Shown here: positions 1 through 64,000 of the stretch, in pieces
Position numbering within the stretch: the stretch's first letter is position 1
Layout of the letters: each line of letters opens with the position of its first letter
DNA from: Sphingobacteriales bacterium 46-32
GTDB taxonomy: Bacteria > Bacteroidota > Bacteroidia > Chitinophagales > Chitinophagaceae
Direction of reading: 5' to 3'
Assembly: GCA_001898485.1 (NCBI GenBank)
Contig: MKTY01000019.1
Coordinates: 558,001 to 622,000, forward strand
Length of the DNA stretch: 64,000 bases
Program-made: the position numbers and the translations under genes
The notes under the pieces: generated by a model
What the model saw: only the letters and a program-made list of their open reading frames with translations
What the model was told of the DNA's origin: nothing
Database searches by the model: none

Positions 1-82
1 GATATAATTCTTCAAACGCTTCTGTGTCGCTCATTAAAAGCCGGTCGGTGAGGACCTGATCTGGTAAATAACTCCTGCTCAT
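1..82 (-). CDS. ECF RNA polymerase sigma factor, N-terminal fragment
   Basis: Only the first 27 codons lie in the window; the rest is beyond base 1. The translation runs MSRSYLPDQVLTD, then RLLMSDTEAFEELY. The L-x-x-x-D-x-x-A-F-E-E-L-Y pattern is the usual opening of region 2 in Bacteroidota ECF sigma-70 factors, which direct RNA polymerase to a small regulon, often under an anti-sigma factor. The ATG at 80-82 is the only sensible start. No Shine-Dalgarno sequence is visible upstream. The assignment rests on one short motif, so it is likely but not secure; the partner anti-sigma gene, if any, lies outside the window. Confidence 0.6.
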   Translation of the reverse strand, partial: MSRSYLPDQVLTDRLLMSDTEAFEELY

Positions 83-393
83 GGGTACAATTTTCAGTTA
101 ACACAATTCAATAGGAGATTGGAGCTGTTTTGTCGCAGGAAATTGGCTAATAGGTGGTATTTATCCGATTAATTCAGATACTAAAAAACAATAAAAGGAA
201 ATTGGGGTAAGTAGAGGAGATTGGATTAGCCTGCCGCAGGTATTGGACATAGTGCTAATACAGTGCTAAACTAATTCAAGTTGCGGGTGTGTGCAATCTT
301 TTACCCATCTATTTTGTTCACATCGAACTTTTACGATTGGTGGATAAAAAATAAAGAATTGAAAGTAAAAGAGATATAACGAAAAGCAGGTTG
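83..393. other. AT-rich intergenic region without a gene
   Basis: About 310 bases between the minus-strand sigma factor start and the end of the minus-strand DUF481 gene. Possible reading frames here are short, lack family features and run across gene ends. The stretch should hold the sigma-factor promoter on the minus strand, but no clear TAnnTTTG element was found close to the start. No strong terminator hairpin was seen. Confidence 0.5.
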
Positions 394-1143
394 TTAAAAT
401 TCCAATGAAAAACCGCTGATCAGCTGATAAGTAGTTTTTGGAGCGGTGCCGGCAGGCTTTCGATCGTAGAGATAATTCCATTTTATGTAGAGCGAAAAAT
501 GGGTATTTGCTTTCACACGCAGTATCGACTGGTTAAACCAGCGCCGGTCGCTCAGATTATTATAAAGCGGCTGGAAAAAGGTGGTACTGATCAGCTCAAT
601 ATTTTCTGCAGGCAAAAAGGTAAAGGATATATAAGAACTGCTGCGCAGATTATTATGTTTAATAACGGGTTTGATTCGTTCTGTTTCATGCTCATACATC
701 ATAAGAGAAGCTGCATAAAGCCTGAATTTTTTAGCGGATATTAGTTTAAAGCGTGGACCTGTGCCTGTCAGATATCTCGACCTGATCTGGGTGATATGAT
801 TACTTTGTACCTGTGTAAAAGCTTCCCAGCGTAGCCATTTGTTGAGCTTCCTGTTATAGCGCACGTGAGCGAAACTATTGGCCAGGAATTTTTCAGCACC
901 TCCTTTCAAAAAGCCATAATCGCCCAGGATGAGCCAAAGATCCTTTTGGGTTTTGTATTGCAGATGAGCCTCCACGCTAGCGGCGGTAATCTGTTGTGTA
1001 TTCTGCGCAAGCGAAAAAGAAGCCCCACCCGAACCGGCCCAGCCGGTGGTGTCAGATTGAATGCGTGAGCTTTCAATATTCACGATCTGGCTATTGGCAA
1101 TAACAGTGATCAGTAAACCGGAAAATAAAAAAAAAAGACGCAT
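394..1143 (-). CDS. DUF481 family outer-membrane protein
   Basis: A 249-residue secreted protein. The N-terminus MRLFFLFSGLLITVIANSQ is a signal peptide, so the ATG at 1141-1143 is preferred over an in-frame ATG 16 codons earlier that would bury it. The mature part has alternating aromatic beta-strand segments (for example LRWEAFTQVQSN, FRLYAASLMMYEHE, TTFFQPLYNNLSDRRWFNQS) and ends in a phenylalanine (GFSLEF), as outer-membrane barrels do. The pattern fits DUF481, related to the E. coli salt-induced YdiY protein, whose function is unknown. It sits directly downstream of the ABC-F gene on the same strand, with a gap of 56 bases, and may be cotranscribed with it. Confidence 0.65.
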   Translation of the reverse strand: MRLFFLFSGLLITVIANSQIVNIESSRIQSDTTGWAGSGGASFSLAQNTQQITAASVEAHLQYKTQKDLWLILGDYGFLKGGAEKFLANSFAHVRYNRKLNKWLRWEAFTQVQSNHITQIRSRYLTGTGPRFKLISAKKFRLYAASLMMYEHETERIKPVIKHNNLRSSSYISFTFLPAENIELISTTFFQPLYNNLSDRRWFNQSILRVKANTHFSLYIKWNYLYDRKPAGTAPKTTYQLISGFSLEF

Positions 1144-1199
1144 GGCTGAAATGATTGCTGCAAAATAGCAACAGTTATACCGTTCAGCCAATACCCAGT

Positions 1200-3086
1200 T
1201 TATAGTAGTTCACTCAATTCAAGCCAGCGCATTTCTTTTTCGTCGAGCAGTCCTGTCACTTCTCCGATACGTACAGAAAGCTGCTGCAATTCTTCGTATG
1301 GCGCGCTACTGTCATTGAGTCGGGTGGTAATGGTTTCTTTTTCTTTAATTAGGTCAGCGATTTCTTTTTCAAGGGTTTCGAATTCCCTTTTTTCCTTAAA
1401 ACTCATTCGGCGAACGGCTGCAGGTGCAGCAGAAGAAGCCGTATGGCCGGCAGTGTCTGCCTGGGACCGGACAGGAGTATCGGCTCCATTTTCCTGTTCT
1501 TTTTGCCAGATACGGTATTGCGAATAATTGCCGGGAAAATCACGGACTTCACCATTACCTTCAAATACCAGCAGGTGATCTACCAGCCGGTCCATAAAAT
1601 ACCGGTCATGCGATACAATGAGCAGGCATCCCTGAAACTCGCTGAGAAAATTTTCCAGCACACTGAGAGTAGGCAGGTCCAGGTCATTGGTAGGCTCATC
1701 CAGTACCAGGAAGTTTGGATTTCGGAAAAGTATGGAAAGCAGGTGCAACCGCCTCTTCTCACCCCCGCTTAATTTGGAAATATAAGTGTACTGCTTGTCG
1801 GGATCAAAAAGAAACAATTGAAGAAACTGGGCTGCACTTAATGAGCCGCCACTGGCGAGCGGAAAATTTTCGGCAATATTTTTCACATACTCAATCACCC
1901 GCATATCTTCTTTTATCACCAGCCCCTGCTGCGAATAATGTCCAAATACAACGGTATCTCCTATGTTGATTTTTCCACTGTCTGGTGCTTCCAGTTGTTG
2001 CACCATCTGAATAAAAGTAGATTTGCCGGCGCCATTTTTTCCTACAATACCCACCCGTTCGCCTTTTGAAAAAGTATAATCAAAGCCCTTTAGAATAATT
2101 TTATCTCCGTATTGCTTGTACACTTTTTTCATCTCTACTACCTTACCACCCAGGCGACTCATTTTCATTTGTAGTTCCAGTTGCTCTTCGCCCAGTTGCT
2201 GTTTGGCTTTTTTCTCTACATCATAAAAATTATCCTGCCTGCTTTTTGATTTGGTAGTACGGGCCTTAGGCTGTTTACGCATCCATTCGAGCTCACGCCG
2301 GTAAAGATTGCGGGCCTTGTCAACACTGGCTACTTCCTGTTCCTGCCGGGCAGCTTTTTTCTCCAGGTAGTTTTCATAATCTCCTTTGTAAACATAGAGG
2401 TTGCTTCGGTCCATTTCCCAGATTTCATCACACACTGTTTCCAGGAAATAACGATCATGCGATACCAGCAGCAGAGTTACATTTTCTTTATCCAGGTAGT
2501 GTTCCAGCCATTCCACCATTTCCACATCAAGATGGTTGGTAGGCTCATCCATGATTAAGAGAACATGTTTGTGTTCGAATCCGATGTCAATCAGCGTTTT
2601 TGCGAGTGCCACACGTTTGCGCTGCCCACCGCTTAGCGTACCCACCGTTTGCTGCAACTGATGAATGTTGAGTTTGCCAAGAATCTGTTTCACCTTGGCA
2701 TCAAAATCCCAGGCCCCGAGTTCATCCATCTTTACAATGGCGGCTGTAAGCTGTTCCATATTATCGTCTTCGGTGGCCTGTTCATATTCACGAATAGCTT
2801 TGATAACCGGGTGATTATGGAAAAAAATATTATCCAAAACAGAGCGGTGCTCTTCAAATACGGGGTCCTGTTCAAAGAGCACCACATCTACATCTTTATT
2901 GATCCACACTTTACCCTCATCGGCAGTCTCCCTGCCCGCCAGGATCTTCATAAGGGTCGATTTGCCCGAGCCATTGCGGGCTACGAGGGCTATTTTGTCG
3001 CCTTCGGAGATATGAAAGGAAATATTGCTGAAAAGCGGTTGAATACCATAGCTCTTGGTCAGATTCTCGACAGATACATAATGCAT
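1200..3086 (-). CDS. uup: ABC-F ATPase, Uup-type
   Basis: A 628-residue soluble protein with two ATP-binding cassettes and no membrane segment, the layout of ABC-F translation/ribosome factors. The first Walker A is RNGSGKST near residue 40, with signature LSGGQRKR near 155. The second Walker A is GKNGAGKST near 350, with signature LSGGEKRR near 440; both Walker B regions read MDEPTNHLD or LDEPTNDLD. The last 70 residues form a charged coiled coil starting MSFKEKREFETLE, the C-terminal domain that distinguishes Uup from EttA or YbiT. In E. coli Uup is linked to ribosome function and transposon excision. The start MHYVSVENLTKSYG is ordinary for the family. A -7 element lies only 4 bases before the ATG. 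Confidence 0.88.
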   Translation of the reverse strand: MHYVSVENLTKSYGIQPLFSNISFHISEGDKIALVARNGSGKSTLMKILAGRETADEGKVWINKDVDVVLFEQDPVFEEHRSVLDNIFFHNHPVIKAIREYEQATEDDNMEQLTAAIVKMDELGAWDFDAKVKQILGKLNIHQLQQTVGTLSGGQRKRVALAKTLIDIGFEHKHVLLIMDEPTNHLDVEMVEWLEHYLDKENVTLLLVSHDRYFLETVCDEIWEMDRSNLYVYKGDYENYLEKKAARQEQEVASVDKARNLYRRELEWMRKQPKARTTKSKSRQDNFYDVEKKAKQQLGEEQLELQMKMSRLGGKVVEMKKVYKQYGDKIILKGFDYTFSKGERVGIVGKNGAGKSTFIQMVQQLEAPDSGKINIGDTVVFGHYSQQGLVIKEDMRVIEYVKNIAENFPLASGGSLSAAQFLQLFLFDPDKQYTYISKLSGGEKRRLHLLSILFRNPNFLVLDEPTNDLDLPTLSVLENFLSEFQGCLLIVSHDRYFMDRLVDHLLVFEGNGEVRDFPGNYSQYRIWQKEQENGADTPVRSQADTAGHTASSAAPAAVRRMSFKEKREFETLEKEIADLIKEKETITTRLNDSSAPYEELQQLSVRIGEVTGLLDEKEMRWLELSELL

Positions 3087-3090
3087 GGTG

Positions 3091-3098
3091 CAAAGATA
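3091..3098 (-). promoter_or_regulatory. TAnnTTTG -7 element for the ABC-F gene
   Basis: On the minus strand this reads TATCTTTG, a perfect match to the Bacteroidota -7 consensus TAnnTTTG. Only 4 bases separate it from the ATG at 3084-3086, so transcription would start at or next to the start codon. No convincing -33 TTTG was found. Confidence 0.5.
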
Positions 3099-3169
3099 AA
3101 AAGGAATAGTGGTACCTGATGTCAGAACGACTGTGGCATAGTTTTTTAAACAGATATAAAAAATGGCCT

Positions 3170-3730
3170 ATGACAAAGTCAATCATTGAAAGGGTGCAGG
3201 AGCAACTTGGATATCCTCCTTTGCATAAGGTAGACCCTAATACGCAGGAATTGCCGGCAACGGAAACGTCTGATGAAAATGCACGTTTTGCACAGGCGGC
3301 TATACCTTCAGTACTGGCAGGAATTTTTCAGCAATCCCGCTCCGAGGCAGGTGCTGTTGCATTATTGCAGCAGCCAGCCACAGCCAGTTGGACCAATCTG
3401 TTATTTGGCACACAGCGTCGCAGGGTCATGGATGCCATTGCCCAATACGCTGGCAGGCCCGCTGCAGGAATCGAAAACGAACTGGACATAATAGCTCAGG
3501 CTGCCATGAGCGTTCTGCGACCGGGTGCAGATATGGACCATCCGGGACTGGTATTACGCGAAACGCTCAACGCTCAGCGGCATACTATCCTGGTTTATTT
3601 GCCTGCTGCGCTTCATATGGGTGAAATGCTGCGCGATGAATCACTCGATGACCGTACCAATAAAATGGAAGGACCGGTGTCGAACCTTATGCACAGTATT
3701 GAAAACAAGTTGTCGGGAGGAGGTGGTTGA
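3170..3730 (+). CDS. conserved hypothetical cytoplasmic protein
   Basis: A 186-residue protein that I do not recognise. The ATG at 3170 (MTKSIIERVQEQLGY) is preferred; an upstream in-frame start at 3119 adds 17 residues of no obvious character. There is no signal peptide or membrane segment. The middle is alanine-rich and helical (AIPSVLAGIFQQS, SRSEAGAVALLQQ), and the end has MEGPVSNLMHSIENKLSGGGG. The pattern suggests an all-helical protein. It is transcribed divergently from the ABC-F gene and converges on the J-domain gene, whose stop lies 11 bases away. No function is proposed. Confidence 0.6.
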   Translation: MTKSIIERVQEQLGYPPLHKVDPNTQELPATETSDENARFAQAAIPSVLAGIFQQSRSEAGAVALLQQPATASWTNLLFGTQRRRVMDAIAQYAGRPAAGIENELDIIAQAAMSVLRPGADMDHPGLVLRETLNAQRHTILVYLPAALHMGEMLRDESLDDRTNKMEGPVSNLMHSIENKLSGGGG

Positions 3731-3741
3731 AGATACCTGCA

Positions 3742-4386
3742 TCAATGGTCAGATAACAGCACAAAGAGCAGGCAGATAAGCGTGGCAGCAGCGAAAACAA
3801 ACCAGGGCACTCTTTTTTCCCACCAGGCCTGGCGGTGTGTCCGTTGCTGATAACGTAAAATATGCTGGTGCAACTCAGGAGTAGTGGGTACTTGCTGCAA
3901 ATGCTGCAGCCAGGTGATGCTATGCGGATAGGGCAGACGCGATGTAATGCGAAGGCCCGTTAACACTACTTCATTATTGATGGCTGTATCGGTGTTGCTT
4001 TCCAGCAACTCCAGTCCCTGCTCGTCCAGTAACTGCTTCAGCCCATTAAGAAGTGTATAATAATCGGTGCGATGTGTATCGATACGTGCCAGCCGGCGAT
4101 CGGCCTCCAGCAGGTTGCGCAGCAGGTTTGCTGGAGTAGTTGCTTCAGTACTCATTGACTGTCCCTGACTGCGTGCATACCAGCGCTGTTGCAGATAGTT
4201 GGCACGTCTTTCGGGCTGAGTCAGTGTTTCATACGCTTCTTTGATCGCAGCAAAAAGGAGCAGGGATTCGGGATCGCTACCACTCTTGTCGGGGTGATAA
4301 CGTTGAGCGAGACGCCGGTAAGACCGCTTAATATCATCGAGCGAAGCGGCAGGCGATAACTCCAGTATGCTATAGTGATCCTTCAA
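3742..4386 (-). CDS. J-domain membrane protein (DnaJ-like, type III)
   Basis: A 214-residue protein with a J domain at residues 1-65, including the HPD tripeptide at 31-33 (QRYHPDKSG) that stimulates Hsp70 ATPase. There is no Gly/Phe-rich or zinc-finger region, so it is a type III J-protein. A single hydrophobic segment at the C-terminus (FVFAAATLICLLFVLL) would anchor it in the inner membrane with the J domain in the cytoplasm. The start codon is TTG (minus strand of 4384-4386): the J domain begins right there and the only upstream in-frame codons before a stop contain no ATG. It probably recruits DnaK to membrane-associated substrates, which is inference. Confidence 0.8.
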   Translation of the reverse strand: MKDHYSILELSPAASLDDIKRSYRRLAQRYHPDKSGSDPESLLLFAAIKEAYETLTQPERRANYLQQRWYARSQGQSMSTEATTPANLLRNLLEADRRLARIDTHRTDYYTLLNGLKQLLDEQGLELLESNTDTAINNEVVLTGLRITSRLPYPHSITWLQHLQQVPTTPELHQHILRYQQRTHRQAWWEKRVPWFVFAAATLICLLFVLLSDH

Positions 4387-4554
4387 TTCCAGAGCCAGCG
4401 AAGATAATAAAACAGCAGGCTATGACCATTTTTTGGCATTAGTAAGTTTAGCACTTCCCCAGGGTCAAAAAATTTTTTTTTCGTTTTTTTAATAAGATCG
4501 TGATTCGCAATTCGTTATTTTCTGATAACGGGGTCGCGATATTTTCCGCTTTAA

Positions 4555-5406
4555 TTATGTCAGCCACTTTGTAAAAAACTCAAGCGTACGCTGCCAGGCG
4601 AGCCGGGCGGCTGCCTCATTATAACGCGTGGGAGCTGTGTCGTTATGAAACGCATGATTTACTCCTTCGTACATATATAGCTCATAATTTACCTTATTGG
4701 CTTTCAGTGCATCTTCATAATCTTTTATACCTGCGTTGACACGTTCATCCAGTCCGGCATAATGCAATTGAACAGCGGCTTTGATATCTGCGACTTCAGC
4801 AGCTCCTGGCTGCCTTCCGTAAAACGCTACTGCCGCCTTTAAAGAAGGTATCTTTACGGCGAGCGTATTGGCCATGGCACCGCCCCAGCAAAATCCCACA
4901 CAGCCCGCTTTACCATTGTAATCTTTGCGCGAAGGCAGGTAATCAAATACACGAATAAAATTCTGGACACTATCTTCTGCTTTCAGTTCCTGGAATTTCG
5001 CCCGGGCTTCATCTTCATTGGCTGGGGTGCCGCCCAGGGGGGCAAGCGCATTGGGGGCAATAGCCAGATAACCCGCTTTGGCAGCGCGCCGTGTCACATC
5101 TTCAATATGAACGTTCAGTCCTCTGTTTTCGTGAATTACAACCACTGCAGCATATGGTTTTTCGGCTTGCGGTCGTGCCACATAAGCCTGCATTGTGCCA
5201 TTTACGCCCGGATACGAAATACGCTCTGTAAAAAGATCCATATCAGGCGTTACAGCAGCATTGGCAGCATTTACTTCAATCTGGGGTAATACCGCCATTG
5301 CCGCAGCCGTACTTCCGGTTAACAGGATCAGGCGCCGCAGAAATTCCTGCCGGCTCAGCGGCTTGTGGGTATACTCATCGTAGAGGCTGATAATGCGTTG
5401 ATCCAT
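4555..5406 (-). CDS. exported dienelactone hydrolase family protein
   Basis: A 283-residue alpha/beta hydrolase. Residues 18-50 resemble a Tat-like export signal (SRQEFLRRL followed by a hydrophobic, alanine-rich stretch), though the twin arginines are displaced. The nucleophile elbow is GFCWGG with Cys173, typical of dienelactone hydrolases; the likely Asp (YAGLDERVN, near 219) and His (GVNHAFHND, near 250) complete the triad. The oxyanion region reads VVIHENRGLN. The substrate in this organism cannot be told, since no aromatic-degradation genes are nearby. Between this gene and the J-domain gene is a low-complexity A/T tract around 4467-4490. Confidence 0.82.
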   Translation of the reverse strand: MDQRIISLYDEYTHKPLSRQEFLRRLILLTGSTAAAMAVLPQIEVNAANAAVTPDMDLFTERISYPGVNGTMQAYVARPQAEKPYAAVVVIHENRGLNVHIEDVTRRAAKAGYLAIAPNALAPLGGTPANEDEARAKFQELKAEDSVQNFIRVFDYLPSRKDYNGKAGCVGFCWGGAMANTLAVKIPSLKAAVAFYGRQPGAAEVADIKAAVQLHYAGLDERVNAGIKDYEDALKANKVNYELYMYEGVNHAFHNDTAPTRYNEAAARLAWQRTLEFFTKWLT

Positions 5407-5630
5407 ACCAGGGAATTTTAATGTTTCTAAAATTACACACTTTCTATGGGTTTCCGGAAGGGAAACGGGCGGCAGCAGAAGCTTACTACAGCATAACTTT
5501 TTATCAACAGTGCTGTTAACATATTGTATTCACTCTTCCCCGTTTGGTTATTTGCCGTATCTTGCCTGCCTCTCCTTAATCTGCCTCCCCCGTAAAACTT
5601 CTTTTTTTAAAATCAGCCAGGGGGCTTCTT

Positions 5631-6674
5631 ATGAACAAATGGATTTGGCTGCTGACATTTCTCTGTTTGTCAGTAGCAGGTTTGCGGGCGCAGATGCCGG
5701 CTCTGCAGGAGTTGCTGGCTTACCCCGACCAACCTGATAAAAAACTGGAACAAACACTGGCGCGTCTGGGTTTTGCGGCTGTAGACCGTGCCCAGCTGCC
5801 GGATACCGTGTACTATGCATGGAAAAATTCTGCCGACGCCGACAGTGTGAAGGCGATCACAAGAAGTATTTCCAAATGCAGCAGCAATGGTACGATTCTC
5901 TATTTCTACCAGACCACATCTCGGGACGAGTTTGCCCGCTTGCTGGCAGAAGGCGAGCGTATTGGAGTGGCCTGCGCTGAGCCTCCTTCTGTTCAGTCAC
6001 TGCCACTGTTATTGCAATACCAGCAAATGCTCATGCTGGCCTATGTTGATCAGTCGGCCGATATAAAACGCTATACCCTCCGTATCGAAAAGAAACCATT
6101 ACCGGCGGTAAAGCAGTTACAATGGGCAGAGCAGTTATTGCTTTTTGATTCAGATGAGTTGCTGGCAGCTTATTTTGGAAGAGACAAAGTGAAAAAAGAT
6201 CTCTATTATTTTTCTGAGAAAGAAATCAACAGATGTTCCATCCTTTTTCCCAATACTCCCAGGCAGGCTATTTTTATCTGGGAAGATCAGGCTAACCGCA
6301 GGGTAATTGATCAGATCATCATCGGTAGTATGACTACTTCGGGACAGCTGGCTGGTTATGCCGGTGCACTGGACGGTAATACCTGGCAATTCAGAAACGG
6401 TATTGAGTTCAACATGCGCATGGATCAGCTGTTACATATAAATGAAGAAGATATTCAGTTTTATGGCCGCCGGTCTCCTTATTACCTTATGCTGAAACCC
6501 GGCACTAAAGGAAAGGTAGATTTCAGCGGTACCGGCATCGTATTTGACTGTCTTAATTGTGTAGGTGATCCCTTTCTTAATACAGAACTGGTAAGTGGTA
6601 AGGCGGCCGTAACCGAGGGGTTACGTTTGCATGTCAGCCTGGTCATTCTTTGGCCCCCTTCAGGAACCCGTTAA
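5631..6674 (+). CDS. hypothetical secreted protein
   Basis: A 347-residue protein with a clear signal peptide (MNKWIWLLTFLCLSVAGLRAQ). I recognise no domain in the mature part. It has four cysteines, including VFDCLNCVGDP near the end, which might form disulfides. The central region (RQAIFIWEDQANRRVIDQIIIG, in pieces) suggests alternating beta strands. A TATCTTG sequence upstream of the start near 5560 is a possible but imperfect -7 element. It stands alone between a divergent hydrolase gene and the DUF6600 gene. It is probably periplasmic or surface-associated; no function is proposed. Confidence 0.65.
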   Translation: MNKWIWLLTFLCLSVAGLRAQMPALQELLAYPDQPDKKLEQTLARLGFAAVDRAQLPDTVYYAWKNSADADSVKAITRSISKCSSNGTILYFYQTTSRDEFARLLAEGERIGVACAEPPSVQSLPLLLQYQQMLMLAYVDQSADIKRYTLRIEKKPLPAVKQLQWAEQLLLFDSDELLAAYFGRDKVKKDLYYFSEKEINRCSILFPNTPRQAIFIWEDQANRRVIDQIIIGSMTTSGQLAGYAGALDGNTWQFRNGIEFNMRMDQLLHINEEDIQFYGRRSPYYLMLKPGTKGKVDFSGTGIVFDCLNCVGDPFLNTELVSGKAAVTEGLRLHVSLVILWPPSGTR

Positions 6675-6821
6675 TCAGCATATTATCTAAAATTTGGATA
6701 ATGTTTTGCTAACAAAGCCATAAAAGGAGCGGGGCTGCAACCTTCGGGCATAATAATAGCTCATATTTAATGAACGAATGAACGTTGTTTACCGGCATTC
6801 CTAACAATTAAATTGATTAAC

Positions 6822-8213
6822 ATGAACCGCTTTTTTACCTGCACAGCGCTTGCTCTTGCACTGATTGTGGGCGCTGCCTTCAATCAAAAGGCCGTAGCTC
6901 AACCTGGTGTGGGGGTATCAATTACTTATCAGAATTTTTATGATGAGTTAAGTCCTTACGGAGAGTGGATCGATTATCCGGATTATGGTTATGTATGGCG
7001 TCCATCGGGTATTGCCGATTTTCAGCCTTACAGCTCCAATGGTTACTGGGTATGGTCTGACGATTATGAATGGATGTGGGTATCCAACTACAGCTGGGGC
7101 TGGGCGCCTTTTCACTATGGCCGCTGGTTTCAGGATCCTTATTATGGATGGATGTGGGTACCTGGTTATGAGTGGGGACCCGCCTGGGTAGCCTGGCGTG
7201 ACGGAGGTGATTATTATGGATGGGCGCCGCTGCGTCCCGGCATTCAGCTAAGCATCAACTTCTCTATCGGTAGTTATAATCCTCCGATTGATTACTGGTG
7301 TTTTGCTCCCCGTCGCTACATCACTTCGCGCAGCCTGTACAACTACTGTGCTCCCCGCCGGCAAAACATCACCATTATCAACAACACAACGATCATAAAC
7401 AATTATGGTCGCAGAGGAGATAATCGCTGGGTGGCTGGTCCACGCCGCGCGGAAGCCGAACGTTATACCGGTCGTATCAGGTCAGTACGTTTCCGTGAGG
7501 TAAATGAACCCGGCCGCACTCGCTTCCGCAACAATGAGGTTTCCGTATACCGGCCTCAGATAAACCGCGATAATAACCGCAGTTTCGCACCCCGCCAGAG
7601 CGAGCGTTATGATCGAAACAATGCCAATACCCGGATCAACGATAATCGGGGCAACGATCGCCGCAACGACCGGATAATGGACAACCGCAACAACAATCGC
7701 ATAGATCGCCCTGAACGTGATACCCGTATTACTGACAATCGTAACAGCGATCGTCGTAATGACCGGATAAACGATAACCGCAATAACCGCATTGACCGAC
7801 CTGTTCCCGATACACGGGTCAGCGATAATAATGGTAATGATCGCCGCAACGATCGTATAACCGAAAATCGTAACAATCGCTTTGACAGACCCGACAGGAA
7901 TACAAGGGATACACGTACCAACGATAACCGCCAGAATGTACCAGACCGTGTGCGTACCACTCCGCCACGTGAGTTTGGAGGCGGAGACAGAACAGAACGT
8001 GTACGTACACCTCAGCCGGGCAATGATCGCCGTATGGAAAGACAACGCGTTGAAAGAGCACCTTCTGGCGGCGGCCAGGTACGGGAGCAACGCTCTTTTG
8101 AAAACAGACGCGTCGAAAACCGTCCTGCTGAAAACCGCTCACGTGAGTTTCGTGGCGGTGGCCAGGGAAATGGTGGTGGACGCGACAACAGAGGTGGTGG
8201 TCGCCGTGACTAA
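6822..8213 (+). CDS. DUF6600-type secreted protein with Arg/Asp/Asn-rich repeat tail
   Basis: A 463-residue secreted protein. The ATG at 6822 (MNRFFTCTALALALIVG) gives a proper signal peptide; a TTG three codons upstream is less likely. Residues 30-145 carry repeated aromatic motifs such as YGEWIDYPDYGYVW, WGWAPFHYGRW and GWMWVPGYEW, the Trp/Tyr/Gly-rich pattern of DUF6600 proteins, of unknown role at the cell surface. From about residue 272 to 360 there are three tandem copies of a roughly 28-residue unit of the type NDNR-NDRRNDRI-NRIDRP-DTR. The tail is Arg/Gly/Glu-rich. The basic, disordered tail could bind polyanions, which is speculation. A rho-independent terminator follows directly. 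Confidence 0.75.
   Translation: MNRFFTCTALALALIVGAAFNQKAVAQPGVGVSITYQNFYDELSPYGEWIDYPDYGYVWRPSGIADFQPYSSNGYWVWSDDYEWMWVSNYSWGWAPFHYGRWFQDPYYGWMWVPGYEWGPAWVAWRDGGDYYGWAPLRPGIQLSINFSIGSYNPPIDYWCFAPRRYITSRSLYNYCAPRRQNITIINNTTIINNYGRRGDNRWVAGPRRAEAERYTGRIRSVRFREVNEPGRTRFRNNEVSVYRPQINRDNNRSFAPRQSERYDRNNANTRINDNRGNDRRNDRIMDNRNNNRIDRPERDTRITDNRNSDRRNDRINDNRNNRIDRPVPDTRVSDNNGNDRRNDRITENRNNRFDRPDRNTRDTRTNDNRQNVPDRVRTTPPREFGGGDRTERVRTPQPGNDRRMERQRVERAPSGGGQVREQRSFENRRVENRPAENRSREFRGGGQGNGGGRDNRGGGRRD
7638..7900 (+). repeat. tandem coding repeat, about 28 codons x 3
   Basis: Inside the DUF6600 gene. Three successive copies encode NDNRGNDRRNDRIMDNR, TDNRNSDRRNDRINDNR and SDNNGNDRRNDRITENR, each followed by an N-R-F/I-D-R-P motif. 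The copies differ by substitutions, so it is an aged repeat rather than a freshly amplified one. Its composition also leaves long stop-free stretches on the opposite strand. Confidence 0.7.
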
Positions 8214-8238
8214 ATACTGATTTCAATAAATACCTTAC

Positions 8239-8266
8239 AGGGCCGGACATAGTTCCGGCCCTTTTT
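8239..8266 (+). terminator. rho-independent terminator of the DUF6600 gene
   Basis: A perfect 9-bp stem (AGGGCCGGA with TCCGGCCCT) and a 6-base loop, followed by a run of five T. It lies 25 bases after the stop codon and immediately before the ABC exporter gene, so that gene should have its own promoter or depend on read-through. Confidence 0.85.
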
Positions 8267-8277
8267 GTAGTTGGAAA

Positions 8278-10101
8278 ATGATGCCCGGAATGGACGTATC
8301 TTTAAACTACAACCCTGTTTTCAGTATGCGTATTCTGTGGACCTATTTGCAACCGCAACGCTGGTGGATCATGCTCTCACTCTCACTGGCAGGAGTGGCA
8401 CAATTGCTCACTCTCGTCGACCCCCTTATATTCGGAAAGATTATTGATGACTATGCGGGTAATAAAAAAGGACTGACAGAGCAGGAGCGTGTAGAGGGCG
8501 CCATCTTCTGGCTGGTTGCAGCCGTGGCTATTGCACTGCTGGCCCGGCTTATCAAATCGTTTCAGGAATATGTAATGCGGTTGGCAGTCCAGCGTTTTGG
8601 CATGCAGATATTCAATGACGGACTTAAGCAGACATTACGCCTGTCTTTTCCTGAATTTGAACAACAGCGTAGCGGAGAGACGCTGTCCACACTTCAGAAG
8701 GTACGCACCGATACCGAACGGTTTATTAACTCATTTATAAATGTACTTTTTTCATCTGTTATAGGTATAGGTTTTCTGATCTGGTATGCTGTCACCACGC
8801 ACTGGATGTTAATTCCGGTGTTTGTAATAGGTGTACTGTTGCTCGGTGGATTAACAGGTTTATTAAGCAAAAAGATTAAAACACTTCAGCGTTCTATTAA
8901 CAGAGAAACCAACCAGATGTCGGGCGCGATTACAGAGTCGTTGCGCAATATAGAGCTGGTCAAAAGCCTGGGACTTACTTATCCGGAAATACGCCGGTTA
9001 CGTGTACAGACACAGCGCATCTATGACCTCGAGATGATGAAAGTGCGTAAAGTACGTACTCTCTCTTTTTTGCAGAGCTCTGCACTCACTCTGCTGCGTC
9101 AATCCATTCTCTTTATCCTGCTCTGGCTTATTTTCAGAAATGTTCTTAGTACCGGCGAGTTGATCAGTATGCAGTTTATCTCTACAACAATTTTTGGACC
9201 GTTGCAGGATCTGGGTAGTATTATCCTTGCTTACAGAGAGGCAGAGGCCTCTATACTAAGCTTTGACCGTCTTATGAAAAAACCGGTGGAGACAAGGCCG
9301 GAGGAACCCGTAGAACTGGGTCCGGTTCGCAGCCTTCGTTTTGATAAAGTCATATTTCGTCATGCTACCGCGAATTACAATGCTATCGATGACCTTTCTT
9401 TTGAGGTGGCAGCTGGTCAAACCATCGCTTTTGTTGGACCATCTGGTTCGGGTAAGTCAACGCTGGTAAAATTGCTGGTTGGCTTATACCGGCCCGTACA
9501 GGGAGATATTTTCTTCAACGATATCTCTGCTACACAGATCCGGTACAATGAAATGCGTCGGCAGATAGGATTTGTAACACAGGAAACCCAGCTTTTTTTT
9601 GGCACCATCCGCGACAATCTGTTATTTGTAAAGCCAGACGCTACAGAGACAGAAATGCTGGATGCCTTGCATAAAGCGTCCTGCGACAGATTGCTTGAGC
9701 GCTCAGGTAAGGGGTTGGATACGGTACTTGGGGAAGGAGGAATGCGATTGTCGGGGGGCGAAAAACAACGTATTGCCATAGCCAGGGCGCTGTTACGTCA
9801 TCCCCGCCTGCTTATATTCGATGAGGCGACTTCTGCGCTGGATTCGCTGACCGAAGAAGCTATTACCGAAACCGTACGCGATATTGCCCGGATGCGCGAC
9901 CCCATTACTATCCTGATTGCTCACCGCCTCTCTACCATTCTTTATGCAGATGTAATCTATGTACTGGAAAAAGGACGGATTGTGGAACAGGGCTCTCACC
10001 AGGAGCTGGTGGATAAGCAGGGTTTATATTATGCCATGTGGCGCCAACAGATAGGAGAGCGCCGGGAGTATCCGGATCAGGCTATTGTGGAAAACAATTA
10101 A
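8278..10101 (+). CDS. ABC exporter, fused permease and ATPase (MsbA-like)
   Basis: A 607-residue half-transporter. Residues 20-320 hold about six membrane segments of the type I exporter fold (for example WWIMLSLSLAGVAQLLTL, AIFWLVAAVAIALLARL). The nucleotide-binding domain has Walker A GPSGSGKST near residue 387, a Q-loop in VTQETQLFFG, signature LSGGEKQR near 491, Walker B LLIFDEATSALD near 512 and the switch histidine in IAHRLST. It would act as a homodimer exporting a lipid, peptide or drug; sequence alone does not decide which. The stop codon overlaps an ATG of the next frame by one base, but the better start of the next gene is 63 bases downstream. Confidence 0.88.
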   Translation: MMPGMDVSLNYNPVFSMRILWTYLQPQRWWIMLSLSLAGVAQLLTLVDPLIFGKIIDDYAGNKKGLTEQERVEGAIFWLVAAVAIALLARLIKSFQEYVMRLAVQRFGMQIFNDGLKQTLRLSFPEFEQQRSGETLSTLQKVRTDTERFINSFINVLFSSVIGIGFLIWYAVTTHWMLIPVFVIGVLLLGGLTGLLSKKIKTLQRSINRETNQMSGAITESLRNIELVKSLGLTYPEIRRLRVQTQRIYDLEMMKVRKVRTLSFLQSSALTLLRQSILFILLWLIFRNVLSTGELISMQFISTTIFGPLQDLGSIILAYREAEASILSFDRLMKKPVETRPEEPVELGPVRSLRFDKVIFRHATANYNAIDDLSFEVAAGQTIAFVGPSGSGKSTLVKLLVGLYRPVQGDIFFNDISATQIRYNEMRRQIGFVTQETQLFFGTIRDNLLFVKPDATETEMLDALHKASCDRLLERSGKGLDTVLGEGGMRLSGGEKQRIAIARALLRHPRLLIFDEATSALDSLTEEAITETVRDIARMRDPITILIAHRLSTILYADVIYVLEKGRIVEQGSHQELVDKQGLYYAMWRQQIGERREYPDQAIVENN

Positions 10102-10163
10102 TGCCGGCGGCCACCTTTAATATGCTGCGGCAAGCAATTTGCAGGAAGTTTAAAAACGCTGGT

Positions 10164-10655
10164 ATGCGAAAGAATAGCTGCTGGGTATTATTGCTACTAA
10201 TGGCCTGCCACTCTCCCGGAGAGAAAGAGATGCCTGCCAAAACTGCTGAACCGGAGCCTGTGGCATTTGACGGTGTTGTGAATCATCCGGACACTATCCC
10301 TTACAATGTACAGATTGATACGGTAATTCATTTGTCACTTGATTCTGTACAGACTGCTACAGCCAAAGGCGCCATCAGTAAAACAAAAAGCCAGGTTTAT
10401 TGCTTTCTCTCTGTCAAAAAGAAACAAACGATAAGAGCAAGATTAATTCCGGCTACTGACGATCTGAATATCCGGTTTTCTCAACTAATATTTCCCGATA
10501 AGACTACAGATGGTCCCTTTGGCAGAGAACTCGTTTATCCCGTCCGTCAACCCGGTACATATCAGCTGGTAATTTCCCCCAACAGGATGGCATCAGGCCC
10601 GTTTAACGGAGACTTTGAGTTGAAGGTGTCGCTTACTGAATCATCCCGTAAATAG
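10164..10655 (+). CDS. hypothetical lipoprotein
   Basis: A 163-residue predicted lipoprotein. From the ATG at 10164 the N-terminus is MRKNSCWVLLLLMAC, a short signal with lipobox L-M-A-C and lipidated Cys15; an alternative ATG at 10101 overlaps the ABC exporter stop but would put 21 extra residues before the signal. The mature part contains VYCFLSVKKKQTIRARL and YPVRQPGTYQLVISPNR, a beta-rich pattern reminiscent of small carbohydrate-binding or pre-peptidase C-terminal domains, but I cannot place it firmly. It is probably cotranscribed with the upstream exporter and may be its periplasmic partner, which is inference. Confidence 0.65.
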   Translation: MRKNSCWVLLLLMACHSPGEKEMPAKTAEPEPVAFDGVVNHPDTIPYNVQIDTVIHLSLDSVQTATAKGAISKTKSQVYCFLSVKKKQTIRARLIPATDDLNIRFSQLIFPDKTTDGPFGRELVYPVRQPGTYQLVISPNRMASGPFNGDFELKVSLTESSRK

Positions 10656-10658
10656 TAA

Positions 10659-12629
10659 TCATTTCTTTTTCAGGCGTATTAGAAAACCTCCTCCCGGGGC
10701 CATGTGTAAACGTAACTGCTGAGAGCGCAAAATATCCTTATTGATAAGTATATAATCAGAAGCATAGCGATCTGCATTTGCTCCATCAGCACAGATAGTA
10801 GCTGCATAACTGTCCCCGTTAAGAAAGCTAAAATCCAACTCATAATCACGTGCGGTCCAACTGGTCATACCGGCTATAAACCAATCATCGCCGCTGCGCC
10901 GGGCAGTTACGATATATTCACCTACCTGCCCGTCGGCAATCACAGTGGTATCCCATACTGTAGGAATGCTGCCAATCAGCTCCATAAAATCAGGCTCCAG
11001 CAACCCTTGCGAAGGATTGCCCGAAAATAGCTGAATGGGACTGTCATAGATGACGAACATAGCCGCTTGCTGGCATCTTGTTCCCAACGACATCACCTTA
11101 TCGTTAATGGCACGAAAGGTACGGGCCGTTGCATTGTCAAGCAGTCCCGGCTCATAATCCATCGGTCCTGCTGTCATGCGGATAAAAGGCAGTAGCAGGT
11201 TATGAGGTGGCGAAGCCTTATCGCTCCAGATATTGTATTCAGAGCCCAGTACCCCCTCTCTTGTCACTGCATTGGGCCAGGTGCGGTTGATGCCGGCCGG
11301 CTTAAAGGCGCCGTGGTACATGATCATAATACGATGCCGGGCGCAGGCTTCTGCCACCCGATGATAAAAACGAACCATTTTCTGATCATCGCGGTCCATG
11401 AAATCGGTCATAATAAAATCTACCCCCCATTTACTGAACTGTTCCAGCGCAGGTTCCAGTTGCCGATCCAGGGTAAGCGCCAGTGTCCAGAGGCTAAGTC
11501 CAATCCCCTTCTCCCGGGCATAAGCGGCAATGCTGTCCATGTTTATAGCCGGATTGATTTTAAAAAGGTCTTTATAATCACTCCATCCGGCATCCATCAT
11601 AATACGCTGAAACCCGAAGCGTTTGGCAAAATCAATATAGTATTTGTAAGTCGCGGTGTTCACACCCGATTTGAAGGGGACATTAAAAAGATTTACGCCT
11701 ATGATCCATTCATCAGTACCTTTTCCGGGCCTGATCCACGAGGCATCTGTCACCCGGCTGGGAGAAGCAAGGCGGTAAACGAGGTCATTGGCTGGTAGTT
11801 CACGGTCTGTGCGTGCTATCAGCATCACCCGCCAGGGGAGTTTTCTGGATCCCGCAGTACGGGCAATATAATCAGCGCGTCTTTTTACCACCAGTTGCGG
11901 AAATTCCCCGGCTGCTGTGTCTTCCCGGATGGGATAAGGGGCAAAAAGTCCTTCCAGAGAGCGGTCATTATTGCCTTTGAGAAACATACCGGGATAGTCT
12001 TCCAGATCGGACTCTGTAATTAATATTTTGGGCCCCTGAGCCGGAGCCACAAGAGTGGGGGTAAAAATGGCCTGCTGCGGGCCGATGCTGTCCAGTGTTT
12101 TGAAATCATAAGGTTCTTCAAAGCTGGTATGAAAAATATCCAGGTCTCCGCGCTTTACAACCTGGGTGAAATATACCGGATAGTTACCATGAAAGCGAAA
12201 GACTGCTTTTTCTTCGCGTATGGTAATGCTGTCTGTAAAATGGGTTTGAATACGATAGGCTACGCCATCATCATATACCCGGAAGATCACCGAAAATGGT
12301 TGGGCCAGTTGCAGCGTTAGCTGATTATATCTGTCCGGGATGAGTCGTCTTTTTTCCGGCACCGGCGAGGTGATAATGTCGTTGTGCCGGGTAAGCTTTG
12401 TTTTTCTGATCACTGGTTTTCCGCCAAAATGAGTACCATTGTCGAGCACGAGATCGATAGGGGATGGCTCAATCAGTAATTTGTTATCAACCGTTACCAT
12501 ATAGCTCAATGCCGTTCCATCGTATATGTTTAACCGGACAGAGCCATCCGGTGAAGTTACTTCACGTATCTGCTGTGCCAGCGTGGTCACTGCCATTGGC
12601 AGCATAAGAAACGACAGAAGGTATTTCAT
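10659..12629 (-). CDS. glycoside hydrolase family 97 protein
   Basis: A 656-residue secreted enzyme. The ATG at 12627-12629 opens a signal peptide (MKYLLSFLMLPMAVTTLAQ); an in-frame upstream start would translate intergenic repeat sequence and is rejected. Family GH97 features are present in order: N-terminal beta-sandwich, a TIM barrel with MMDAGWSDYKD and FIMTDFMDRDDQKMV, then LGSEYNIWSDKASPPHN and a C-terminal sandwich. The MDRDDQ region carries an Asp where retaining GH97 alpha-galactosidase-type enzymes have their nucleophile, so the retaining subgroup is more likely than the inverting SusB alpha-glucosidase subgroup; this is from memory of the family. It acts on alpha-linked sugars in the periplasm. 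A ThuA-like gene diverges from it. Confidence 0.85.
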   Translation of the reverse strand: MKYLLSFLMLPMAVTTLAQQIREVTSPDGSVRLNIYDGTALSYMVTVDNKLLIEPSPIDLVLDNGTHFGGKPVIRKTKLTRHNDIITSPVPEKRRLIPDRYNQLTLQLAQPFSVIFRVYDDGVAYRIQTHFTDSITIREEKAVFRFHGNYPVYFTQVVKRGDLDIFHTSFEEPYDFKTLDSIGPQQAIFTPTLVAPAQGPKILITESDLEDYPGMFLKGNNDRSLEGLFAPYPIREDTAAGEFPQLVVKRRADYIARTAGSRKLPWRVMLIARTDRELPANDLVYRLASPSRVTDASWIRPGKGTDEWIIGVNLFNVPFKSGVNTATYKYYIDFAKRFGFQRIMMDAGWSDYKDLFKINPAINMDSIAAYAREKGIGLSLWTLALTLDRQLEPALEQFSKWGVDFIMTDFMDRDDQKMVRFYHRVAEACARHRIMIMYHGAFKPAGINRTWPNAVTREGVLGSEYNIWSDKASPPHNLLLPFIRMTAGPMDYEPGLLDNATARTFRAINDKVMSLGTRCQQAAMFVIYDSPIQLFSGNPSQGLLEPDFMELIGSIPTVWDTTVIADGQVGEYIVTARRSGDDWFIAGMTSWTARDYELDFSFLNGDSYAATICADGANADRYASDYILINKDILRSQQLRLHMAPGGGFLIRLKKK

Positions 12630-12674
12630 ACAGCTGAGTTTGAGTATGAATATAAGAAGAAAGTTGACTGTGGA

Positions 12675-12783
12675 TAGTTGACAGTTGACCGTGGATAGTG
12701 GACAGGTGTACATCCCTAAACCAGGTTGACCGGTTTTAAAGGTTTTTTCCAGCTGTTAACTATCCACGGTCAACTGTCAACTA
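12675..12783. repeat. 25-bp perfect inverted repeat in a divergent promoter region
   Basis: Arms at 12675-12699 and 12759-12783 are exact reverse complements, separated by 59 bases. The left arm contains the word GTTGAC and its variants several times in a row (GTTGACTG, GTTGACAG, GTTGACCG), so it is a short-word repeat as well as a palindrome. It lies between the divergent GH97 and ThuA-like genes. It has no T-run and does not look like a terminator. Similar word-repeat intergenic elements occur at 17686, 31444 and 59920. Confidence 0.85.
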
Positions 12784-12819
12784 TTTTTCAATACTTTTAT
12801 TCCTCCTAAAATTGTCATC

Positions 12820-13557
12820 ATGAAAACCGGTTTGCGTTTTGCGCTGTTGCTCGCTTTAATAAGTAGTATGGTGGTTTCCCTTTATTCTTTCACCGCAAGA
12901 AAGGCCCCCAGAATACTGGTGTTTTATAAAACAAATGGATTTAAACACAGCAGCATTCCTGCAGGCATAAAGGCGATTCAGAAATTGAGTGAAGAGAATT
13001 CGATCCGTTGCGATACTACCAGCGATTCGCTGAAGTTCCGGTATAAAACACTGAAGCAATATGATGCGGTTGTCTTTCTGAATACGACCGGCGATGTATT
13101 GGGATTTCAGGAGCAAAAAGAATTTGAACGATACATACAGTCGGGCGCGGGTTATGTAGGGATACATGCAGCCGCCGATACAGAATTTGACTGGCCCTGG
13201 TACAATCAGCTGGTGGGAGCTTACTTTAAAGATCACCCCGCGCAGCAGCAGGCCCTGTTGCATGTAAAGGATAGCAAGTTTCCGGCAACAGCTCACTTGC
13301 CGCGCGAATGGAGCCGTTGGGATGAATGGTACAATTACAAAGACACTCACTGGGATAAAGTAAATGTGCTTCTCACGCTCGATGAAAAAACCATCAAAGG
13401 TGGTGGTAATGGTGATTTCCATCCGATGGCCTGGTATCGGTCCTTTGACGGCGGCCGGAGTTTTTATACAGGACTCGGTCATACAGAAGCGTCTTATGAA
13501 GACGATCTTTTTCTTAAACATCTCCTTGGTGGCATAAAATATGCCGCAGGCCGTTAA
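12820..13557 (+). CDS. ThuA-like domain secreted protein
   Basis: A 245-residue protein with a signal peptide (MKTGLRFALLLALISSMVVS). The mature part follows the ThuA/class I glutamine-amidotransferase-like fold: ILVFYKTNGFKHSS at the start, YDAVVFLNTTGDVL, GYVGIHAAADTEF, HPMAWYRSFDGGRSFYTGLGHT near the end. ThuA domains are associated with trehalose or other sugar utilisation and appear often beside secreted glycosidases in Bacteroidota, which fits the neighbouring GH97 gene. Reported roles include keto-disaccharide metabolism, but the reaction here is unknown. It converges with an MFS gene 16 bases downstream. Confidence 0.82.
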   Translation: MKTGLRFALLLALISSMVVSLYSFTARKAPRILVFYKTNGFKHSSIPAGIKAIQKLSEENSIRCDTTSDSLKFRYKTLKQYDAVVFLNTTGDVLGFQEQKEFERYIQSGAGYVGIHAAADTEFDWPWYNQLVGAYFKDHPAQQQALLHVKDSKFPATAHLPREWSRWDEWYNYKDTHWDKVNVLLTLDEKTIKGGGNGDFHPMAWYRSFDGGRSFYTGLGHTEASYEDDLFLKHLLGGIKYAAGR

Positions 13558-13573
13558 TTGGTTGCAGGTCGTT

Positions 13574-14818
13574 TCAGGAATGCAGTGCCCGAAGCCGCGA
13601 TACCATAATGGTAATGGCAATACCGAGCAAACCGATACAGGCAAATGAATAGCGAAGGCTTGATATCTGGGCAATATAACCGATCAGTGGTGGCCCCATC
13701 AGGAATCCCAGGAAACTGATACTGGATACAGCTGCCAGTGCCATGCCCGGTGGAATTTTAGCATTTTTCCCCGCGCTGCTATATACCATAGGTACAATTG
13801 AAGAAACACCAAAACCTACTATTAAAAAGCCGATCGTAGCAGTGACGATTTGTGGAAATAATACAGAGATAAAAAGGCCGGTAGAAATAAGAATACCACT
13901 TATCTGCAACATCTTCTTTCGCCCAAAATGCTGAATTAACCTGTCACCTACAAAACGGCCTGAAGCCATCATAATCATAAATGATGTATAACCCAGGATA
14001 GTCAGTGCGGCTGGTGCTTTCACTACATCCTGAAAATAAACACCACTCCAGTCAAACATGGCTCCTTCACTGGCCATGCTGCAAAAGCCAATAATACCCA
14101 GCTGAACAAGCATGGCATCCGGTTTCGAAAAGAAAGGTTTCTTTTCGGTCATGGCTGCGGCCCCCGGCTGCAGGTATACCTGAAAAGCGGCAATAAGAAT
14201 AAATACCAGTGTAGTCGCAATCCAGAAATGCGGATAAGGAGAAACATGCAGGGCTTTCATGAGCAATCCCAGCAGTGCTCCGGAGAACCCCGCCGTACTC
14301 CATACACCATGAAAAGAAGTCATAATAGGACGGCCATATAACTTCTCTGCACGGATTGCCTGTGTATTGACAGATATGTTACACATGTTGCCAAAAACAC
14401 CAAAAAGATAAAGACCCAGAGCCAGTTGCCATCCCTGTGTAGCCAGTCCGATATTAGTAAGCGAAAACGCATATAAAACCGCACATATCCTTAATATTTT
14501 TTTACTGCCAAAATGAGTAACCAGCCGACCTGAAAAAGGCATAGCGGTGAGCTGACCGGCTGGTAAGGCCAACAGTATACTGCCCAGTGCGGCATCTGTA
14601 AGCTGCAACGAAGTCTTGATATCCGGGATCCGGCTGGCCCAGGTGGCAAAGCAAAGCCCCTGACAAAAAAAGAAGATAGAAACAGCAATGCGGATTTGCC
14701 GGTTGGTAAAACTGCGTGTTTCTGCATCATTATGGGTGGTGGAACGGCCGGAAACGTTCATAGAAGCAGTAATAAGCTTATAAGACCGGTGGATGAAGTG
14801 ATCAATACCTGTTTTCAT
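13574..14818 (-). CDS. MFS transporter
   Basis: A 414-residue protein with about 12 membrane segments. It shows the MFS pattern after helix 2 (GRLVTHFGSKKIL) and in the second half (GRFVGDRLIQHFGRKKM). FFCQGLCFATWASRIPDIK resembles the E. coli YbjJ-like branch of sugar or unknown-substrate MFS proteins. The ATG at 14818 is used because A/T-rich sequence precedes it; the ATG at 14761 is possible and would remove 19 polar residues. A perfect -7 element lies 52 bases upstream. The substrate is unknown, but the carbohydrate-related neighbours make a sugar plausible. Confidence 0.82.
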   Translation of the reverse strand: MKTGIDHFIHRSYKLITASMNVSGRSTTHNDAETRSFTNRQIRIAVSIFFFCQGLCFATWASRIPDIKTSLQLTDAALGSILLALPAGQLTAMPFSGRLVTHFGSKKILRICAVLYAFSLTNIGLATQGWQLALGLYLFGVFGNMCNISVNTQAIRAEKLYGRPIMTSFHGVWSTAGFSGALLGLLMKALHVSPYPHFWIATTLVFILIAAFQVYLQPGAAAMTEKKPFFSKPDAMLVQLGIIGFCSMASEGAMFDWSGVYFQDVVKAPAALTILGYTSFMIMMASGRFVGDRLIQHFGRKKMLQISGILISTGLFISVLFPQIVTATIGFLIVGFGVSSIVPMVYSSAGKNAKIPPGMALAAVSSISFLGFLMGPPLIGYIAQISSLRYSFACIGLLGIAITIMVSRLRALHS

Positions 14819-14870
14819 AAATTATTGCATTACTCCCATCTGGCAAGGCAATAACTCGTAAGAACACAGA

Positions 14871-14878
14871 CAAAGATA
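14871..14878 (-). promoter_or_regulatory. TAnnTTTG -7 element for the MFS gene
   Basis: Minus-strand TATCTTTG, an exact consensus match, giving a leader of roughly 45 bases before the MFS start at 14818. No clear -33 box accompanies it. Confidence 0.45.
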
Positions 14879-15033
14879 CCATAAATCGGAATACAGGGTT
14901 ACACCCCGCAAGTCTACCAGCTGCCGCATTTGTTCTATGGAATGAGATTACTAAGCAGGGGAACTTAAAATATATTAATTTGACGATATTCTGTAAGGCA
15001 TGCAATTTGTGCATGCAGAGATTAATAAGGCCT

Positions 15034-15990
15034 ATGAACTGGATCGATTTTGTACTGGTTGTTGTGGTATTGCTGGCTCTGTGGAGCGGCTGGAGGCGTG
15101 GCTTTGTGGCTACCTCGGTAGACCTGGTCGTCTGGCTTGGAAGTTTTATACTGGCTTATCTTCTGTACACGGACCTGTCGGGACCGCTGGGGCGTATTTT
15201 CCCCAGGCTGGGCGCCTGGCAATTACCGCTCGCATTTTTGCTAACCCTGTTTTTTTCCCGGCTTTTACTGGGCTGGTTGGGCATGCTTATCAAAAGAGCA
15301 TTGCCACAGTCCTTACACGAGTCAGTGGTAAATCGTTTTTTGGGCCTGGTACCCGGCGCCATCAACGGATGGATTTGTACAGTAGTATTATCCGCCTTGC
15401 TATTATCACTTCCGTTAAAAGATAGCATTACCGAAGAAGCACGCATCAGCCGTCTGGCTGGGCCGCTGGCAATGCAAAGTGAATGGGCCAATAAAAAGCT
15501 GGCTCCGGTTTTTGATGAAGCCGTTCGTCAGACTATGAATAGCCTTACGGTAGAGCCGGCGTCCGACGAATTTGTTTCACTACGCTTTACTTATTCAGGA
15601 GCGCGTCCGCGCCCCTCACTCGAAGAAGCCATGCTGAAAATGGTGAATAAGGAAAGAACAGAACGTGGTCTGAAGCCACTTGCCGCCGATCCAGAACTGA
15701 CTACAGTTGCAAGAGCACATTCGCAGGATATGTTTATACGTGGCTATTTTGCCCACAAAAATCCGGATAACAAAGGTCCCTTCGATCGCATGAAAGCAGC
15801 CGGTATTCGCTTTTCTGCAGCCGGAGAAAATCTGGCACTGGCACAGACACTCGAAATAGCCCATCAAAACCTGATGAACTCACCGGGGCACCGCGCCAAT
15901 ATCCTGAGCCCTGATTTTGGAAGACTCGGCATCGGCGTCATGGACGGAGGTTTCTATGGATTGATGATCAGCCAGGAATTCCGCGATTAA
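15034..15990 (+). CDS. CvpA-like membrane domain fused to a CAP (SCP) domain
   Basis: A 318-residue two-domain protein. Residues 1-160 match CvpA: MNWIDFVLVVVVLLALWSGWRRGF, then further hydrophobic helices, about four in all. Residues 205-318 form a CAP/SCP domain with MLKMVNKERTERGLKPL, ARAHSQDM, FAHKNP, GENLA and SPGHRANIL, including the two histidines and glutamate of the conserved cavity. CvpA proteins are needed for colicin V export and cell-envelope functions; bacterial CAP domains are extracytoplasmic and of uncertain activity. The fusion would place the CAP domain in the periplasm. The ATG at 15034 matches the normal CvpA start; the upstream extension lacks domain features. Confidence 0.85.
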   Translation: MNWIDFVLVVVVLLALWSGWRRGFVATSVDLVVWLGSFILAYLLYTDLSGPLGRIFPRLGAWQLPLAFLLTLFFSRLLLGWLGMLIKRALPQSLHESVVNRFLGLVPGAINGWICTVVLSALLLSLPLKDSITEEARISRLAGPLAMQSEWANKKLAPVFDEAVRQTMNSLTVEPASDEFVSLRFTYSGARPRPSLEEAMLKMVNKERTERGLKPLAADPELTTVARAHSQDMFIRGYFAHKNPDNKGPFDRMKAAGIRFSAAGENLALAQTLEIAHQNLMNSPGHRANILSPDFGRLGIGVMDGGFYGLMISQEFRD

Positions 15991-16044
15991 CAAAGTACTT
16001 ACTATTACTGGTATGATCCTTGAAAAAGTAATAGTAAATGCTTC

Positions 16045-16209
16045 ATGAAATGGCGATTATTCATATTCCTCTTTTTTTTCAATTTGCTGTTGCTGAGTAG
16101 TTGCGGTGTGGTTGAAAAAGCCATTCAGGCAGAGGCCGGCTGGCCGCTATTGATGCTGGGAGGAATATTGTTTGTATTGCCCTGGGTGATTGTAAGATGC
16201 AGAGCCTAA
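16045..16209 (+). CDS. small predicted lipoprotein, 54 residues
   Basis: A short frame reading MKWRLFIFLFFFNLLLLSSC, with lipobox L-S-S-C and Cys20, then about 14 polar residues and a second hydrophobic segment (WPLLMLGGILFVLPWVIV) ending RCRA. It follows the CvpA-CAP gene by 54 bases on the same strand and converges with the histidine kinase 7 bases later. The combination of a lipobox and a membrane segment is unlikely by chance, but no homology was recognised. It may be a small envelope protein working with the CvpA-CAP protein, which is inference. Confidence 0.55.
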   Translation: MKWRLFIFLFFFNLLLLSSCGVVEKAIQAEAGWPLLMLGGILFVLPWVIVRCRA

Positions 16210-16216
16210 AGAATTT

Positions 16217-17617
16217 TTATTCAGCCCTCGGTAAAGTAAAGGAAAAAGTACTGCCCACATTTACAGCTGTTTCAATACGTAACTGGCTGTTGTTTCTTGC
16301 CAAAAACTCCCTGCACAATAAAAGGCCCAGCCCTGTTCCCTGCTCCTGTGCAGTACCTGCAGAAGTATAGAATACACCCGCTTTTATCTGCTCCAGTTCT
16401 TCGGGAGAAATTCCCTTACCCGAATCTTTTACAAAAAATTCAAGGTGATCAGAAAAGCTGTTTACACCCAGATAGACCGTACCACCCGGTGGGGTGAACT
16501 TAATTGCATTTGAAATAAGATTTCTTAATACCAATTGTATCATGTCAGGGTCTCCCCATGCATGAAAAGCAGGGTCAGCATCTGCTCTGATAAGAATGTT
16601 TTTAGCCTCTGCCTGCATGGTCAACGTACCAATAACCTGGCTGATCAGTCGTGTGCACGAAAATGCAGCCGGCATTGCAGACTCGGCCTGCATCTGTGTT
16701 TTGGCCCATTGCAGCAGATTTTCCATGAGCCCTATCGTATGGTTCAGATCTTTTTTAATATCAGGAACAAGCTCCTTTATTTCGCTGCCGGGCAAGTCCT
16801 GCGATTGAATGTTCTCAAACAGGTTTCTCAGCGCATACATCGGAGCCTTCAGGTCATGGGATATAACAGAGAATAATTTGCTCTTTAGCGAATTGAGATC
16901 CTGCAATTGCTGCGCCTGTTGCTGCAGCTGACTCGATTGCTTCTGCATCTCCTGATTCGCGTGCTGCAACGTAAGGTTAAAGTTGCTGTTCTCTGTTTTT
17001 ACCAGATACAAACCATAAAATATGTATACAATGGCCAGAGCCTGGTTGATCAGGTAGAGAATAAAATTGACCTGCTCCAGGTGAAAGGGGTAACGTTTAA
17101 GCATTACCGCAAGCACAAAATAGCTGATCATCGAAAAGCCAATAGAGAACAGCATATAAGAACGTTCCTGGATGAAAAAAACGGACAGGATGCCGTAAAG
17201 AACAAAAGAAAGTTCTACACCCAGGTTAATACCATTGATATAAGCCAGGCAGGTGCAAAAGGGATAGAGTATAAAATACACCAGCAGGGCCAGTGTATAT
17301 TGTTTGTTGGCATTCAGCAAAAGCACCACACCGCTTACCAGTGCCGGCAACATGGCCATGATCCAGGCCATCAATGGTATATTACCTACATAGAGAAAAC
17401 CAATAAGTGGCAGTAATAATCCTGTGCAAAGCTGAAAAAAGTTGAGATAGTTGAAGATGGCCAGCTTATTCTTTTCATGCACACTCATTTCCTTCAACAA
17501 GCCAATACGCCGCACCTTGTGCAAAAACGTAAGGTAACCCCGGTAGGTGGTTGCAGCCTGGTGGGCAACACGTGATTCGGGCAGGCGGTAAGAAAGGAAA
17601 TTGGACAGGGACCTCAT
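16217..17617 (-). CDS. membrane sensor histidine kinase
   Basis: A 466-residue protein. About six hydrophobic segments span residues 60-205 without a recognised sensor domain. They are followed by a glutamine-rich coiled coil (QKQSSQLQQQAQQLQDL). The kinase core has H-box SHDLKAPM with His254, N-box NLISNAIKF, G1 DSGKGIS and G2 GTGLGL, all intact. No response regulator is adjacent on either side, so it is an orphan kinase and its partner must be elsewhere. The signal sensed is unknown; the multi-helix N-terminus suggests a membrane or small-molecule cue. A short-word repeat region lies between its start and the gcvP stop upstream. Confidence 0.88.
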   Translation of the reverse strand: MRSLSNFLSYRLPESRVAHQAATTYRGYLTFLHKVRRIGLLKEMSVHEKNKLAIFNYLNFFQLCTGLLLPLIGFLYVGNIPLMAWIMAMLPALVSGVVLLLNANKQYTLALLVYFILYPFCTCLAYINGINLGVELSFVLYGILSVFFIQERSYMLFSIGFSMISYFVLAVMLKRYPFHLEQVNFILYLINQALAIVYIFYGLYLVKTENSNFNLTLQHANQEMQKQSSQLQQQAQQLQDLNSLKSKLFSVISHDLKAPMYALRNLFENIQSQDLPGSEIKELVPDIKKDLNHTIGLMENLLQWAKTQMQAESAMPAAFSCTRLISQVIGTLTMQAEAKNILIRADADPAFHAWGDPDMIQLVLRNLISNAIKFTPPGGTVYLGVNSFSDHLEFFVKDSGKGISPEELEQIKAGVFYTSAGTAQEQGTGLGLLLCREFLARNNSQLRIETAVNVGSTFSFTLPRAE

Positions 17618-17685
17618 AGGGTGGTTAAAATAGTAATTTTTATGAGTACTATTTAACTTTTTGAAGGAAAAATAAATAAGGTCAG

Positions 17686-17760
17686 GGGTAAAAGGTAAAA
17701 GGCAAAAGGTAAAAGGTATGGGAGAGAAACCATTAACCTTTTACCTTTCACCTTTCACCC
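17686..17760. repeat. GGTAAAA-word repeat with inverted counterpart
   Basis: Four near-copies of the 7-base word GGTAAAA stand head to tail at about 17686-17717, followed 18 bases later by the reverse-complement version ACCTTTT/ACCTTTC at 17736-17760. The two halves could fold into a long imperfect hairpin. The array ends exactly at the stop codon of gcvP and precedes the histidine kinase start on the same strand. Units are too short and have no spacers, so it is not CRISPR. Confidence 0.8.
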
Positions 17761-20633
17761 TATACAGTGGCTTCCATATAGCTCTCCACCGGTTCGCAGG
17801 TGCAGATCAGGTGGCGGTCGCCATGAGTGTTGTTTACACGGGCTACAGAAGGCCAGAATTTGTTGAGTGATACATAAGGGAGCGGGAATGCAGCCTGCTC
17901 GCGTGTATAAGGATGTGCCCACTCTGTACCACACACTTTCAGTTGTGTGTGCGGCGCATTTTTGAGCGGGTTATTCTTTTTATCGGCCGATCCTTCTTCT
18001 ATTGCACGGATTTCGGCACGTATAGACAACAGAGCATCACAAAAACGATCCAGTTCGGCCTTGTCTTCACTTTCGGTCGGTTCAATCATAATGGTGCCGG
18101 GCACAGGGAAACTCATGGTAGGAGCATGGAAACCGTAGTCCATTAGTCGCTTGGCCACATCTTCTGCCTCTACTTCGGCTGTTTTTTTGAAGGGCCGCAG
18201 GTCTACAATAAACTCATGCGCACACTGCCCGCTATGATTGGTATAAAGAATGTCAAAAGAATCGGCCAGGCGTGCGCGCATATAGTTCGCATTCAGAATA
18301 GCATATTCGGTAGCTGCTTTCACACCCTGGGCGCCGAGCATGCGGATATAGCCATAGGAAATCAGCAGAATGCTGGCACTGCCAAAGGGAGCGGCAGAAA
18401 CGGCATTATGTGAACCTGAGTTGAGTGATACATGACCAGGCAGGAAAGGAGCCAGGTGCGATTTCACACAAATAGGGCCCATGCCGGGACCACCACCGCC
18501 ATGCGGAATGGCAAATGTTTTATGCAAGTTGAGGTGACATACGTCAGCACCAATCAGTCCCGGTGCAGTAAGACCTACCTGGGCATTCATATTGGCACCA
18601 TCCATATATACCTGACCACCGTGGGCATGTACGATGTCGGTAATCTCTTTCACTGTTTCTTCATACACACCGTAAGTGCTGGGGTAGGTGATCATGATAC
18701 CGGCCAGGTTTTCCGCATGCTGAGCGGCTTTGGCACGCAGATCATCCACATCAATATAGCCGCTCTCAAGTGCTTTCACTACCACTACTTTCATGCCGGC
18801 CATTACTGCGGAGGCAGGGTTTGTACCGTGAGCAGAAATGGGGATCAGCATCACATTACGGTGATGTTCGCCGCGGCTCTCATGATAACTTCTGATGGTC
18901 AGCAAGCCAGCATACTCGCCCTGCGCGCCACTATTGGGTTGCAGGCTGCAGGCATCAAATGCAGTGATCTCGCAGAGATAAGCGCTCAGTGAGTCTACAA
19001 TAAATTTATACCCTTCTGTCTGGTTCGCCGGTGCAAAAGGATGAATCTTGCTCCAGTGAGCCCAGCTCAGCGGCATCATTTCACTGGCAGCATTCAGTTT
19101 CATGGTACAGCTGCCCAGTGAGATCATAGACGTGTTCAGCGAAAGGTCTTTATTCTCCAGTGATTTAATATAACGCATCATCTGGCTTTCGCTATGGTGG
19201 GAGTTGAATACAGGATGGGTCAGATAGGCACTCGTACGCAGCAATGATGCAGGCAGGTGATGCAACTCATCGTCCTGGTGAATATCAAAAGCAACCGGAT
19301 CGGTGTCGTTTTCAAAACAGTTGATCAGGTCAAATAACTCGGCAGGGCTTGTGGTCTCGTCAATAGAAATACCAATATACTGATTGTCGAAATAACGCAG
19401 GTTGATGTGCTGGCGCTCCGCTTTGGCACGGAAAGGAGCAGCATCGTTGGTTTTTACAACAATAGTATCAAAGAAATGCTCAGATTCCAGTTCAAATCCA
19501 CGTTCCTTAATCGCTTCTGCTACCGTTTGGGTGAGAATCGCTATGCGGGTAGCAATGGCTTTCAATCCATCCGGACCATGATAGACAGCATACATGGCTG
19601 CCATATTGGCCAGCAGCGCCTGGGCTGTACAGATATTCGAAGTTGCTTTTTCGCGTTTGATATGCTGTTCGCGCGTCTGCAATGCCATACGAAGAGCGCG
19701 GTTGCCGTGCGCATCTATACTTACACCAATTATGCGCCCGGGCATGCTGCGTTTGAAATCGTCTTTGGTTGCAAAAAAGGCTGCGTGCGGACCACCATAT
19801 CCCAGGGGTACACCAAAACGTTGGGCAGATCCGATAGCTACATCAGCCCCCAACTCACCGGGGGGAGTCAGTAAGGTAAGTGCCAGCAGATCGGTGGCCA
19901 TTACCACATAGGCACCGGCCGCATGGGCCTGATCAATAAAAGCGCGATAATCTTCGATAGCGCCTTTATCATTGGGATATTGTACGATGGCGCCAAAGAA
20001 GCTATTGTCCAGTTGTGTGGTGTTGAAATCGCCTTCTACCAGCTCAATGCCAATCGGGGTGGCACGGGTGAGCAGTACATCACGTGTCTGGGGGAAGATA
20101 TGGCGATCTATAAAGAAACGCGGACGTTCAATATGATCCTGTTTGTTGAGCAGGTTAAAAAACATGGCCATTGCTTCTGCGGCGGCAGTGCCTTCATCAA
20201 GCAGAGAAGCGTTGGCAATTGGCAGACCGGTAAGATCGCTTACCATGGTCTGAAAGTTGAGCAGACTCTCAAGGCGGCCCTGGGAGATTTCTGCCTGGTA
20301 GGGCGTATACTGTGTATACCAGCCTGGGTTTTCAAAAATATTACGCAATATTACTGAAGGAGTAATAGTGTCGTAATAACCCTGACCAATATAACTGGCA
20401 TATACTTTATTACGTAGACTGATCTCTTTTATATGCTGCAGGTATTCATGCTCGCTCATAGCGGGTGGCAGTTGCAGTGCCGCATCTTTCCGGATACCTG
20501 CAGGTACCGTTTTAGCGATTAACGCATCCAGGCTGCTTTCTCCGATTGTCTGGAGCATCTGGCGGGTTTCGTGTTCATTGGGTCCGATGTGACGGGATAA
20601 GAATTCGTTGGATTGCTGTTCAAAAATATTCAT
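17760..20633 (-). CDS. gcvP: glycine dehydrogenase (aminomethyl-transferring), P-protein
   Basis: A 957-residue protein, the length of the single-chain P-protein of the glycine cleavage system. It decarboxylates glycine with pyridoxal phosphate and passes the aminomethyl group to the lipoyl H-protein. The N-terminal half begins [12 protein letters not shown]; the C-terminal half has the PLP lysine in [18 protein letters not shown] at about residue 705 and the glycine-rich loop that follows. [17 protein letters not shown] near the end is also typical. gcvT and gcvH are not in the window, which is common in Bacteroidota where the genes are scattered. A -7 element stands about 96 bases upstream; no glycine riboswitch was recognised in the leader. 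Confidence 0.97.
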
Positions 20634-20728
20634 ATCTAAAAGAGTATCAATTGATAATGATAGGTGGAAGACCTGTTTGCCGGGTTATTAAACCCGTTTT
20701 GGGCCTGCAACCTTTTTGTGAAGCGCTG

Positions 20729-20736
20729 CAAAGTTA
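20729..20736 (-). promoter_or_regulatory. TAnnTTTG -7 element for gcvP
   Basis: Minus-strand TAACTTTG gives a leader of roughly 90 bases before gcvP. The leader contains a small hairpin (CGGGTT with AACCCG, 4-base loop) near 20690. I looked for the conserved core of a glycine riboswitch and did not see it. Confidence 0.45.
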
Positions 20737-20845
20737 CGGGAGTATCAGCAGAAAAAACGAACCTCCGTTAACTGTGGAAAACAGGGCAGAGATGGGTGGA
20801 AATCATTCCGGCCGGTCAGGCTGCCTTATCTTAAAAGGAACGCTG

Positions 20846-20852
20846 TATTTTG
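20846..20852 (+). promoter_or_regulatory. possible -7 element abutting the cysteine-cluster gene
   Basis: TATTTTG, one base shorter than the TAnnTTTG consensus, lies 6 bases before the ATG at 20859. If used, the mRNA would begin at or beside the start codon. The same TATTTTGC string precedes the CPBP gene at 43131. Confidence 0.35.
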
Positions 20853-20858
20853 CAGTCC

Positions 20859-21350
20859 ATGAGAGATGATGTGCTCAAAAACTGGGAAAAAAAATCAGCC
20901 GACCGGCGAAAACTCTATCAGCAACTGCTGAAACGCCCGGATAAAAACAAGATATTGAAACAACTTCCGGAATTGAGCGAAGAAGCTTACAGCCGTGTAG
21001 ACTGCCTTTCCTGTGCCAATTGCTGCAAAAATTATTCCCCCCGGTTTAAAACACCCGATATCAAAAGAATATCCCGCCACCTGCGGATGAAAGAAAGCGT
21101 TTTTATTGAAACTTATCTGCGTGTCGATGATGAGGGCGATTTTGTAGTCCGTTCCAGCCCCTGCCCGTTTCTGGGCGCAGATAATTACTGCAGCATCTAT
21201 GAAGAAAGACCATCCGACTGTCAGCGCTTCCCTTATGTTGATGAGGATGTACTGTTTAAACGGCCACAGCTGACTATGAAAAATGTAAGTTTTTGCCCGA
21301 TAACTTATTATGTACTGGAGGGATTGCTGGAAGCAGAGAAAGGCAAATAG
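20859..21350 (+). CDS. YkgJ-family cysteine cluster protein
   Basis: A 163-residue protein. The conserved cysteines appear as CLSCANCCKN, CPFLG, CSIYEERPSDCQRFP and SFCPI, the pattern of the YkgJ/Fli-B-like zinc- or iron-sulfur-cluster family (CxxxCxxCC). Function in the cell is not established for this family. The ATG at 20859 (MRDDVLKNWEKK) is chosen over a TTG three codons upstream. The gene diverges from gcvP and converges with the metallo-hydrolase gene, whose stop lies 17 bases beyond. Confidence 0.85.
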   Translation: MRDDVLKNWEKKSADRRKLYQQLLKRPDKNKILKQLPELSEEAYSRVDCLSCANCCKNYSPRFKTPDIKRISRHLRMKESVFIETYLRVDDEGDFVVRSSPCPFLGADNYCSIYEERPSDCQRFPYVDEDVLFKRPQLTMKNVSFCPITYYVLEGLLEAEKGK

Positions 21351-21367
21351 TTTGAGCAGGGTTATCC

Positions 21368-22267
21368 CTACACAGTAAGCTCATCATAAGCAGCCGCGAG
21401 GTTTACACGTGCAAATCCGTTTTTGTCTTTCCAGGCTTCCATACCGGGGATTTCTGTAAGTGCAGTAATCTCATCGCGTGTTTTGCCGGCTTTGATCTGT
21501 CTGTTGACAAAGTCAAGCAGGTTCTCAAAGAAAAATTTCATTTCCCGTAAAAACTCGCGGTCTACAGTTACCGCATCGGCCTCATGACCATGGCCACACA
21601 CGAAAATGGATTTTTTATTAAACACATTATAAGCCCGGTCGAGTACCAGCATCCAGTTCTGTATCGAAGCGCCCGAAGCTTTATCAACATTGGGATAAAT
21701 GCGGTTAAAGAGCAGGTCGCCCATATGTACCACATTCGCTTTTTCGAAATGTACCAGGCTGTCGCCATTGGTATGGGCGGGACCAAAATAATGCAGGCAG
21801 ATAGATTCCTTCCCGATATCCTGGCACCATTTGTCAGAAAAGGTCTGATCGGGATACCATTGGGCGTTTTCAGTATTGCGGGCTTTGGCCTGCTTTTCCT
21901 GGTTTAGTTTTGAATTGCTGTGAGCCAGTAAATGTTTGCTAGCTTCTTTCAGCGTAAGATTGCCGCTTGTATGATCTGCATGATGGTGGGTATTGATGAG
22001 CAGGTCAATTGAGGAGCCGCCCCGTTCTTTAAATGCTCCCAGCAAATGTGCTGCTTGTTCGGGAAACTGCGTATCCACCACAATAGTGCCTTCTTTTGAA
22101 AGTAAAAAGGCAATGGTTCCGCCTTTTTCTGTAAAGATGCCCACATTGCGGCGCAGCATCCGGATATTCCACGCTTGCTGCCAAGGTTGGGCAAAAGTGT
22201 AGTGCCGGGCCAACGGTATAGCTCCTACAGTCAGAGCCGAAAGGCGAAGAAATTGACGGCGGTGCAT
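21368..22267 (-). CDS. exported metallo-beta-lactamase-fold hydrolase
   Basis: A 299-residue protein with a Tat-type signal (HRRQFLRLSALTVGAIPLA; twin Arg at 3-4). The metal-binding motif is intact: NTHHHADHTSGN supplies HxHxDH, with a further His in FGPAHTNGD, an Asp in VVHMGDLLF, and a His in FVCGHGHEAD. The general architecture is that of class B-like hydrolases of the QDE/Rnase Z-unrelated MBL group; the substrate is not identifiable. Tat export implies folding and metal loading in the cytoplasm before translocation. It sits upstream of nothing obvious in an operon: the MFS gene upstream on the same strand ends 99 bases before its start. Confidence 0.85.
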   Translation of the reverse strand: MHRRQFLRLSALTVGAIPLARHYTFAQPWQQAWNIRMLRRNVGIFTEKGGTIAFLLSKEGTIVVDTQFPEQAAHLLGAFKERGGSSIDLLINTHHHADHTSGNLTLKEASKHLLAHSNSKLNQEKQAKARNTENAQWYPDQTFSDKWCQDIGKESICLHYFGPAHTNGDSLVHFEKANVVHMGDLLFNRIYPNVDKASGASIQNWMLVLDRAYNVFNKKSIFVCGHGHEADAVTVDREFLREMKFFFENLLDFVNRQIKAGKTRDEITALTEIPGMEAWKDKNGFARVNLAAAYDELTV

Positions 22268-22365
22268 AAGCTGATTTTTTCGCTACTGGCGGTAAGTTAC
22301 GAAATGCTTTCAACTATTGTAATATACAATTACCTGACTGTTGCTTCAGTATCTTATCCAGAAAA

Positions 22366-23625
22366 TCAATATTCAAATTTCCGGAGACTGGGGGCTTTGA
22401 ACCAGCTTACGATTACAACCAGTATAGTCATACTGCCGCCGAATATCACCGATGGAATAACACCCATCAGTTTGGAAGCTACACCACTTTCAAACTGGCC
22501 CAGTTCATTGCTGGAATTGACAAACATGGAGCTTACACTGCTTACGCGACCCCTCATATGGTCGGGTGTTTTAAGCTGCATCACTGTACCACGCACCACC
22601 ACACTTACTCCATCCAGCATCCCCGCCAGCATCAATGCCAGAAACGATAATAGGAATGATTTGGAAAGGGCAAATATGATGATGCAAACCCCAAACCCTG
22701 CAACGGCAAATAAAAGTTTACGCCCCTGTGCCCGTCGCATAGGCCATATCAGCAGGATCAGTACGATACAAATGGCGCCAATGTCGGTAGCGGCATTGAG
22801 CCAGCCAAACCCCTGTGGACCCACTTTTAAAATATCAGTGGCATATACGGGTACCATGGCTACGGCGCCGCCAAAAAGTACTGCAAACATATCGAGGGCC
22901 ATCGCTGCAAGCAACTCACGCGTACCGAATACGAAACGAAGTCCTTCCTTTACACTCTCCCATGTCTTCAGATCTTTTCTGGAATGGGCCGGTGGCCTGG
23001 ATTTTAGTTGTGTCAGTATAAAGAAAGATAGCAGCAGTAAACTGCAGATAGTAATCAAGGTACCGGTATTGCCCAGCCAGGCAATCAGAAAACCACCCAT
23101 AGCATGGCCCGTTACCGATGCACTCAGCCAGCTTCCCTGACTCCAAGTAGTGGCATTTTGCAGCAGTGGACGGGGAACAATGGTTGCCAGTAAGGCCGAA
23201 AAAACAGGCCCGGTAAATGAACGAATGATGCCCGTAATAAAAATGACGGCATAAATAGCAATGGCAATATAGTGGTTGCTCCAGCGGTCGCTTATAAAGG
23301 ATGTAGATAGGAACAGTAAAGTTCCGGCTGTACATAGATAACCGGCCACACCGCGCAGCAGCAGCTTTTTCTTTCGGCTTACATCAATGATATGGCCGGA
23401 ATACAAGGCCATGGAAAGTGCAGGAATCACCTCTGAAAGGCCGATAAGTCCGATGGCAAAAGGGTCTTTAGTAAGCTGATACACCCACCAGCCCACAAGC
23501 GTTCCCATCATGCGCAACGACATGATGAAAAAAAAACGGCCAATTACCAGGTACCTGTATTCCGGAATGCGCAGGGCTGCAATAGGATCATGCGTTACCT
23601 GCGCAGGAGTAGATTGATCATCCAT
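22366..23625 (-). CDS. MFS exporter (EntS/MFS_3-like)
   Basis: A 419-residue protein with about 12 membrane segments. The N-terminal FRFFFIMSLRMMGTLVGWWVY-like region, the loop SGHIIDVSRKKKLLL and the second-half loop RGTVMQLKTPDHMRGRVSS are characteristic of the EntS/MFS_3 group of exporters, which includes enterobactin and macrolide efflux proteins. The substrate is unknown. A perfect -7 element begins only 8 bases upstream of the ATG, so the mRNA may be nearly leaderless. Confidence 0.85.
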   Translation of the reverse strand: MDDQSTPAQVTHDPIAALRIPEYRYLVIGRFFFIMSLRMMGTLVGWWVYQLTKDPFAIGLIGLSEVIPALSMALYSGHIIDVSRKKKLLLRGVAGYLCTAGTLLFLSTSFISDRWSNHYIAIAIYAVIFITGIIRSFTGPVFSALLATIVPRPLLQNATTWSQGSWLSASVTGHAMGGFLIAWLGNTGTLITICSLLLLSFFILTQLKSRPPAHSRKDLKTWESVKEGLRFVFGTRELLAAMALDMFAVLFGGAVAMVPVYATDILKVGPQGFGWLNAATDIGAICIVLILLIWPMRRAQGRKLLFAVAGFGVCIIIFALSKSFLLSFLALMLAGMLDGVSVVVRGTVMQLKTPDHMRGRVSSVSSMFVNSSNELGQFESGVASKLMGVIPSVIFGGSMTILVVIVSWFKAPSLRKFEY

Positions 23626-23633
23626 GCAAAAAA

Positions 23634-23641
23634 CAAAGTTA
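23634..23641 (-). promoter_or_regulatory. TAnnTTTG -7 element close to the MFS start
   Basis: Minus-strand TAACTTTG ends 8 bases from the ATG at 23623-23625. A start site about 7 bases beyond the element would leave almost no leader. Confidence 0.5.
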
Positions 23642-23806
23642 ATGGATTGCAGGGAGGCTGAAGTATGATTTTAGAGCAGGGGAGATGACGCCATTCACCT
23701 GTCTGTATTTAATACCGCTCATTTGCAGAAGAGCCAGCCGCTTTTCGCTGCTGTATCTGCAGGCAAAATTTCTGTCGATTCAGGGAAAAGATAAACCAGC
23801 AATCCG

Positions 23807-24439
23807 TTATGGCAGTACCAGGTAGTGCTGCCCCTCCTCATATTCTTTTTCCAGTGCATCGGTCACCACTTTCAAATGAGCCTCATTGCCCAGAAAATCG
23901 GCATTGGAAGCATCAATAAAAAGCGTTTTGATATTATGCTGGCGTATATAGTGGGTATAGGTCTCCTGGATGCTGAACAGGTATTCATCGGGTATCTTCT
24001 GTTCAAATGCCCTGTTGCGTTTACGGATATTGGCCTGCAGCCGCGTTACCGGCGCATGCAGATAAATCAGCAGGTCGGGTTGCAGCAATTGCTGGTGAAT
24101 GATCTCAAAGAGGCGCTGATAAAGCCGGAACTCATCATCGGGCAGGTTTACCTTGGCAAATAAGAGACATTTGGTAAACAGGTAATCAGAAATGGTGACC
24201 TGTTGAAACATGTCTTTCTGCTGCAGCAGCTCTTTCAGCTGCTTAAATCTTTCGGCCATGAAAAAAAGCTCGAGCGGAAAGGCATATTGTTGCGGATTTT
24301 CGTAAAACTTGGCCAGAAAGGGATTGTCGGCAAACTCTTCCAGCACCAGCCGGGCATTATAATGCTTGCTCAGCAGATTTGCCAGGGTTGTTTTTCCCGC
24401 TCCAATATTTCCTTCTATCGTAATAAAATTATAACGCAT
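23807..24439 (-). CDS. deoxynucleoside kinase
   Basis: A 210-residue P-loop kinase. MRYNFITIEGNIGAGKTTL gives the Walker A motif at residues 10-17, and the ATG at 24437-24439 places it at the usual distance from the N-terminus. Further family marks are the lid-like RKRNRAFEQKIP, the E-x-F-A-D-N-P motif after beta strand 2 (LEEFADNPF), and a late YTHYIRQHN helix. The enzyme phosphorylates deoxynucleosides for salvage of dNTP precursors; purine versus pyrimidine preference cannot be read off. It lies 106 bases downstream of folK on the same strand, a pairing commonly seen in Bacteroidota. Confidence 0.88.
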   Translation of the reverse strand: MRYNFITIEGNIGAGKTTLANLLSKHYNARLVLEEFADNPFLAKFYENPQQYAFPLELFFMAERFKQLKELLQQKDMFQQVTISDYLFTKCLLFAKVNLPDDEFRLYQRLFEIIHQQLLQPDLLIYLHAPVTRLQANIRKRNRAFEQKIPDEYLFSIQETYTHYIRQHNIKTLFIDASNADFLGNEAHLKVVTDALEKEYEEGQHYLVLP

Positions 24440-24545
24440 GATGAACTTCAAAAACAGTTAGTTGCCCAGTGATAACCGGGGCGCAAAATAAACGAATTGA
24501 CAAGGTACAGCCGGATAAATGCCGCCGATGTGGATAAGTAAAATA

Positions 24546-25043
24546 TCAGGGCACTGTTTTCTCCGCAACCTCTGTCACCGGCAGGGGATCACTACATAAT
24601 TCAAGTAACTCGCGAATCGTTTTTTTGAATACCGGATGTACCAGTTCAGGTGCAATACTGGCCAGTGGCGTTAATGCAAAACGCCGGTTGGGCAGTTCGG
24701 GATGAGGTAATTTGAGCAGAGGGTAGCGATGTACTTCCTGGTTAAACAGGAGAATGTCAATATCAATTACCCGCGGACCATATTTTTCTTCCCGGATCCG
24801 CCCCATTTTTTTTTCAATGCGTAAAACATGACGTAACAACTGGCGGGGACTGAGGCTGGTGTAAATGCCCAGTGCCTGGTTGTAGAAAGCCGGTTGATCG
24901 TTTTTGCCCCAGGCAGCAGTTTCAAATACCGGCGATCTGGCAAATACGGTGCCGCATTGCTCGCCAATCAATTGCTGCGCCAGTGCCAGATTTGCCGCAC
25001 GGTCGCCCATATTGCCACCTGTCAGTAAAAAAGCTGTATTCAT
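24546..25043 (-). CDS. folK: 6-hydroxymethyl-7,8-dihydropterin pyrophosphokinase
   Basis: A 165-residue enzyme of folate biosynthesis that transfers pyrophosphate from ATP to 6-hydroxymethyl-dihydropterin. Family motifs: LLTGGNMGDRAANL at the N-terminus, FETAAWGKNDQPAFYNQ, and GPRVIDIDILLFN with the Mg-binding aspartates, followed by LPHPELPNRRFALTPL. The ATG at 25041-25043 (MNTAFLL) is the natural start; an upstream frame would add eight charged residues. It is divergent from sppA and precedes the deoxynucleoside kinase gene in a probable operon. Confidence 0.95.
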   Translation of the reverse strand: MNTAFLLTGGNMGDRAANLALAQQLIGEQCGTVFARSPVFETAAWGKNDQPAFYNQALGIYTSLSPRQLLRHVLRIEKKMGRIREEKYGPRVIDIDILLFNQEVHRYPLLKLPHPELPNRRFALTPLASIAPELVHPVFKKTIRELLELCSDPLPVTEVAEKTVP

Positions 25044-25074
25044 AACCCGGTTCTTTCCCCGGCCCAAATATCTT

Positions 25075-25082
25075 TATTTTTG
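25075..25082 (+). promoter_or_regulatory. TAnnTTTG -7 element for sppA
   Basis: TATTTTTG, an exact consensus match, 23 bases before the ATG at 25106; the leader would be about 17 bases. The region also has to serve divergent folK. Confidence 0.45.
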
Positions 25083-25105
25083 GCATTCATCAATTGGCTT
25101 ATTCT

Positions 25106-26857
25106 ATGCGGAGTTTTTTTAAAATGCTGCTGGCTTCCTTTGTAGCGCTGGTATTATTCTCCATTATCGTATTCTTTTTTCTGCTGGCCGTGGTAGGCAG
25201 GATGGCTTCCAGCGATCAGCCCCAGGTATATCAGCAATCCGTACTGGTCATTGACCTGTCACAGCATTTTGCCGAATACGAAAAACAGCAGCCGCTGGCA
25301 TTGGTACGCGGGGGAGATGCCCGCCTGCCGGCTTTATACGATGTGATCCGCCTCATTAAATACGCCGGAGATGACGAGCGTATTGCCGGCATGTATATCC
25401 TCGCCAATGGCAATAGCAATGGCTTTGCCGCCAGCGAAGAATTGAGGCAGGCTATTGGAAAGTTCAAAACCACCGGCAAGTTTGTATTTGCCTATGGCGA
25501 TATGATTACACAAAAGGCCTATTCAGTAGCCAGTATAGCCGACCGTTTTTATGTAAGTCCGCAGGGTTTTGTAGAATGGTCGGGGTATAATGTGACCTAT
25601 CCCTTTTTCAAAGGTACGCTTGACAAACTTGAAATAAAACCACAGATATTCTATGCCGGCAAATTCAAAAGCGCCACAGAGCCTTTCCGTACCGATAAAA
25701 TGACGCCCGAAAACCAGTTACAGACGGCTGTATGGCTCAACGACCTGTATAGCAGTTTTCTGATGCAGACAGCAGAAGTACGGCAGATAGATACGGCCAC
25801 CCTGCATCGTTTGGCCAATGAAGGACTCATTCGTAATGCCGCAGATGCGGTACAATACAAACTCGTAGATGGGGTGAGGTATGATGATGAAGTAAAAGAC
25901 GAATTAAAAGCCAAACTCAAAATAGGTAAGCTCGATAAGATCAATTTTCTCCCCATTACAGATTATTATGCTACCAACCCTATCCGGCAAAAAGGTGAAA
26001 AAATTGCGATGATCGTTGCCGAAGGCGATATCATCGACGGCAAATCCGATCCGGGCACAATTGGTTCAGATACCTATCGTAGCCTTATCAGGAAAGCCCG
26101 GCTTGATGCATCCATAAAAGCAATTGTACTTCGTGTCAACTCAGGCGGAGGAAGTGCACTGGCCAGTGAAACTATCTGGCGTGAACTTTCGCTCGCACGT
26201 GCAGAAAAACCAGTGATAGTAAGCTTTGGCGATGTAGCGGCTTCCGGCGGATATTATATTGCCTGTGGAGCTGACAGCATTTTTGCACAGCGCAGTACCA
26301 TCACCGGCTCTATTGGTGTGTTTGGAATGTTGCCAGATATGCAGGACTTCTTTAAAAATAAACTCGGCGTCACCTTTGATGGGGTTAAAACTGCTCCCCA
26401 TGCCGATGCAGGTGCTATCTACCGTCCGCTTACTGATACTGAAAAACAAATGCTGCAGCAGGGGGTGGAAAGAACCTATGCGCAATTTAAATTAAGGGTG
26501 GCCGAAGGCCGTAAGAAAGATACCAGTTTTGTAGACAGTATTGGCCAGGGGCGAGTATGGACAGGTATGCGTGCGCAGGAAATAGGACTGGTTGACCGGT
26601 TTGGCGGTATTGATGATGCGGTACAATGCGCAGCTCGTAAAGCAAAGCTCGACCAGTACCAGGTATTGCTGTATCCCGAATCGCCCAGCCTCCTGCAGCA
26701 ATTGCTGGGTAAGCCGGAGCCCATGAACTTTACCGATAAACTCAAAGCAGAATGGGGAGAAGAAAATTACCGGCTTTACCAGGAAATGAAACGAATAAAG
26801 GAAATGGCTGCAGGGCCACAGGCACGCCTGCCATTTACCTTATATTTTAATCAGTAA
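25106..26857 (+). CDS. sppA: signal peptide peptidase SppA, long (67K) type
   Basis: A 583-residue membrane-bound serine protease with two tandem ClpP-like domains. It has an N-terminal membrane anchor (residues 1-33). In the first domain the general-base lysine is in GKFKSATEPF (Lys188); in the second the nucleophile is the serine of DVAASGGYYIACGAD (Ser380). This split Lys-Ser dyad is the hallmark of E. coli-type SppA. It degrades signal peptides and other membrane peptides on the periplasmic side. The ATG at 25106 (MRSFFKMLL) is preferred over a TTG four codons earlier. The next gene follows after 75 bases with its own promoter-like element. Confidence 0.95.
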   Translation: MRSFFKMLLASFVALVLFSIIVFFFLLAVVGRMASSDQPQVYQQSVLVIDLSQHFAEYEKQQPLALVRGGDARLPALYDVIRLIKYAGDDERIAGMYILANGNSNGFAASEELRQAIGKFKTTGKFVFAYGDMITQKAYSVASIADRFYVSPQGFVEWSGYNVTYPFFKGTLDKLEIKPQIFYAGKFKSATEPFRTDKMTPENQLQTAVWLNDLYSSFLMQTAEVRQIDTATLHRLANEGLIRNAADAVQYKLVDGVRYDDEVKDELKAKLKIGKLDKINFLPITDYYATNPIRQKGEKIAMIVAEGDIIDGKSDPGTIGSDTYRSLIRKARLDASIKAIVLRVNSGGGSALASETIWRELSLARAEKPVIVSFGDVAASGGYYIACGADSIFAQRSTITGSIGVFGMLPDMQDFFKNKLGVTFDGVKTAPHADAGAIYRPLTDTEKQMLQQGVERTYAQFKLRVAEGRKKDTSFVDSIGQGRVWTGMRAQEIGLVDRFGGIDDAVQCAARKAKLDQYQVLLYPESPSLLQQLLGKPEPMNFTDKLKAEWGEENYRLYQEMKRIKEMAAGPQARLPFTLYFNQ

Positions 26858-26907
26858 ACTTCCTGATTAGTAGTCATGTTGTGCAGGCCTGAGCGCCGGT
26901 TTTTCCG

Positions 26908-26915
26908 TAGGTTTG
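26908..26915 (+). promoter_or_regulatory. TAnnTTTG -7 element for the ABC-2 permease
   Basis: TAGGTTTG, 17 bases before the ATG at 26933. A TTG lies upstream at 26879-26881, but with 26 bases between them the spacing is longer than usual. Confidence 0.4.
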
Positions 26916-26932
26916 CACCCTAATTGTTCTGA

Positions 26933-28042
26933 ATGCCACAATCCTACAGTCAGTCCAAAGCCCTGCTGGCAATTATCAGGGCCAGTTTCAAAGCTATTTT
27001 TTCGCAACCCGCTTCGGTTGTATTCAGTTTACTCTTCCCGATTGTTTTTATCCTGATCTTCGGTGCATTCGGAAAGGGTGGGGGAACTACTTTCAAAGTG
27101 GCGCTGGAAGAAGGCAGTGATACGACCAACTTTTTTTATGCCGGGCTTAAAAGCCATCAGATGATGCGCCTGGTCACATATAAAACCCCACAAAGTCTAA
27201 ATAGGGACCTGGAAAAAGGGCAATTGACAGCCGCCATCCGCATTACACGTGCAGATACTTCGTTACTTCAACCCCGGCTTAAGATCAATGTTAGATCAAC
27301 TACTGCCAGTAGTAATACTTTTGAAGGATTTAAGCATGAGCTGGATTATGTGAAACTGATGTATGAAAGTAAATTCAACCGTTCAAAAGAGGAATATGTG
27401 CAGATAGCGCAACCCGTAATTACAGAAGGCAGGCAGTATAAGCAGATCGATTTTATATTGCCCGGCCAGGTGGGTTTTTCCATTCTTTTTGCTACACTTT
27501 TTGGAGTGGCGTTTACCTTTTATACGTTACGGGAGCAACTGGTATTGAAACGTTTCTATGCATCACCGGTCAAACGAATCAATATCCTGATTGGAATTGG
27601 CATCAGCCGCCTGTTTTTTCAACTGCTCAACGTGGTTGTGCTGATCGCATTTGGTCATTATTTTCTGGGATTTACGCTGCAGCATGGCTTTGCCACATTT
27701 CTTGAAATGATCCTGCTATCGGTGATCATGCTGTTTCTGCTGATGGGGGTAGGCCTCATTATCAGCAGTATGGTGAAAAGTGATTCGTCGATACCCTTAC
27801 TGATCAATCTGTTTGGCTTTCCGCAGATGCTGCTGTCCGGTACATTCTTCCCCATTTCAGTATTCCCGGTATGGCTGCAAAAAATCTGCTACTTCTTTCC
27901 GCTCACCCAGTTCAACGATGCCATGCGAAAAGTGTCTTTTGAGGGCCTGCATATATGGGACTGCTGGGAGCAGTTGGGCATACTGGCTGTATGGATCGTA
28001 CTTATATATGTACTGCTTGCCCGGGTTATAAAATGGGAGTAA
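26933..28042 (+). CDS. ABC-2 type transporter permease
   Basis: A 369-residue protein with one N-terminal membrane segment (SVVFSLLFPIVFILIFGAFG), a periplasmic domain of about 150 residues, and five C-terminal segments (for example FSILFATLFGVAFTFYTL, GFPQMLLSGTFFPISVFP). The loop LREQLVLKRFYASPVKR and the FP-x-x-x-LSGTFFP motif are those of ABC-2 permeases of the YhhJ/DrrB kind. No ATPase gene is adjacent, so the partner must be encoded elsewhere. The substrate is unknown. A SRPBCC gene follows on the same strand. Confidence 0.85.
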   Translation: MPQSYSQSKALLAIIRASFKAIFSQPASVVFSLLFPIVFILIFGAFGKGGGTTFKVALEEGSDTTNFFYAGLKSHQMMRLVTYKTPQSLNRDLEKGQLTAAIRITRADTSLLQPRLKINVRSTTASSNTFEGFKHELDYVKLMYESKFNRSKEEYVQIAQPVITEGRQYKQIDFILPGQVGFSILFATLFGVAFTFYTLREQLVLKRFYASPVKRINILIGIGISRLFFQLLNVVVLIAFGHYFLGFTLQHGFATFLEMILLSVIMLFLLMGVGLIISSMVKSDSSIPLLINLFGFPQMLLSGTFFPISVFPVWLQKICYFFPLTQFNDAMRKVSFEGLHIWDCWEQLGILAVWIVLIYVLLARVIKWE

Positions 28043-28082
28043 GGATTTACCTTACTTTTCTCTTTCATTAAAAACTGTTTTC

Positions 28083-28616
28083 ATGCACCTGATCCGTTTA
28101 TTTGTGTTTAGTTTGCTGACCCTGTTGCTGCTGGTGCTGGGAATCTCTTTTTTTATTCCATCTGAAATACGGCTCTCGAAAGCGGTGAACGTAATGGCTG
28201 CCGATTCTGCCATCTGGCAGCCGATTCAGGATATCAGGGAGTGGCCTTCCTGGAATCCTTTTTTTAAAGATGTTTCACCGGATAGCCTGGGATTATCGGA
28301 TGCAGCCGGCGGCCCTTTACGTACCGTGGAGCTCAAGGGTACTACCATCCGTCTTCAGAAAAATGGAGAAACGGAATGGCAGGCCAGTATGGAGCGCCCC
28401 TCACGCAAGCCCGTCGTCAATGGCTGGCATATCGTGCGCCATGCCAGCTCCGATTCTGCTACGATACAATGGTATATGGATTTCAAACTCCGTTGGTATC
28501 CCTGGGAAAAATTCAGCAGTCTCCTTTTCGAACGCACATATGGTCCGGGCATGGAGATGGGGCTCAATAATCTCCGCGCCATTATTTCTGCCGGTAACCG
28601 TACATCCAATAAATGA
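28083..28616 (+). CDS. SRPBCC-like protein with membrane anchor
   Basis: A 177-residue protein. One N-terminal hydrophobic segment (LFVFSLLTLLLLVLGISFFI) is followed by an SRPBCC/polyketide-cyclase-like domain: SKAVNVMAADSAIWQPIQDIREWPSWNPFF is the typical first strand, helix and W-x-x-W-N-P-F motif. Such domains bind hydrophobic ligands; no ligand can be named. It lies 40 bases after the ABC-2 permease gene and may be in the same transcript, suggesting an envelope role, which is inference. Confidence 0.72.
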   Translation: MHLIRLFVFSLLTLLLLVLGISFFIPSEIRLSKAVNVMAADSAIWQPIQDIREWPSWNPFFKDVSPDSLGLSDAAGGPLRTVELKGTTIRLQKNGETEWQASMERPSRKPVVNGWHIVRHASSDSATIQWYMDFKLRWYPWEKFSSLLFERTYGPGMEMGLNNLRAIISAGNRTSNK

Positions 28617-28691
28617 TTCAGCTCTGGCAGGCTATTTGTAATTTCATTCCGATAATCAAAACCCGTTTTCTCAATTAAACTTATATTAACA

Positions 28692-29216
28692 ATGAAATCT
28701 GTATTCTTAATAGCCATTGCCATAACAGCTGGTTTGACAGCCTCGGCGCAGGGTGGTGGAGATAAATCAAAACGCCCCAGCCCCCCCGCACAGGCCAAAG
28801 AAACGCTTAAAGGCGGTACAGTTGTTACCATCGATTACAGCCAGCCTTCTTTAAAGGGCCGCACTATCGGTAAGGATGTAGAACCCAATCCCGGCCAGGT
28901 TTGGCGCGCAGGTGCCAATGAGGCCACCGTTTTTGAAGTAAGTAAACCCGTACGTGTGCAGGGTAAAGAACTGCCAGCCGGTAAATATGGTTTCTTTACT
29001 ATTGATAATGGCGACGAATGGACCATTATTTTTAATAAGACCTATAACCAGTGGGGAGCATATGAATACAAGGCAGCAGATGATGTGCTGCGGGTAAATG
29101 CCAAAGCCGGCAAAGCAAGTCCCGTAGCCGAAAAACTAACCTATTCCATCAGCAAAGATGGTAAAGTAACGCTCAGCTGGGGAGATAAACAAGTGAGCTT
29201 CAAGATAGACGGATAA
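28692..29216 (+). CDS. DUF2911 domain secreted protein
   Basis: A 174-residue protein with signal peptide MKSVFLIAIAITAGLTASAQ. DUF2911 features are clear: VTIDYSQPSLKGRTIGKDVEP, GQVWRAGANEATVFE, ELPAGKYGFFTIDNGDEWTIIFNK. The fold is predicted to be beta-rich and the function is unknown. It is common in Bacteroidota as a periplasmic protein. A strong terminator follows 20 bases after the stop. Confidence 0.9.
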   Translation: MKSVFLIAIAITAGLTASAQGGGDKSKRPSPPAQAKETLKGGTVVTIDYSQPSLKGRTIGKDVEPNPGQVWRAGANEATVFEVSKPVRVQGKELPAGKYGFFTIDNGDEWTIIFNKTYNQWGAYEYKAADDVLRVNAKAGKASPVAEKLTYSISKDGKVTLSWGDKQVSFKIDG

Positions 29217-29236
29217 AACCGGCCTGCTCAGCTGCG

Positions 29237-29273
29237 ACCCGCAACAGGTAAGTAAGCCTGCTGCGGGTTTTTT
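29237..29273 (+). terminator. rho-independent terminator after the DUF2911 gene
   Basis: A 12-bp stem with one mismatch (ACCCGCAACAGG against CCTGCTGCGGGT), an 8-base loop and a run of six T. The T-run overlaps a -7 promoter element for the following sigma-factor gene. Confidence 0.85.
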
Positions 29274-29280
29274 ATTTTTG
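29273..29280 (+). promoter_or_regulatory. TAnnTTTG -7 element overlapping a terminator
   Basis: TATTTTTG directly at the end of the terminator T-run and 66 bases before the sigma-factor ATG at 29347. It could be the sigma gene promoter or simply a by-product of the T-run. Confidence 0.3.
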
Positions 29281-29346
29281 CAGTTCATTTGAAAGCAGTC
29301 TCCGTGCAACGATTGCTGAAAAATGATTGTCATCCCGTTTCAATAA

Positions 29347-29907
29347 ATGGATCAGATAAGATTAGTTAAAGAGTGTTTAAAAGGCAAACCGCAGGCGCAG
29401 CGTGAGCTGTATGAGCTCTATGCAGACGTCATGCTGGGCGTATGCTATCGCTATACCCGATCCATGCGCGATGCGGAGGATGTACTACAGGAAGGTTTTG
29501 TAAAAGTATTTCATCACCTGGGTCAGTATAAGCAGGAAGGCGAACTGGGGGCCTGGATACGTCGTATTATGGTCAATACGGCACTCAACTATCTTAAACG
29601 CCATCGCAAATACCAGGAAGGGATGTTCTTTACAGAAGAATACCTGCACCCGGTAGTGGAGGATGACCCCGCTGAGCGTATTCAGGGAAAGGAACTGGCC
29701 GATCTGATCCGTCAGCTTCCGCAGGGTTACCAGGTTATTTTCAACCTTCATGCGGTAGAGGGGTACACACACGTAGAAATCGGTGAAATGTTGGGGATCA
29801 GCGATGGTACCTCCCGGTCTCAATATGCCCGGGCGCGTAATTTGCTGATAACCTGGATCGATAAATATTCGGCAGAAAAGAAAAAGTCGAGATATGCAGG
29901 AAAATAA
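29347..29907 (+). CDS. ECF-type RNA polymerase sigma factor
   Basis: A 186-residue sigma-70 family protein. Region 2 reads RELYELYADVMLGVCYRY and DAEDVLQEGFVKVFHHL; region 4 reads LPQGYQVIFNLHAVEGYTH and EIGEMLGISDGTSRSQYARA, a helix-turn-helix. It lacks the FecR-type neighbours of nutrient-responsive sigma factors. Its stop codon lies inside the next gene, whose start overlaps by 14 bases, so the two are translationally coupled and the downstream protein is the likely regulator. The regulon is unknown. Confidence 0.93.
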   Translation: MDQIRLVKECLKGKPQAQRELYELYADVMLGVCYRYTRSMRDAEDVLQEGFVKVFHHLGQYKQEGELGAWIRRIMVNTALNYLKRHRKYQEGMFFTEEYLHPVVEDDPAERIQGKELADLIRQLPQGYQVIFNLHAVEGYTHVEIGEMLGISDGTSRSQYARARNLLITWIDKYSAEKKKSRYAGK

Positions 29908-31444
29908 ATTCGAAAAGCAGGTAAGAGAAGAAATGGAGGAGTTTCGGATTCGTCCTTCTGCAACCGTATGGGAAAGCGTGGAGGAGGAACTGCGCCGCAA
30001 AAAACGGCGAAGGGTTGTCGTCTACTGGTTTCTACTGGCAGCCATTGGCCTGGGCGCATATGGCGTCTATCATCTTTTGGCACCAGCCCTGCCGGAGCCT
30101 TCCACTCCAATTTCACTGCAAAAGAAACAATCCACTGACCAGGCTGCATCATCGGCAGATCAGCACACACCGAATCGGCAGATCTCAACCGGTTTACCGG
30201 CGAACGGATCTGGTGCAGGTAATAAACCCACAGATAATATTGTTTCGTCAACAACAAAAAATAATATAGGTATTGCCGTTAACAGCAACGATAGAAAGTT
30301 TTCTGTACAGGAGGCTGACCGGGCGCAGTTGGAAACAACTTCACGGAAGACCGGGAAAAATAAATCTGAAACGCATAAGCAGGCTATTGCAGGCAACGCT
30401 TCTGGCAGACAGTTGTCAGGCAAGCCAATCAGTACTCCTGTTAATAAAAATGAATCCGCAAAAACCAATACCCGCACATTAAATATTTCATCGCCTGTGG
30501 CCCTTAATCCGGTGGAAAATAAGGAAACCGGTAAGCTGGCACAAACGGAAGCGGCTGCAGAAGAATCTCAGACTGATGCCACAGCTTCAATAGCAGATCA
30601 TGATCTCGTAAAGGATAGTTCGACTGTTAGCAACAATCACCAGGATCTGCCTGAAAATCCACGCACACCGATTACTGTCAGCCGTCGGCGTATACAATGG
30701 CGGATTGAGGCTGGTATCGGCGCCGGCAACCGTATGGATAAAGCCTTGCCTTCTCTTTTTGCAGCAGAAAAACTGATGGATGTAAACAATCTTCCTGCTT
30801 ACGGTGCTGTCAATGGTGGCATTCCGGCCCCACGCCCTTTACTCCTACCGTCGGAGTCAAAAGTTTCGGTAGGTTTCAAAGTCGGTGTGCAGGCGAGTAT
30901 ACCTGTTGGCCGGAAAATAAATCTGCTGGCCGGCCTGCGCTATTCTTACAGGAGTGACCGGATTGCGGTAGGCGGTCTGTTAGATTCATCAATAGTTGCT
31001 CCTCCCGGTTTATCCAACAATCCCCTGGGTACAGCCAACAGGGCCTACCAGTATCAGGGAGCGCCACATCAATCTGTCACCAACAGTTATCATTTTATTC
31101 AATTGCCGGTACAATGGCAATTACAGTTAAATAAAGGCCGGGTAATGCCGATTACCTGGGAGATAGGAGTTACTCCAGGCTGGCTGATACATACCAATGC
31201 AATGGTATACGATACGTCTTATTACGGTATTTATTATCGGGATAAAGAGGCATTCAGCCGGTTCCAGCTTCATGCCGAAACAGGATTTTCACTTCACCTG
31301 GGCAATAAGTCGAAATGGCGCTGGTCAATTGGCCCCGAATTTAATTTTGCCCTCACTCCTTTGATAAGGAATGCTTACGATCCACGCCAGTTTCTGCTAT
31401 ATGGAGGATTGCGCGCGCAGATTCAGATACCAGGAAGGCGATAA
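29894..31444 (+). CDS. anti-sigma-like membrane protein with C-terminal beta-barrel domain
   Basis: A 516-residue protein overlapping the sigma gene by 14 bases. Residues 1-35 form a charged cytoplasmic segment (FEKQVREEMEEFRIRPSA, VWESVEEEL) of the sort that follows ECF sigma genes in Bacteroidota and probably binds the sigma factor. One membrane helix follows at about 40-58 (VVYWFLLAAIGLGAYGVYHLL). Residues 60-255 are a Ser/Thr/Asn/Lys-rich, disordered linker. From about 262 to 516 alternating strands (WRIEAGIGAGN, GFKVGVQASIPVG, LLAGLRYSYRSDRI) suggest an outer-membrane PorT-like barrel. The protein would thus span from cytoplasm to outer membrane. The topology is inferred. Confidence 0.75.
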   Translation: MQENKFEKQVREEMEEFRIRPSATVWESVEEELRRKKRRRVVVYWFLLAAIGLGAYGVYHLLAPALPEPSTPISLQKKQSTDQAASSADQHTPNRQISTGLPANGSGAGNKPTDNIVSSTTKNNIGIAVNSNDRKFSVQEADRAQLETTSRKTGKNKSETHKQAIAGNASGRQLSGKPISTPVNKNESAKTNTRTLNISSPVALNPVENKETGKLAQTEAAAEESQTDATASIADHDLVKDSSTVSNNHQDLPENPRTPITVSRRRIQWRIEAGIGAGNRMDKALPSLFAAEKLMDVNNLPAYGAVNGGIPAPRPLLLPSESKVSVGFKVGVQASIPVGRKINLLAGLRYSYRSDRIAVGGLLDSSIVAPPGLSNNPLGTANRAYQYQGAPHQSVTNSYHFIQLPVQWQLQLNKGRVMPITWEIGVTPGWLIHTNAMVYDTSYYGIYYRDKEAFSRFQLHAETGFSLHLGNKSKWRWSIGPEFNFALTPLIRNAYDPRQFLLYGGLRAQIQIPGRR

Positions 31445-31513
31445 AAGAGTATAAAGGGTTTAAAGCGAATGTTTCCCCTTTAAACCCTTTATACTCTTTA
31501 TACCCTTTATACA
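31444..31513. repeat. 22-bp perfect hairpin of GTATAAAGGG words between convergent genes
   Basis: Arms at 31444-31465 and 31478-31499 are exact reverse complements with a 12-base loop. The right arm continues into a further ATACCCTTTATAC copy. It lies between the stop codons of the barrel protein and queG and may act as a bidirectional terminator, though it has no dedicated T-run. It belongs to the same class of short-word repeats as 12675, 17686 and 59920. Confidence 0.8.
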
Positions 31514-31514
31514 T

Positions 31515-32450
31515 TCACTCCCCCTGCTGAATAAACTTCACATTCCGCTGCAATCCTTTCCATTTGCTGCGTTTCAAAGGAGAATGCTGAAAGATTTTTT
31601 TGAACTCTTCTTCTGTGAGATCCTGCCAGTCCTGCGTACTCAGGTTAAGAATAGCCGGAATGGGTGCAAACGCGGGCTCCTGGTGAGGCTTACTGAAACG
31701 GTTCCAGGGGCATACATCCTGGCATACATCACAGCCAAATACCCATTTACCAAACTTGCCTTCCTGTGTTGCGGGCAACAACGCATCTTTTAACTCAATG
31801 GTGTAATAGGAAATACACTGACTGCCGTTTATAACCGGGCCAGGCAGGATGGCGCCGGTAGGGCAGGCATCGATACAGCGCGTACAGGTACCGCAATAGT
31901 CGCCCTGGAAAGGAGCATCAGGTTCCATGTCCAGGTCGGTGATCAGTGTTGCAATAAAAAAGAAAGAGCCGGCAGTACGGTTAATAAGGTTCCCGTTTTT
32001 TCCAACCCAGCCCAGCCCGCTATTAACCGCCCAGGACCGCTCCAGCACCGGAGCCGAATCTACAAAGCCCCGCCCCTGGATCTCGCCGATTTCATCACGC
32101 AGTATGCTCAGCAGCTCATTGAGCTGACTCCTGATTACTTCATGATAATCTTTGCCGAAAGCATATTTCGAAATACCCGGAGCATCTGGTTGCTGCCGTT
32201 CTGCCGGATAGTAATTTTTAAGCAGTGTAATCACTGAGCGTGCACCAGGCACCAGCAGGGTAGGATCCACCCGCAGATCAAAATGATTTTCCATGTATTT
32301 CATGGCACCCTGGTAACCGGCTTTCAGCCAGCTCTCTAACCGGTAAGCATCTTCATCAAGCCGTTTGGCGGCAGCAACACCACAAAAATCAAATCCCAGA
32401 CGCAGTGCGTGAGATTTTACTTTTTTTGAATATGATACCCGGTCTGCCAT
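31515..32450 (-). CDS. queG: epoxyqueuosine reductase
   Basis: A 311-residue iron-sulfur and cobalamin-dependent enzyme for the last step of queuosine synthesis in tRNA. It carries two ferredoxin-type cluster motifs, CGTCTRCIDACPTGA and CDVCQDVCPWNRF, and the N-terminal pattern GFDFCGVAAAKRLDEDAYRLESWL. YAFGKDYHEVIRSQL and GRGFVDSAPVLERSWA supply the cobalamin/substrate region. Length and motif order match QueG throughout; it lacks the C-terminal HEAT-repeat extension seen in some members. A perfect -7 element lies 28 bases upstream of the ATG. Confidence 0.96.
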   Translation of the reverse strand: MADRVSYSKKVKSHALRLGFDFCGVAAAKRLDEDAYRLESWLKAGYQGAMKYMENHFDLRVDPTLLVPGARSVITLLKNYYPAERQQPDAPGISKYAFGKDYHEVIRSQLNELLSILRDEIGEIQGRGFVDSAPVLERSWAVNSGLGWVGKNGNLINRTAGSFFFIATLITDLDMEPDAPFQGDYCGTCTRCIDACPTGAILPGPVINGSQCISYYTIELKDALLPATQEGKFGKWVFGCDVCQDVCPWNRFSKPHQEPAFAPIPAILNLSTQDWQDLTEEEFKKIFQHSPLKRSKWKGLQRNVKFIQQGE

Positions 32451-32477
32451 GATTTACTTACAGTTATAAGCAGAGCG

Positions 32478-32485
32478 CAAAGATA
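32478..32485 (-). promoter_or_regulatory. TAnnTTTG -7 element for queG
   Basis: Minus-strand TATCTTTG, an exact consensus match, with an expected leader of about 20 bases before queG. Confidence 0.5.
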
Positions 32486-32546
32486 GTGCTGTAAAAGTTG
32501 CCTTTTTTTATGTAAAATTGGGTTTTACCACCATAAGCCACCATCT

Positions 32547-34556
32547 ATGAAGTTCATCCTGCTTATTATAAGCTTGCTTACTGTGGGCGCTACAGCCACG
32601 GTTGCCCAGGATAAAGTGCCCGTAAAATTCGGGAAGGTATCGCCAGGAGATTTTGCCCCTAAAGTATACAGTATCGACAGCAATGCCAATGCCGTCGTTA
32701 TTGCCGATGTAGGCTCCACAGAAATTGTAGGTAATACCAAAGGTTGGTTTTCCCTTGAATTTAAAAGATACCGCCGCGTACATATTCTTAATAAAAACGG
32801 ATATGACATCAGCAATGTCACCATTTCACTATATACCTCCGGCGATGACGAAGAAAAGCTTGAAAACTTAAAAGCAGTCACCTACAATCTCGAGGATGGA
32901 AAGGTGAAAGAGACCAAACTGGATACCAAATCAGGTGTTTTTAAAAACAACGTCAGCAAAAAATGGACAGAGCGTAAATTTACCTTTCCGGATGTACGCG
33001 AAGGCTCTATTATCGAATATGAGTACCGGATCAAATCCGATTTTTTGTTTAATCTGCGTTCCTGGGAGTTTCAGGGCAGTATTCCCCGGTTGTGGAGCGA
33101 ATACACCGTCACCATCCCCCAGTTTATTAATTACGTATTTATGATGCAGGGATACATGTCGCCTGCAGTCAGGGAAAATAAGGCCGGCCAGCAGGCATTC
33201 TCGGTTACTGCTTCTGGTGGCACCGGAGCATCTGAACGATACAACTTCACTGCCAATACACAAACACACCGCTGGGTATTCAAGGATGTGCCTTCATTAA
33301 AGGAAGAAAGTTTTACCTCTACCCTGGATAATCATATTGCTAAGATAAACTTTCAATTATCCGAATACAGGGAGCCGCTTACTTATCGTAATGTAATGGG
33401 AACCTGGACTCAGCTGGCAAAAGATCTGCTGGAGGCCGATTATTTTGGAGAAGGCCTCCGGAAAGACAACAACTGGCTGGGCGAATATATTGGCGACCTG
33501 GTAAAAGCCGGTGGTTCAAAAAAAGAAATTGCCCAACGAATTTATAAGTATGTACAGGATAATTATACCTGTACCAGCCACAACGGACTTACTATAAGTC
33601 AGAACCTGCGCAATATTGCCAAATCAAGAAAAGGGAACGTAGCAGAAATAAATCTGCTGCTGACGGCCATGTTACGCTATGCAGATATCAAAGCCGATCC
33701 GGTGATCATGAGCACCAAATCAAACGGATATACTTATTCTCTTTATCCGTTGATTAATCTGTTCAACTATGTAATCTGCGAAGCCCGACTTGATGAAAAA
33801 ACTGCATTTCTGGATGCCAGCTGGCCGCGCCTGGGTTTTGGAAAACTCACATTTGATTGCTACAATGGACATGCACGTGAGATTAGTGCGGATGCTCCGC
33901 CATTACAGTTTGTAGCTGATTCCCTCATGGAACGAAAAGTAACTTCCGTATTTATTATTAATGATGAACAGGGTAAATTGATTGGCTCACTTCAGCAGAC
34001 ACCGGGTTATTATGAATCATACCGGCTGCGTAACCGCCTGGCAGAAAAAGGTAAAGAACAATTTTTTACAGAGGCAGCCAAAACACTTCATTCCGACGCA
34101 GTAATCCAGGATCCGTTTATTGACTCACTGGACATGCTGGATATGCCCGTTAAGGTACAATACAAGTTTGCCCTCAATTCAGAAAAAGAAGATATCATCT
34201 ATTTCAACCCCATGTTTGGTGAAGGGTGGAAAGAAAACCCTTTCAAGGCCGCAGAGCGCCTCTATCCGGTAGAAATGCCTTTTGCCTTCGATGAGACTTA
34301 CCTGCTGCGTATGGATGTGCCGGCAGGGTACGAGGTTGATGAACTGCCTAAGCAATTGGTGGTAAAATTGAATGAGTACGATGAAGGAGTGTTTGAATAC
34401 CGTATTACCAATTCCAATGGTGTTATCTCACTTCGCAGCCGGCTGCGCCTGAGCCGCGCCAATTTTCAGCCAGATGAGTATGAACTGCTGAGAGAGTTTT
34501 TCAGCATGGTAGTGACCAAGCATAACGAACAAATCGTATTCAAAAAGAAAAAATAA
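32547..34556 (+). CDS. DUF3857/transglutaminase-fold protein, catalytic residues absent
   Basis: A 669-residue secreted protein with signal peptide MKFILLIISLLTVGATATVAQ. An N-terminal DUF3857 beta-sandwich (YRRVHILNKNGYDISNVTISL and following) precedes a transglutaminase-like core (IYKYVQDNYTCTSHNGLT) and a C-terminal beta domain. Where the next gene has the catalytic cysteine (GDCKALSNY), this one has GNVAEINLLL with Val365; His is replaced by Tyr408 (FNYVICEA), and the Asp position reads DASW. It is therefore probably not a transglutaminase or protease but a binding or scaffolding paralogue. It is 19 bases upstream of the intact paralogue and clearly in one operon. Confidence 0.88.
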   Translation: MKFILLIISLLTVGATATVAQDKVPVKFGKVSPGDFAPKVYSIDSNANAVVIADVGSTEIVGNTKGWFSLEFKRYRRVHILNKNGYDISNVTISLYTSGDDEEKLENLKAVTYNLEDGKVKETKLDTKSGVFKNNVSKKWTERKFTFPDVREGSIIEYEYRIKSDFLFNLRSWEFQGSIPRLWSEYTVTIPQFINYVFMMQGYMSPAVRENKAGQQAFSVTASGGTGASERYNFTANTQTHRWVFKDVPSLKEESFTSTLDNHIAKINFQLSEYREPLTYRNVMGTWTQLAKDLLEADYFGEGLRKDNNWLGEYIGDLVKAGGSKKEIAQRIYKYVQDNYTCTSHNGLTISQNLRNIAKSRKGNVAEINLLLTAMLRYADIKADPVIMSTKSNGYTYSLYPLINLFNYVICEARLDEKTAFLDASWPRLGFGKLTFDCYNGHAREISADAPPLQFVADSLMERKVTSVFIINDEQGKLIGSLQQTPGYYESYRLRNRLAEKGKEQFFTEAAKTLHSDAVIQDPFIDSLDMLDMPVKVQYKFALNSEKEDIIYFNPMFGEGWKENPFKAAERLYPVEMPFAFDETYLLRMDVPAGYEVDELPKQLVVKLNEYDEGVFEYRITNSNGVISLRSRLRLSRANFQPDEYELLREFFSMVVTKHNEQIVFKKKK

Positions 34557-34575
34557 TATTCAGCAATTAGTCCTG

Positions 34576-36525
34576 ATGATGAATAATAAAACAACAGCGG
34601 GGAAATATCTCCTGAGCTTTGTGGCTGTATTGCTTTCATTGACCGGCATAGCAGCAGATGGAGAATACAGCGTTGCCCGCATTCCGCAGGCATTGCTTAA
34701 AAATGCCAATGTGGTACGCCGCCTGGAAACAGAAGAATTTATTCTCAAAAATCCCGGAGAGGCAACCTATAAGCACAAAATAGTACTGACTATTATGAAT
34801 GCTGCAGGCGATGGGTATGCAGGCCTCGTTCACTACTATAATAAATTTGTAGAGATAAAATCAATAGAAGGATACCTGTATGATGCAAACGGGAAAGAGC
34901 TGAAGAAGCTTAAGAGCAAGGATATTCAGGATAGAAGCGGTCTGGATGATAACAATCTGATCGATGACACCCGCTATAAGGAGCATAATTTCTATTATAA
35001 AGTATATCCTTATACCGTGGAGTATGAGGTAGAGCTTAAGTATACAGGTACCATGTTTTATCCAGACTGGTACCCGCAGCCCTACCAGCTGCAGTCTGTG
35101 CAGGAAAGCCGTTTTGTGCTCACCTGTCCGGAAAATTATGAGTTCCGTTATAAAGCATATCAGTACGATGGACAGCCTGCTGTAGCTCCGGGCAAAGGCA
35201 CCAAGTCGTACACCTGGGAGATAAAGAACCTGCCGGCTTTTTCACGGGAGGTATACGCGCCCGGTAACCGTCGTCTTCGCCCGTTGGTATTGTTTGGTCC
35301 CACAGAGTTTGAAATGCAGAATTACAAAGGCAATATGCGCAACTGGGAAGACCTTGGTAAATTTATTTATGCCCTGCGACAGGGCCGGGATGAATTGCCC
35401 GATGATGTGAAGAAAACAGTTCACCAGTTGACAGATAATCTGACCGATCCTGCTGCCCGGGTAAAAGTCTTATATGAATTTTTGCAGCAAAACTCCCGCT
35501 ATATCAGTATTCAGTTGGGAATCGGCGGCTGGCAGCCATTTGATGCAAAATTTGTAGCAGCCAAAAAGTATGGCGACTGCAAAGCGCTTTCCAATTATAT
35601 GCTGGCTCTGCTGAAAGAAGCCGGGATACCGGGTCTGTATACGGTAATCTCCGCAGGTGAAGGAAGAGAGGATATTTTTACTGATTTTCCTTCTTCACAA
35701 TTTAATCATGCTATTGTTTGTGTACCCCTGGCAAAAGATACCCTCTGGCTGGAGTGTACAGATCAGTTCAAATCCTGCGGCTATATGGGAGGTTTTACCG
35801 GCAACAGACATGCTCTGGTAGTCGACGAAAACGGTGGCAAACTCGTACGCACTCCGCTATACAGTATGAGTGAAAACAGGCAGGTTAGAAATATAAAGGC
35901 AACGCTCGACGAAGCAGGTGACCTGCTGCTAAAGGCAAATACGCTGTATACCGGTATGCAACAGGACGATCTGCATTACCTGCTCACGCGGCTCAGTAAA
36001 GACAAGTTAAAAGAGCATCTTACTGAAGAACTGAACTTTGCTACGTATAATATCAACAGCTTTGATTATAAGGAAGAGAAAGCCCGGCTTCCGCATTTAC
36101 AGGAAACCCTGGATGTATCTGTACGCGGTTATGCCAGTATAACAGGTAAACGTCTTTTTATCGTGCCTAATATCATGTCCAAAGCAGGGTCAAGACTTGA
36201 TAAAGATACGGCCCGAAAATACCCTATTGAGCTTCGGTATGCTTATGTAGATATTGACACAGTAACGATCGAACTGCCTGCTGGGTTCACACCGGAGTCG
36301 GTGCCTGCAGAAAATAAAATCAGCAGCATTTTCGGGCAGTATACCTGCTCTGTAAAAGTAGAAGGAAATAAGATGATGTATTACCGAAAATTAGAACATG
36401 CCGGCGGACTCTTTGGGGCATCTGCTTACGAAGAACTGGCTAAATTTTATGAAGCGATTTATAAAGCCGATCGGGCCCGGGTCGTACTCACACGTACGGA
36501 AGCCCCACCGGCCAAAGGTTTTTAG
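34576..36525 (+). CDS. DUF3857/transglutaminase-fold protein, catalytic triad intact
   Basis: A 649-residue secreted protein with signal peptide ending near LSLTGIAADGE. DUF3857 occupies roughly residues 45-230 (YKHKIVLTIMNAAGDGYAGL, YYKVYPYTVEYEVEL). The transglutaminase-like core has Cys335 in KYGDCKALSNYM, His378 in FNHAIVCVPL and Asp396 in LWLECTDQ, a complete Cys-His-Asp triad. It may act as a cysteine protease or crosslinking enzyme in the periplasm or at the surface. The tandem arrangement with its inactive paralogue suggests the two proteins work together. Two adjacent ATG codons at 34576 and 34579 are equally possible starts. A terminator follows. Confidence 0.9.
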   Translation: MMNNKTTAGKYLLSFVAVLLSLTGIAADGEYSVARIPQALLKNANVVRRLETEEFILKNPGEATYKHKIVLTIMNAAGDGYAGLVHYYNKFVEIKSIEGYLYDANGKELKKLKSKDIQDRSGLDDNNLIDDTRYKEHNFYYKVYPYTVEYEVELKYTGTMFYPDWYPQPYQLQSVQESRFVLTCPENYEFRYKAYQYDGQPAVAPGKGTKSYTWEIKNLPAFSREVYAPGNRRLRPLVLFGPTEFEMQNYKGNMRNWEDLGKFIYALRQGRDELPDDVKKTVHQLTDNLTDPAARVKVLYEFLQQNSRYISIQLGIGGWQPFDAKFVAAKKYGDCKALSNYMLALLKEAGIPGLYTVISAGEGREDIFTDFPSSQFNHAIVCVPLAKDTLWLECTDQFKSCGYMGGFTGNRHALVVDENGGKLVRTPLYSMSENRQVRNIKATLDEAGDLLLKANTLYTGMQQDDLHYLLTRLSKDKLKEHLTEELNFATYNINSFDYKEEKARLPHLQETLDVSVRGYASITGKRLFIVPNIMSKAGSRLDKDTARKYPIELRYAYVDIDTVTIELPAGFTPESVPAENKISSIFGQYTCSVKVEGNKMMYYRKLEHAGGLFGASAYEELAKFYEAIYKADRARVVLTRTEAPPAKGF

Positions 36526-36550
36526 TCCGGTAAACAGATAAGCTGTAAAG

Positions 36551-36574
36551 CCACGCACACAGCGTGGTTTTTTT
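36551..36574 (+). terminator. rho-independent terminator after the DUF3857 pair
   Basis: A 6-bp GC-rich stem (CCACGC with GCGTGG), 5-base loop and seven T. It closes the two-gene operon and lies before the stop of the convergent channel-like gene. Confidence 0.8.
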
Positions 36575-36585
36575 ATGCGTACGGG

Positions 36586-36933
36586 TCAGGATGATTGATC
36601 GGCAATATGCAGCCGGTGATAAATGCGATGCATAACAGGCGCCAGTATAATGCCAATGTTGGTAATAAAAACAATACCACTGAATAGTGCATATATCGAC
36701 GAGAACCACTTGCCTCCGGTAGTAGTGATCTCGACCACAGGCCCCATGCCACTGAGAATCATGGAGGCGTTATGGAGGGAATCGATCCAGGCAATACCTG
36801 CTGTATAATGATAGCCAGCGATGCCAATAAGCAAACATACCAGCATAATAGCCAGCGACAGAAATACATTTCGGGCTACACGCTGATAAAAAACTGCCAT
36901 CGGCGCCAGCTTTTGTTTGCGATGTTCGTACAT
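36586..36933 (-). CDS. small membrane protein with potassium-channel-like pore region
   Basis: A 115-residue protein with two membrane helices: about 23-45 (VFLSLAIMLVCLLIGIAGYHY) and 78-100 (SSIYALFSGIVFITNIGII). Between them is IAWIDSLHNASMILSGMGPV, then VEITTTGGKWFSSIY. The arrangement helix, pore helix, short filter, turn with T-x-x-G-K, helix is that of two-helix potassium channels, but the filter position has SGMGPV (61-66) instead of T-V-G-Y-G. It could be a channel of altered selectivity or a non-conducting relative. The gene converges with the DUF3857 operon and lies 16 bases upstream of the beta-lactamase-like gene on the same strand. Confidence 0.72.
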   Translation of the reverse strand: MYEHRKQKLAPMAVFYQRVARNVFLSLAIMLVCLLIGIAGYHYTAGIAWIDSLHNASMILSGMGPVVEITTTGGKWFSSIYALFSGIVFITNIGIILAPVMHRIYHRLHIADQSS

Positions 36934-36949
36934 AAAATGGGATTAAATG

Positions 36950-37990
36950 TCACGGACAGGTATTGCCAAAAGACTCATCGGCTGCAGCTTTGAGCTGCAA
37001 TTGAATAGCCGGCTTTTCGCTGTCGATTTCTTCTTTGAGCAACAAAAGCAGCGCATAACCTTTACAGAGATCAATGATAGCCAGGTTGCCATCAAACCCC
37101 GGACACACAAAAGCGCCTTGCTTACCGCCCTGCCCGGTCATTACCCAACTTCCGAGCGCGTAAGGGTACTGGCTGTATTCTTTTGGCGCAGATTTATACA
37201 GCGATGTTTGGGCCTGTATCTGTAACAGTATATCTATAGATTCCTCGCTCAATACCTGCTTGGTGCCAAACTTTCCCTTGTTCATTAACATGGCCAGGAA
37301 TTTAATATAATCATCGGCCGTGGTGAGCGCTCCGCTGGCGGGACTGATGGCGCTTCCATCCAGCGGACTAAAGCTGGTGCGCCGCATAGTAAGCGGGGTA
37401 AATAATTTCTGTTTGATCAGTACATCAAAATTTTTCTTACTCACTATTTCCAGTACCCGTCCTGCAATATTTGGCCCCATCTCACCATACCAGAAATCCT
37501 GCGTGGGGTTGGCCCTTATTTCTCTGGAGGCGTACGCATCCACTTCTTCGGGGAGGGTCTTTTTGGTGCGTTTAAATAATTTGCTTTCGCTATCCTTAAT
37601 GCCGGTCATATGAGCCAGGCAGGTGCGCAGGGTAATATAGTTCTTGCCATAGCGGGCAAATTCAGGAAGCCAGCGGCTTACCTTATCGTCAAGACTCAAT
37701 TTACCTTCCTCAACAAAAACCATAACCAGTGCAGCTGTCAGCCACTGGCTGGCTGCTCCAAGCGGTGCCTGGGTCTTGCTGTTAAACTCGCCCAACTCCT
37801 TTTTATATACAAGTGTATCGCCGGCTTTCCAGACCATAGCTACCAGGTTCTTTCCCAATGCTTTCTGATTGGTTTGCAGCGTCTCATCCAAAGCGGCAAA
37901 TGGGCCTTGCGACCTGGAAGGCTGCAAGAATAACAGGAAAAGCATCACCAAACTGAATTTCAGGCAGATTTGGAGGCATTTATATGACAT
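36950..37990 (-). CDS. beta-lactamase-fold (serine hydrolase family) protein lacking the SxxK motif
   Basis: A 346-residue secreted protein (signal peptide ending near SRSQGPF). It follows the class C beta-lactamase/esterase family: AALVMVFVEEGKLSLDDKVSRWLPEF, LRTCLAHMTGI, WYGEMGPNIAGRVLEIVSKKNFDVL and LTMRRTSFSPL. The family motif S-x-x-K before W-L-T-A-A should hold the nucleophile and base; here it reads GAASQWLTAA, with Ala79 for Ser and Gln82 for Lys. Both catalytic residues are thus missing, while the Tyr motif remains. It is probably a non-enzymatic binding protein of the fold. It is separated by 16 bases from the channel-like gene, which may be its partner. Confidence 0.85.
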   Translation of the reverse strand: MSYKCLQICLKFSLVMLFLLFLQPSRSQGPFAALDETLQTNQKALGKNLVAMVWKAGDTLVYKKELGEFNSKTQAPLGAASQWLTAALVMVFVEEGKLSLDDKVSRWLPEFARYGKNYITLRTCLAHMTGIKDSESKLFKRTKKTLPEEVDAYASREIRANPTQDFWYGEMGPNIAGRVLEIVSKKNFDVLIKQKLFTPLTMRRTSFSPLDGSAISPASGALTTADDYIKFLAMLMNKGKFGTKQVLSEESIDILLQIQAQTSLYKSAPKEYSQYPYALGSWVMTGQGGKQGAFVCPGFDGNLAIIDLCKGYALLLLLKEEIDSEKPAIQLQLKAAADESFGNTCP

Positions 37991-38092
37991 ACTTACGGGA
38001 TTTTTGGCTTGGATTATGATTTGTGATCAAAGACTAAAAATAACTAAAAAACTACCTGGGTGGCCTGTGGCCAGCCGGACAATTTAAAACAT

Positions 38093-40717
38093 ATGAACTT
38101 AGGAAATTTTACCATTAAAGCAGCCGAAGCATTTCAGCAGGCACAACAGCTTGCCTTTAATGCGCGCAATGCGAATATTGAAACCGAGCATATCCTCAAG
38201 GCGTTGCTTGAACAGGAGGATTCGCCGGTGGAATTTTTGCTCAAAAAAAATAACGTTACTGTCAACCTGCTTGACAGTAAGCTGGATGAACTGATCAGCA
38301 AACTACCCACTACTTCCGGTGATGCTGCCCAGCAGATCAGCCGCGATGCAAACAACGTGGTGCTGAGAGCCGGTGCCGTATTGAAAACATTCAATGATGA
38401 GTTTATTACACCAGAGCACCTGCTTCTGGCTATTGTACAGGGCAGCGATGCTGCTGCCAAACTGCTCAAAAATGCAGGACTTACCGAAAAAGGATTAATT
38501 ACTGCCATACGTGATTTGCGTAAAGGAGAAACAGTAACCTCGCAAACCCAGTCGCAGGAGTTTAATGCACTTAATAAATATGCAAAGAATCTGAACGAGC
38601 TGGCCCGCCAGGGAAAACTCGATCCGGTAATTGGCCGCGATGAAGAGATTCGACGCACACTCCATATCCTTTCACGCCGTACCAAAAACAATCCTATCCT
38701 GGTTGGTGAACCCGGGGTGGGTAAAACAGCTATTGCCGAAGGCATAGCTCATCGTATTGTGAATGGAGATGTGCCGGAAAACCTGAAATCAAAAATCATT
38801 TATGCCCTGGATATGGGTCTGCTCATAGCCGGTGCAAAGTATAAAGGTGAATTTGAAGAACGCCTGAAAGCTGTAGTGAAAGAAGTGTCTGGCAGCGATG
38901 GAGAGATCATTCTGTTTATCGACGAAATTCATACCCTCGTGGGTGCCGGCGGAGGAGAGGGCGCCATGGATGCTGCCAATATACTGAAACCTGCACTGGC
39001 CCGCGGCGAACTGCGTGCAGTAGGTGCCACCACGCTCAGCGAGTATCAGAAATTTTTTGAAAAAGATAAAGCGCTGGAACGCCGTTTTCAGAAAGTACTT
39101 ATTGATGAACCCAGCGTGGAAGACGCAATATCCATATTGCGTGGCCTGAAAGACCGTTATGAAACACACCACCATGTACGTATCAAAGACGAAGCTATCA
39201 TAGCCGCAGTGGAGCTTTCCAGCCGTTATATCACCGACCGCTTTTTGCCTGATAAAGCCATCGACCTGATTGATGAAAGCGCTGCCAAGCTTCGCCTCGA
39301 AATGAACTCTATGCCCGAAGAACTGGATACGCTCGAGCGTCAGATCCGTCAGCTGGAAATTGAACGGGAAGCAATCAAACGTGAAAATGATGAAGTCAAG
39401 CTTAAAGAGCTGAATACCGATATAGCCAACCTGGCTGTACAGCGCGATACCCTGAAGGCTAAGTGGAAAGAAGAAAAAGAACTGGTAGATAAAATACAGG
39501 GAGCCAAGTCTGAGATTGAAAACCTCAAACAACTGGCCGAAAGAGCAGAACGTGAAGGGGATTATGGTAAAGTGGCCGAAATCCGCTACGGAAAAATTAA
39601 AGAACAGGAAAATCTGGTTACGGATCTTACAGCTCAACTCATCAACTCTTCCGAAAAACGCTTACTGAAAGAAGAAGTAGATGCCGAAGATATAGCCGAA
39701 AGTGTGGCAAAGGCAACCGGTATACCTGTTACCAAGATGCTGCAGAGCGAACGCGATAAATTGCTGCATCTCGAAGAGCACCTGCATGAGCGTGTGGTAG
39801 GTCAGGAAGAAGCCATTGTAGCTGTAGCCGATGCCATCCGCCGCAGCCGTGCCGGCCTGCAGGATCCCCGTAAACCTATTGGCTCATTTATTTTCCTGGG
39901 CACAACCGGTGTCGGTAAAACTGAGTTGGCCAAAGCACTGGCCGAATATCTTTTCGACGACGAGTCGATGATGACACGTATAGACATGAGCGAGTACCAG
40001 GAAAAACATACCGTGAGCCGCCTGGTAGGTGCTCCTCCCGGATATGTAGGCTATGACGAAGGTGGGCAGCTTACCGAAGCTGTACGACGTAAGCCCTATA
40101 GCGTCGTATTGCTCGATGAGATTGAAAAAGCACACCCCGATGTATGGAACGTTTTGCTGCAGGTACTGGATGATGGACGCCTTACCGATAACAAAGGACG
40201 GGTAGTGAATTTTAAAAATACCATCATCATCATGACCAGCAATATCGGTAGCCACCTGATCATGGATGCTTTTGAGAATGTGAGCGAGAAGAATGTTGAA
40301 GAAGCTACTGAGAAAGCAAAGCTGGAGGTCATGAACCTGCTGCGGCAGACCATCAGACCCGAATTTCTGAACCGGGTAGATGAGATCATCATGTTCCAGC
40401 CCCTGCTCAAAAAAGAGATCATGGGAATCGTGAAAATTCAGCTTGAAAACCTGAAAAAGCTGGTAGCTCAAAGCGGTATTCAACTGCAGTTTAGCAACTA
40501 TGCGCTGGAATATCTGGCCGATCAGGGATTTGATCCTCAGTTTGGAGCCAGACCGCTGAAAAGACTTATCCAGAAGGAGATCGTAAATCAATTGAGCCGC
40601 CGTATACTGGCTGGTGATATTGACCGGTCGCACCCGGTGCTGGTAGATGTGTTTGACAATACGGTCGTATTCCGTAATGCACAGGAAGAGCCGGAACGCA
40701 GCAGCAGTAAAAAATAA
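38093..40717 (+). CDS. clpB: ATP-dependent disaggregase ClpB
   Basis: An 874-residue AAA+ chaperone that, with DnaK, pulls proteins out of aggregates. In order: N-domain ([17 protein letters not shown]), first AAA+ module with Walker A GEPGVGKT and Walker [11 protein letters not shown], the long coiled-coil M-domain ([19 protein letters not shown]) that marks ClpB rather than ClpA/C, and second AAA+ module with Walker A GTTGVGKT and [11 protein letters not shown]. The C-terminal domain has [16 protein letters not shown]. The ATG at 38093 (MNLGNFTIK) is the normal family start. No CIRCE element or HspR site was recognised upstream. A terminator follows. Confidence 0.98.
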
Positions 40718-40739
40718 AGAACCCGCATACAGGATAAAT

Positions 40740-40770
40740 AAGGCTTCCGAAAAGGAGGCCTTTCTTTTTG
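40740..40770 (+). terminator. rho-independent terminator of clpB
   Basis: A 9-bp stem with one mismatch (AAGGCTTCC with GGAGGCCTT), 5-base loop and a T-rich tail (TTTCTTTTT), 22 bases after the stop. Confidence 0.8.
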
Positions 40771-40837
40771 ATAAAAGGCGACCGGCAGGGCAGCTTCTTT
40801 TGTATCTTTAATAGCTCACCTCACCCCATAATTTGCT

Positions 40838-41767
40838 ATGAAAAAAAGTATCAGCCTTGCTGTTTTGTCGATCTTTATCCTTAGCTGCCGGGCACAGCTT
40901 ACCATACAGGAAAAGCTGGGTTATTCTGCCGGCACCAAACTTCTCATTATTCATGCCGATGATTTGGGTGTCAGCCATTCCGAAAACCAGGCCACCATAC
41001 AGGCGCTGGAAAAAGGAGCTGTAAACTCGGCCAGCATCATGGTACCCTGCCCCTGGTTTAGCGAAATAGCTACCTATGCCAGTACACATCCCCAGGCCGA
41101 TTTTGGTTTGCACCTTACTCTCACAAGCGAATGGAAGTATTATAAATGGGCCGGACTTACCGGATCAATAGTCACGCCAGGACTGCACAACAAATCAGGA
41201 TTTCTATTTGCTTCAGTAGATTCCGTATACCGCGCAGCTCAGCTGCAGGAAGTAGAAAAGGAATTGCGAGCACAAATAGATAAAGCACTCGCCGCTGGTA
41301 TTGATGTAACCCATTTCGACTCACATATGGCAGCATTGTTTGGCAGGCATGATTATCTCAAACTGTTGATTTCATTGGGACGCGAGTATCGTGTACCTGT
41401 ACTGCTCACCAAAGATGGCCCACGCTCGCCCATGGATGCTGAAATAAAAGCTTTTTTAACGGATAAGGATGTACAGCTGGATCAGATATATACCGCAACC
41501 CCGGGAGATTATAAAAACGGTATGAAACAATTTTATGAAAAAGTATTGCGCAGTTTGCAGCCCGGTATAAGCGAACTGATCATTCATACCGCCTATGATG
41601 ATAAGGAAATGCAGGCCATTACAGTTGATCATCCGGACTGGGGAGCTGCCTGGCGGCAGGCCGATTACAATTTTTTCAGTAGTGCAGAATGCCGCAAAAT
41701 ACTGGCCGGGCAGAATATTCAACTCGTGACCTGGCGCGAACTGCGCGATAAAATCGTTCGGAAATAA
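40838..41767 (+). CDS. ChbG/HpnK (YdjC) family carbohydrate deacetylase, secreted
   Basis: A 309-residue protein with signal peptide MKKSISLAVLSIFILSCRAQ. The YdjC fold is shown by LLIIHADDLGVSHSENQATI (metal-binding Asp and His), SASIMVPCPWFSEI, ADFGLHLTLTSEW and VTHFDSHMAALFGRHDYL. These enzymes deacetylate chitooligosaccharides or related amino sugars; the substrate here is not determinable. The signal contains a cysteine that could make it a lipoprotein (SILSC-like), but the +1 context is not ideal. A near-consensus -7 element TATCTTTA lies about 30 bases upstream. The truncated haemoglobin gene follows after 29 bases. Confidence 0.85.
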   Translation: MKKSISLAVLSIFILSCRAQLTIQEKLGYSAGTKLLIIHADDLGVSHSENQATIQALEKGAVNSASIMVPCPWFSEIATYASTHPQADFGLHLTLTSEWKYYKWAGLTGSIVTPGLHNKSGFLFASVDSVYRAAQLQEVEKELRAQIDKALAAGIDVTHFDSHMAALFGRHDYLKLLISLGREYRVPVLLTKDGPRSPMDAEIKAFLTDKDVQLDQIYTATPGDYKNGMKQFYEKVLRSLQPGISELIIHTAYDDKEMQAITVDHPDWGAAWRQADYNFFSSAECRKILAGQNIQLVTWRELRDKIVRK

Positions 41768-41796
41768 AAACAAGTTCATCCAAATAATAGTGCAAC

Positions 41797-42183
41797 ATGA
41801 ATGATGATGTATTGCAGGATATTGAAAGCCGTGCCGATATTGAGCGCTTGATTGACTTCTTTTATTCGCAGGTAAAAACAGATCCTTTACTGAGCTATAT
41901 CTTCAATGATGTGGCGCAGGTCGATTGGGAGGAACATACACCGGTGATCGTAGATTTTTGGGAAACTATTCTCCTGGATAATCCAGTATATCGGAAAAAT
42001 GCGATGGAGGTGCATTATATTCTTCATCAGAAAACTACGTTTAAAGCCGGGCATTTTGAACGATGGCTGTTGCTTTTCAGGACCTCCGTACAGACCCTCT
42101 TCAGCGGACCCAGGGCTGATCTGGCCATGAAACGTGCAGAAGGTATAGCCGGCCTCATGCAACACAAAATGGGCGTATCGTAA
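41797..42183 (+). CDS. group III truncated haemoglobin
   Basis: A 128-residue globin. The pattern DIERLIDFFYSQVKTDPLLSYIF at the start, a WEEHTPVIVDFWETILL helix E region, and FKAGHFERWLLLF with the proximal histidine match group III truncated haemoglobins. Such proteins bind oxygen or nitric oxide; their roles are not settled. It is probably cotranscribed with the YdjC-type gene, with which no functional link is obvious. Confidence 0.92.
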   Translation: MNDDVLQDIESRADIERLIDFFYSQVKTDPLLSYIFNDVAQVDWEEHTPVIVDFWETILLDNPVYRKNAMEVHYILHQKTTFKAGHFERWLLLFRTSVQTLFSGPRADLAMKRAEGIAGLMQHKMGVS

Positions 42184-42359
42184 TCTACGAATCTGTAGCT
42201 GCTCTTCTACAGAGTAACGGCCCCGGCTATATTCCGTATTTGTACCTGTAGGTCATTTTTTTTTCTCTATTGTAAGGGGCAGCGGTCTCCTGCTGGCACA
42301 ATTTTCACGGATATTGGGTGATATCTGCCTGGCAGAATTTAATAAACCAAATCGCCTGC

Positions 42360-42539
42360 ATGAAAAACCTTGTACCCTTTGTGGCCAGTACCGGCCCGCT
42401 AACCTTTTTCTTCCGGTTACTGCTTTTGTTACTGTTACTTTTTATGATTGGCTGGTTATTTGTTGAAGCAGCTCTCTTTATTCGTCTCTTCGATGTAGTA
42501 TTGGCGCCGGCTCTGCCCGTGCAGCCTCCTGCTGGCTGA
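42360..42539 (+). CDS. small membrane protein, 59 residues
   Basis: The frame from the ATG at 42360 reads MKNLVPFVASTGPLTFFFRL, then a leucine run and FMIGWLFVEAALFIRLFDVV, with a proline-rich end. It is a single or hairpin membrane helix. The 176 bases before it contain only a 6-bp hairpin (CTGTAG/CTACAG) and no clear promoter. The gene is plausible because of a clean start and its position between same-strand genes, but its hydrophobic low-complexity composition makes homology hard to judge. Confidence 0.45.
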   Translation: MKNLVPFVASTGPLTFFFRLLLLLLLLFMIGWLFVEAALFIRLFDVVLAPALPVQPPAG

Positions 42540-42622
42540 GGAAAGCAAATATATAAATACCCGCTGCAGGGTATGGGGCAGACTCTTTTGTGGTTTTATT
42601 TTTCGTGTAAATAAAGCCATCT

Positions 42623-43108
42623 ATGAAATATATAGTATTGATGCTGGCCGGCATTTCCCTGGCACAAATGGTGATGGGCAGGCAGTGCGGCGAAATAAAG
42701 GTTGATCTTAAGAAAGGAACTGTCAATAAACTGAAACTAAACGCATCGCAGGACGCCATTAAGAAAAAAATACCCTGTGCTACCGGCGATACACCCGACG
42801 GATCAACGTTCAATTGTGGCGGAGGCGTATTCTTCGGAAAAGACCAGTTTTATTTTTACTCAGGCAGGGATTATGTAAATATCCGGAAAGGGTTTACAGG
42901 CATGTTATCTATGCCATTGCTTGAAAAAAAGGAAGCAGAAGTAATAAGCCTTCTTGGTAAGCCAGATCAGATAGAAACACCCGGTAAGCGCCGGTTTATA
43001 TTCTACAAAAGAAAGTACGGAAGCCTCGTTTTAAAGATCGATAGCGATAAGGTCGAAGAAATATTTATGTATAGCGAAACTCCGGCCGGGGTAAAATTGT
43101 GCCTCTGA
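42623..43108 (+). CDS. hypothetical secreted protein, possibly BamE-like fold
   Basis: A 161-residue protein with signal peptide MKYIVLMLAGISLAQMVMG. Four cysteines occur (QCGEI, IPCATGD, FNCGGG, KLCL). The second half, EAEVISLLGKPDQIETPGKR then YKRKYGSLVLKIDSDKVEEI, resembles the helix plus G-K-P strand and K-V-E-E-I pattern of BamE/SmpA-like modules. That is a weak fold-level resemblance only. It is probably periplasmic; no function is proposed. Confidence 0.6.
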   Translation: MKYIVLMLAGISLAQMVMGRQCGEIKVDLKKGTVNKLKLNASQDAIKKKIPCATGDTPDGSTFNCGGGVFFGKDQFYFYSGRDYVNIRKGFTGMLSMPLLEKKEAEVISLLGKPDQIETPGKRRFIFYKRKYGSLVLKIDSDKVEEIFMYSETPAGVKLCL

Positions 43109-43130
43109 TAAAACGGGCGCAATAAATTCC

Positions 43131-43137
43131 TATTTTG
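43131..43137 (+). promoter_or_regulatory. possible -7 element abutting the CPBP gene
   Basis: TATTTTG ends 4 bases before the ATG at 43142. The preceding gene stops at 43108, so this is the only room for a separate promoter. A transcript from it would be leaderless. Confidence 0.35.
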
Positions 43138-43141
43138 CGGC

Positions 43142-43885
43142 ATGCCTTCACATAAACGATCATTTTCTTTTATAAGCGGTTTTCTGTTACTGTTTGCCGC
43201 ATATCATTTGCCAGAGTTCTTTGATGCCTTTTGGATAATGGCGGTATGCCGTATCGGCTTCCCTGTACTTGCATTCTTTCTCGCCCGCTGGCAGGGCTGG
43301 AAGGGGTTGGGAGGGTATGGACTACCATTTCATGCCGGTTGGTGGAAAAACCTTCTGCCTGGATTGTTATTGGGAATGATCACCTTTACTGTCAGTCAGC
43401 TGATTGCTCTGTTGCTGCATTGGGAAACACTGACACCGCAGGTGTCCGCCGCCGGCATCATGCAGCAATTACCCATTCTTCTTTTATTTACTTTTTTTCC
43501 TTCAATAGCAGAAGATATTCTTACCCGCGGTTATCTGCATGGGCATCTGCGCTCCATGGGTGCTGCGATGTGGATCGCCTGCTCGGCCCTGGTTTTTACC
43601 GGCAATCATATCTGGCGGTTAAATGATGGCCCGGCTGTGATTTGTTACCTGCTGGTGATGGGTTTCGTATTGGCCTATGCAGTGCGCACTACGGGCTCAC
43701 TCTGGCTGGCCTTTGGCATTCACTGGGGACTGAATATCGCATACCAGTTCGTATCTATGTTTTTCAAAAGCCGGTCGCTGACAACCGGTAGTGGCCCTAC
43801 CTGGGTATATGCTACCTGTCTGGCTGGCCTTGGCCTGATACTACTGGCCGGTAAGCCACGTAAATGGGCCGTGAGCAGACGCTGA
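43142..43885 (+). CDS. CPBP family intramembrane metalloprotease
   Basis: A 247-residue protein with about seven membrane segments. The CPBP/Abi motifs are: SIAEDILTRG (residues 122-130), corresponding to EExxxR with Asp125 in place of the second Glu; VFTGNHIW, giving FxxxH; and HWGLN, giving HxxxN. Relatives process prenylated proteins or mediate bacteriocin self-immunity and envelope maturation. The E-to-D change is conservative and may be tolerated. No bacteriocin genes are close by. Confidence 0.82.
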   Translation: MPSHKRSFSFISGFLLLFAAYHLPEFFDAFWIMAVCRIGFPVLAFFLARWQGWKGLGGYGLPFHAGWWKNLLPGLLLGMITFTVSQLIALLLHWETLTPQVSAAGIMQQLPILLLFTFFPSIAEDILTRGYLHGHLRSMGAAMWIACSALVFTGNHIWRLNDGPAVICYLLVMGFVLAYAVRTTGSLWLAFGIHWGLNIAYQFVSMFFKSRSLTTGSGPTWVYATCLAGLGLILLAGKPRKWAVSRR

Positions 43886-44018
43886 TTCGTAATTACCCCG
43901 CAAAATCAGGTACAAATGCGGAAAGGGAAAAGGTACGGTTGCTTAACTGGTATCATTTTTTCCTGTAGCTTTATAAGGACATCCGAAAGGCTGCGGCATA
44001 AAAATCCAATCCTCAACT

Positions 44019-45098
44019 ATGAGTCAACCAGTACCTGCGAACACAGTCACCAAATCCACCAACTTGTTTCTGCGCATAGCCGTCATATTGATTGCAATAG
44101 GTGCTACAGCATTCGGTACCTGGTATTACTTTTCAAAATCAGACAATCCATCGCAGGCCGGTACGCCTACTATTATCCCCAGTTCAAAAGATACAGCAGA
44201 TGCTCCCGCCGTTACTCCTCCTGATATGAAAGCGGAGTTTGACAGTAAGCTCCTGCATATCACCAATGGCGATACATCGGGCCTTTGGCCGGTAAAGACA
44301 GCATATCCGTTGCCGGGAGCCTTACTGCCTTACAAACGAATTCTGGCTTTCTATGGTAACCTGTATTCAAAACAGATGGGCATACTTGGCGAATTGCCAC
44401 CCGATCAAATGCTGCAGAAATTACAGGAAGAAGTTAAAGCATGGCAGGCGGCCGACACAGTAATCGAAGTCGTACCTGCATTGCATTATATAGCGGTTAC
44501 CGCACAACAGGCACCGGGCAAAGGAGGTAAACACCGGTTGCGTATGCCTTTTCACCAGATAGATTCTATCCTGAGCCTGGCCAAACGCATCAATGCACTC
44601 GTGTTTATAGATATACAGGTTGGTCTCAGTACCTTACAACAGGAAATACCCGAGTTGGTCAACTATCTCAAAATGCCTCACGTACATCTGGGGATCGACC
44701 CCGAGTTTTCCATGAAAGGTGGTCATGCTCCCGGTAAGGTAGTAGGTACCTTCGATGCGGCAGATATTAATTATGCTGCAGAATACCTGGCAAAACTGGT
44801 AAAAGAAAATAATCTGCCTCCCAAAGTATTGGTCATACACCGATTTACACGCAATATGGTCACCAATACACATCAGATCAGAACGCGCCCCGAAGTTCAG
44901 CTTGTAATGGATATGGACGGCTGGGGCGGGCCGCAACTTAAGTTTAATACCTATCGCCAATTCATACACAAAGAACCCGTAGAGTTTACCGGCTTCAAAT
45001 TGTTTTATAAAAACGACACAAAAAACAATAACCGGCTGCTAACCCCTGCCGAAGTTCTGGCCCTGAAACCGCAACCAGTCTATATACAGTATCAATAA
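44019..45098 (+). CDS. membrane-anchored hypothetical protein, TIM-barrel-like
   Basis: A 359-residue protein with one membrane helix near the N-terminus (LFLRIAVILIAIGATAFGTWYYF) and a Pro/Ser-rich linker. The rest alternates beta strands with helices: ILAFYGNLYSKQMGILGEL, VIEVVPALHYIAVTA, NALVFIDIQVGLS, HVHLGIDPEFSMKGG, KVLVIHRFTRNMV, VQLVMDMDGWGGPQ, GFKLFYKND. This strongly suggests a TIM barrel with acidic residues at strand ends (IDIQ, IDPEF, DMDGWG), as in glycosidase-like enzymes, but I do not recognise the family. It probably faces the periplasm. Alone in its immediate region, with a lipoprotein gene following. Confidence 0.6.
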   Translation: MSQPVPANTVTKSTNLFLRIAVILIAIGATAFGTWYYFSKSDNPSQAGTPTIIPSSKDTADAPAVTPPDMKAEFDSKLLHITNGDTSGLWPVKTAYPLPGALLPYKRILAFYGNLYSKQMGILGELPPDQMLQKLQEEVKAWQAADTVIEVVPALHYIAVTAQQAPGKGGKHRLRMPFHQIDSILSLAKRINALVFIDIQVGLSTLQQEIPELVNYLKMPHVHLGIDPEFSMKGGHAPGKVVGTFDAADINYAAEYLAKLVKENNLPPKVLVIHRFTRNMVTNTHQIRTRPEVQLVMDMDGWGGPQLKFNTYRQFIHKEPVEFTGFKLFYKNDTKNNNRLLTPAEVLALKPQPVYIQYQ

Positions 45099-45156
45099 TT
45101 CAGTAACACAGCCAACGAATTACTGTCTGGAGTTGTCAATATCCAAAAACATACTT

Positions 45157-45453
45157 ATGCGATCTATTATAGTGTTTATCACTGTATTGCTGATATCCTG
45201 CAGCAAAAAGAAAGACAGTTGTGATCAGTATACCGATGCAAAGATTCTATGGACTGGCCCTGTGGCCGGCGATGGATGTGACTGGATGATCTATATGAAT
45301 GGGACATATGTGCATCCCGATTATTTGCCACAGTCATTTCAGGAAAACGAGAAACTGGTTAAGATCTGTTATAAAACAACAAAAGAACTCTTTCATTGCG
45401 GGCTCTCGGGGGCAGGCGTGCCGGTTATTTCTATAAAAGATATAAAGGAGTAA
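45157..45453 (+). CDS. small hypothetical lipoprotein
   Basis: A 98-residue protein. From the ATG at 45157 it reads MRSIIVFITVLLISC, with lipobox L-I-S-C and lipidated Cys15, followed by SKKKDS. Further cysteines occur at DSCDQY, DGCDWM, KICYK and FHCGL, an even number that could pair. The upstream TTG start is rejected because it would move the signal inward. Function is unknown. Its stop codon is 2 bases from the stop of the convergent DUF2784 gene. Confidence 0.65.
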   Translation: MRSIIVFITVLLISCSKKKDSCDQYTDAKILWTGPVAGDGCDWMIYMNGTYVHPDYLPQSFQENEKLVKICYKTTKELFHCGLSGAGVPVISIKDIKE

Positions 45454-45455
45454 AA

Positions 45456-45830
45456 TCATTTTTTCCTGAAAGCAGGCGCAATCAGATTTACATACAATGA
45501 GGCCGCTACAGCGGTTAATAAACTGATGAGGGTGATCCTGTCTACAACTGCAGGTGACCAGGAGCGTTGAGTGATTTTATCGAGACAATATTTGATAAAT
45601 GAATTAGGCAGATGTTGCTCGCCGAGTTGCTGTTTGATATTCCAGTGCCAGTCGGTCAATGGACAGTATCCCCATCCATACCAAATGCCCAGCACCCCCC
45701 AGGAGGCGGCAGTGAGCGCCAGCGTAATCAGGTGCAGGCGTCGTGTTCGTTTCCATATCCATCCCGTAAGGTTAAAGATAATCAGGCCAACGTGCAGCAG
45801 TGTAAGGAGAATGTCCAGCAGGCGTAACAT
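45456..45830 (-). CDS. DUF2784 membrane protein
   Basis: A 124-residue protein with four hydrophobic segments. The DUF2784 pattern is recognisable: LTLLHVGLIIFNLTGWIWKR, LTLALTAASWGVLGIWYGWGYCPLTDWHW and KQQLGEQHLPNSFIKYCLDKI. The family's function is unknown. It converges with the lipoprotein gene. Confidence 0.88.
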   Translation of the reverse strand: MLRLLDILLTLLHVGLIIFNLTGWIWKRTRRLHLITLALTAASWGVLGIWYGWGYCPLTDWHWNIKQQLGEQHLPNSFIKYCLDKITQRSWSPAVVDRITLISLLTAVAASLYVNLIAPAFRKK

Positions 45831-45850
45831 AATACGTTAAAGGTAATTTA

Positions 45851-45964
45851 ATGCGTTGGTGTCTGATACGATTCGCCGGTATAGCGGTGAGTATGACCGT
45901 GTTATTTTATAACTACGTGAGCAGCAGCTTGTTTTCGGGCCGGCAGCAGGACATTCCAAAATAG
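45851..45964 (+). CDS. possible 37-residue membrane peptide
   Basis: The frame MRWCLIRFAGIAVSMTVLFY, followed by NYVSSSLFSGRQQDIPK, starts 20 bases from the divergent DUF2784 gene. It has one hydrophobic segment, but nothing else supports it. It occupies the only otherwise empty part of 45831-46056. It is as likely to be chance as real. Confidence 0.22.
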   Translation: MRWCLIRFAGIAVSMTVLFYNYVSSSLFSGRQQDIPK

Positions 45965-46056
45965 TTGTATGCTGCTTGTTGTAGATGAAAGTTATCCATA
46001 TTAGTTGTTAATAAAATATTTTAGCAGGGAACGGATTTTTCCGATATTTTTAGTCA

Positions 46057-46308
46057 ATGCAAGACCATTATCACCTTCTCCTCACTATTTATGAGATCGT
46101 AAAGGATGACCCGCATCCGGAATCCTATACCTGTCGTCCGCGCGAATTAATACTTCGCCGGTTGCAGGATTGGTCTTTCATTCAACAACAACTTCATCAA
46201 CTTGAATCAGAGGAACTGGTGCGCACTGAGCAGCAGGATACTCTGATAATACGTATTACTCCTGCCGGACTGGAAAAGGCCAGAGCCGGTAACTCATATG
46301 TAAGCTGA
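46057..46308 (+). CDS. small winged-helix-like hypothetical protein
   Basis: An 83-residue cytoplasmic protein. RPRELILRRLQDWSFIQQQLHQLESEELVRTEQQDTLIIRITPAGLEKARA looks, by helix-helix-hairpin layout, like a winged-helix DNA-binding or PadR/MarR-like fragment: helix, recognition-like helix, then a beta hairpin with R-I-T-P-A-G-L-E-K, the usual end of a wing. This is a fold-level guess. It converges with the dipeptidase gene 4 bases later. A TATTTTTA element lies about 6 bases upstream of the start. Confidence 0.55.
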   Translation: MQDHYHLLLTIYEIVKDDPHPESYTCRPRELILRRLQDWSFIQQQLHQLESEELVRTEQQDTLIIRITPAGLEKARAGNSYVS

Positions 46309-46312
46309 TCAA

Positions 46313-47383
46313 CTAGCTCCAGGATTGTTTCAAAAAGCGTAACCAGTTTTTGTGGCAAATGTTTTCGATATCATTTGAGGAATATCCTCTTGCCCTGAGC
46401 AGCTCAGGCATGCGGTTAAGGTCTGTAATAGTATCCAGATCATAAGGAGACTGTTCTTTCCCATAGCCACCATCAAGGTCAGATCCGATGCCTACATGCA
46501 GGCTGTTACCAGCCAGTTGACAAATATGGTCAATGTGATCAATGGCTATATTCAAGTTGCATTGCATGCCTGCAGGAGTAGACTTGCCTCTCACCCAGCC
46601 GGGAACCATCATCCAGGTATCAAGCGGAGCGCCAATTACTGCACCGCGGCTGATGAGTGTAGTGATCTGTTCATCACTAAACTGTCTGTTATGATCAACC
46701 AGTGCACGGCAATTGTTATGACTGGCCCATACAGGTCCGTTAAAATGATCCATTGCCTGCCAGAAGGCATCATCGCACAGGTGCGTGGCATCCAGAATAA
46801 TTCCCAACTTTTCCATTTCCCGTAATAAGGCCAGTCCGCTGGCACCCATTTGCCCGGTGGCATCTGTACCATTGGCATATCTGCCTGGGCCATAATGAGC
46901 AGGTCCCAGGGCTCTCAGGCCATATGCATGAGCGATGTGTAAATGATCGAGTGTGACCAGTGAGTCGGCTCCTTCAAGACTCAGGATATAACCAATGGGT
47001 TGCCGTAATTTATCGGGTGCATTATTCCAGGTGGTCAGATGCTCATCAAGGGATGAAAGATCACCTATCTGGCACATTTCACCAGCGGCCTCCATAGCCC
47101 TGTACCAGGCCAGTTGTCCCTGTGTCTGCGCCCAGGCCTGCTCCGGAGAATGCCAGCCGGGTAATGGGTTACCCGGGGCAACATATCGGGCAATCTGAGT
47201 GGCTACAACAAGCCCAATCCCTCCTTTGCGCAGTGCAGGCAGTGATACTGTGCCGAGACCACGATCCGGTTTATCTGTCATACCTCTTTCGCGGAGACGG
47301 ATATCTGCTACCGGTAAGCGAAGGTCTCTGTTCCATTCCAGCGCATTCATCGATAAATCCAGATGGGCATCTATTATTAACAT
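46313..47383 (-). CDS. membrane dipeptidase (peptidase family M19)
   Basis: A 356-residue zinc dipeptidase of the renal dipeptidase type. The opening LIIDAHLDLSMNAL holds the H-x-D metal motif; YILSLEGADSLVT supplies the bridging Glu, DATHLCDDAFWQ and VWASHNNCRALVDHNR further His/Asn ligands, and GIGSDLDGGYGKEQ the C-terminal Asp. Members accept dipeptides with D-amino acids at the second position. It is the last gene of the four-gene minus-strand operon with a GntP permease, RidA protein and D-threonine-aldolase-like enzyme, so D-residue dipeptides are an attractive substrate. Confidence 0.92.
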   Translation of the reverse strand: MLIIDAHLDLSMNALEWNRDLRLPVADIRLRERGMTDKPDRGLGTVSLPALRKGGIGLVVATQIARYVAPGNPLPGWHSPEQAWAQTQGQLAWYRAMEAAGEMCQIGDLSSLDEHLTTWNNAPDKLRQPIGYILSLEGADSLVTLDHLHIAHAYGLRALGPAHYGPGRYANGTDATGQMGASGLALLREMEKLGIILDATHLCDDAFWQAMDHFNGPVWASHNNCRALVDHNRQFSDEQITTLISRGAVIGAPLDTWMMVPGWVRGKSTPAGMQCNLNIAIDHIDHICQLAGNSLHVGIGSDLDGGYGKEQSPYDLDTITDLNRMPELLRARGYSSNDIENICHKNWLRFLKQSWS

Positions 47384-47428
47384 GAAGAATAATTAGGAGT
47401 AAAAAAAGAGTGAACTATTTATTTGTTC

Positions 47429-48541
47429 CTATACGTGGAGCTTTCTGTTACGTGCGGTAATAAACCATTCACCTGCAACCTGATTATTTTCAATCACGAC
47501 AGCCCGTTCGTATAAAGCCACAGTGGGACACACATGATAAGGCAGGGCCCACAAAAGTGTTCCAACCGGCGGAATGGCCGCATTACTGCCCACCTTCAGT
47601 ACCAGATGTTCTTCGCTGTGTCCAATGGCCTCTAACCCATCGGCATTGAGAAAATAAGCACGGCGTTGCAGGTCGTTTTCGGATGCCACAGATTTATGTC
47701 CGAGATCCGCACATACAATACCCGAAAGCGGGTTAGATACAATGCGTGTCAGTAATACCGCAGCCGGAAGAAAAGCCTGTTCAGGACATCCGTCGAGATA
47801 ACCTTTATCCCAGAAAACAAATGTACCGGGACTGCAAATTACATCGCTGCGCCGGGCATGTATGGGAAAGCTGGGAGATCCGCCTGCAATGATGCCCGGC
47901 ACAGGAATACACTGGTCATGTAGTTTTTGCTGCAGATTCAGTACCCTGCCGAAGGCTTCATCGCAGCGCCGGCGACGCTGCTCAAGGTCCACATCACGGA
48001 TATGACCATCGTAAGCATGCAACCCCGCCAGTTCAAGATTGCTGGCAGTGTGTACAAAAGCGCAAAGATCTTCTGCTTCTTCCGGTGCAATGCCACTGCG
48101 ATTCATACCCGTGTTGAGATCAATATAAACCGGTAGAATACGCCCGGTCGATTGCATGTGCTCCTGTAGCAGTGCCGCATTGGCAATGTGATCTGCCACG
48201 CAGGAGAAACGTGTAGCCGGATAAAGTTGCTGTAATTGTATAAATCGCCGGAGTTTAGGTGCGCTCAATGTATATGCGAGCAATACATCCGCCGCACCAC
48301 AGGCCCCCAGCATATCAGCTTCCGCAATCGTGGCGCATTTGAAAGAGCTGATGCCTGCATGGAGCATGAGCCGTGTTACATCAGCGCTCTTATGTGTTTT
48401 TACATGAGGTCTCAATCGTGCCGGACTGCCTGCCATTGCAATAGCGGTATCAATATTTGCTTTTATGCGATCAGCAAATAATAATAAGGCAGGCGTATCA
48501 ATTTGTTCGGCATCTGTTACATGATACCATGTATCTTTCAT
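47429..48541 (-). CDS. D-threonine aldolase-like PLP enzyme (alanine racemase fold)
   Basis: A 370-residue fold-type III PLP enzyme. ALLLFADRIKANIDTAI and LRPHVKTHKSADVTRLML contain the PLP lysine; LAGLHAYDGHIRD and IIAGGSPSFPIHA hold phosphate-binding residues, and the C-terminal domain has LWALPYHVCPTVALY with conserved His and Cys for a divalent metal as in D-threonine aldolase. Related enzymes also include D-serine dehydratase. It would split or dehydrate D-beta-hydroxy amino acids. It starts 8 bases after the RidA-like gene; RidA removes the reactive enamine that dehydratases release, supporting a dehydratase or aldolase role. Confidence 0.88.
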   Translation of the reverse strand: MKDTWYHVTDAEQIDTPALLLFADRIKANIDTAIAMAGSPARLRPHVKTHKSADVTRLMLHAGISSFKCATIAEADMLGACGAADVLLAYTLSAPKLRRFIQLQQLYPATRFSCVADHIANAALLQEHMQSTGRILPVYIDLNTGMNRSGIAPEEAEDLCAFVHTASNLELAGLHAYDGHIRDVDLEQRRRRCDEAFGRVLNLQQKLHDQCIPVPGIIAGGSPSFPIHARRSDVICSPGTFVFWDKGYLDGCPEQAFLPAAVLLTRIVSNPLSGIVCADLGHKSVASENDLQRRAYFLNADGLEAIGHSEEHLVLKVGSNAAIPPVGTLLWALPYHVCPTVALYERAVVIENNQVAGEWFITARNRKLHV

Positions 48542-48549
48542 ACCTTATC

Positions 48550-49008
48550 TTATTCGATTTCAAAAATTCCTTCTATTTCCACCGCTACATTGCCCGGCAA
48601 TGAGCCCATGCCAACTGCACTGCGGGTGCCAATGCCATCTTCTCCCCATAACGTGGCAAATAATTCGCTGCAGCCATTGATAATGACAGGATGTTTTTCG
48701 TATTCAGGCGTGGCATTAACCATACCCAGCAGTTTGATTACACGTTTAATGCGCCCCAGATCACCCAAATGTTTTTTGAGCGAAGTAAGCATGGCCAGTC
48801 CGCATTGCCGGGCAGCCAGTTGTCCATCCTCATCCGAAATATCCAGTCCCAGTTTTCCTTTAATAAAACTTCCATCGGTACGTATAGACACATGGCCTGA
48901 TACATATACATGCGATCCGGTTTGGAGACAGCTTTTATAAATGCCTTTCGAACCGGGCAATACGGGTAATTCAAGACCGAGTTGGGTCAGTTTTTCTTCA
49001 ATAGTCAT
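48550..49008 (-). CDS. RidA family protein
   Basis: A 152-residue YjgF/YER057c/UK114 protein. EEKLTQLGLELPVLPGSKG and YKSCLQTGSHVYVSGHVSI, then NATPEYEKHPVIINGCSELF and GIGTRSAVGMGSLPGNVAVEIEG match the longer RidA subfamily, including the Arg (GTRSAVG) that binds the substrate carboxylate. The family hydrolyses enamine/imine intermediates produced by PLP dehydratases. Its place between GntP and the PLP enzyme, with gaps of 9 and 8 bases, indicates tight cotranscription and coupled metabolism. Confidence 0.9.
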   Translation of the reverse strand: MTIEEKLTQLGLELPVLPGSKGIYKSCLQTGSHVYVSGHVSIRTDGSFIKGKLGLDISDEDGQLAARQCGLAMLTSLKKHLGDLGRIKRVIKLLGMVNATPEYEKHPVIINGCSELFATLWGEDGIGTRSAVGMGSLPGNVAVEIEGIFEIE

Positions 49009-49017
49009 AGAAGTTGT

Positions 49018-50331
49018 TTAAATAAATAAGTTTAAAATAAGTACTCCCAGCAGGCCCATTACTGCTACAAGCGTTTCCATCAGCGACCAGGAGCGGATAG
49101 TGTCTTTTATACTGAGATTAAAATATTCTTTGTACATCCAGAAGCCGGCATCATTTACATGCGAAAACATTAAGCTTCCGGCGCCAATGGCAATAACCAT
49201 CAGGTTGGGATCGGCACCGGTACTTACAATAATTGGTGCCATAATACCTGCAGCAGTGAGACCTGCAACAGTTGCGGAACCTACGCATACACGGATAATG
49301 GCGGCAATCAGCCAGCCGAGCACCAGGGGATTGATGGTCCATCCCTGAAGCGATCGGGCAATGGCATCGCTTACTCCGCTATCCATAAATACCTGTTTGA
49401 GTGCCCCGGCTCCCGATACTACCAGCAGAATGAGCGCAACATCTTTTACAGCATCTCCATAAAAACCCATTATCTCTTTCAGGCTTTTTCCCTGGTATGT
49501 TCCCAATGACCAGGTAGCGATCAGCAACGACAACAACATTACAATTGCCGGATCGCCCACAAACCGGAGCCAGTTGGTTGTTGTTGCCGGCAGATTTACT
49601 GCCCAGGGCAGGGCTGTGGTGAGCAGGAGTAACAATACAGGAAGCAGGGCTGTGAGTAAACTATTAACTGCACCTGGCAGCTGCTGCACTTCCAGTTTTT
49701 TGGGCTGAAAGGTTTGCAAAGGCTGACTCTTGATTTTTTTAAGCGTCTGGGCAAACAGAGGTCCGGCAATAAGTATGGTTGGTATGGCAATGATCAATCC
49801 ATAAATAAGGGTAAGGCCCATGCTTGCATTAAACTGCGGAACCAGTGCAGTGGGCGAAGGATGTGGCGGTAAAAAACCATGCGTAACAGATAAGGCAGCC
49901 AGCAAGGGAATGCCAACATAAACGGCCGGCAGTTTGGTTTGATAAACGACCGAAAACACCAGCGGTACCAGCAGCACAAAACCTACGTTGTAAAACAGGG
50001 GTATGCCTACAATAAAACCAGTCAGCGACATGGCCCATAGCAAATACCTTTGTCCGAATGTACGTATAAGTGTATCGGCTATTTGCTGTGCGGCACCGCT
50101 TTCTGCCACAAGTTTACCCAGCATTGCACCCAGGCAAATAATGATCACCAGTGAGCCCAGCATATCGCCAATGCCTTTTTGTACCGATGCCATTACAGAC
50201 CCGGCTGGTATACCCAGCCATAAGCCGGCACCGATGGAAACCACCAGAAATGCCAGAAAGGGATTGAAACGCGCCCATGTTATCAGCACAATCAGTACCG
50301 TTATACATACGGCTACAATAAGCAGGGTCAT
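49018..50331 (-). CDS. GntP family permease
   Basis: A 437-residue membrane protein with about 12 segments. The ATG at 50329-50331 (MTLLIVAVCITVLIVLITW) begins in the first helix as in GntP; the upstream extension of 21 polar residues is unlikely. Motifs such as LGAMLGKLVAESGAAQQIADT, GFLPPHPSPTALV, GPLFAQTLKKI and CVGSATVAGLTAAGI are characteristic of the gluconate:H+ symporter family, some members of which carry D-serine or other hydroxy acids. With a D-amino-acid-type enzyme set downstream, D-serine or D-threonine is a more likely substrate than gluconate here. This is the first gene of the operon. Confidence 0.9.
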   Translation of the reverse strand: MTLLIVAVCITVLIVLITWARFNPFLAFLVVSIGAGLWLGIPAGSVMASVQKGIGDMLGSLVIIICLGAMLGKLVAESGAAQQIADTLIRTFGQRYLLWAMSLTGFIVGIPLFYNVGFVLLVPLVFSVVYQTKLPAVYVGIPLLAALSVTHGFLPPHPSPTALVPQFNASMGLTLIYGLIIAIPTILIAGPLFAQTLKKIKSQPLQTFQPKKLEVQQLPGAVNSLLTALLPVLLLLLTTALPWAVNLPATTTNWLRFVGDPAIVMLLSLLIATWSLGTYQGKSLKEIMGFYGDAVKDVALILLVVSGAGALKQVFMDSGVSDAIARSLQGWTINPLVLGWLIAAIIRVCVGSATVAGLTAAGIMAPIIVSTGADPNLMVIAIGAGSLMFSHVNDAGFWMYKEYFNLSIKDTIRSWSLMETLVAVMGLLGVLILNLFI

Positions 50332-50411
50332 ATCAAGGTTTGATGATGAAGATACAGGTTCTGAATCAATACACCAGTGTGTGCTTTGCTCCACTTGTCA
50401 CGTTGCCGTAT

Positions 50412-50440
50412 AAAAAAAGCCGTGGAAAACTTCCACGGCT
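50412..50440 (-). terminator. rho-independent terminator of the S74-like gene
   Basis: A perfect 10-bp stem (AGCCGTGGAA with TTCCACGGCT) and 3-base loop, followed on the minus strand by seven T (50412-50418 on the plus strand are A). It ends the gene at 50468 and separates it from the downstream GntP operon. Confidence 0.88.
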
Positions 50441-50467
50441 ACTGTTCCGATAAATAAAACAATGGGT

Positions 50468-50902
50468 TTAGCGGCGTTTAAGTGCTTCAAGTTCTGCGCG
50501 CAGCTGATCAATCTGTGCCTGTTGCTCCTTGATTGAAGCAATCAGTACCGGAACCAGGCTTTCCATATCAATAGTTTTAACCGTTGCGTTGCGGTAACTG
50601 TTTTTACCTGACATAAATGAATAAGGTTTCTTATGTACCAGGCCTGGCAATACCTGCTGAAAATCTTCAGCCATAAAACCATACTGACGGCCCGAAGGCA
50701 ATTTCAGATGACTGTATTGTCGCGTATTATATTCAAAGGTCATGGGCTGTAACGAGGTGATCACCTTTAACGGCTCACTGATGCTGTTTACATTTGTTTT
50801 GATCATATTGTCAGTAAGATCCTGGGCCTGCACCTGCTGCACGCTTATAAGAGTTACCACGGACAATACAACAGATTTAAGATAAAGTGATACTTTACGC
50901 AT
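50468..50902 (-). CDS. secreted protein with S74/tail-fibre chaperone-like domain
   Basis: A 144-residue protein. The ATG at 50900-50902 starts a signal peptide (MRKVSLYLKSVVLSVVTLIS, ending near VQAQ). The mature part resembles the intramolecular chaperone domain of endosialidases and tail fibres: ISEPLKVITSLQPMTFEYNTR, GRQYGFMAEDFQQVLPGLV, KTIDMESLVPVLIASIKEQQAQI, ending in a coiled coil. No fibre or collagen-like region precedes it, so it is an isolated chaperone-type domain; such short secreted versions exist in Bacteroidota, function unknown. It is closed by its own terminator. Confidence 0.75.
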   Translation of the reverse strand: MRKVSLYLKSVVLSVVTLISVQQVQAQDLTDNMIKTNVNSISEPLKVITSLQPMTFEYNTRQYSHLKLPSGRQYGFMAEDFQQVLPGLVHKKPYSFMSGKNSYRNATVKTIDMESLVPVLIASIKEQQAQIDQLRAELEALKRR

Positions 50903-50989
50903 ATGCTTTGATTTAGAATTTAAAAAAAAGAAAAAGGGGAAACCAGCCAGTAGCTGTTTCAATACCGGTTATTCAGCCATTGCGGCTGA

Positions 50990-51307
50990 TCAGGCAATAT
51001 TGGGAGGGGGAGTTTGCGTCTCTAAAAAAACATCGGCCAGTGAGTAGGGCTCGTATATGGTACAGTCTGTATGTGCAGGAGCCGGCAGAAGATAAAAAAG
51101 AAAAGAGGGTTTATCCATCACTTCTTCCAAAAAAGAAACTTCTGCACCCCGACTGTTTTTCTGCTCCTGCTCCAGGTCCCAGTCAGCCGTCCACGAGGCC
51201 ACCGGGTCCTGTTTGGTGAGACCCTGAACCAATGGAACAACTGCACGTACCAGCATAAGGGTAAGAAAGAAAACAGCGATAATATGGAGCCAGTACTTTT
51301 TGAACAT
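50990..51307 (-). CDS. hypothetical membrane-anchored protein
   Basis: A 105-residue protein with one hydrophobic N-terminal segment (WLHIIAVFFLTLMLVRAVV) and a polar remainder with two prolines in a row near the end. The competing plus-strand frame at 50980-51219 has no such signal and no promoter, so this strand is preferred. A perfect -7 element (51328-51335) lies 20 bases upstream. I do not recognise the family. Confidence 0.5.
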   Translation of the reverse strand: MFKKYWLHIIAVFFLTLMLVRAVVPLVQGLTKQDPVASWTADWDLEQEQKNSRGAEVSFLEEVMDKPSFLFYLLPAPAHTDCTIYEPYSLADVFLETQTPPPNIA

Positions 51308-51327
51308 GTAGCTATAAAACTGTGCTG

Positions 51328-51335
51328 CAAAATTA
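51328..51335 (-). promoter_or_regulatory. TAnnTTTG -7 element for the small membrane protein
   Basis: Minus-strand TAATTTTG followed by C, matching the consensus, with a leader of roughly 14 bases before the ATG at 51307. Confidence 0.45.
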
Positions 51336-51467
51336 CAGACTCCCGCTTCTACTGCGAAAGGCGACAGAAATTTTTAGCAAAAAAATTGGAGATAAGAAAA
51401 CGCTAAAAGCTTAATTATACATTATAATATTTTAGATGTGATTTTTTAGGCGACAGTTGCCCCATTT

Positions 51468-53930
51468 TTAAAGCCATTTATTTCTTTTTCTATCCCAGGT
51501 CATAATACCTATTTTGAATTGTACGGGATTTTTGAATTGGTTGGCTACCGAACCTACCACATAAGCGCCCAGTTTGAATTTAATAAGTGGGTAGAAAGGC
51601 ACTTTGAATACCCGCTCCACCCCGGCAAAAACTTCTGCATAACGAAGATTACGCTCCGGTGCATACAGGAAGCCTCCTCCCGCCACTTCGCGCAACTGTA
51701 TTTTTTTAAACACAGGAATTTTATTTACGATTGAGCCATTGAACTCATGCAGATAATTGAGTTGATAAAAGCGTTTGAAAACAGGGAATGTGGAGTCGAG
51801 CGATTGGAATGCTTCCTGTGGGTTAAGAAAGAGAATAGGGTCGCCCCGGCGTTGAAACTGGTAGTCTACAAGCCGAAGATCACGACGATTGAGAAAGGTG
51901 CCGGTTCTGAAATGATATTTACTGATACCGGCTGTACCGAGTTTCAGCTCCTGACGAATACCGTTTTCAATGTAATCAAAATCGACCTTGCTGTTAAAGG
52001 GCCCGGCAATACCCTTTCGCCACAGCATATAAAATGTAGGCCAGTGCGAACCCAGAATGATCTTCTCGCGTGGCTCACGTATATATTGTTGCGCCGGTGT
52101 ATAATCTATCTGTATTTTTCCATACAACGCATTGTACGGATCGAATGCAACAGCCTGGTTGTCGTCCAGGATTTCTCCGAATAAACTGTCTATCAGCGAT
52201 CCTGTTTTGTAATTGCTGATAGACCGCCGCAATGCCATATCGAGCGAGGTATGCAGGTACAGACCATTCCACAACTCCAGCCCATGTCCCACACCCACCG
52301 CATTATCCAGGTAAATATTGTTGCGTTTGATCATATTGATCCAGGCATCGCCGCTATAGATGAAATCGAAATCGCGATTGAGTTTTAAGGTATAATAACC
52401 CCTGTTAAAAGGATTATACAACCGGTAAAAATTAAGCGACCCATTCAGGTCCTTGTTACGGAAACCGTAACTGATATTCCCAAAAATAGTAATCACCTTT
52501 CGCGAATCCGGCACACGGTTATAAAATACAGTGGGGCTGATCCGGAAGCCACCGGGTTGCAATGGCTGAAAAAGAGTTACCAGCGAAGGGAGTGACCACA
52601 TCCGCTCACGGGGGCGGAAGTAAAAATTCTGCCCCGCAAACAATATTTTTTTCCAGGTTACGGTATTGGTGACCCTGTCGATTGAATCGAGATAAGGCTT
52701 GCTGGTTACCACACGCTGTATGCTGTCTTTATAACGAATAAACTGTACCTCTTTGATGGTGAGCGGCTCGGTACGTGTCTGATTCCAGAAACTGCTGTCG
52801 CGTTCATAGGCCTCCTGTGCCGTTGCGCTTACTTCCGGGCCAAAATAGCGGGGAGCAAACTGCTTGTTCAGTTCAAATTGCTGGTAGCTTGCGATAGTGG
52901 TGCCACTCAGTTTGCCTTTACCATGTGCCGAAAAATAATTGAACTCCTGCCGGGTGATCAACCAGGCTTTGTTATTGACCAGATTGTATTGTTGTATTAC
53001 TTCAAACCGGTCATATTCCGCTACATGATAGGAGGGCAGGGTAAAACGGGCTTCCAGGATTGCCCAGGTACTGTCCTCTACTTTAAGCTCACCCGTCAAT
53101 GCTGTGTTGCTGAGTGCAGCGGGCCGGTAGCTGATTGTATAGACCTTTCTTCGATTAATTGTTTCTATTTTCTGCATCTTGTACCGGTAGGCGATAAGGC
53201 CGCTATAGCTTACCGGCGATACAAATGGTACTTCAGACAGTACACGGCTTTGCAGCAGGTTTCGATACAGGTTGAAATCGCCTTCCGACACGCTCTGATA
53301 AAATAAACTCTCCGGGTTGCCACGCCGGGTAACCCCCATTCGTTCTTCTTTGTATCTGCCATTGCTGCCCTGATCATAGCGGAGTGAAATCTCGGCCATG
53401 GCCATACCCTGAAAAGCAGCTCCCGGGGACCGGGCACGGACCGAGTCGGGCAATTGTTTTTTCTTTCGCGATGGAGGAGTGGAATCCTGCTGGGTAGCTT
53501 TGATATATACCACGCAGGAATAATCACCTGCCGCAGTTAAGAGGGCTTCTTTTCTTTTGATGACCTCACGAATCACTTCCTCTGAACGGTCCTTCCACCT
53601 GCCTTTTACCACTACCTCATCCAGCGATTTTTCATCGGCTTCCAGGATAAAATGCTGCACGGTAGCTTTATGTATTACCAGTGTTATAATTTGTGAATGG
53701 TACCCTACCATGGTTACCCCTACCTGGTATTCTCCTTCATCCAGCAAAAACTCATAGGTGCCGTCTTCGCGCGAGAGCATAGACAGGCTGGTGCCTTTTA
53801 CACTTACTGAAGCAAAAGCAAGCGGTTCCATTTTGCTATTGGTAATCTTCCCCGTGAGACGATGTGTTTGTGCAGATGATGTTGTAAAAAACACCAGGCA
53901 AAGGATGGATAATGAGAGGTTTTGGTTCAT
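51468..53930 (-). CDS. DUF5686 outer-membrane protein with carboxypeptidase-regulatory domain
   Basis: An 820-residue secreted protein with signal peptide MNQNLSLSILCLVFFTTSSAQ. Residues 22-95 form a carboxypeptidase regulatory-like domain (LTGKITNSKMEPLAFASVSV, REDGTYEFLLDEGEYQV). The rest is DUF5686: VVVKGRWKDRSEEVIREVIKRK, SCVVYIKATQQD, then VPFVSPVSYSGLIAYRYKM, and a long C-terminal barrel with strands such as VDFDYIENGIRQELKLGT and the closing QFKIGIMTWDRKRNKWL. It is common in Bacteroidota as an outer-membrane protein of unknown function. It stands alone in its transcription unit. Confidence 0.93.
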   Translation of the reverse strand: MNQNLSLSILCLVFFTTSSAQTHRLTGKITNSKMEPLAFASVSVKGTSLSMLSREDGTYEFLLDEGEYQVGVTMVGYHSQIITLVIHKATVQHFILEADEKSLDEVVVKGRWKDRSEEVIREVIKRKEALLTAAGDYSCVVYIKATQQDSTPPSRKKKQLPDSVRARSPGAAFQGMAMAEISLRYDQGSNGRYKEERMGVTRRGNPESLFYQSVSEGDFNLYRNLLQSRVLSEVPFVSPVSYSGLIAYRYKMQKIETINRRKVYTISYRPAALSNTALTGELKVEDSTWAILEARFTLPSYHVAEYDRFEVIQQYNLVNNKAWLITRQEFNYFSAHGKGKLSGTTIASYQQFELNKQFAPRYFGPEVSATAQEAYERDSSFWNQTRTEPLTIKEVQFIRYKDSIQRVVTSKPYLDSIDRVTNTVTWKKILFAGQNFYFRPRERMWSLPSLVTLFQPLQPGGFRISPTVFYNRVPDSRKVITIFGNISYGFRNKDLNGSLNFYRLYNPFNRGYYTLKLNRDFDFIYSGDAWINMIKRNNIYLDNAVGVGHGLELWNGLYLHTSLDMALRRSISNYKTGSLIDSLFGEILDDNQAVAFDPYNALYGKIQIDYTPAQQYIREPREKIILGSHWPTFYMLWRKGIAGPFNSKVDFDYIENGIRQELKLGTAGISKYHFRTGTFLNRRDLRLVDYQFQRRGDPILFLNPQEAFQSLDSTFPVFKRFYQLNYLHEFNGSIVNKIPVFKKIQLREVAGGGFLYAPERNLRYAEVFAGVERVFKVPFYPLIKFKLGAYVVGSVANQFKNPVQFKIGIMTWDRKRNKWL

Positions 53931-54047
53931 GGTGGCAGAGATCTTTAAAAATGCAATGTTTCTGCATTTTATCCCAGCTGGCCACCGTTTTTTGTCTTTG
54001 ATTTAACATCCTGCCTTGTTTAGTATATTTAGGATAAAATCAAAACC

Positions 54048-54938
54048 ATGCAAATCTCCAAACCTTTACGGTTATGTATCGGAATGTTGCTGCTGTTGAG
54101 CACGCAGCTACAGGCCCGGCAAAGCGGCAAAGTACTGGAATCGCGTACGCTTAACAGTACTATTCTGGGCAAAGCGGTCCGGTATACCATTTATTTACCA
54201 GCAGATTATGAATCGTCTGAACGATACTATCCGGTGGTGTATCTGCTGCATGGGTATACAGATAACGATATGGGTTGGCTGCAGTTTGGAGAGATTAACC
54301 GTTATGCAGATAAAGCGATTGCTGAAGGTACTATTCCGCCCATGATCATTGTAATGCCCAATGCAGATTCAAGCTTTTATATCAACTCCTTTGACGGAAA
54401 GCAGCCATACGAAGACTTTTTTATTACAGAATTTATTCCGGGCATAGAAAAAACATACCGTATCAGGTCTGCCAAACAATTCAGGGCAGTTGCAGGCTTG
54501 TCGATGGGTGGTTACGGTACACTTATTTATTCCCTCAAACATCCGGATATGTTTGCTGCGGCGGCACCTTTGAGCGCAGCTGTATTCGATGACAGCACTA
54601 TAGTAAACATGCCGCAGCCAGGCTGGAATGTTCCGCTTGGCCGGGTCTACGGTACTGACCTGAAAGGCAAACAACGCCTTACCAGCACCTGGTACGCCAA
54701 TTCGATTTTGAAAATCGTAGAGAAAAAATCAGCTGCAGAATTGAAAAAAGTGCGCTACTGGATCGATTGCGGCGATGATGATTTTCTCATCAAAGGAAAT
54801 TGTCTGTTGCATATCGCCCTCACCGAAAAACAGGTGCCACATGAGTTTAGGGTAAGAGACGGTGTGCATGACTGGAATTACTGGCGCTCCGGTATAGTGG
54901 ATGCGCTGCAGTTTATCGGAAAGAGTTTTCATCAATAA
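54048..54938 (+). CDS. secreted esterase D-type alpha/beta hydrolase
   Basis: A 296-residue protein with signal peptide MQISKPLRLCIGMLLLLSTQLQA. It follows the esterase D/feruloyl-esterase-like family: RYTIYLPADYESSERYYPVVYLLHGY, IIVMPNADSSFYINSFD, the nucleophile elbow RAVAGLSMGGYGTLIYSL, and a C-terminal His in GVHDWNYWRSG. Such enzymes cleave acetyl, feruloyl or other ester groups. The next gene begins 13 bases after it, so the two are cotranscribed. Confidence 0.9.
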   Translation: MQISKPLRLCIGMLLLLSTQLQARQSGKVLESRTLNSTILGKAVRYTIYLPADYESSERYYPVVYLLHGYTDNDMGWLQFGEINRYADKAIAEGTIPPMIIVMPNADSSFYINSFDGKQPYEDFFITEFIPGIEKTYRIRSAKQFRAVAGLSMGGYGTLIYSLKHPDMFAAAAPLSAAVFDDSTIVNMPQPGWNVPLGRVYGTDLKGKQRLTSTWYANSILKIVEKKSAAELKKVRYWIDCGDDDFLIKGNCLLHIALTEKQVPHEFRVRDGVHDWNYWRSGIVDALQFIGKSFHQ

Positions 54939-54951
54939 ATAATTAAAAAGT

Positions 54952-56136
54952 ATGCGATCATTCAACCGCCGGCATTTCCTTCGCTTATCTGGCGCCACAG
55001 CGCTGCCCGCTTTATTGCCGGCAGGTCAATTGCTGGCGGCTGATGCCGTAATGCATGAAGAAGAAAAGCAACCTGTAGTTCAGTTTTATGGTGATGGCGA
55101 ATCGCTGCAACCCATGCAGTATGTTACCCGTCTTCAGGAGATAGGTCGTGTAAATCCGATCGAACGGGATATATACGGAAATGGAGGAGCCGTGGCTGCG
55201 CTCGAGAAAAAATTTGTGACGATTACAGGAAAGGAGAAAGCCATATTCATGCCTACGGGCACTATGGCCAATCAGCTGGCAATTGCTGTACTCAGCGGCA
55301 ATAATACCAAAGTATTGCTGCAGGAAACGAGCCATGTATACAGAGATGAGGCAGATGCCGCTCAGTCTGTACATAATAAAAGGCTGATACCGCTGGCAAA
55401 AGGTGAAACCTATTTTACCGCCGCTCAGTTGGAAGAAATGCTTGATTATCTCGACAGGGAGGAGGTCTTTAAAAGCGGATTGGGCTGTGTATCTATCGAG
55501 AACCCCGTACGCCGGACAGATGGCAGAATGGTGCCTCTTGGCGAGATCAAAAAGATCAGTGCATTGTGCAGGGAAAGAAATATTCCGCTTCATCTTGACG
55601 GGGCTCGTATACACCTGGCCAGCGCCTGGTCGGGCATACCGGTAAAAGAATATGCCGCATATTTTGATTCTGTCTATATATCCCTTTACAAATATCTGGG
55701 TGCGGCATCGGGAGCTGTGTTATGCGGTTCGGAAAAAATGATCGGTCAGATGCCTCACTATATTAAAGTGTATGGGGGTACCATGTATGCCAACTGGAGT
55801 AATGCGGCCATGGCGCTCGATAAACTTAACCAGATAGATGATAAACTTGCTGCCACAGTAAAACGAGCCAATGAACTGGCTGCTCAACTCAGCAAGCTGC
55901 CGGGCGTATCACTCAAAACACTGGATGGAGGAACGAATATTTATGAATTACAACTGGCAGCTGGTATTGACGGAGTAAAAATGGGAGCCATGCTCGCAAC
56001 AGATTACCAGGTTAGAATACCTAAGCCCAACGCAAACAACCGGTCCCTGCTTTCTATGAACGAAACGCTCCTATACAGGGATACAGATAGCCTGGTTAAA
56101 AGCTTCAGAGAGGCTGTTTCCAAATCCGGACGATAG
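54952..56136 (+). CDS. Tat-exported threonine-aldolase-family PLP enzyme
   Basis: A 394-residue fold-type I PLP protein. Unusually it has a Tat signal: SFNRRHFLRLSGATALPALLP (Arg6-Arg7 and FLRLSG), cleaved before about residue 32. The enzyme part follows L-allo-threonine aldolases and beta-eliminating lyases: RDIYGNGGAVAALEKKFVT, FMPTGTMANQLAI, VSIENPVRRTDGRMVPL, LHLDGARIHLASAWSG, and the PLP lysine Lys247 in SLYKYLGAASGAV, where cytoplasmic aldolases usually read S-K-G-L-G-A-P. Tat export would let it fold with PLP before reaching the periplasm. It is cotranscribed with the esterase upstream. Its substrate is unknown. Confidence 0.88.
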   Translation: MRSFNRRHFLRLSGATALPALLPAGQLLAADAVMHEEEKQPVVQFYGDGESLQPMQYVTRLQEIGRVNPIERDIYGNGGAVAALEKKFVTITGKEKAIFMPTGTMANQLAIAVLSGNNTKVLLQETSHVYRDEADAAQSVHNKRLIPLAKGETYFTAAQLEEMLDYLDREEVFKSGLGCVSIENPVRRTDGRMVPLGEIKKISALCRERNIPLHLDGARIHLASAWSGIPVKEYAAYFDSVYISLYKYLGAASGAVLCGSEKMIGQMPHYIKVYGGTMYANWSNAAMALDKLNQIDDKLAATVKRANELAAQLSKLPGVSLKTLDGGTNIYELQLAAGIDGVKMGAMLATDYQVRIPKPNANNRSLLSMNETLLYRDTDSLVKSFREAVSKSGR

Positions 56137-56144
56137 TACTCCTC

Positions 56145-56186
56145 AGCAATAGAAAATGCCGGCTTAAGCCGGCATTTTCTATTGCT
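56145..56186. terminator. 42-bp perfect palindrome between convergent genes
   Basis: Arms 56145-56165 and 56166-56186 are exact 21-bp reverse complements with no unpaired spacer, forming a strong stem with a small end loop. Each arm contains AGAAAA or TTTTCT. It lies 8 bases after the aldolase stop and 28 bases before the stop of the opposite gene, so it most likely terminates both transcripts. The lack of a run of T outside the stem is atypical. Confidence 0.65.
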
Positions 56187-56214
56187 CGTTATAATATGGT
56201 CGGTCGCGGGGATC

Positions 56215-56598
56215 TTATTTCACTTTGTTTACTACCAGATCTTCCACCACACGGGCATTGCGGTTTACTTCATATACTACTGTTTTATTGCTCTTACGGC
56301 CAGTGATCTGGAAACGCAGACCTACATTGCCAAGCTCTTCTGTATTGAGCAGGAATTTTTTGGTAGTGTTATTGGCCTTTACCACGTCTTTATAAAGTAC
56401 AGTGTTGTACTCATCTACCACTTCTACTGTAAACTCAACTTCTTCAGGATTGTTGAAGCTCAGTTCCAGTACAGGCTGGTTTTTGTGGTTGCCAAGAAAT
56501 TTAAATTCTACACCAGTAGGATTTTTTTCGGTTACAACGGGAGCGGCCTGAACCAGTGTTACGGTAAACAGGGCTACAAGGGTGATGATAGTTTTCAT
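56215..56598 (-). CDS. hypothetical secreted beta-sandwich protein
   Basis: A 127-residue protein with signal peptide MKTIITLVALFTVTLVQAAP. The mature part has a regular strand pattern: VEFKFLGNHKNQPVLELSF, EVEFTVEVVDEYNTVLYKDVV, KKFLLNTEELGNVGLRFQITGR, suggestive of a single Ig-like or C-terminal sorting-like domain. No function is proposed. The C-terminus VVEDLVVNKVK is short for a type 9 secretion signal. It is bordered by the palindromic terminator on one side and a 650-base gene-free region on the other. Confidence 0.65.
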   Translation of the reverse strand: MKTIITLVALFTVTLVQAAPVVTEKNPTGVEFKFLGNHKNQPVLELSFNNPEEVEFTVEVVDEYNTVLYKDVVKANNTTKKFLLNTEELGNVGLRFQITGRKSNKTVVYEVNRNARVVEDLVVNKVK

Positions 56599-57246
56599 GT
56601 CTTTTTGTTTTAATTTTTATAGAATGCTATTATTTACTGCTTTTCGGGGCAACAATCGTGGTAGCAAGCAGACTTGGTTGGGGCAAGAAAATTTCCTGAT
56701 ATTTCAGGCCGGTTGTTAGGAGACCGGTTTGGCAGAATCGCCGTTTGATGACACAAAACTACAGTGGGGTGGCACCGGTTCCAAACTAAGTTATACTGCT
56801 TTTCGGTATCTCAATCCCTTTTTTCTGTATGCAATCTGATCATAATCAATTAAGTATGCTTTTCCTATACCCCACCCCCAACGCAGTTTGTTGCGGTTTT
56901 TTGCATATATGTGCGGAATTACTGGAAAATGCTGAGGATTGGAGAGAAGGAGCAATCGAATAGCTGATTTTAAGCCCGGCTAAGCAATAAAATCAGTCAA
57001 ATTCTTATTAAGTGTTTTTTTGGTGGGTCTACAATAGATTGGTAATCAGATGGGGGAATGTATATGGATAAAATTAGCTTTTTTGAACATATGGAGGCTG
57101 GAAAATGTACTACCTTCAGCCGCCAAAAAGGGCAGGTGAGCAAAGTGATATTCATATCAACCAAAATGCACCTGCGTTGTTAATGTATATGCTGACGATC
57201 CCGGATCCGATGGTACGGCGAAGAGTCAAAAAAGGAGATATTTATT
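56599..57246. other. 648-base gene-free region with a hairpin and a 39-codon frame
   Basis: The longest non-coding stretch in the window. It contains a perfect 9-bp hairpin (CTGATTTTA at 56964 and TAAAATCAG at 56988, 15-base loop), a GATAT-TC-ATATC palindrome near 57147, and a small frame at 57064-57183 (MDKISFFEHMEAGKCTTFSR and so on) with no recognised homology. A strong GGAG sequence precedes the next gene. No tRNA or known riboswitch was recognised; an unknown leader or small RNA is possible. Confidence 0.4.
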
Positions 57247-57816
57247 ATGGCATTCAAGAAAGAGGTTGAAGAAATCATTGAACCGAAAGACATTTTTGTA
57301 GGGAAAAAAGACGCTCCAATTACGCTGATGGAATTTGGTGAATATGAGAGCGAAGAGTGTGCGAAAGCAAATGAAGTGGTAAAGCAGTTGCTGGAAGAGT
57401 ACGAAGGCCGGATCAAGTTTAATTTCCGCCATTTTCCCCTTACCATGGTACACCAACGCAGCATGAAGGCGGGTGAAGCCGCAGTTGCTGCTGCCCAGGA
57501 AGGTAAATTCTGGGAAATGCATAACGTATTGTTTAGCAATAGACGTAGTCTGGGTACTACCAGCCTAAAGCTGCATAGTAAAGAAGCGGGAGTTAAGAAT
57601 AAGAAGTTTCTGGACGACCTGGTTAATGGCGTATATGGCTGGCAGGTGCAGGATGACCTCAAAGAGGGGCTTGACCTGGGTGTAAAGAGTGTACCTGCAT
57701 TTTTCATTAACGGAGAGCGGTTTACAGGCAAACCCACTTATGCCAACTTAAGCGCAGCGATTGAAGATGCGTTGAAAAAAGTAAAAAAGAAAACCACGGC
57801 CCGGCAACGCGCCTGA
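57247..57816 (+). CDS. DsbA-like thioredoxin-fold protein with SEEC in place of CxxC
   Basis: A 189-residue cytoplasmic protein (no signal peptide). It matches the thioredoxin_4/DSBA group: DAPITLMEFGEYESEECAKAN at the N-terminus, KFNFRHFPLTMVHQRSMKAGEAAVAA, and the cis-proline loop VKSVPAFFINGERFTGKP. The redox pair normally reads C-x-x-C after Y-x; here it is S-E-E-C (residues 35-38), so the nucleophilic first cysteine is lost and only Cys38 remains. It cannot act as an ordinary dithiol oxidoreductase; a monothiol or structural role is possible. A strong terminator follows. Confidence 0.85.
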   Translation: MAFKKEVEEIIEPKDIFVGKKDAPITLMEFGEYESEECAKANEVVKQLLEEYEGRIKFNFRHFPLTMVHQRSMKAGEAAVAAAQEGKFWEMHNVLFSNRRSLGTTSLKLHSKEAGVKNKKFLDDLVNGVYGWQVQDDLKEGLDLGVKSVPAFFINGERFTGKPTYANLSAAIEDALKKVKKKTTARQRA

Positions 57817-57839
57817 TTATCCCGGTTATAAATAAAAGA

Positions 57840-57878
57840 AAAGGTCCTGCAGATAAAATATAACTGCAGGACCTTTTT
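57840..57878 (+). terminator. rho-independent terminator of the DsbA-like gene
   Basis: A perfect 13-bp stem (AAAGGTCCTGCAG with CTGCAGGACCTTT), 11-base loop and five T. It serves the plus-strand gene. Confidence 0.88.
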
Positions 57879-57880
57879 CA

Positions 57881-57910
57881 TTAAAAAAGGGCTGTTATCA
57901 ACAGCCCTTT
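57881..57910 (-). terminator. rho-independent terminator of the RRM gene
   Basis: A perfect 11-bp stem (AAAGGGCTGTT with AACAGCCCTTT), 3-base loop; on the minus strand it continues into T6. It lies 22 bases after the RRM gene stop and back to back with the previous terminator. Confidence 0.85.
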
Positions 57911-57932
57911 AAATTTTTTAAACCGGTAGTAA

Positions 57933-58220
57933 TTACCAACGGTTTTTAGAGAAAGAAGGACGGTTGTTGCTTCTTTCTTCGCGGGGCTTAGCTACCATTA
58001 CTTTGATAGCGCGGCCTTCTACGATACCGCCATCCAGTTCAGAAATAGCTTTTTGAGCTGCTTCGTCATCAGGCATTTCAACAAAACCAAAGCCTTTGCT
58101 GCGGTTTGTGAATTTGTCAACAATAACTTTTGCAGAGCTAACCTCACCGTACTCGGTAAAAAATTCTCTTAAGTCTTCGTCCTGAACGTTGAAGCTTAAG
58201 TTTGAAACGTAAATGTTCAT
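57933..58220 (-). CDS. single-RRM RNA-binding protein
   Basis: A 95-residue protein. The ATG at 58218-58220 (MNIYVSNLSFNVQDEDLREFF) gives the standard RRM start, with RNP2 IYVSNL and RNP1 KGFGFVEM in place; an upstream in-frame start would add a hydrophobic stretch that does not belong. The C-terminus is short and Arg/Asn/Ser-rich (REERSNNRPSFSKN). Such small RRM proteins in Bacteroidota and cyanobacteria are often cold-induced RNA chaperones. The promoter lies about 135 bases upstream, leaving a long leader in line with that kind of control. Confidence 0.93.
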   Translation of the reverse strand: MNIYVSNLSFNVQDEDLREFFTEYGEVSSAKVIVDKFTNRSKGFGFVEMPDDEAAQKAISELDGGIVEGRAIKVMVAKPREERSNNRPSFSKNRW

Positions 58221-58354
58221 TCGTTTGATTGAAAAAAATAAATAATAAAATTGAGAAAAAAGCAAAGTAAAGAAGACTAACTATTAGCAGAAAAATGCGT
58301 AGCAGAAAAAATCGTTCAGTACAAAAGATGCCATATCATCTCAAATTGACCGGG

Positions 58355-58362
58355 CAAAGATA
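58355..58362 (-). promoter_or_regulatory. TAnnTTTG -7 element for the RRM gene, long leader
   Basis: Minus-strand TATCTTTG gives an mRNA leader of roughly 128 bases before the RRM start at 58220. The leader is A/T-rich and unannotated. No -33 box was found. Confidence 0.45.
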
Positions 58363-58420
58363 CAACCAAACTGCCAGATTGCAGTAGTTTATTTTGTTGT
58401 CAAATCATTAACAGATTTAC

Positions 58421-58711
58421 TTATACGTTGGCAACGCGAAACGGGATCACCTGTATGTTTTCCCAGACTTTGCCGGTAATATAGGGTTCGTTATCCAGCC
58501 AGTGCTGCAGTTGCTCCTCTGTTTCAAACTGTACCACCATCATCGAGCCAGCCATTTGCCCCGCTTCGTTCAGCATGGCTCCGCCAATTAGAAATTGCCC
58601 CTTTTCCTTGAGCGCTTTCGCTCCTTCAAGGTGAGTGGGACGAATATTCATCCGTCTGTCGAGGGCCAGTTCATCTGTGCCATCCCATGCGTATATCAGG
58701 TATTGTTTCAT
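58421..58711 (-). CDS. YciI family protein
   Basis: A 96-residue dimeric alpha/beta barrel-like protein. The ATG at 58709-58711 (MKQYLIYAWDGTDELAL) fits the family; a longer frame extends into intergenic sequence. RPTHLEGAKALKEKGQFLIGGAM supplies the conserved His and KGQFLIGG region, and QHWLDNEPYITGKVWENIQVIPF the C-terminal signature. The family includes proteins of uncertain enzymatic function. It stands upstream of the RRM gene on the same strand. Confidence 0.9.
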   Translation of the reverse strand: MKQYLIYAWDGTDELALDRRMNIRPTHLEGAKALKEKGQFLIGGAMLNEAGQMAGSMMVVQFETEEQLQHWLDNEPYITGKVWENIQVIPFRVANV

Positions 58712-58860
58712 CAGGTGCAAGTTAAAATATATCTGATTATTCGCAGTGAGTGGATGCCAAATTATGAAAATCAATCAGATATACTGAAGGTGGTTTTTGG
58801 GGATCCTGGTGGCTTTTTGTGTACCCTGCATTGACAGTGCTTCTGGCAGACGTATCTCCA

Positions 58861-58886
58861 ACCTCTTATAATATAAAATAAGAGGT
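58861..58886. other. perfect 9-bp hairpin upstream of the broken NYN gene
   Basis: ACCTCTTAT at 58861-58869 and ATAAGAGGT at 58878-58886 are exact reverse complements with an 8-base A/T loop. No T-run follows, so it is probably not a terminator. It sits in the 207-base gap between the YciI gene and the NYN fragment. Confidence 0.5.
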
Positions 58887-58918
58887 ACCCAGGCGGGGAT
58901 ACACACCCAGGACTTTTT

Positions 58919-59272
58919 TTGCCTTATCCTATCTTAATAGCCATCAATCATCCTAACCACCGTACTGCCGTATTGGTAGATGGCGGTTTCTTTCTCAAAA
59001 GGTACCGTCAGTTGATTTCCAAAGATCATTCAGCGCAGCAGGTTGCAGACAATCTCTATCAAATGGCGCTTTCTCATGTGAAAGATCAGCGCCAGCTATA
59101 TCGCATATTTTATTACGACTGTTGTCGTTTTGAGAAAAATATTTATCATCTGATCACACATCGGCAAACCGACTTCGGACGCACTGATCAGTATCATTTC
59201 AGAAAGGACCTTTTTGAAGAATTAAAACAAAAACGAAATCGTCCAAAGACTGATCTCGAAATGAAGAATTAA
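58919..59272 (+). pseudogene. truncated NYN-domain protein remnant
   Basis: The 117 codons translate to a recognisable first half of a NYN (PIN-like) ribonuclease-type protein: RTAVLVDGGFFLKRYRQLI, DNLYQMALSHVKDQRQLYRIFYYDC, then FRKDLFEELKQKR. The frame has no ATG: the only candidate start is TTG at 58919 and no ATG occurs back to the upstream stop. It ends at a stop right after LKQKRNRPKTDLEMKN, where full-length relatives continue with the acidic catalytic cluster (about 80-120 residues more). Neither other frame downstream restores it before the next gene at 59327. Both ends are therefore defective; it is likely a dead gene. Confidence 0.65.
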
Positions 59273-59326
59273 TTAATTTCAATACAAAGAAATTAACCGC
59301 CCGATTATATGTAGGAGGAAACGGAT

Positions 59327-59887
59327 ATGCCTGCAAAGAAGAATAAAACCAACAAGTCTGTAATAGCGTCCTTCACCTGTACGATTCACCGGTTTGACCG
59401 CCAGGGCGAGAAAACCGGCTGGACTTATATCGAAATCCCGGCGGAACAGGCGCAGCAAATGAAGCCAGGCAACAAACTGGGTTTTCGTGTCAGGGGAAAA
59501 TTGGATAATCATCCTATAAAAGGAGTGTCATTACTGCCCATGGGCGGAGGTAATTTTATTATGCCATTAAATGCCGCTTTACGGAAAGCAATCGGTAAAA
59601 AGCTGGGAGCCATGCTGCAGGTACAACTGCAGGAAGATACAGCCCCATTTGCTTTCAATAAAGATTTTATCGCCTGTCTCGGCGATGAGCCGCGAGCCCG
59701 TCAATTCTTTGATACACTTTCTGGTTCGCATCAGCGCTATTTTAGTAAATGGATCGATGATGCCAAAACAGAACCTACCCGTGTAAAGCGGATAGCCCAG
59801 GCTGTCAATGCTCTGGCAGCCGGCATGGGCTATCCCGAAATGATTCGCGCTCAGGTGAAGGAGAATAAGGAATCAGGTAAAAGGTAG
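59327..59887 (+). CDS. DUF1905 and YdeI/OmdA domain protein
   Basis: A 186-residue cytoplasmic protein with two small domains: residues 10-100 are DUF1905 (ASFTCTIHRFDRQGEKTGWTYIEIP, GFRVRGKLDNHPIKGVSLLPMGGGNFIMPL) and residues 110-186 a YdeI/OmdA domain (FNKDFIACLGDEPRARQFFDTL, HQRYFSKWIDDAKTEPTRVKRIAQA). The family is poorly characterised; YdeI has been linked to stress and antibiotic tolerance in some organisms. The start is preceded by AGGAGG seven bases upstream, a strong Shine-Dalgarno sequence that is rare in this window. Confidence 0.9.
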   Translation: MPAKKNKTNKSVIASFTCTIHRFDRQGEKTGWTYIEIPAEQAQQMKPGNKLGFRVRGKLDNHPIKGVSLLPMGGGNFIMPLNAALRKAIGKKLGAMLQVQLQEDTAPFAFNKDFIACLGDEPRARQFFDTLSGSHQRYFSKWIDDAKTEPTRVKRIAQAVNALAAGMGYPEMIRAQVKENKESGKR

Positions 59888-59919
59888 AGAGGTATAAGGC
59901 AAAAGGAGAATTAACAAAC

Positions 59920-59972
59920 ATCAGCACATTAGCATATCAGCACATCAGCACATTAGCACATTAGCACATTAT
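59920..59972. repeat. CAGCACATTA short-word array
   Basis: Six near-copies of a 9-11-base word (CAGCACATTAG, CATCAGCACATTA and so on) in direct orientation between the DUF1905/YdeI and glycosyltransferase genes. Just upstream is a partial GGTAAAA/GGCAAAA array, as at 17686. GGAGAAT at 59905 and ATTCTCC at 59971 pair to frame the array. Too short and spacer-free for CRISPR. Confidence 0.8.
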
Positions 59973-59980
59973 TCTCCCAC

Positions 59981-60007
59981 ATCTTCAAATTTTCAAATCT
60001 TCAAATC
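59981..60007. repeat. TTCAAAT word repeat running into a coding region
   Basis: Three copies of TTCAAAT in 27 bases at the boundary between intergenic space and the glycosyltransferase gene. Read on the minus strand they form the last codons of that gene (F-E-D-L-K-I-stop), showing that the repeat extends into coding sequence. Confidence 0.8.
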
Positions 60008-61367
60008 GCCTCCCTGCTCTTTTATGCAGTCCTTTCTTTTCCAGTATCTCCTGAATATAGTAAGCTGTTAATTCACCCGGATTATATTCTGCCAACTCCT
60101 GCGAAAGTCTTGTTACTTCGGTTTTATATGTTTTATCTTTTAGTACCTGGTCTACCGCTTTTCTGATTGCGCTGCTTGTTGGCTTCTCAGTTTTAAGGTT
60201 GATGCCCAGATTGAAATAACCAATACGGGCGTTGATCTCGTTTTTTCCTTCATGAACACCGGCTACCACCAGCGGTAATTCGTGCTGAATGCCAAGCATA
60301 ACACCACCATAACCACCATTGGTGATATAAACATCTGCATAGGGCATAATGTCTTCGAAGGGAATAAAGTCTTCAATTATAAGATTTGCCTGCGGAAAAC
60401 GGCTGCGGAGAACTGCTGTATCACTGCCTCCTGTGGTAGCGATTACCAGTACCTCCGAGTCTTTATAGGCTTCCAGTACCGGAACAATAATTTTTTCAAC
60501 ATCACGCTCTACCGTACCCTGTGTTACAAGAATAATTTCATTATAAAGATTAAGGCGTTCGTCAAACCAGGGTGTTTTATGCTTTTTAACCTGATAGGGG
60601 AGAAGGGCGCCGATGAAACGTATATTGGAACCTAAATCGCTGCGGTAATATTCAAAACCGGGCGATCCACTTTGCAGCAGTATAGTTGCTTTTTTTACCA
60701 TCACATCAAATACGCTGGCATCGGGTATATCGATTCCATAACCGCCAAGCACTTTTTTCATAACCTGGTTAGGTTTCCTGAAAAGTATCTGGTTGGCTAT
60801 GAAACGCAACAACGATTGCCTCATTTTACCAACCCAGCTATAGGAGGGGGTGAGTCCCAGGCCGGCTGGCGGCAGATCCTTCGATGTTTCGGTCAGCGGC
60901 AGTACGCCGATTGATAAGACCGGGATGTTCATTTTGTCGGTCACAAAAGGAATTCCTGTAAAGGCGCAATCAGCTACGAGGATGTCAAAATCAAATTCCT
61001 TTTGGATGTCGCAGAGATCGGCATAGTATTCAGGGCCGCGATTGATAAATGCTTCTACAATGTCGAAACGGAGCCGGGCAACCTGGCCTTTTATTTGAGT
61101 CCGGTTGGGGAAACTTTTTTCCAGATCGGATACATCAACAGCTTTTTGCAATGGATAATGCAGAATACCCATACGCTCTATTTTTTCTGCATATTTGGTG
61201 CTGGTGTACCAGCGCACGTCGCACCCCGTTTTTTTGAGGTAAGCAGCCAGACCGGTCAGCGGATTGAAATGTCCATCGGCCGGGAAGTTGGCAAAAAGGA
61301 TTTTTTTTCCGGCCAGGTCTACCAGTTTTTTGGGGTCTCCGCCGCCAGGCTTGGGTGTTATCTTCAT
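59985..61367 (-). CDS. GT1-family glycosyltransferase (MGT-like)
   Basis: A 460-residue soluble glycosyltransferase of GT-B fold. The N-terminus after a short leader reads KKILFANFPADGHFNPLTGLA, the usual opening of UDP-glycosyltransferases; NIPVLSIGVLPLTET gives the acceptor-side region. The C-terminal nucleotide-binding half has ILVTQGTVERDVEKIIVPVLE, LIIEDFIPFEDIMPYADVYIT and NGGYGGVMLGIQHELPLVV, close to the plant/antibiotic GT signature. It would glycosylate a small hydrophobic acceptor such as a polyketide, carotenoid or toxin; sugar and acceptor are not determinable. The last residues come from intergenic repeat sequence, so the C-terminus may be recently extended or truncated. Confidence 0.87.
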   Translation of the reverse strand: MKITPKPGGGDPKKLVDLAGKKILFANFPADGHFNPLTGLAAYLKKTGCDVRWYTSTKYAEKIERMGILHYPLQKAVDVSDLEKSFPNRTQIKGQVARLRFDIVEAFINRGPEYYADLCDIQKEFDFDILVADCAFTGIPFVTDKMNIPVLSIGVLPLTETSKDLPPAGLGLTPSYSWVGKMRQSLLRFIANQILFRKPNQVMKKVLGGYGIDIPDASVFDVMVKKATILLQSGSPGFEYYRSDLGSNIRFIGALLPYQVKKHKTPWFDERLNLYNEIILVTQGTVERDVEKIIVPVLEAYKDSEVLVIATTGGSDTAVLRSRFPQANLIIEDFIPFEDIMPYADVYITNGGYGGVMLGIQHELPLVVAGVHEGKNEINARIGYFNLGINLKTEKPTSSAIRKAVDQVLKDKTYKTEVTRLSQELAEYNPGELTAYYIQEILEKKGLHKRAGRRFEDLKI

Positions 61368-61522
61368 GATGGAAAGGTTTAATAAAGTTTTAAGGCTGCA
61401 ATATTACCGTAGGGAAGAAAGGACGTCAAGACCGGGCTGCATCAATTGGCTGCATGCATGGTTGATCTGTAAAGCCGGCTGATGAATTGCGGCTTCCGTC
61501 ATTATTTTTCTTTATTTGCAGT

Positions 61523-62893
61523 ATGATTCAGGATATTAAGGATTTTAAACAGCCTTTTTTCATAGGCGTGGCAGGCACAGGCATGAGTGCGCTGGCTCAG
61601 TATCTGCAGGGTACAGGGAAGCGCGTAACCGGCAGCGATCGTTTTTTTCAGGATGGAGTATATAATGCTACACAGGACAAGCTGGAGAGTGCAGGCATCC
61701 GGTGTTACGTGCAGGATGGCCGGGGAATTACTGAACACACAGACCTTGTTGTAGTATCTACGGCCGTAGAGGATACGGTGCCGGAGGTACAAAAGGCCCG
61801 TCAACTGGGTATTCCCATCATTCGGCGATCCGAATTACTGGCTGTGATAGCTGCCAGTAAGAAAACAATTGCAGTAGGTGGTACCAGCGGCAAAAGCACT
61901 ACAAGTGCCATGTTGTTTGATATTCTGCGTTATGCCGGTATGCAGCCCAGTATCATAAGCGGCGCAGGTCTGGTCAGCCTTATGAAGGAGGGCGCTATCG
62001 GAAATGCATTCACCGGACAGGGTGAATGGCTGGTAATAGAAGCAGACGAAAGTGATGGTTCAATTGTACAGTACAAACCTGAAATAGGGTTGCTGCTCAA
62101 CGTGGATAAGGATCATAAGGAACTGGATGTATTGATGGATGTGTTTGCTGTATTCAAAAATAACAGCAAGCATTTTGTCGTCAACCAGTCGCATCCGCTG
62201 GCGGCTCAGCTTTCACAAGACCTTACGCATGATTTTTCTGTCAACGGTCCCGGTGGGTATGTGGCTACAGACTTTGTACAGCAGGGTTTACAGATTTCAT
62301 TTCGCATCAACCAGGTGCCCTTTGAACTGCAGCTGGCAGGGGCACACAATATGGAAAATGCACTTGCAGCCAGTGCGGTAGCTGCCATGCTGGGCGTACC
62401 GCTTGCTACTGCTGCAGCAGCATTGGCCGGGTATGAAGGCATTTACCGGCGTCATCAGGTATTGGGGAGAAAAGGAGATATATGGGTGATTGATGATTAT
62501 GCCCATAATCCGGTCAAATGTGCGGCGGCCATTCATGCATGTCAGCCGATTGCCCCTAAAGTAATCGCCTGGTTTCAGCCCCATGGCTATGGGCCCACCA
62601 AATTTCTGCGACATGATTTTGTAGAGGAAATAGGAAAGGCTTTAAGGCCGGAGGATGAAATATGGATGAGCGAAATTTTTTATGCTGGTGGTACAGCCGT
62701 AAAAGATATTTCCTCAGGCGACCTGATTGCAGACCTGCAATCGGCAGGAAAATCAGCTTTTTTTGTAGCAGACAGAAATAAACTGCTTGAAACCATCCGG
62801 CCACATCTTACAGGCAGTTGTGTATTGCTGCTGATGGGGGCGCGTGATCCTTCGCTGGAAGATTTTGCCAAACAGGTTTGGGATAGTTTATAA
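61523..62893 (+). CDS. MurC-like Mur ligase
   Basis: A 456-residue Mur ligase. The ATG at 61523 (MIQDIKDFKQPFFIGVAGTG) is preferred to an upstream TTG. The Rossmann-like N-terminus has FIGVAGTGMSALAQYLQGTGK, the ATP-binding P-loop is GTSGKSTT, the middle has EADESDGSIVQYKPEIGLLLNVDKDHKELD, and the C-terminal domain has DDYAHNPVK and FQPHGYGPTKFLRHDFVEEI. All key positions for ligase activity are present. It is shorter and more divergent than a normal MurC (P-loop is usually G-T-H-G-K-T), and lies outside a division/cell-wall cluster, so it may be an alternative muropeptide or cyanophycin-type ligase rather than the housekeeping MurC. Confidence 0.82.
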   Translation: MIQDIKDFKQPFFIGVAGTGMSALAQYLQGTGKRVTGSDRFFQDGVYNATQDKLESAGIRCYVQDGRGITEHTDLVVVSTAVEDTVPEVQKARQLGIPIIRRSELLAVIAASKKTIAVGGTSGKSTTSAMLFDILRYAGMQPSIISGAGLVSLMKEGAIGNAFTGQGEWLVIEADESDGSIVQYKPEIGLLLNVDKDHKELDVLMDVFAVFKNNSKHFVVNQSHPLAAQLSQDLTHDFSVNGPGGYVATDFVQQGLQISFRINQVPFELQLAGAHNMENALAASAVAAMLGVPLATAAAALAGYEGIYRRHQVLGRKGDIWVIDDYAHNPVKCAAAIHACQPIAPKVIAWFQPHGYGPTKFLRHDFVEEIGKALRPEDEIWMSEIFYAGGTAVKDISSGDLIADLQSAGKSAFFVADRNKLLETIRPHLTGSCVLLLMGARDPSLEDFAKQVWDSL

Positions 62894-62905
62894 AAAGAAA
62901 GACGC

Positions 62906-63376
62906 TTATTGTTGCAATAAACGGTTGTCGCGAATAGCAGGCAGCAGGTACCAGCATAGTGTCATAAGTAAAACAGAAATGGCCTGTGAGCCGGGAATAC
63001 CGCTTGCAGGCTGTTCGCTGGCAACGGAACGATCCAGTTCACATACAGCCAACGGGTGCTCCAGCGATTCCTGATAAATTGTAAGGGCCTTTCCCTCCTC
63101 AACTTCATAAAAGAATCGCTGATCGCCTACTTCTACAAATTGCTGGTTGTTTTCGGAACCGGTACGCCCCAGGCAAATCCCGTATTCGCTTCTGAGTACG
63201 GTACGGCTGCGAAGGAAACCTTCTTTGCGAATAAGGAATACTCTTTTTTCGGCACCACTCTCTACCCGCGCAGCATTGGAAGCGGGATTAAAGACCAGCG
63301 TCATTAACTTTTTGCCATTATTCCATAAGGCAAATGCAGAATGACCAATTGTAGATGTTACCGTTTCCCATTTCAT
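62906..63376 (-). CDS. hypothetical protein with C-terminal membrane segment
   Basis: A 156-residue protein. The first 120 residues are beta-rich (SAFALWNNGKKLMTLVFNP, KRVFLIRKEGFLRSRTVLRSEY, NQQFVEVGDQRFFYEVEEGK), a pattern that loosely resembles tubby/LURP-like or small barrel domains; a hydrophobic stretch near the end (AISVLLMTLCWYLLPAI) may insert in the membrane. I do not recognise it firmly. It converges with the Mur ligase gene, 13 bases away, and diverges from the deaminase. Confidence 0.6.
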   Translation of the reverse strand: MKWETVTSTIGHSAFALWNNGKKLMTLVFNPASNAARVESGAEKRVFLIRKEGFLRSRTVLRSEYGICLGRTGSENNQQFVEVGDQRFFYEVEEGKALTIYQESLEHPLAVCELDRSVASEQPASGIPGSQAISVLLMTLCWYLLPAIRDNRLLQQ

Positions 63377-63554
63377 AATTAGCCTTTTTGGAGAGTCAAG
63401 TAAAGGGTCAAATTTTAGCTGCTTTCCTCAATCTACCATGCACTTAACCTAAAATTAATATTAACTTCATATTGAGAATCAGTATAGTGGAGAATCTGTG
63501 GAGAAATGCCGGGTAATGCACATTTTTTTGCGATTTTGGATTAAAATACGCCGT

Positions 63555-64000
63555 ATGATTACGAAAATAGAGCTTCGGTTTTTGGAACGGGCTATTGAAC
63601 TTGCCCGTAAGGGAATGGAGGAAGGGCATGGCGGGCCGTTTGGCTGCGTGATTGTAAAAGATGATCAGATCGTGGGCGAAGGTCATAATTGTGTGACCTC
63701 AGACAATGATCCCACGGCCCATGCCGAAGTGGTGGCTATACGTGATGCGTGCAGGCGTTTAAAGACCTACCAACTTACCGACTGCGATATCTATACCAGT
63801 TGCGAACCCTGCCCCATGTGCCTGGGAGCTATTTACTGGGCAAGACCCCGCCGGGTCATCTATGCCAATACCCGCCACCAGGCGGCTGCTATAAATTTTG
63901 ATGACAACTTTATTTACAATGAGATCAATACAGCTATGAAAGACCGTCATATACCTTTTATACATATGCCCCATGAGAGCGGAGAAAAGGTATTTAATGA
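63555..64000 (+). CDS. guanine deaminase-like nucleoside deaminase, C-terminus cut by window
   Basis: The first 148 codons of a CDA-fold deaminase; the end lies beyond the window. MITKIELRFLERAIELARKGM opens it. GPFGCVIVKDDQIVGEGHN, the zinc motif THAEVVAIRDA (His and catalytic Glu) and SCEPCPMCLGAIYWARPRRVIYAN (PCxxC) follow. The region after the motifs, FDDNFIYNEINTAMKDRHIPF, is characteristic of bacterial guanine deaminases of the GuaD type rather than of tRNA adenosine deaminase. It converts guanine to xanthine. The start at 63555 is the first ATG of the frame. Confidence 0.85.
   Translation, partial: MITKIELRFLERAIELARKGMEEGHGGPFGCVIVKDDQIVGEGHNCVTSDNDPTAHAEVVAIRDACRRLKTYQLTDCDIYTSCEPCPMCLGAIYWARPRRVIYANTRHQAAAINFDDNFIYNEINTAMKDRHIPFIHMPHESGEKVFN

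Follow-up and report, generated by a model that had tools for sequence, protein, structure and literature searches.

The window, a stretch of 64,000 nucleotides from the genome of Sphingobacteriales bacterium 46-32 (5.49 Mb in 27 contigs), contains an ECF sigma factor gene overlapping a gene, here called dma, that is predicted to encode an anti-sigma factor of the Dma type. The features of the locus are listed below.

29305..29332, + strand: predicted promoter of the sigma factor's own class, TGCAACG-N15-TTGTCA, 14 nt before the sigma ATG
29347..29907, + strand: ECF sigma factor gene, 186 aa (Pfam Sigma70_r2 and r4_2)
29894..31444, + strand: whole gene of the predicted Dma-type anti-sigma factor (dma), 516 aa (open reading frame, Pfam, AlphaFold2, profile comparison)
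29894..29907, + strand: overlap of the sigma gene and dma, 14 bases (open reading frame coordinates)
29894..30013, + strand: residues 1-40, predicted cytoplasmic sigma-binding domain (model, aligned N-termini, profile comparison)
30014..30088, + strand: residues 41-65, predicted inner-membrane helix with KKRRR just before it (hydropathy; helix 23-65 in the model)
30101..30652, + strand: residues 70-253, predicted disordered linker rich in Ser, Thr, Ala, Asn and Lys (pLDDT below 50; composition)
30686..31429, + strand: residues 265-512, predicted 8-strand outer-membrane barrel (Pfam, AlphaFold2, Foldseek, VIA-align)
31444..31499, no strand assigned: long, terminator-like hairpin between dma and the convergent gene (-30 kcal/mol, z -9.1)

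The gene pair and its paralogue

The sigma factor matched Sigma70_r2 (4.5e-16) and Sigma70_r4_2 (2e-14) in Pfam. It was 84% identical to a protein of Terrimonas pollutisoli, and its closest named relatives were Chitinophagaceae. The nearest plausible gene upstream is a 174-aa open reading frame that ends at 29216, and beyond the hairpin downstream of dma lies a convergent gene (31515-32450); the pair thus seems to stand alone. At 32547-36525, two neighbouring genes encode secreted proteins (669 and 649 aa) that are possibly DUF3857/transglutaminase-like.

A preliminary description of this DNA had reported that the sigma gene overlaps the next gene by 14 bases, and both open reading frames were indeed found with 14 bases in common. 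It had also suggested surveying other genomes for the same overlap. Among 48 pairs, 30 of them from relatives and 18 from named genomes (sets that are partly the same organisms, without de-duplication, and that include two pairs of a paralogous clade), an overlap was present in 45/48; it was exactly 14 bases in 32/48, 11 bases in seven and 17 bases in four. As so many pairs overlap, and most by exactly the same length, the overlap is not due to chance.

The paralogous clade is represented in the source genome by a second Dma-type pair (L004:3133-5192; G000:C24:67132-69191, - strand), in which a gap of 26 bases replaces the overlap and the promoter element differs. In a tree of sigma factors with 54 rows, both clades were well supported (100/100 and 100/99), and the source genome holds one system of each. 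The paralogous clade has a gap between the sigma gene and the second gene, with no overlap; the overlap is a trait of the clade of the window pair.

A second, internal start making two separate proteins had been named as a result that would speak against a single chain. The in-frame ATGs of dma are at codons 1, 14, 281, 295, 418 and 437, and the in-frame GTG or TTG codons are at 29, 62, 146, 174, 202, 207 and later. This candidate was rejected because the ATGs at codons 281 and 295 fall within the barrel domain, and no hydrophobic export segment follows any of the GTG/TTG codons from 146 to 207, so that an internal start would not yield an exported, complete barrel. No start that fits two separate proteins was found.

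Domains and family of the 516-residue protein

The 516-aa protein was modelled with AlphaFold2 as one chain only, with 40 relatives from named genomes as input. The model has helices at residues 5-16 and 23-65, the second running through the membrane segment, and eight strands of at least 11 residues each between residues 268 and 512. Most 10-residue blocks of the strands had a pLDDT above 90, and the loops were lower. Residues 70-253 had a pLDDT below 50, with the exceptions of positions 102 and 207, and it is because of this disordered linker that the overall mean pLDDT was only 67.2. The composition of the linker was computed on residues 66-255. In the N-terminal part, residues F6, P21 and W26 were invariant in 28 aligned N-termini; when the paralogous clade was added (41 proteins), only M1 and W26 were invariant.

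The C-terminal part matched OMP_b-brl_2 at residues 321-491 (34.7 bits versus a cut-off of 27), with a further match to DUF6850 below its cut-off. VIA-align gave its best agreement with an OmpA model (Z 15.9, rmsd 3.1 over 167 residues), and other 8-strand barrels also scored highly (OmpA crystal structure 15.2, NspA 14.2, PagL 14.0, OmpW 13.4), versus up to 9.9 for unrelated barrels such as PsbO of photosystem II. A sequence search against solved structures returned one match for the 516-aa protein (E 0.27). The C-terminal domain is thus predicted, on the model, to be an OmpA-type 8-strand outer-membrane barrel.

These results supported the layout in the preliminary description, which had proposed one membrane helix (residues 41-65 by hydropathy), a disordered Ser/Thr/Asn/Lys linker of about 200 residues (predicted disorder extends over about 190) and an outer-membrane-barrel-like C-terminus (Pfam, AlphaFold2 and VIA-align agreed on the 8-strand barrel, and the modelling and profile searches gave no non-barrel fold). 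By the positive-inside rule, the KKRRR before the helix would place the N-terminus inside, and the even number of strands would place both ends of the barrel in the periplasm. The proposal that one chain extends from the outer membrane to the cytoplasmic sigma factor was likewise supported: judged by sequence and model, a single chain probably bridges the inner and outer membranes.

The chain might instead span both membranes when it is made and then undergo constitutive cleavage in the linker, leaving the barrel and the anti-sigma piece to act separately. A linker predicted to be disordered would, in principle, be easily cleaved. However, the equivalent stretch was 155-250 residues long in 30 aligned relatives and never shorter, as a spanning tether needs, and the published model of the relatives is one chain (PMC13088901); both points are also compatible with cleavage, and we regard this alternative as unlikely.

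A one-chain layout agrees with a known family. Dma factors have been described as an anti-sigma domain, a membrane helix, a disordered tether and a barrel, encoded next to an ECF21 sigma gene (Pardue 2026, PMC13088901). In Bacteroides thetaiotaomicron, Dma1/Das1 and Dma2/Das2 have the adjacent ECF sigma gene and the same four-part layout, and the loss of Dma1 induces nigD1 (PMC13088901). The window protein has an adjacent ECF sigma gene, an N-terminal domain, a membrane helix with a disordered tether, and a C-terminal barrel.

For the family comparison, NigD_N matches served to pick presumed Bacteroidaceae, an assignment that is inferred from NigD and not from names. NigD_N was matched in 6/198 genomes, four of them in one family, as well as in Bacteroides ihuae among the named controls; the source genome had no match. 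The sigma profile of the window clade was matched in 13/21 genomes of the presumed Bacteroidaceae family and found sigma genes beside Dma-like genes there. Of 23 such sigma loci, 14 were followed by a protein of the Dma layout and were aligned, two of these (L222 and L223) adjoining a nigD gene. The remainder were five sigma-fused frames, one truncated locus (L208) and three loci where the rule used recognised no Dma-like frame downstream (L209 and L228, with short frames only, and L229, whose frame of 269 aa lacked a clear membrane helix).

In a single hhalign comparison of full-length profiles with these relatives (1.9e-23), the barrel part alone was aligned, at about 10% identity. A single comparison of the N-termini with 13 presumed Bacteroidaceae N-termini (L230 was left out; the B. 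thetaiotaomicron proteins were not among them) gave 5.2e-9 over 33 columns. By its sequence and model, the window protein is a member of the Dma family from Chitinophagaceae, with inhibition of the sigma factor predicted.

The N-terminal match also bears on whether the gene could encode a barrel protein with a long, cleaved signal peptide and no anti-sigma function, merely co-transcribed with the sigma gene. OMP_b-brl_2 barrels are common in the source genome, with 18 matches, 16 of which are in frames of 195-324 aa; however, only two are in long frames (530 and 486 aa), and both of these are beside a sigma gene. A signal peptide would not conserve F6, P21 and W26 in 28 sequences, residues 1-40 match the N-termini of proteins with the Dma layout from presumed Bacteroidaceae, and in 45/48 pairs the start of the gene lies within the sigma gene. 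We consider this reading very improbable. Cell-surface signalling of the FecI/FecR type, with receptor and anti-sigma factor in one fusion protein, would likewise bring together a sigma factor, an anti-sigma part and an outer-membrane part, but it is scarcely credible and was rejected, as the barrel is predicted with 8 strands, the 516-aa protein had no FecR or TonB-dependent receptor match in Pfam at E ≤1 (only OMP_b-brl_2 and DUF6850), and the sigma factor reached 83 bits against TIGR02985, below the cut-off of 126.4.

A search of 99 genomes (relatives and the source genome) found the protein in 43 at E ≤0.001. A sigma gene was close upstream in 30 of the 31 best-scoring proteins, which are the top matches of that search together with the paralogue and not a random sample; L014, for which no sigma gene or proper start was found, was excluded from the alignments. 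In a phylum-wide draw, the profile was matched in 75/296 genomes at 1e-5, a tally that carries no domain claim, as many matches were partial and often covered just the low-complexity linker. Among named genomes, 80 loci yielded 78 proteins downstream of related sigma genes (L067, with a short downstream frame, and L080, with the sigma gene off the contig end, are absent), and in 77/78 a hydrophobic stretch lay within residues 1-130, with frames extended upstream where the ATG was late. When the window protein was added to the 78, OMP_b-brl_2 was matched in 37/79 and CHU_C in 13/79 at E ≤0.001.

Two variations were noted in passing. In L220, L224, L225, L226 and L227 of the presumed Bacteroidaceae, a single frame joins the sigma domain to a long C-terminal part, and a clear hydrophobic stretch follows the sigma domain in four of the five; these frames recall Dma3, for which a sigma fusion has been reported (PMC13088901). 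By eye, two tandem copies of the N-terminal anti-sigma-like motif precede the membrane helix in L094, L095 (read from 4518), L107 and L130 (read from 4530), and the tandem motif was also seen in L098 and L134.

Promoter elements and predicted targets

The element TGCAACG-N15-TTGTCA has its sole perfect match in the window at 29305..29332; with up to two mismatches, there were four matches in the window versus 1.77 expected. In 37 de-duplicated upstream regions of the window clade, the exact element was present in 22/37, GCAACG-N16-TGTCA in 27/37 and a loosened form in 30/37, a count that is not an independent test, as the element was defined on the same upstream sequences and the clades were assigned before the tree. 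The remaining 7/37 lacked even the loosened form. Each of the three forms was found in 0/22 upstream regions of the paralogous clade (in the counts of 37 and 22, L033 is in neither clade, and loci with fewer than 120 bases upstream were not used). Of the loosened-form sites, 28/30 end 13-23 nt before the annotated sigma start. Before de-duplication, TGCAA-N19-GTCA was present in 34/41 upstream regions, near-duplicates included. The paralogous clade has its own element, GCAGC-N14..16-TGTC[TC], in 17/22 of its upstream regions and in 0/37 of the window clade; in the whole source genome this element occurs at one site, the paralogue's own promoter.

A backward control and random positions are closer to an independent test of the promoter element. 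In 10 genomes, chosen for good Dma matches, TGCAACG-N16-TGTCA was found at 44 sites versus three for the backward control. When one mismatch was allowed, the excess was weaker (12 versus 4, 10 versus 8 and 12 versus 5 in three genomes of the genus). Of 34 distinct sites, 26 had a frame of 100 or more codons, opening with ATG, within 50 nt; the 34 are not all independent, as six sites of the source genome are matched by counterparts in its sister, G001. By a crude hydropathy and lipobox rule, with no trained predictor, 20 of these 26 frames had a secreted or lipoprotein-like start; five were the sigma gene itself and one was of another kind. Near the other 8/34 sites, within the same distance, such a frame was lacking. 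At random positions in the same loci, any such frame was found in 401/3,691 cases, and one with a secreted or lipoprotein-like start, by the same rule, in 75/3,691. The predicted regulon is rich in secreted proteins and lipoproteins.

The source genome has seven sites of the pattern, 6/7 with a counterpart in the sister genome. One lies before the sigma/dma operon and one, at 149 nt, before a glycosyltransferase; the others precede two secreted proteins of 239 and 328 aa, a DUF2807 lipoprotein and two short proteins whose starts resemble those of lipoproteins. Among the predicted targets, only the glycosyltransferase and the DUF2807 protein had Pfam matches. The promoter and the target list provide a concrete means of finding the signal of the switch. 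In one relative, L199, a second copy of the promoter (G030:C11:483324-483351) lies just downstream of dma and precedes an LVIVD-repeat lipoprotein-like gene.

A putative one-chain switch and its variants

A switch that is held off at the inner membrane, and released when its outer end is disturbed, fits the layout, the homologues and the autoregulatory promoter. The gene layout, the domains, the family link, the promoter element and the enrichment of sites before genes of secreted proteins were all obtained by computation; sigma binding, actual insertion in both membranes, the signal and a proteolytic release are proposed. Taken together, the sequence and model point with high probability to an envelope-spanning anti-sigma switch made of one chain. 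Residues 1-40 would hold the sigma factor at the cytoplasmic face, and residues 41-65 would fix the chain in the inner membrane, with its N-terminal end on the cytoplasmic side; the linker would cross the periplasm, and residues 265-512 would form the barrel in the outer membrane. Most likely, damage to the outer membrane, or a failure in the assembly or retention of the barrel, would cause the anti-sigma factor to be lost or cleaved. From TGCAACG-N15-TTGTCA-like promoters, the freed sigma factor would then transcribe its own operon along with a few genes for secreted proteins, lipoproteins and the glycosyltransferase, and newly made Dma would close the loop.

That the signal is barrel or outer-membrane stress is a plausible suggestion which we hold with somewhat less than even confidence; the signal and the release step are carried over by analogy from work on Bacteroidales and not from the Chitinophagaceae lineage. 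In Phocaeicola vulgatus, 15 genes form a regulon that is turned on when the anti-sigma gene of the pair M0N98_03760-61 is lost, and the same regulon is induced by a toxin believed to cause envelope stress (Evans 2022, PMC9308784). The toxin induces further genes too, a good many of which also respond, as is known, to a BamA inhibitor; the authors favour envelope stress as the likely signal (PMC9308784). This pair is like the window pair in being a sigma/anti-sigma pair whose anti-sigma factor is predicted to span the periplasm with a barrel end; its function was studied through mutants and toxin induction (PMC9308784), whereas the window pair is known from its sequence alone and is likened to it by layout. 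The B. thetaiotaomicron proteins (PMC13088901) differ from the window protein in belonging to another order of the phylum; the source genome lacks a NigD_N match and has its own promoter element and predicted targets.

FecI/FecR/FecA also passes an outer-membrane signal to an ECF sigma factor, but does so with three proteins, including a TonB-dependent receptor, rather than one chain. EcfO of Bacteroides fragilis, which Ndamukong 2013 is said to have linked to oxidative stress, is a further related system. Evans 2022 (PMC9308784) calls EcfO and its partner a similar pair, and its likeness to the window pair comes only through that description. The preliminary description had set the architecture apart from the usual three-protein FecA/FecR route, and the novelty that this implied did not hold, as the architecture is already in Evans 2022 (PMC9308784) and Pardue 2026 (PMC13088901).

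The founding paper on Dma is reportedly Pardue 2024 in PNAS. The presence of the family outside Bacteroides, including Chitinophagaceae, may already be implied there, since Pardue 2026 (PMC13088901) places Dma factors solely among Bacteroidota. In the open-licence literature, at the level of titles and abstracts, no description of the sigma/dma pair in Chitinophagaceae was found; the present analysis places this class of one-chain switch from outer membrane to cytoplasm in environmental Chitinophagaceae. That literature, searched mostly through titles and abstracts, likewise yielded no mention of the promoter elements specific to each clade, of the predicted targets or of the sorting-domain versions; these three are what we present as new.

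The sorting-domain versions end in CHU_C, a type IX secretion sorting domain, in place of the barrel (L087, L091, L092, L097, L098, L102, L111, L112, L114 and L134). These ten of the 13 CHU_C proteins were examined singly, and all ten were above the Pfam cut-off; three also had a PKD domain above its cut-off, preceding CHU_C. The variants are mostly from Flavobacteriales, Fluviicola (L097) being one example. Their N-terminus and hydrophobic stretch resemble the Dma start, and their sigma factors are 41-48% identical to that of the window.

In Flavobacterium psychrophilum, genes for type IX secretion share an ECF-type promoter set with one ECF sigma/anti-sigma pair (PMC9723704). No open-licence paper was found that pairs an anti-sigma factor with a gliding motility-associated C-terminal domain. 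We speculate that the CHU_C sorting domain reports on type IX secretion. Should the variants function as their parts imply, a switch of this kind could keep track of protein secretion besides the outer membrane. More broadly, and quite tentatively, Bacteroidota may possess a modular class of trans-envelope anti-sigma factors, in which the N-terminus, helix and tether are kept and the outer end is either a barrel or CHU_C, the latter form reporting on type IX secretion; clade-specific promoters would let two systems in one genome, such as those of the source genome, read separate regulons. In at least L091, L097 and L111, there is no ATG near the sigma stop and the open frame runs back into the sigma gene; for want of such an ATG, these three may use another start codon.
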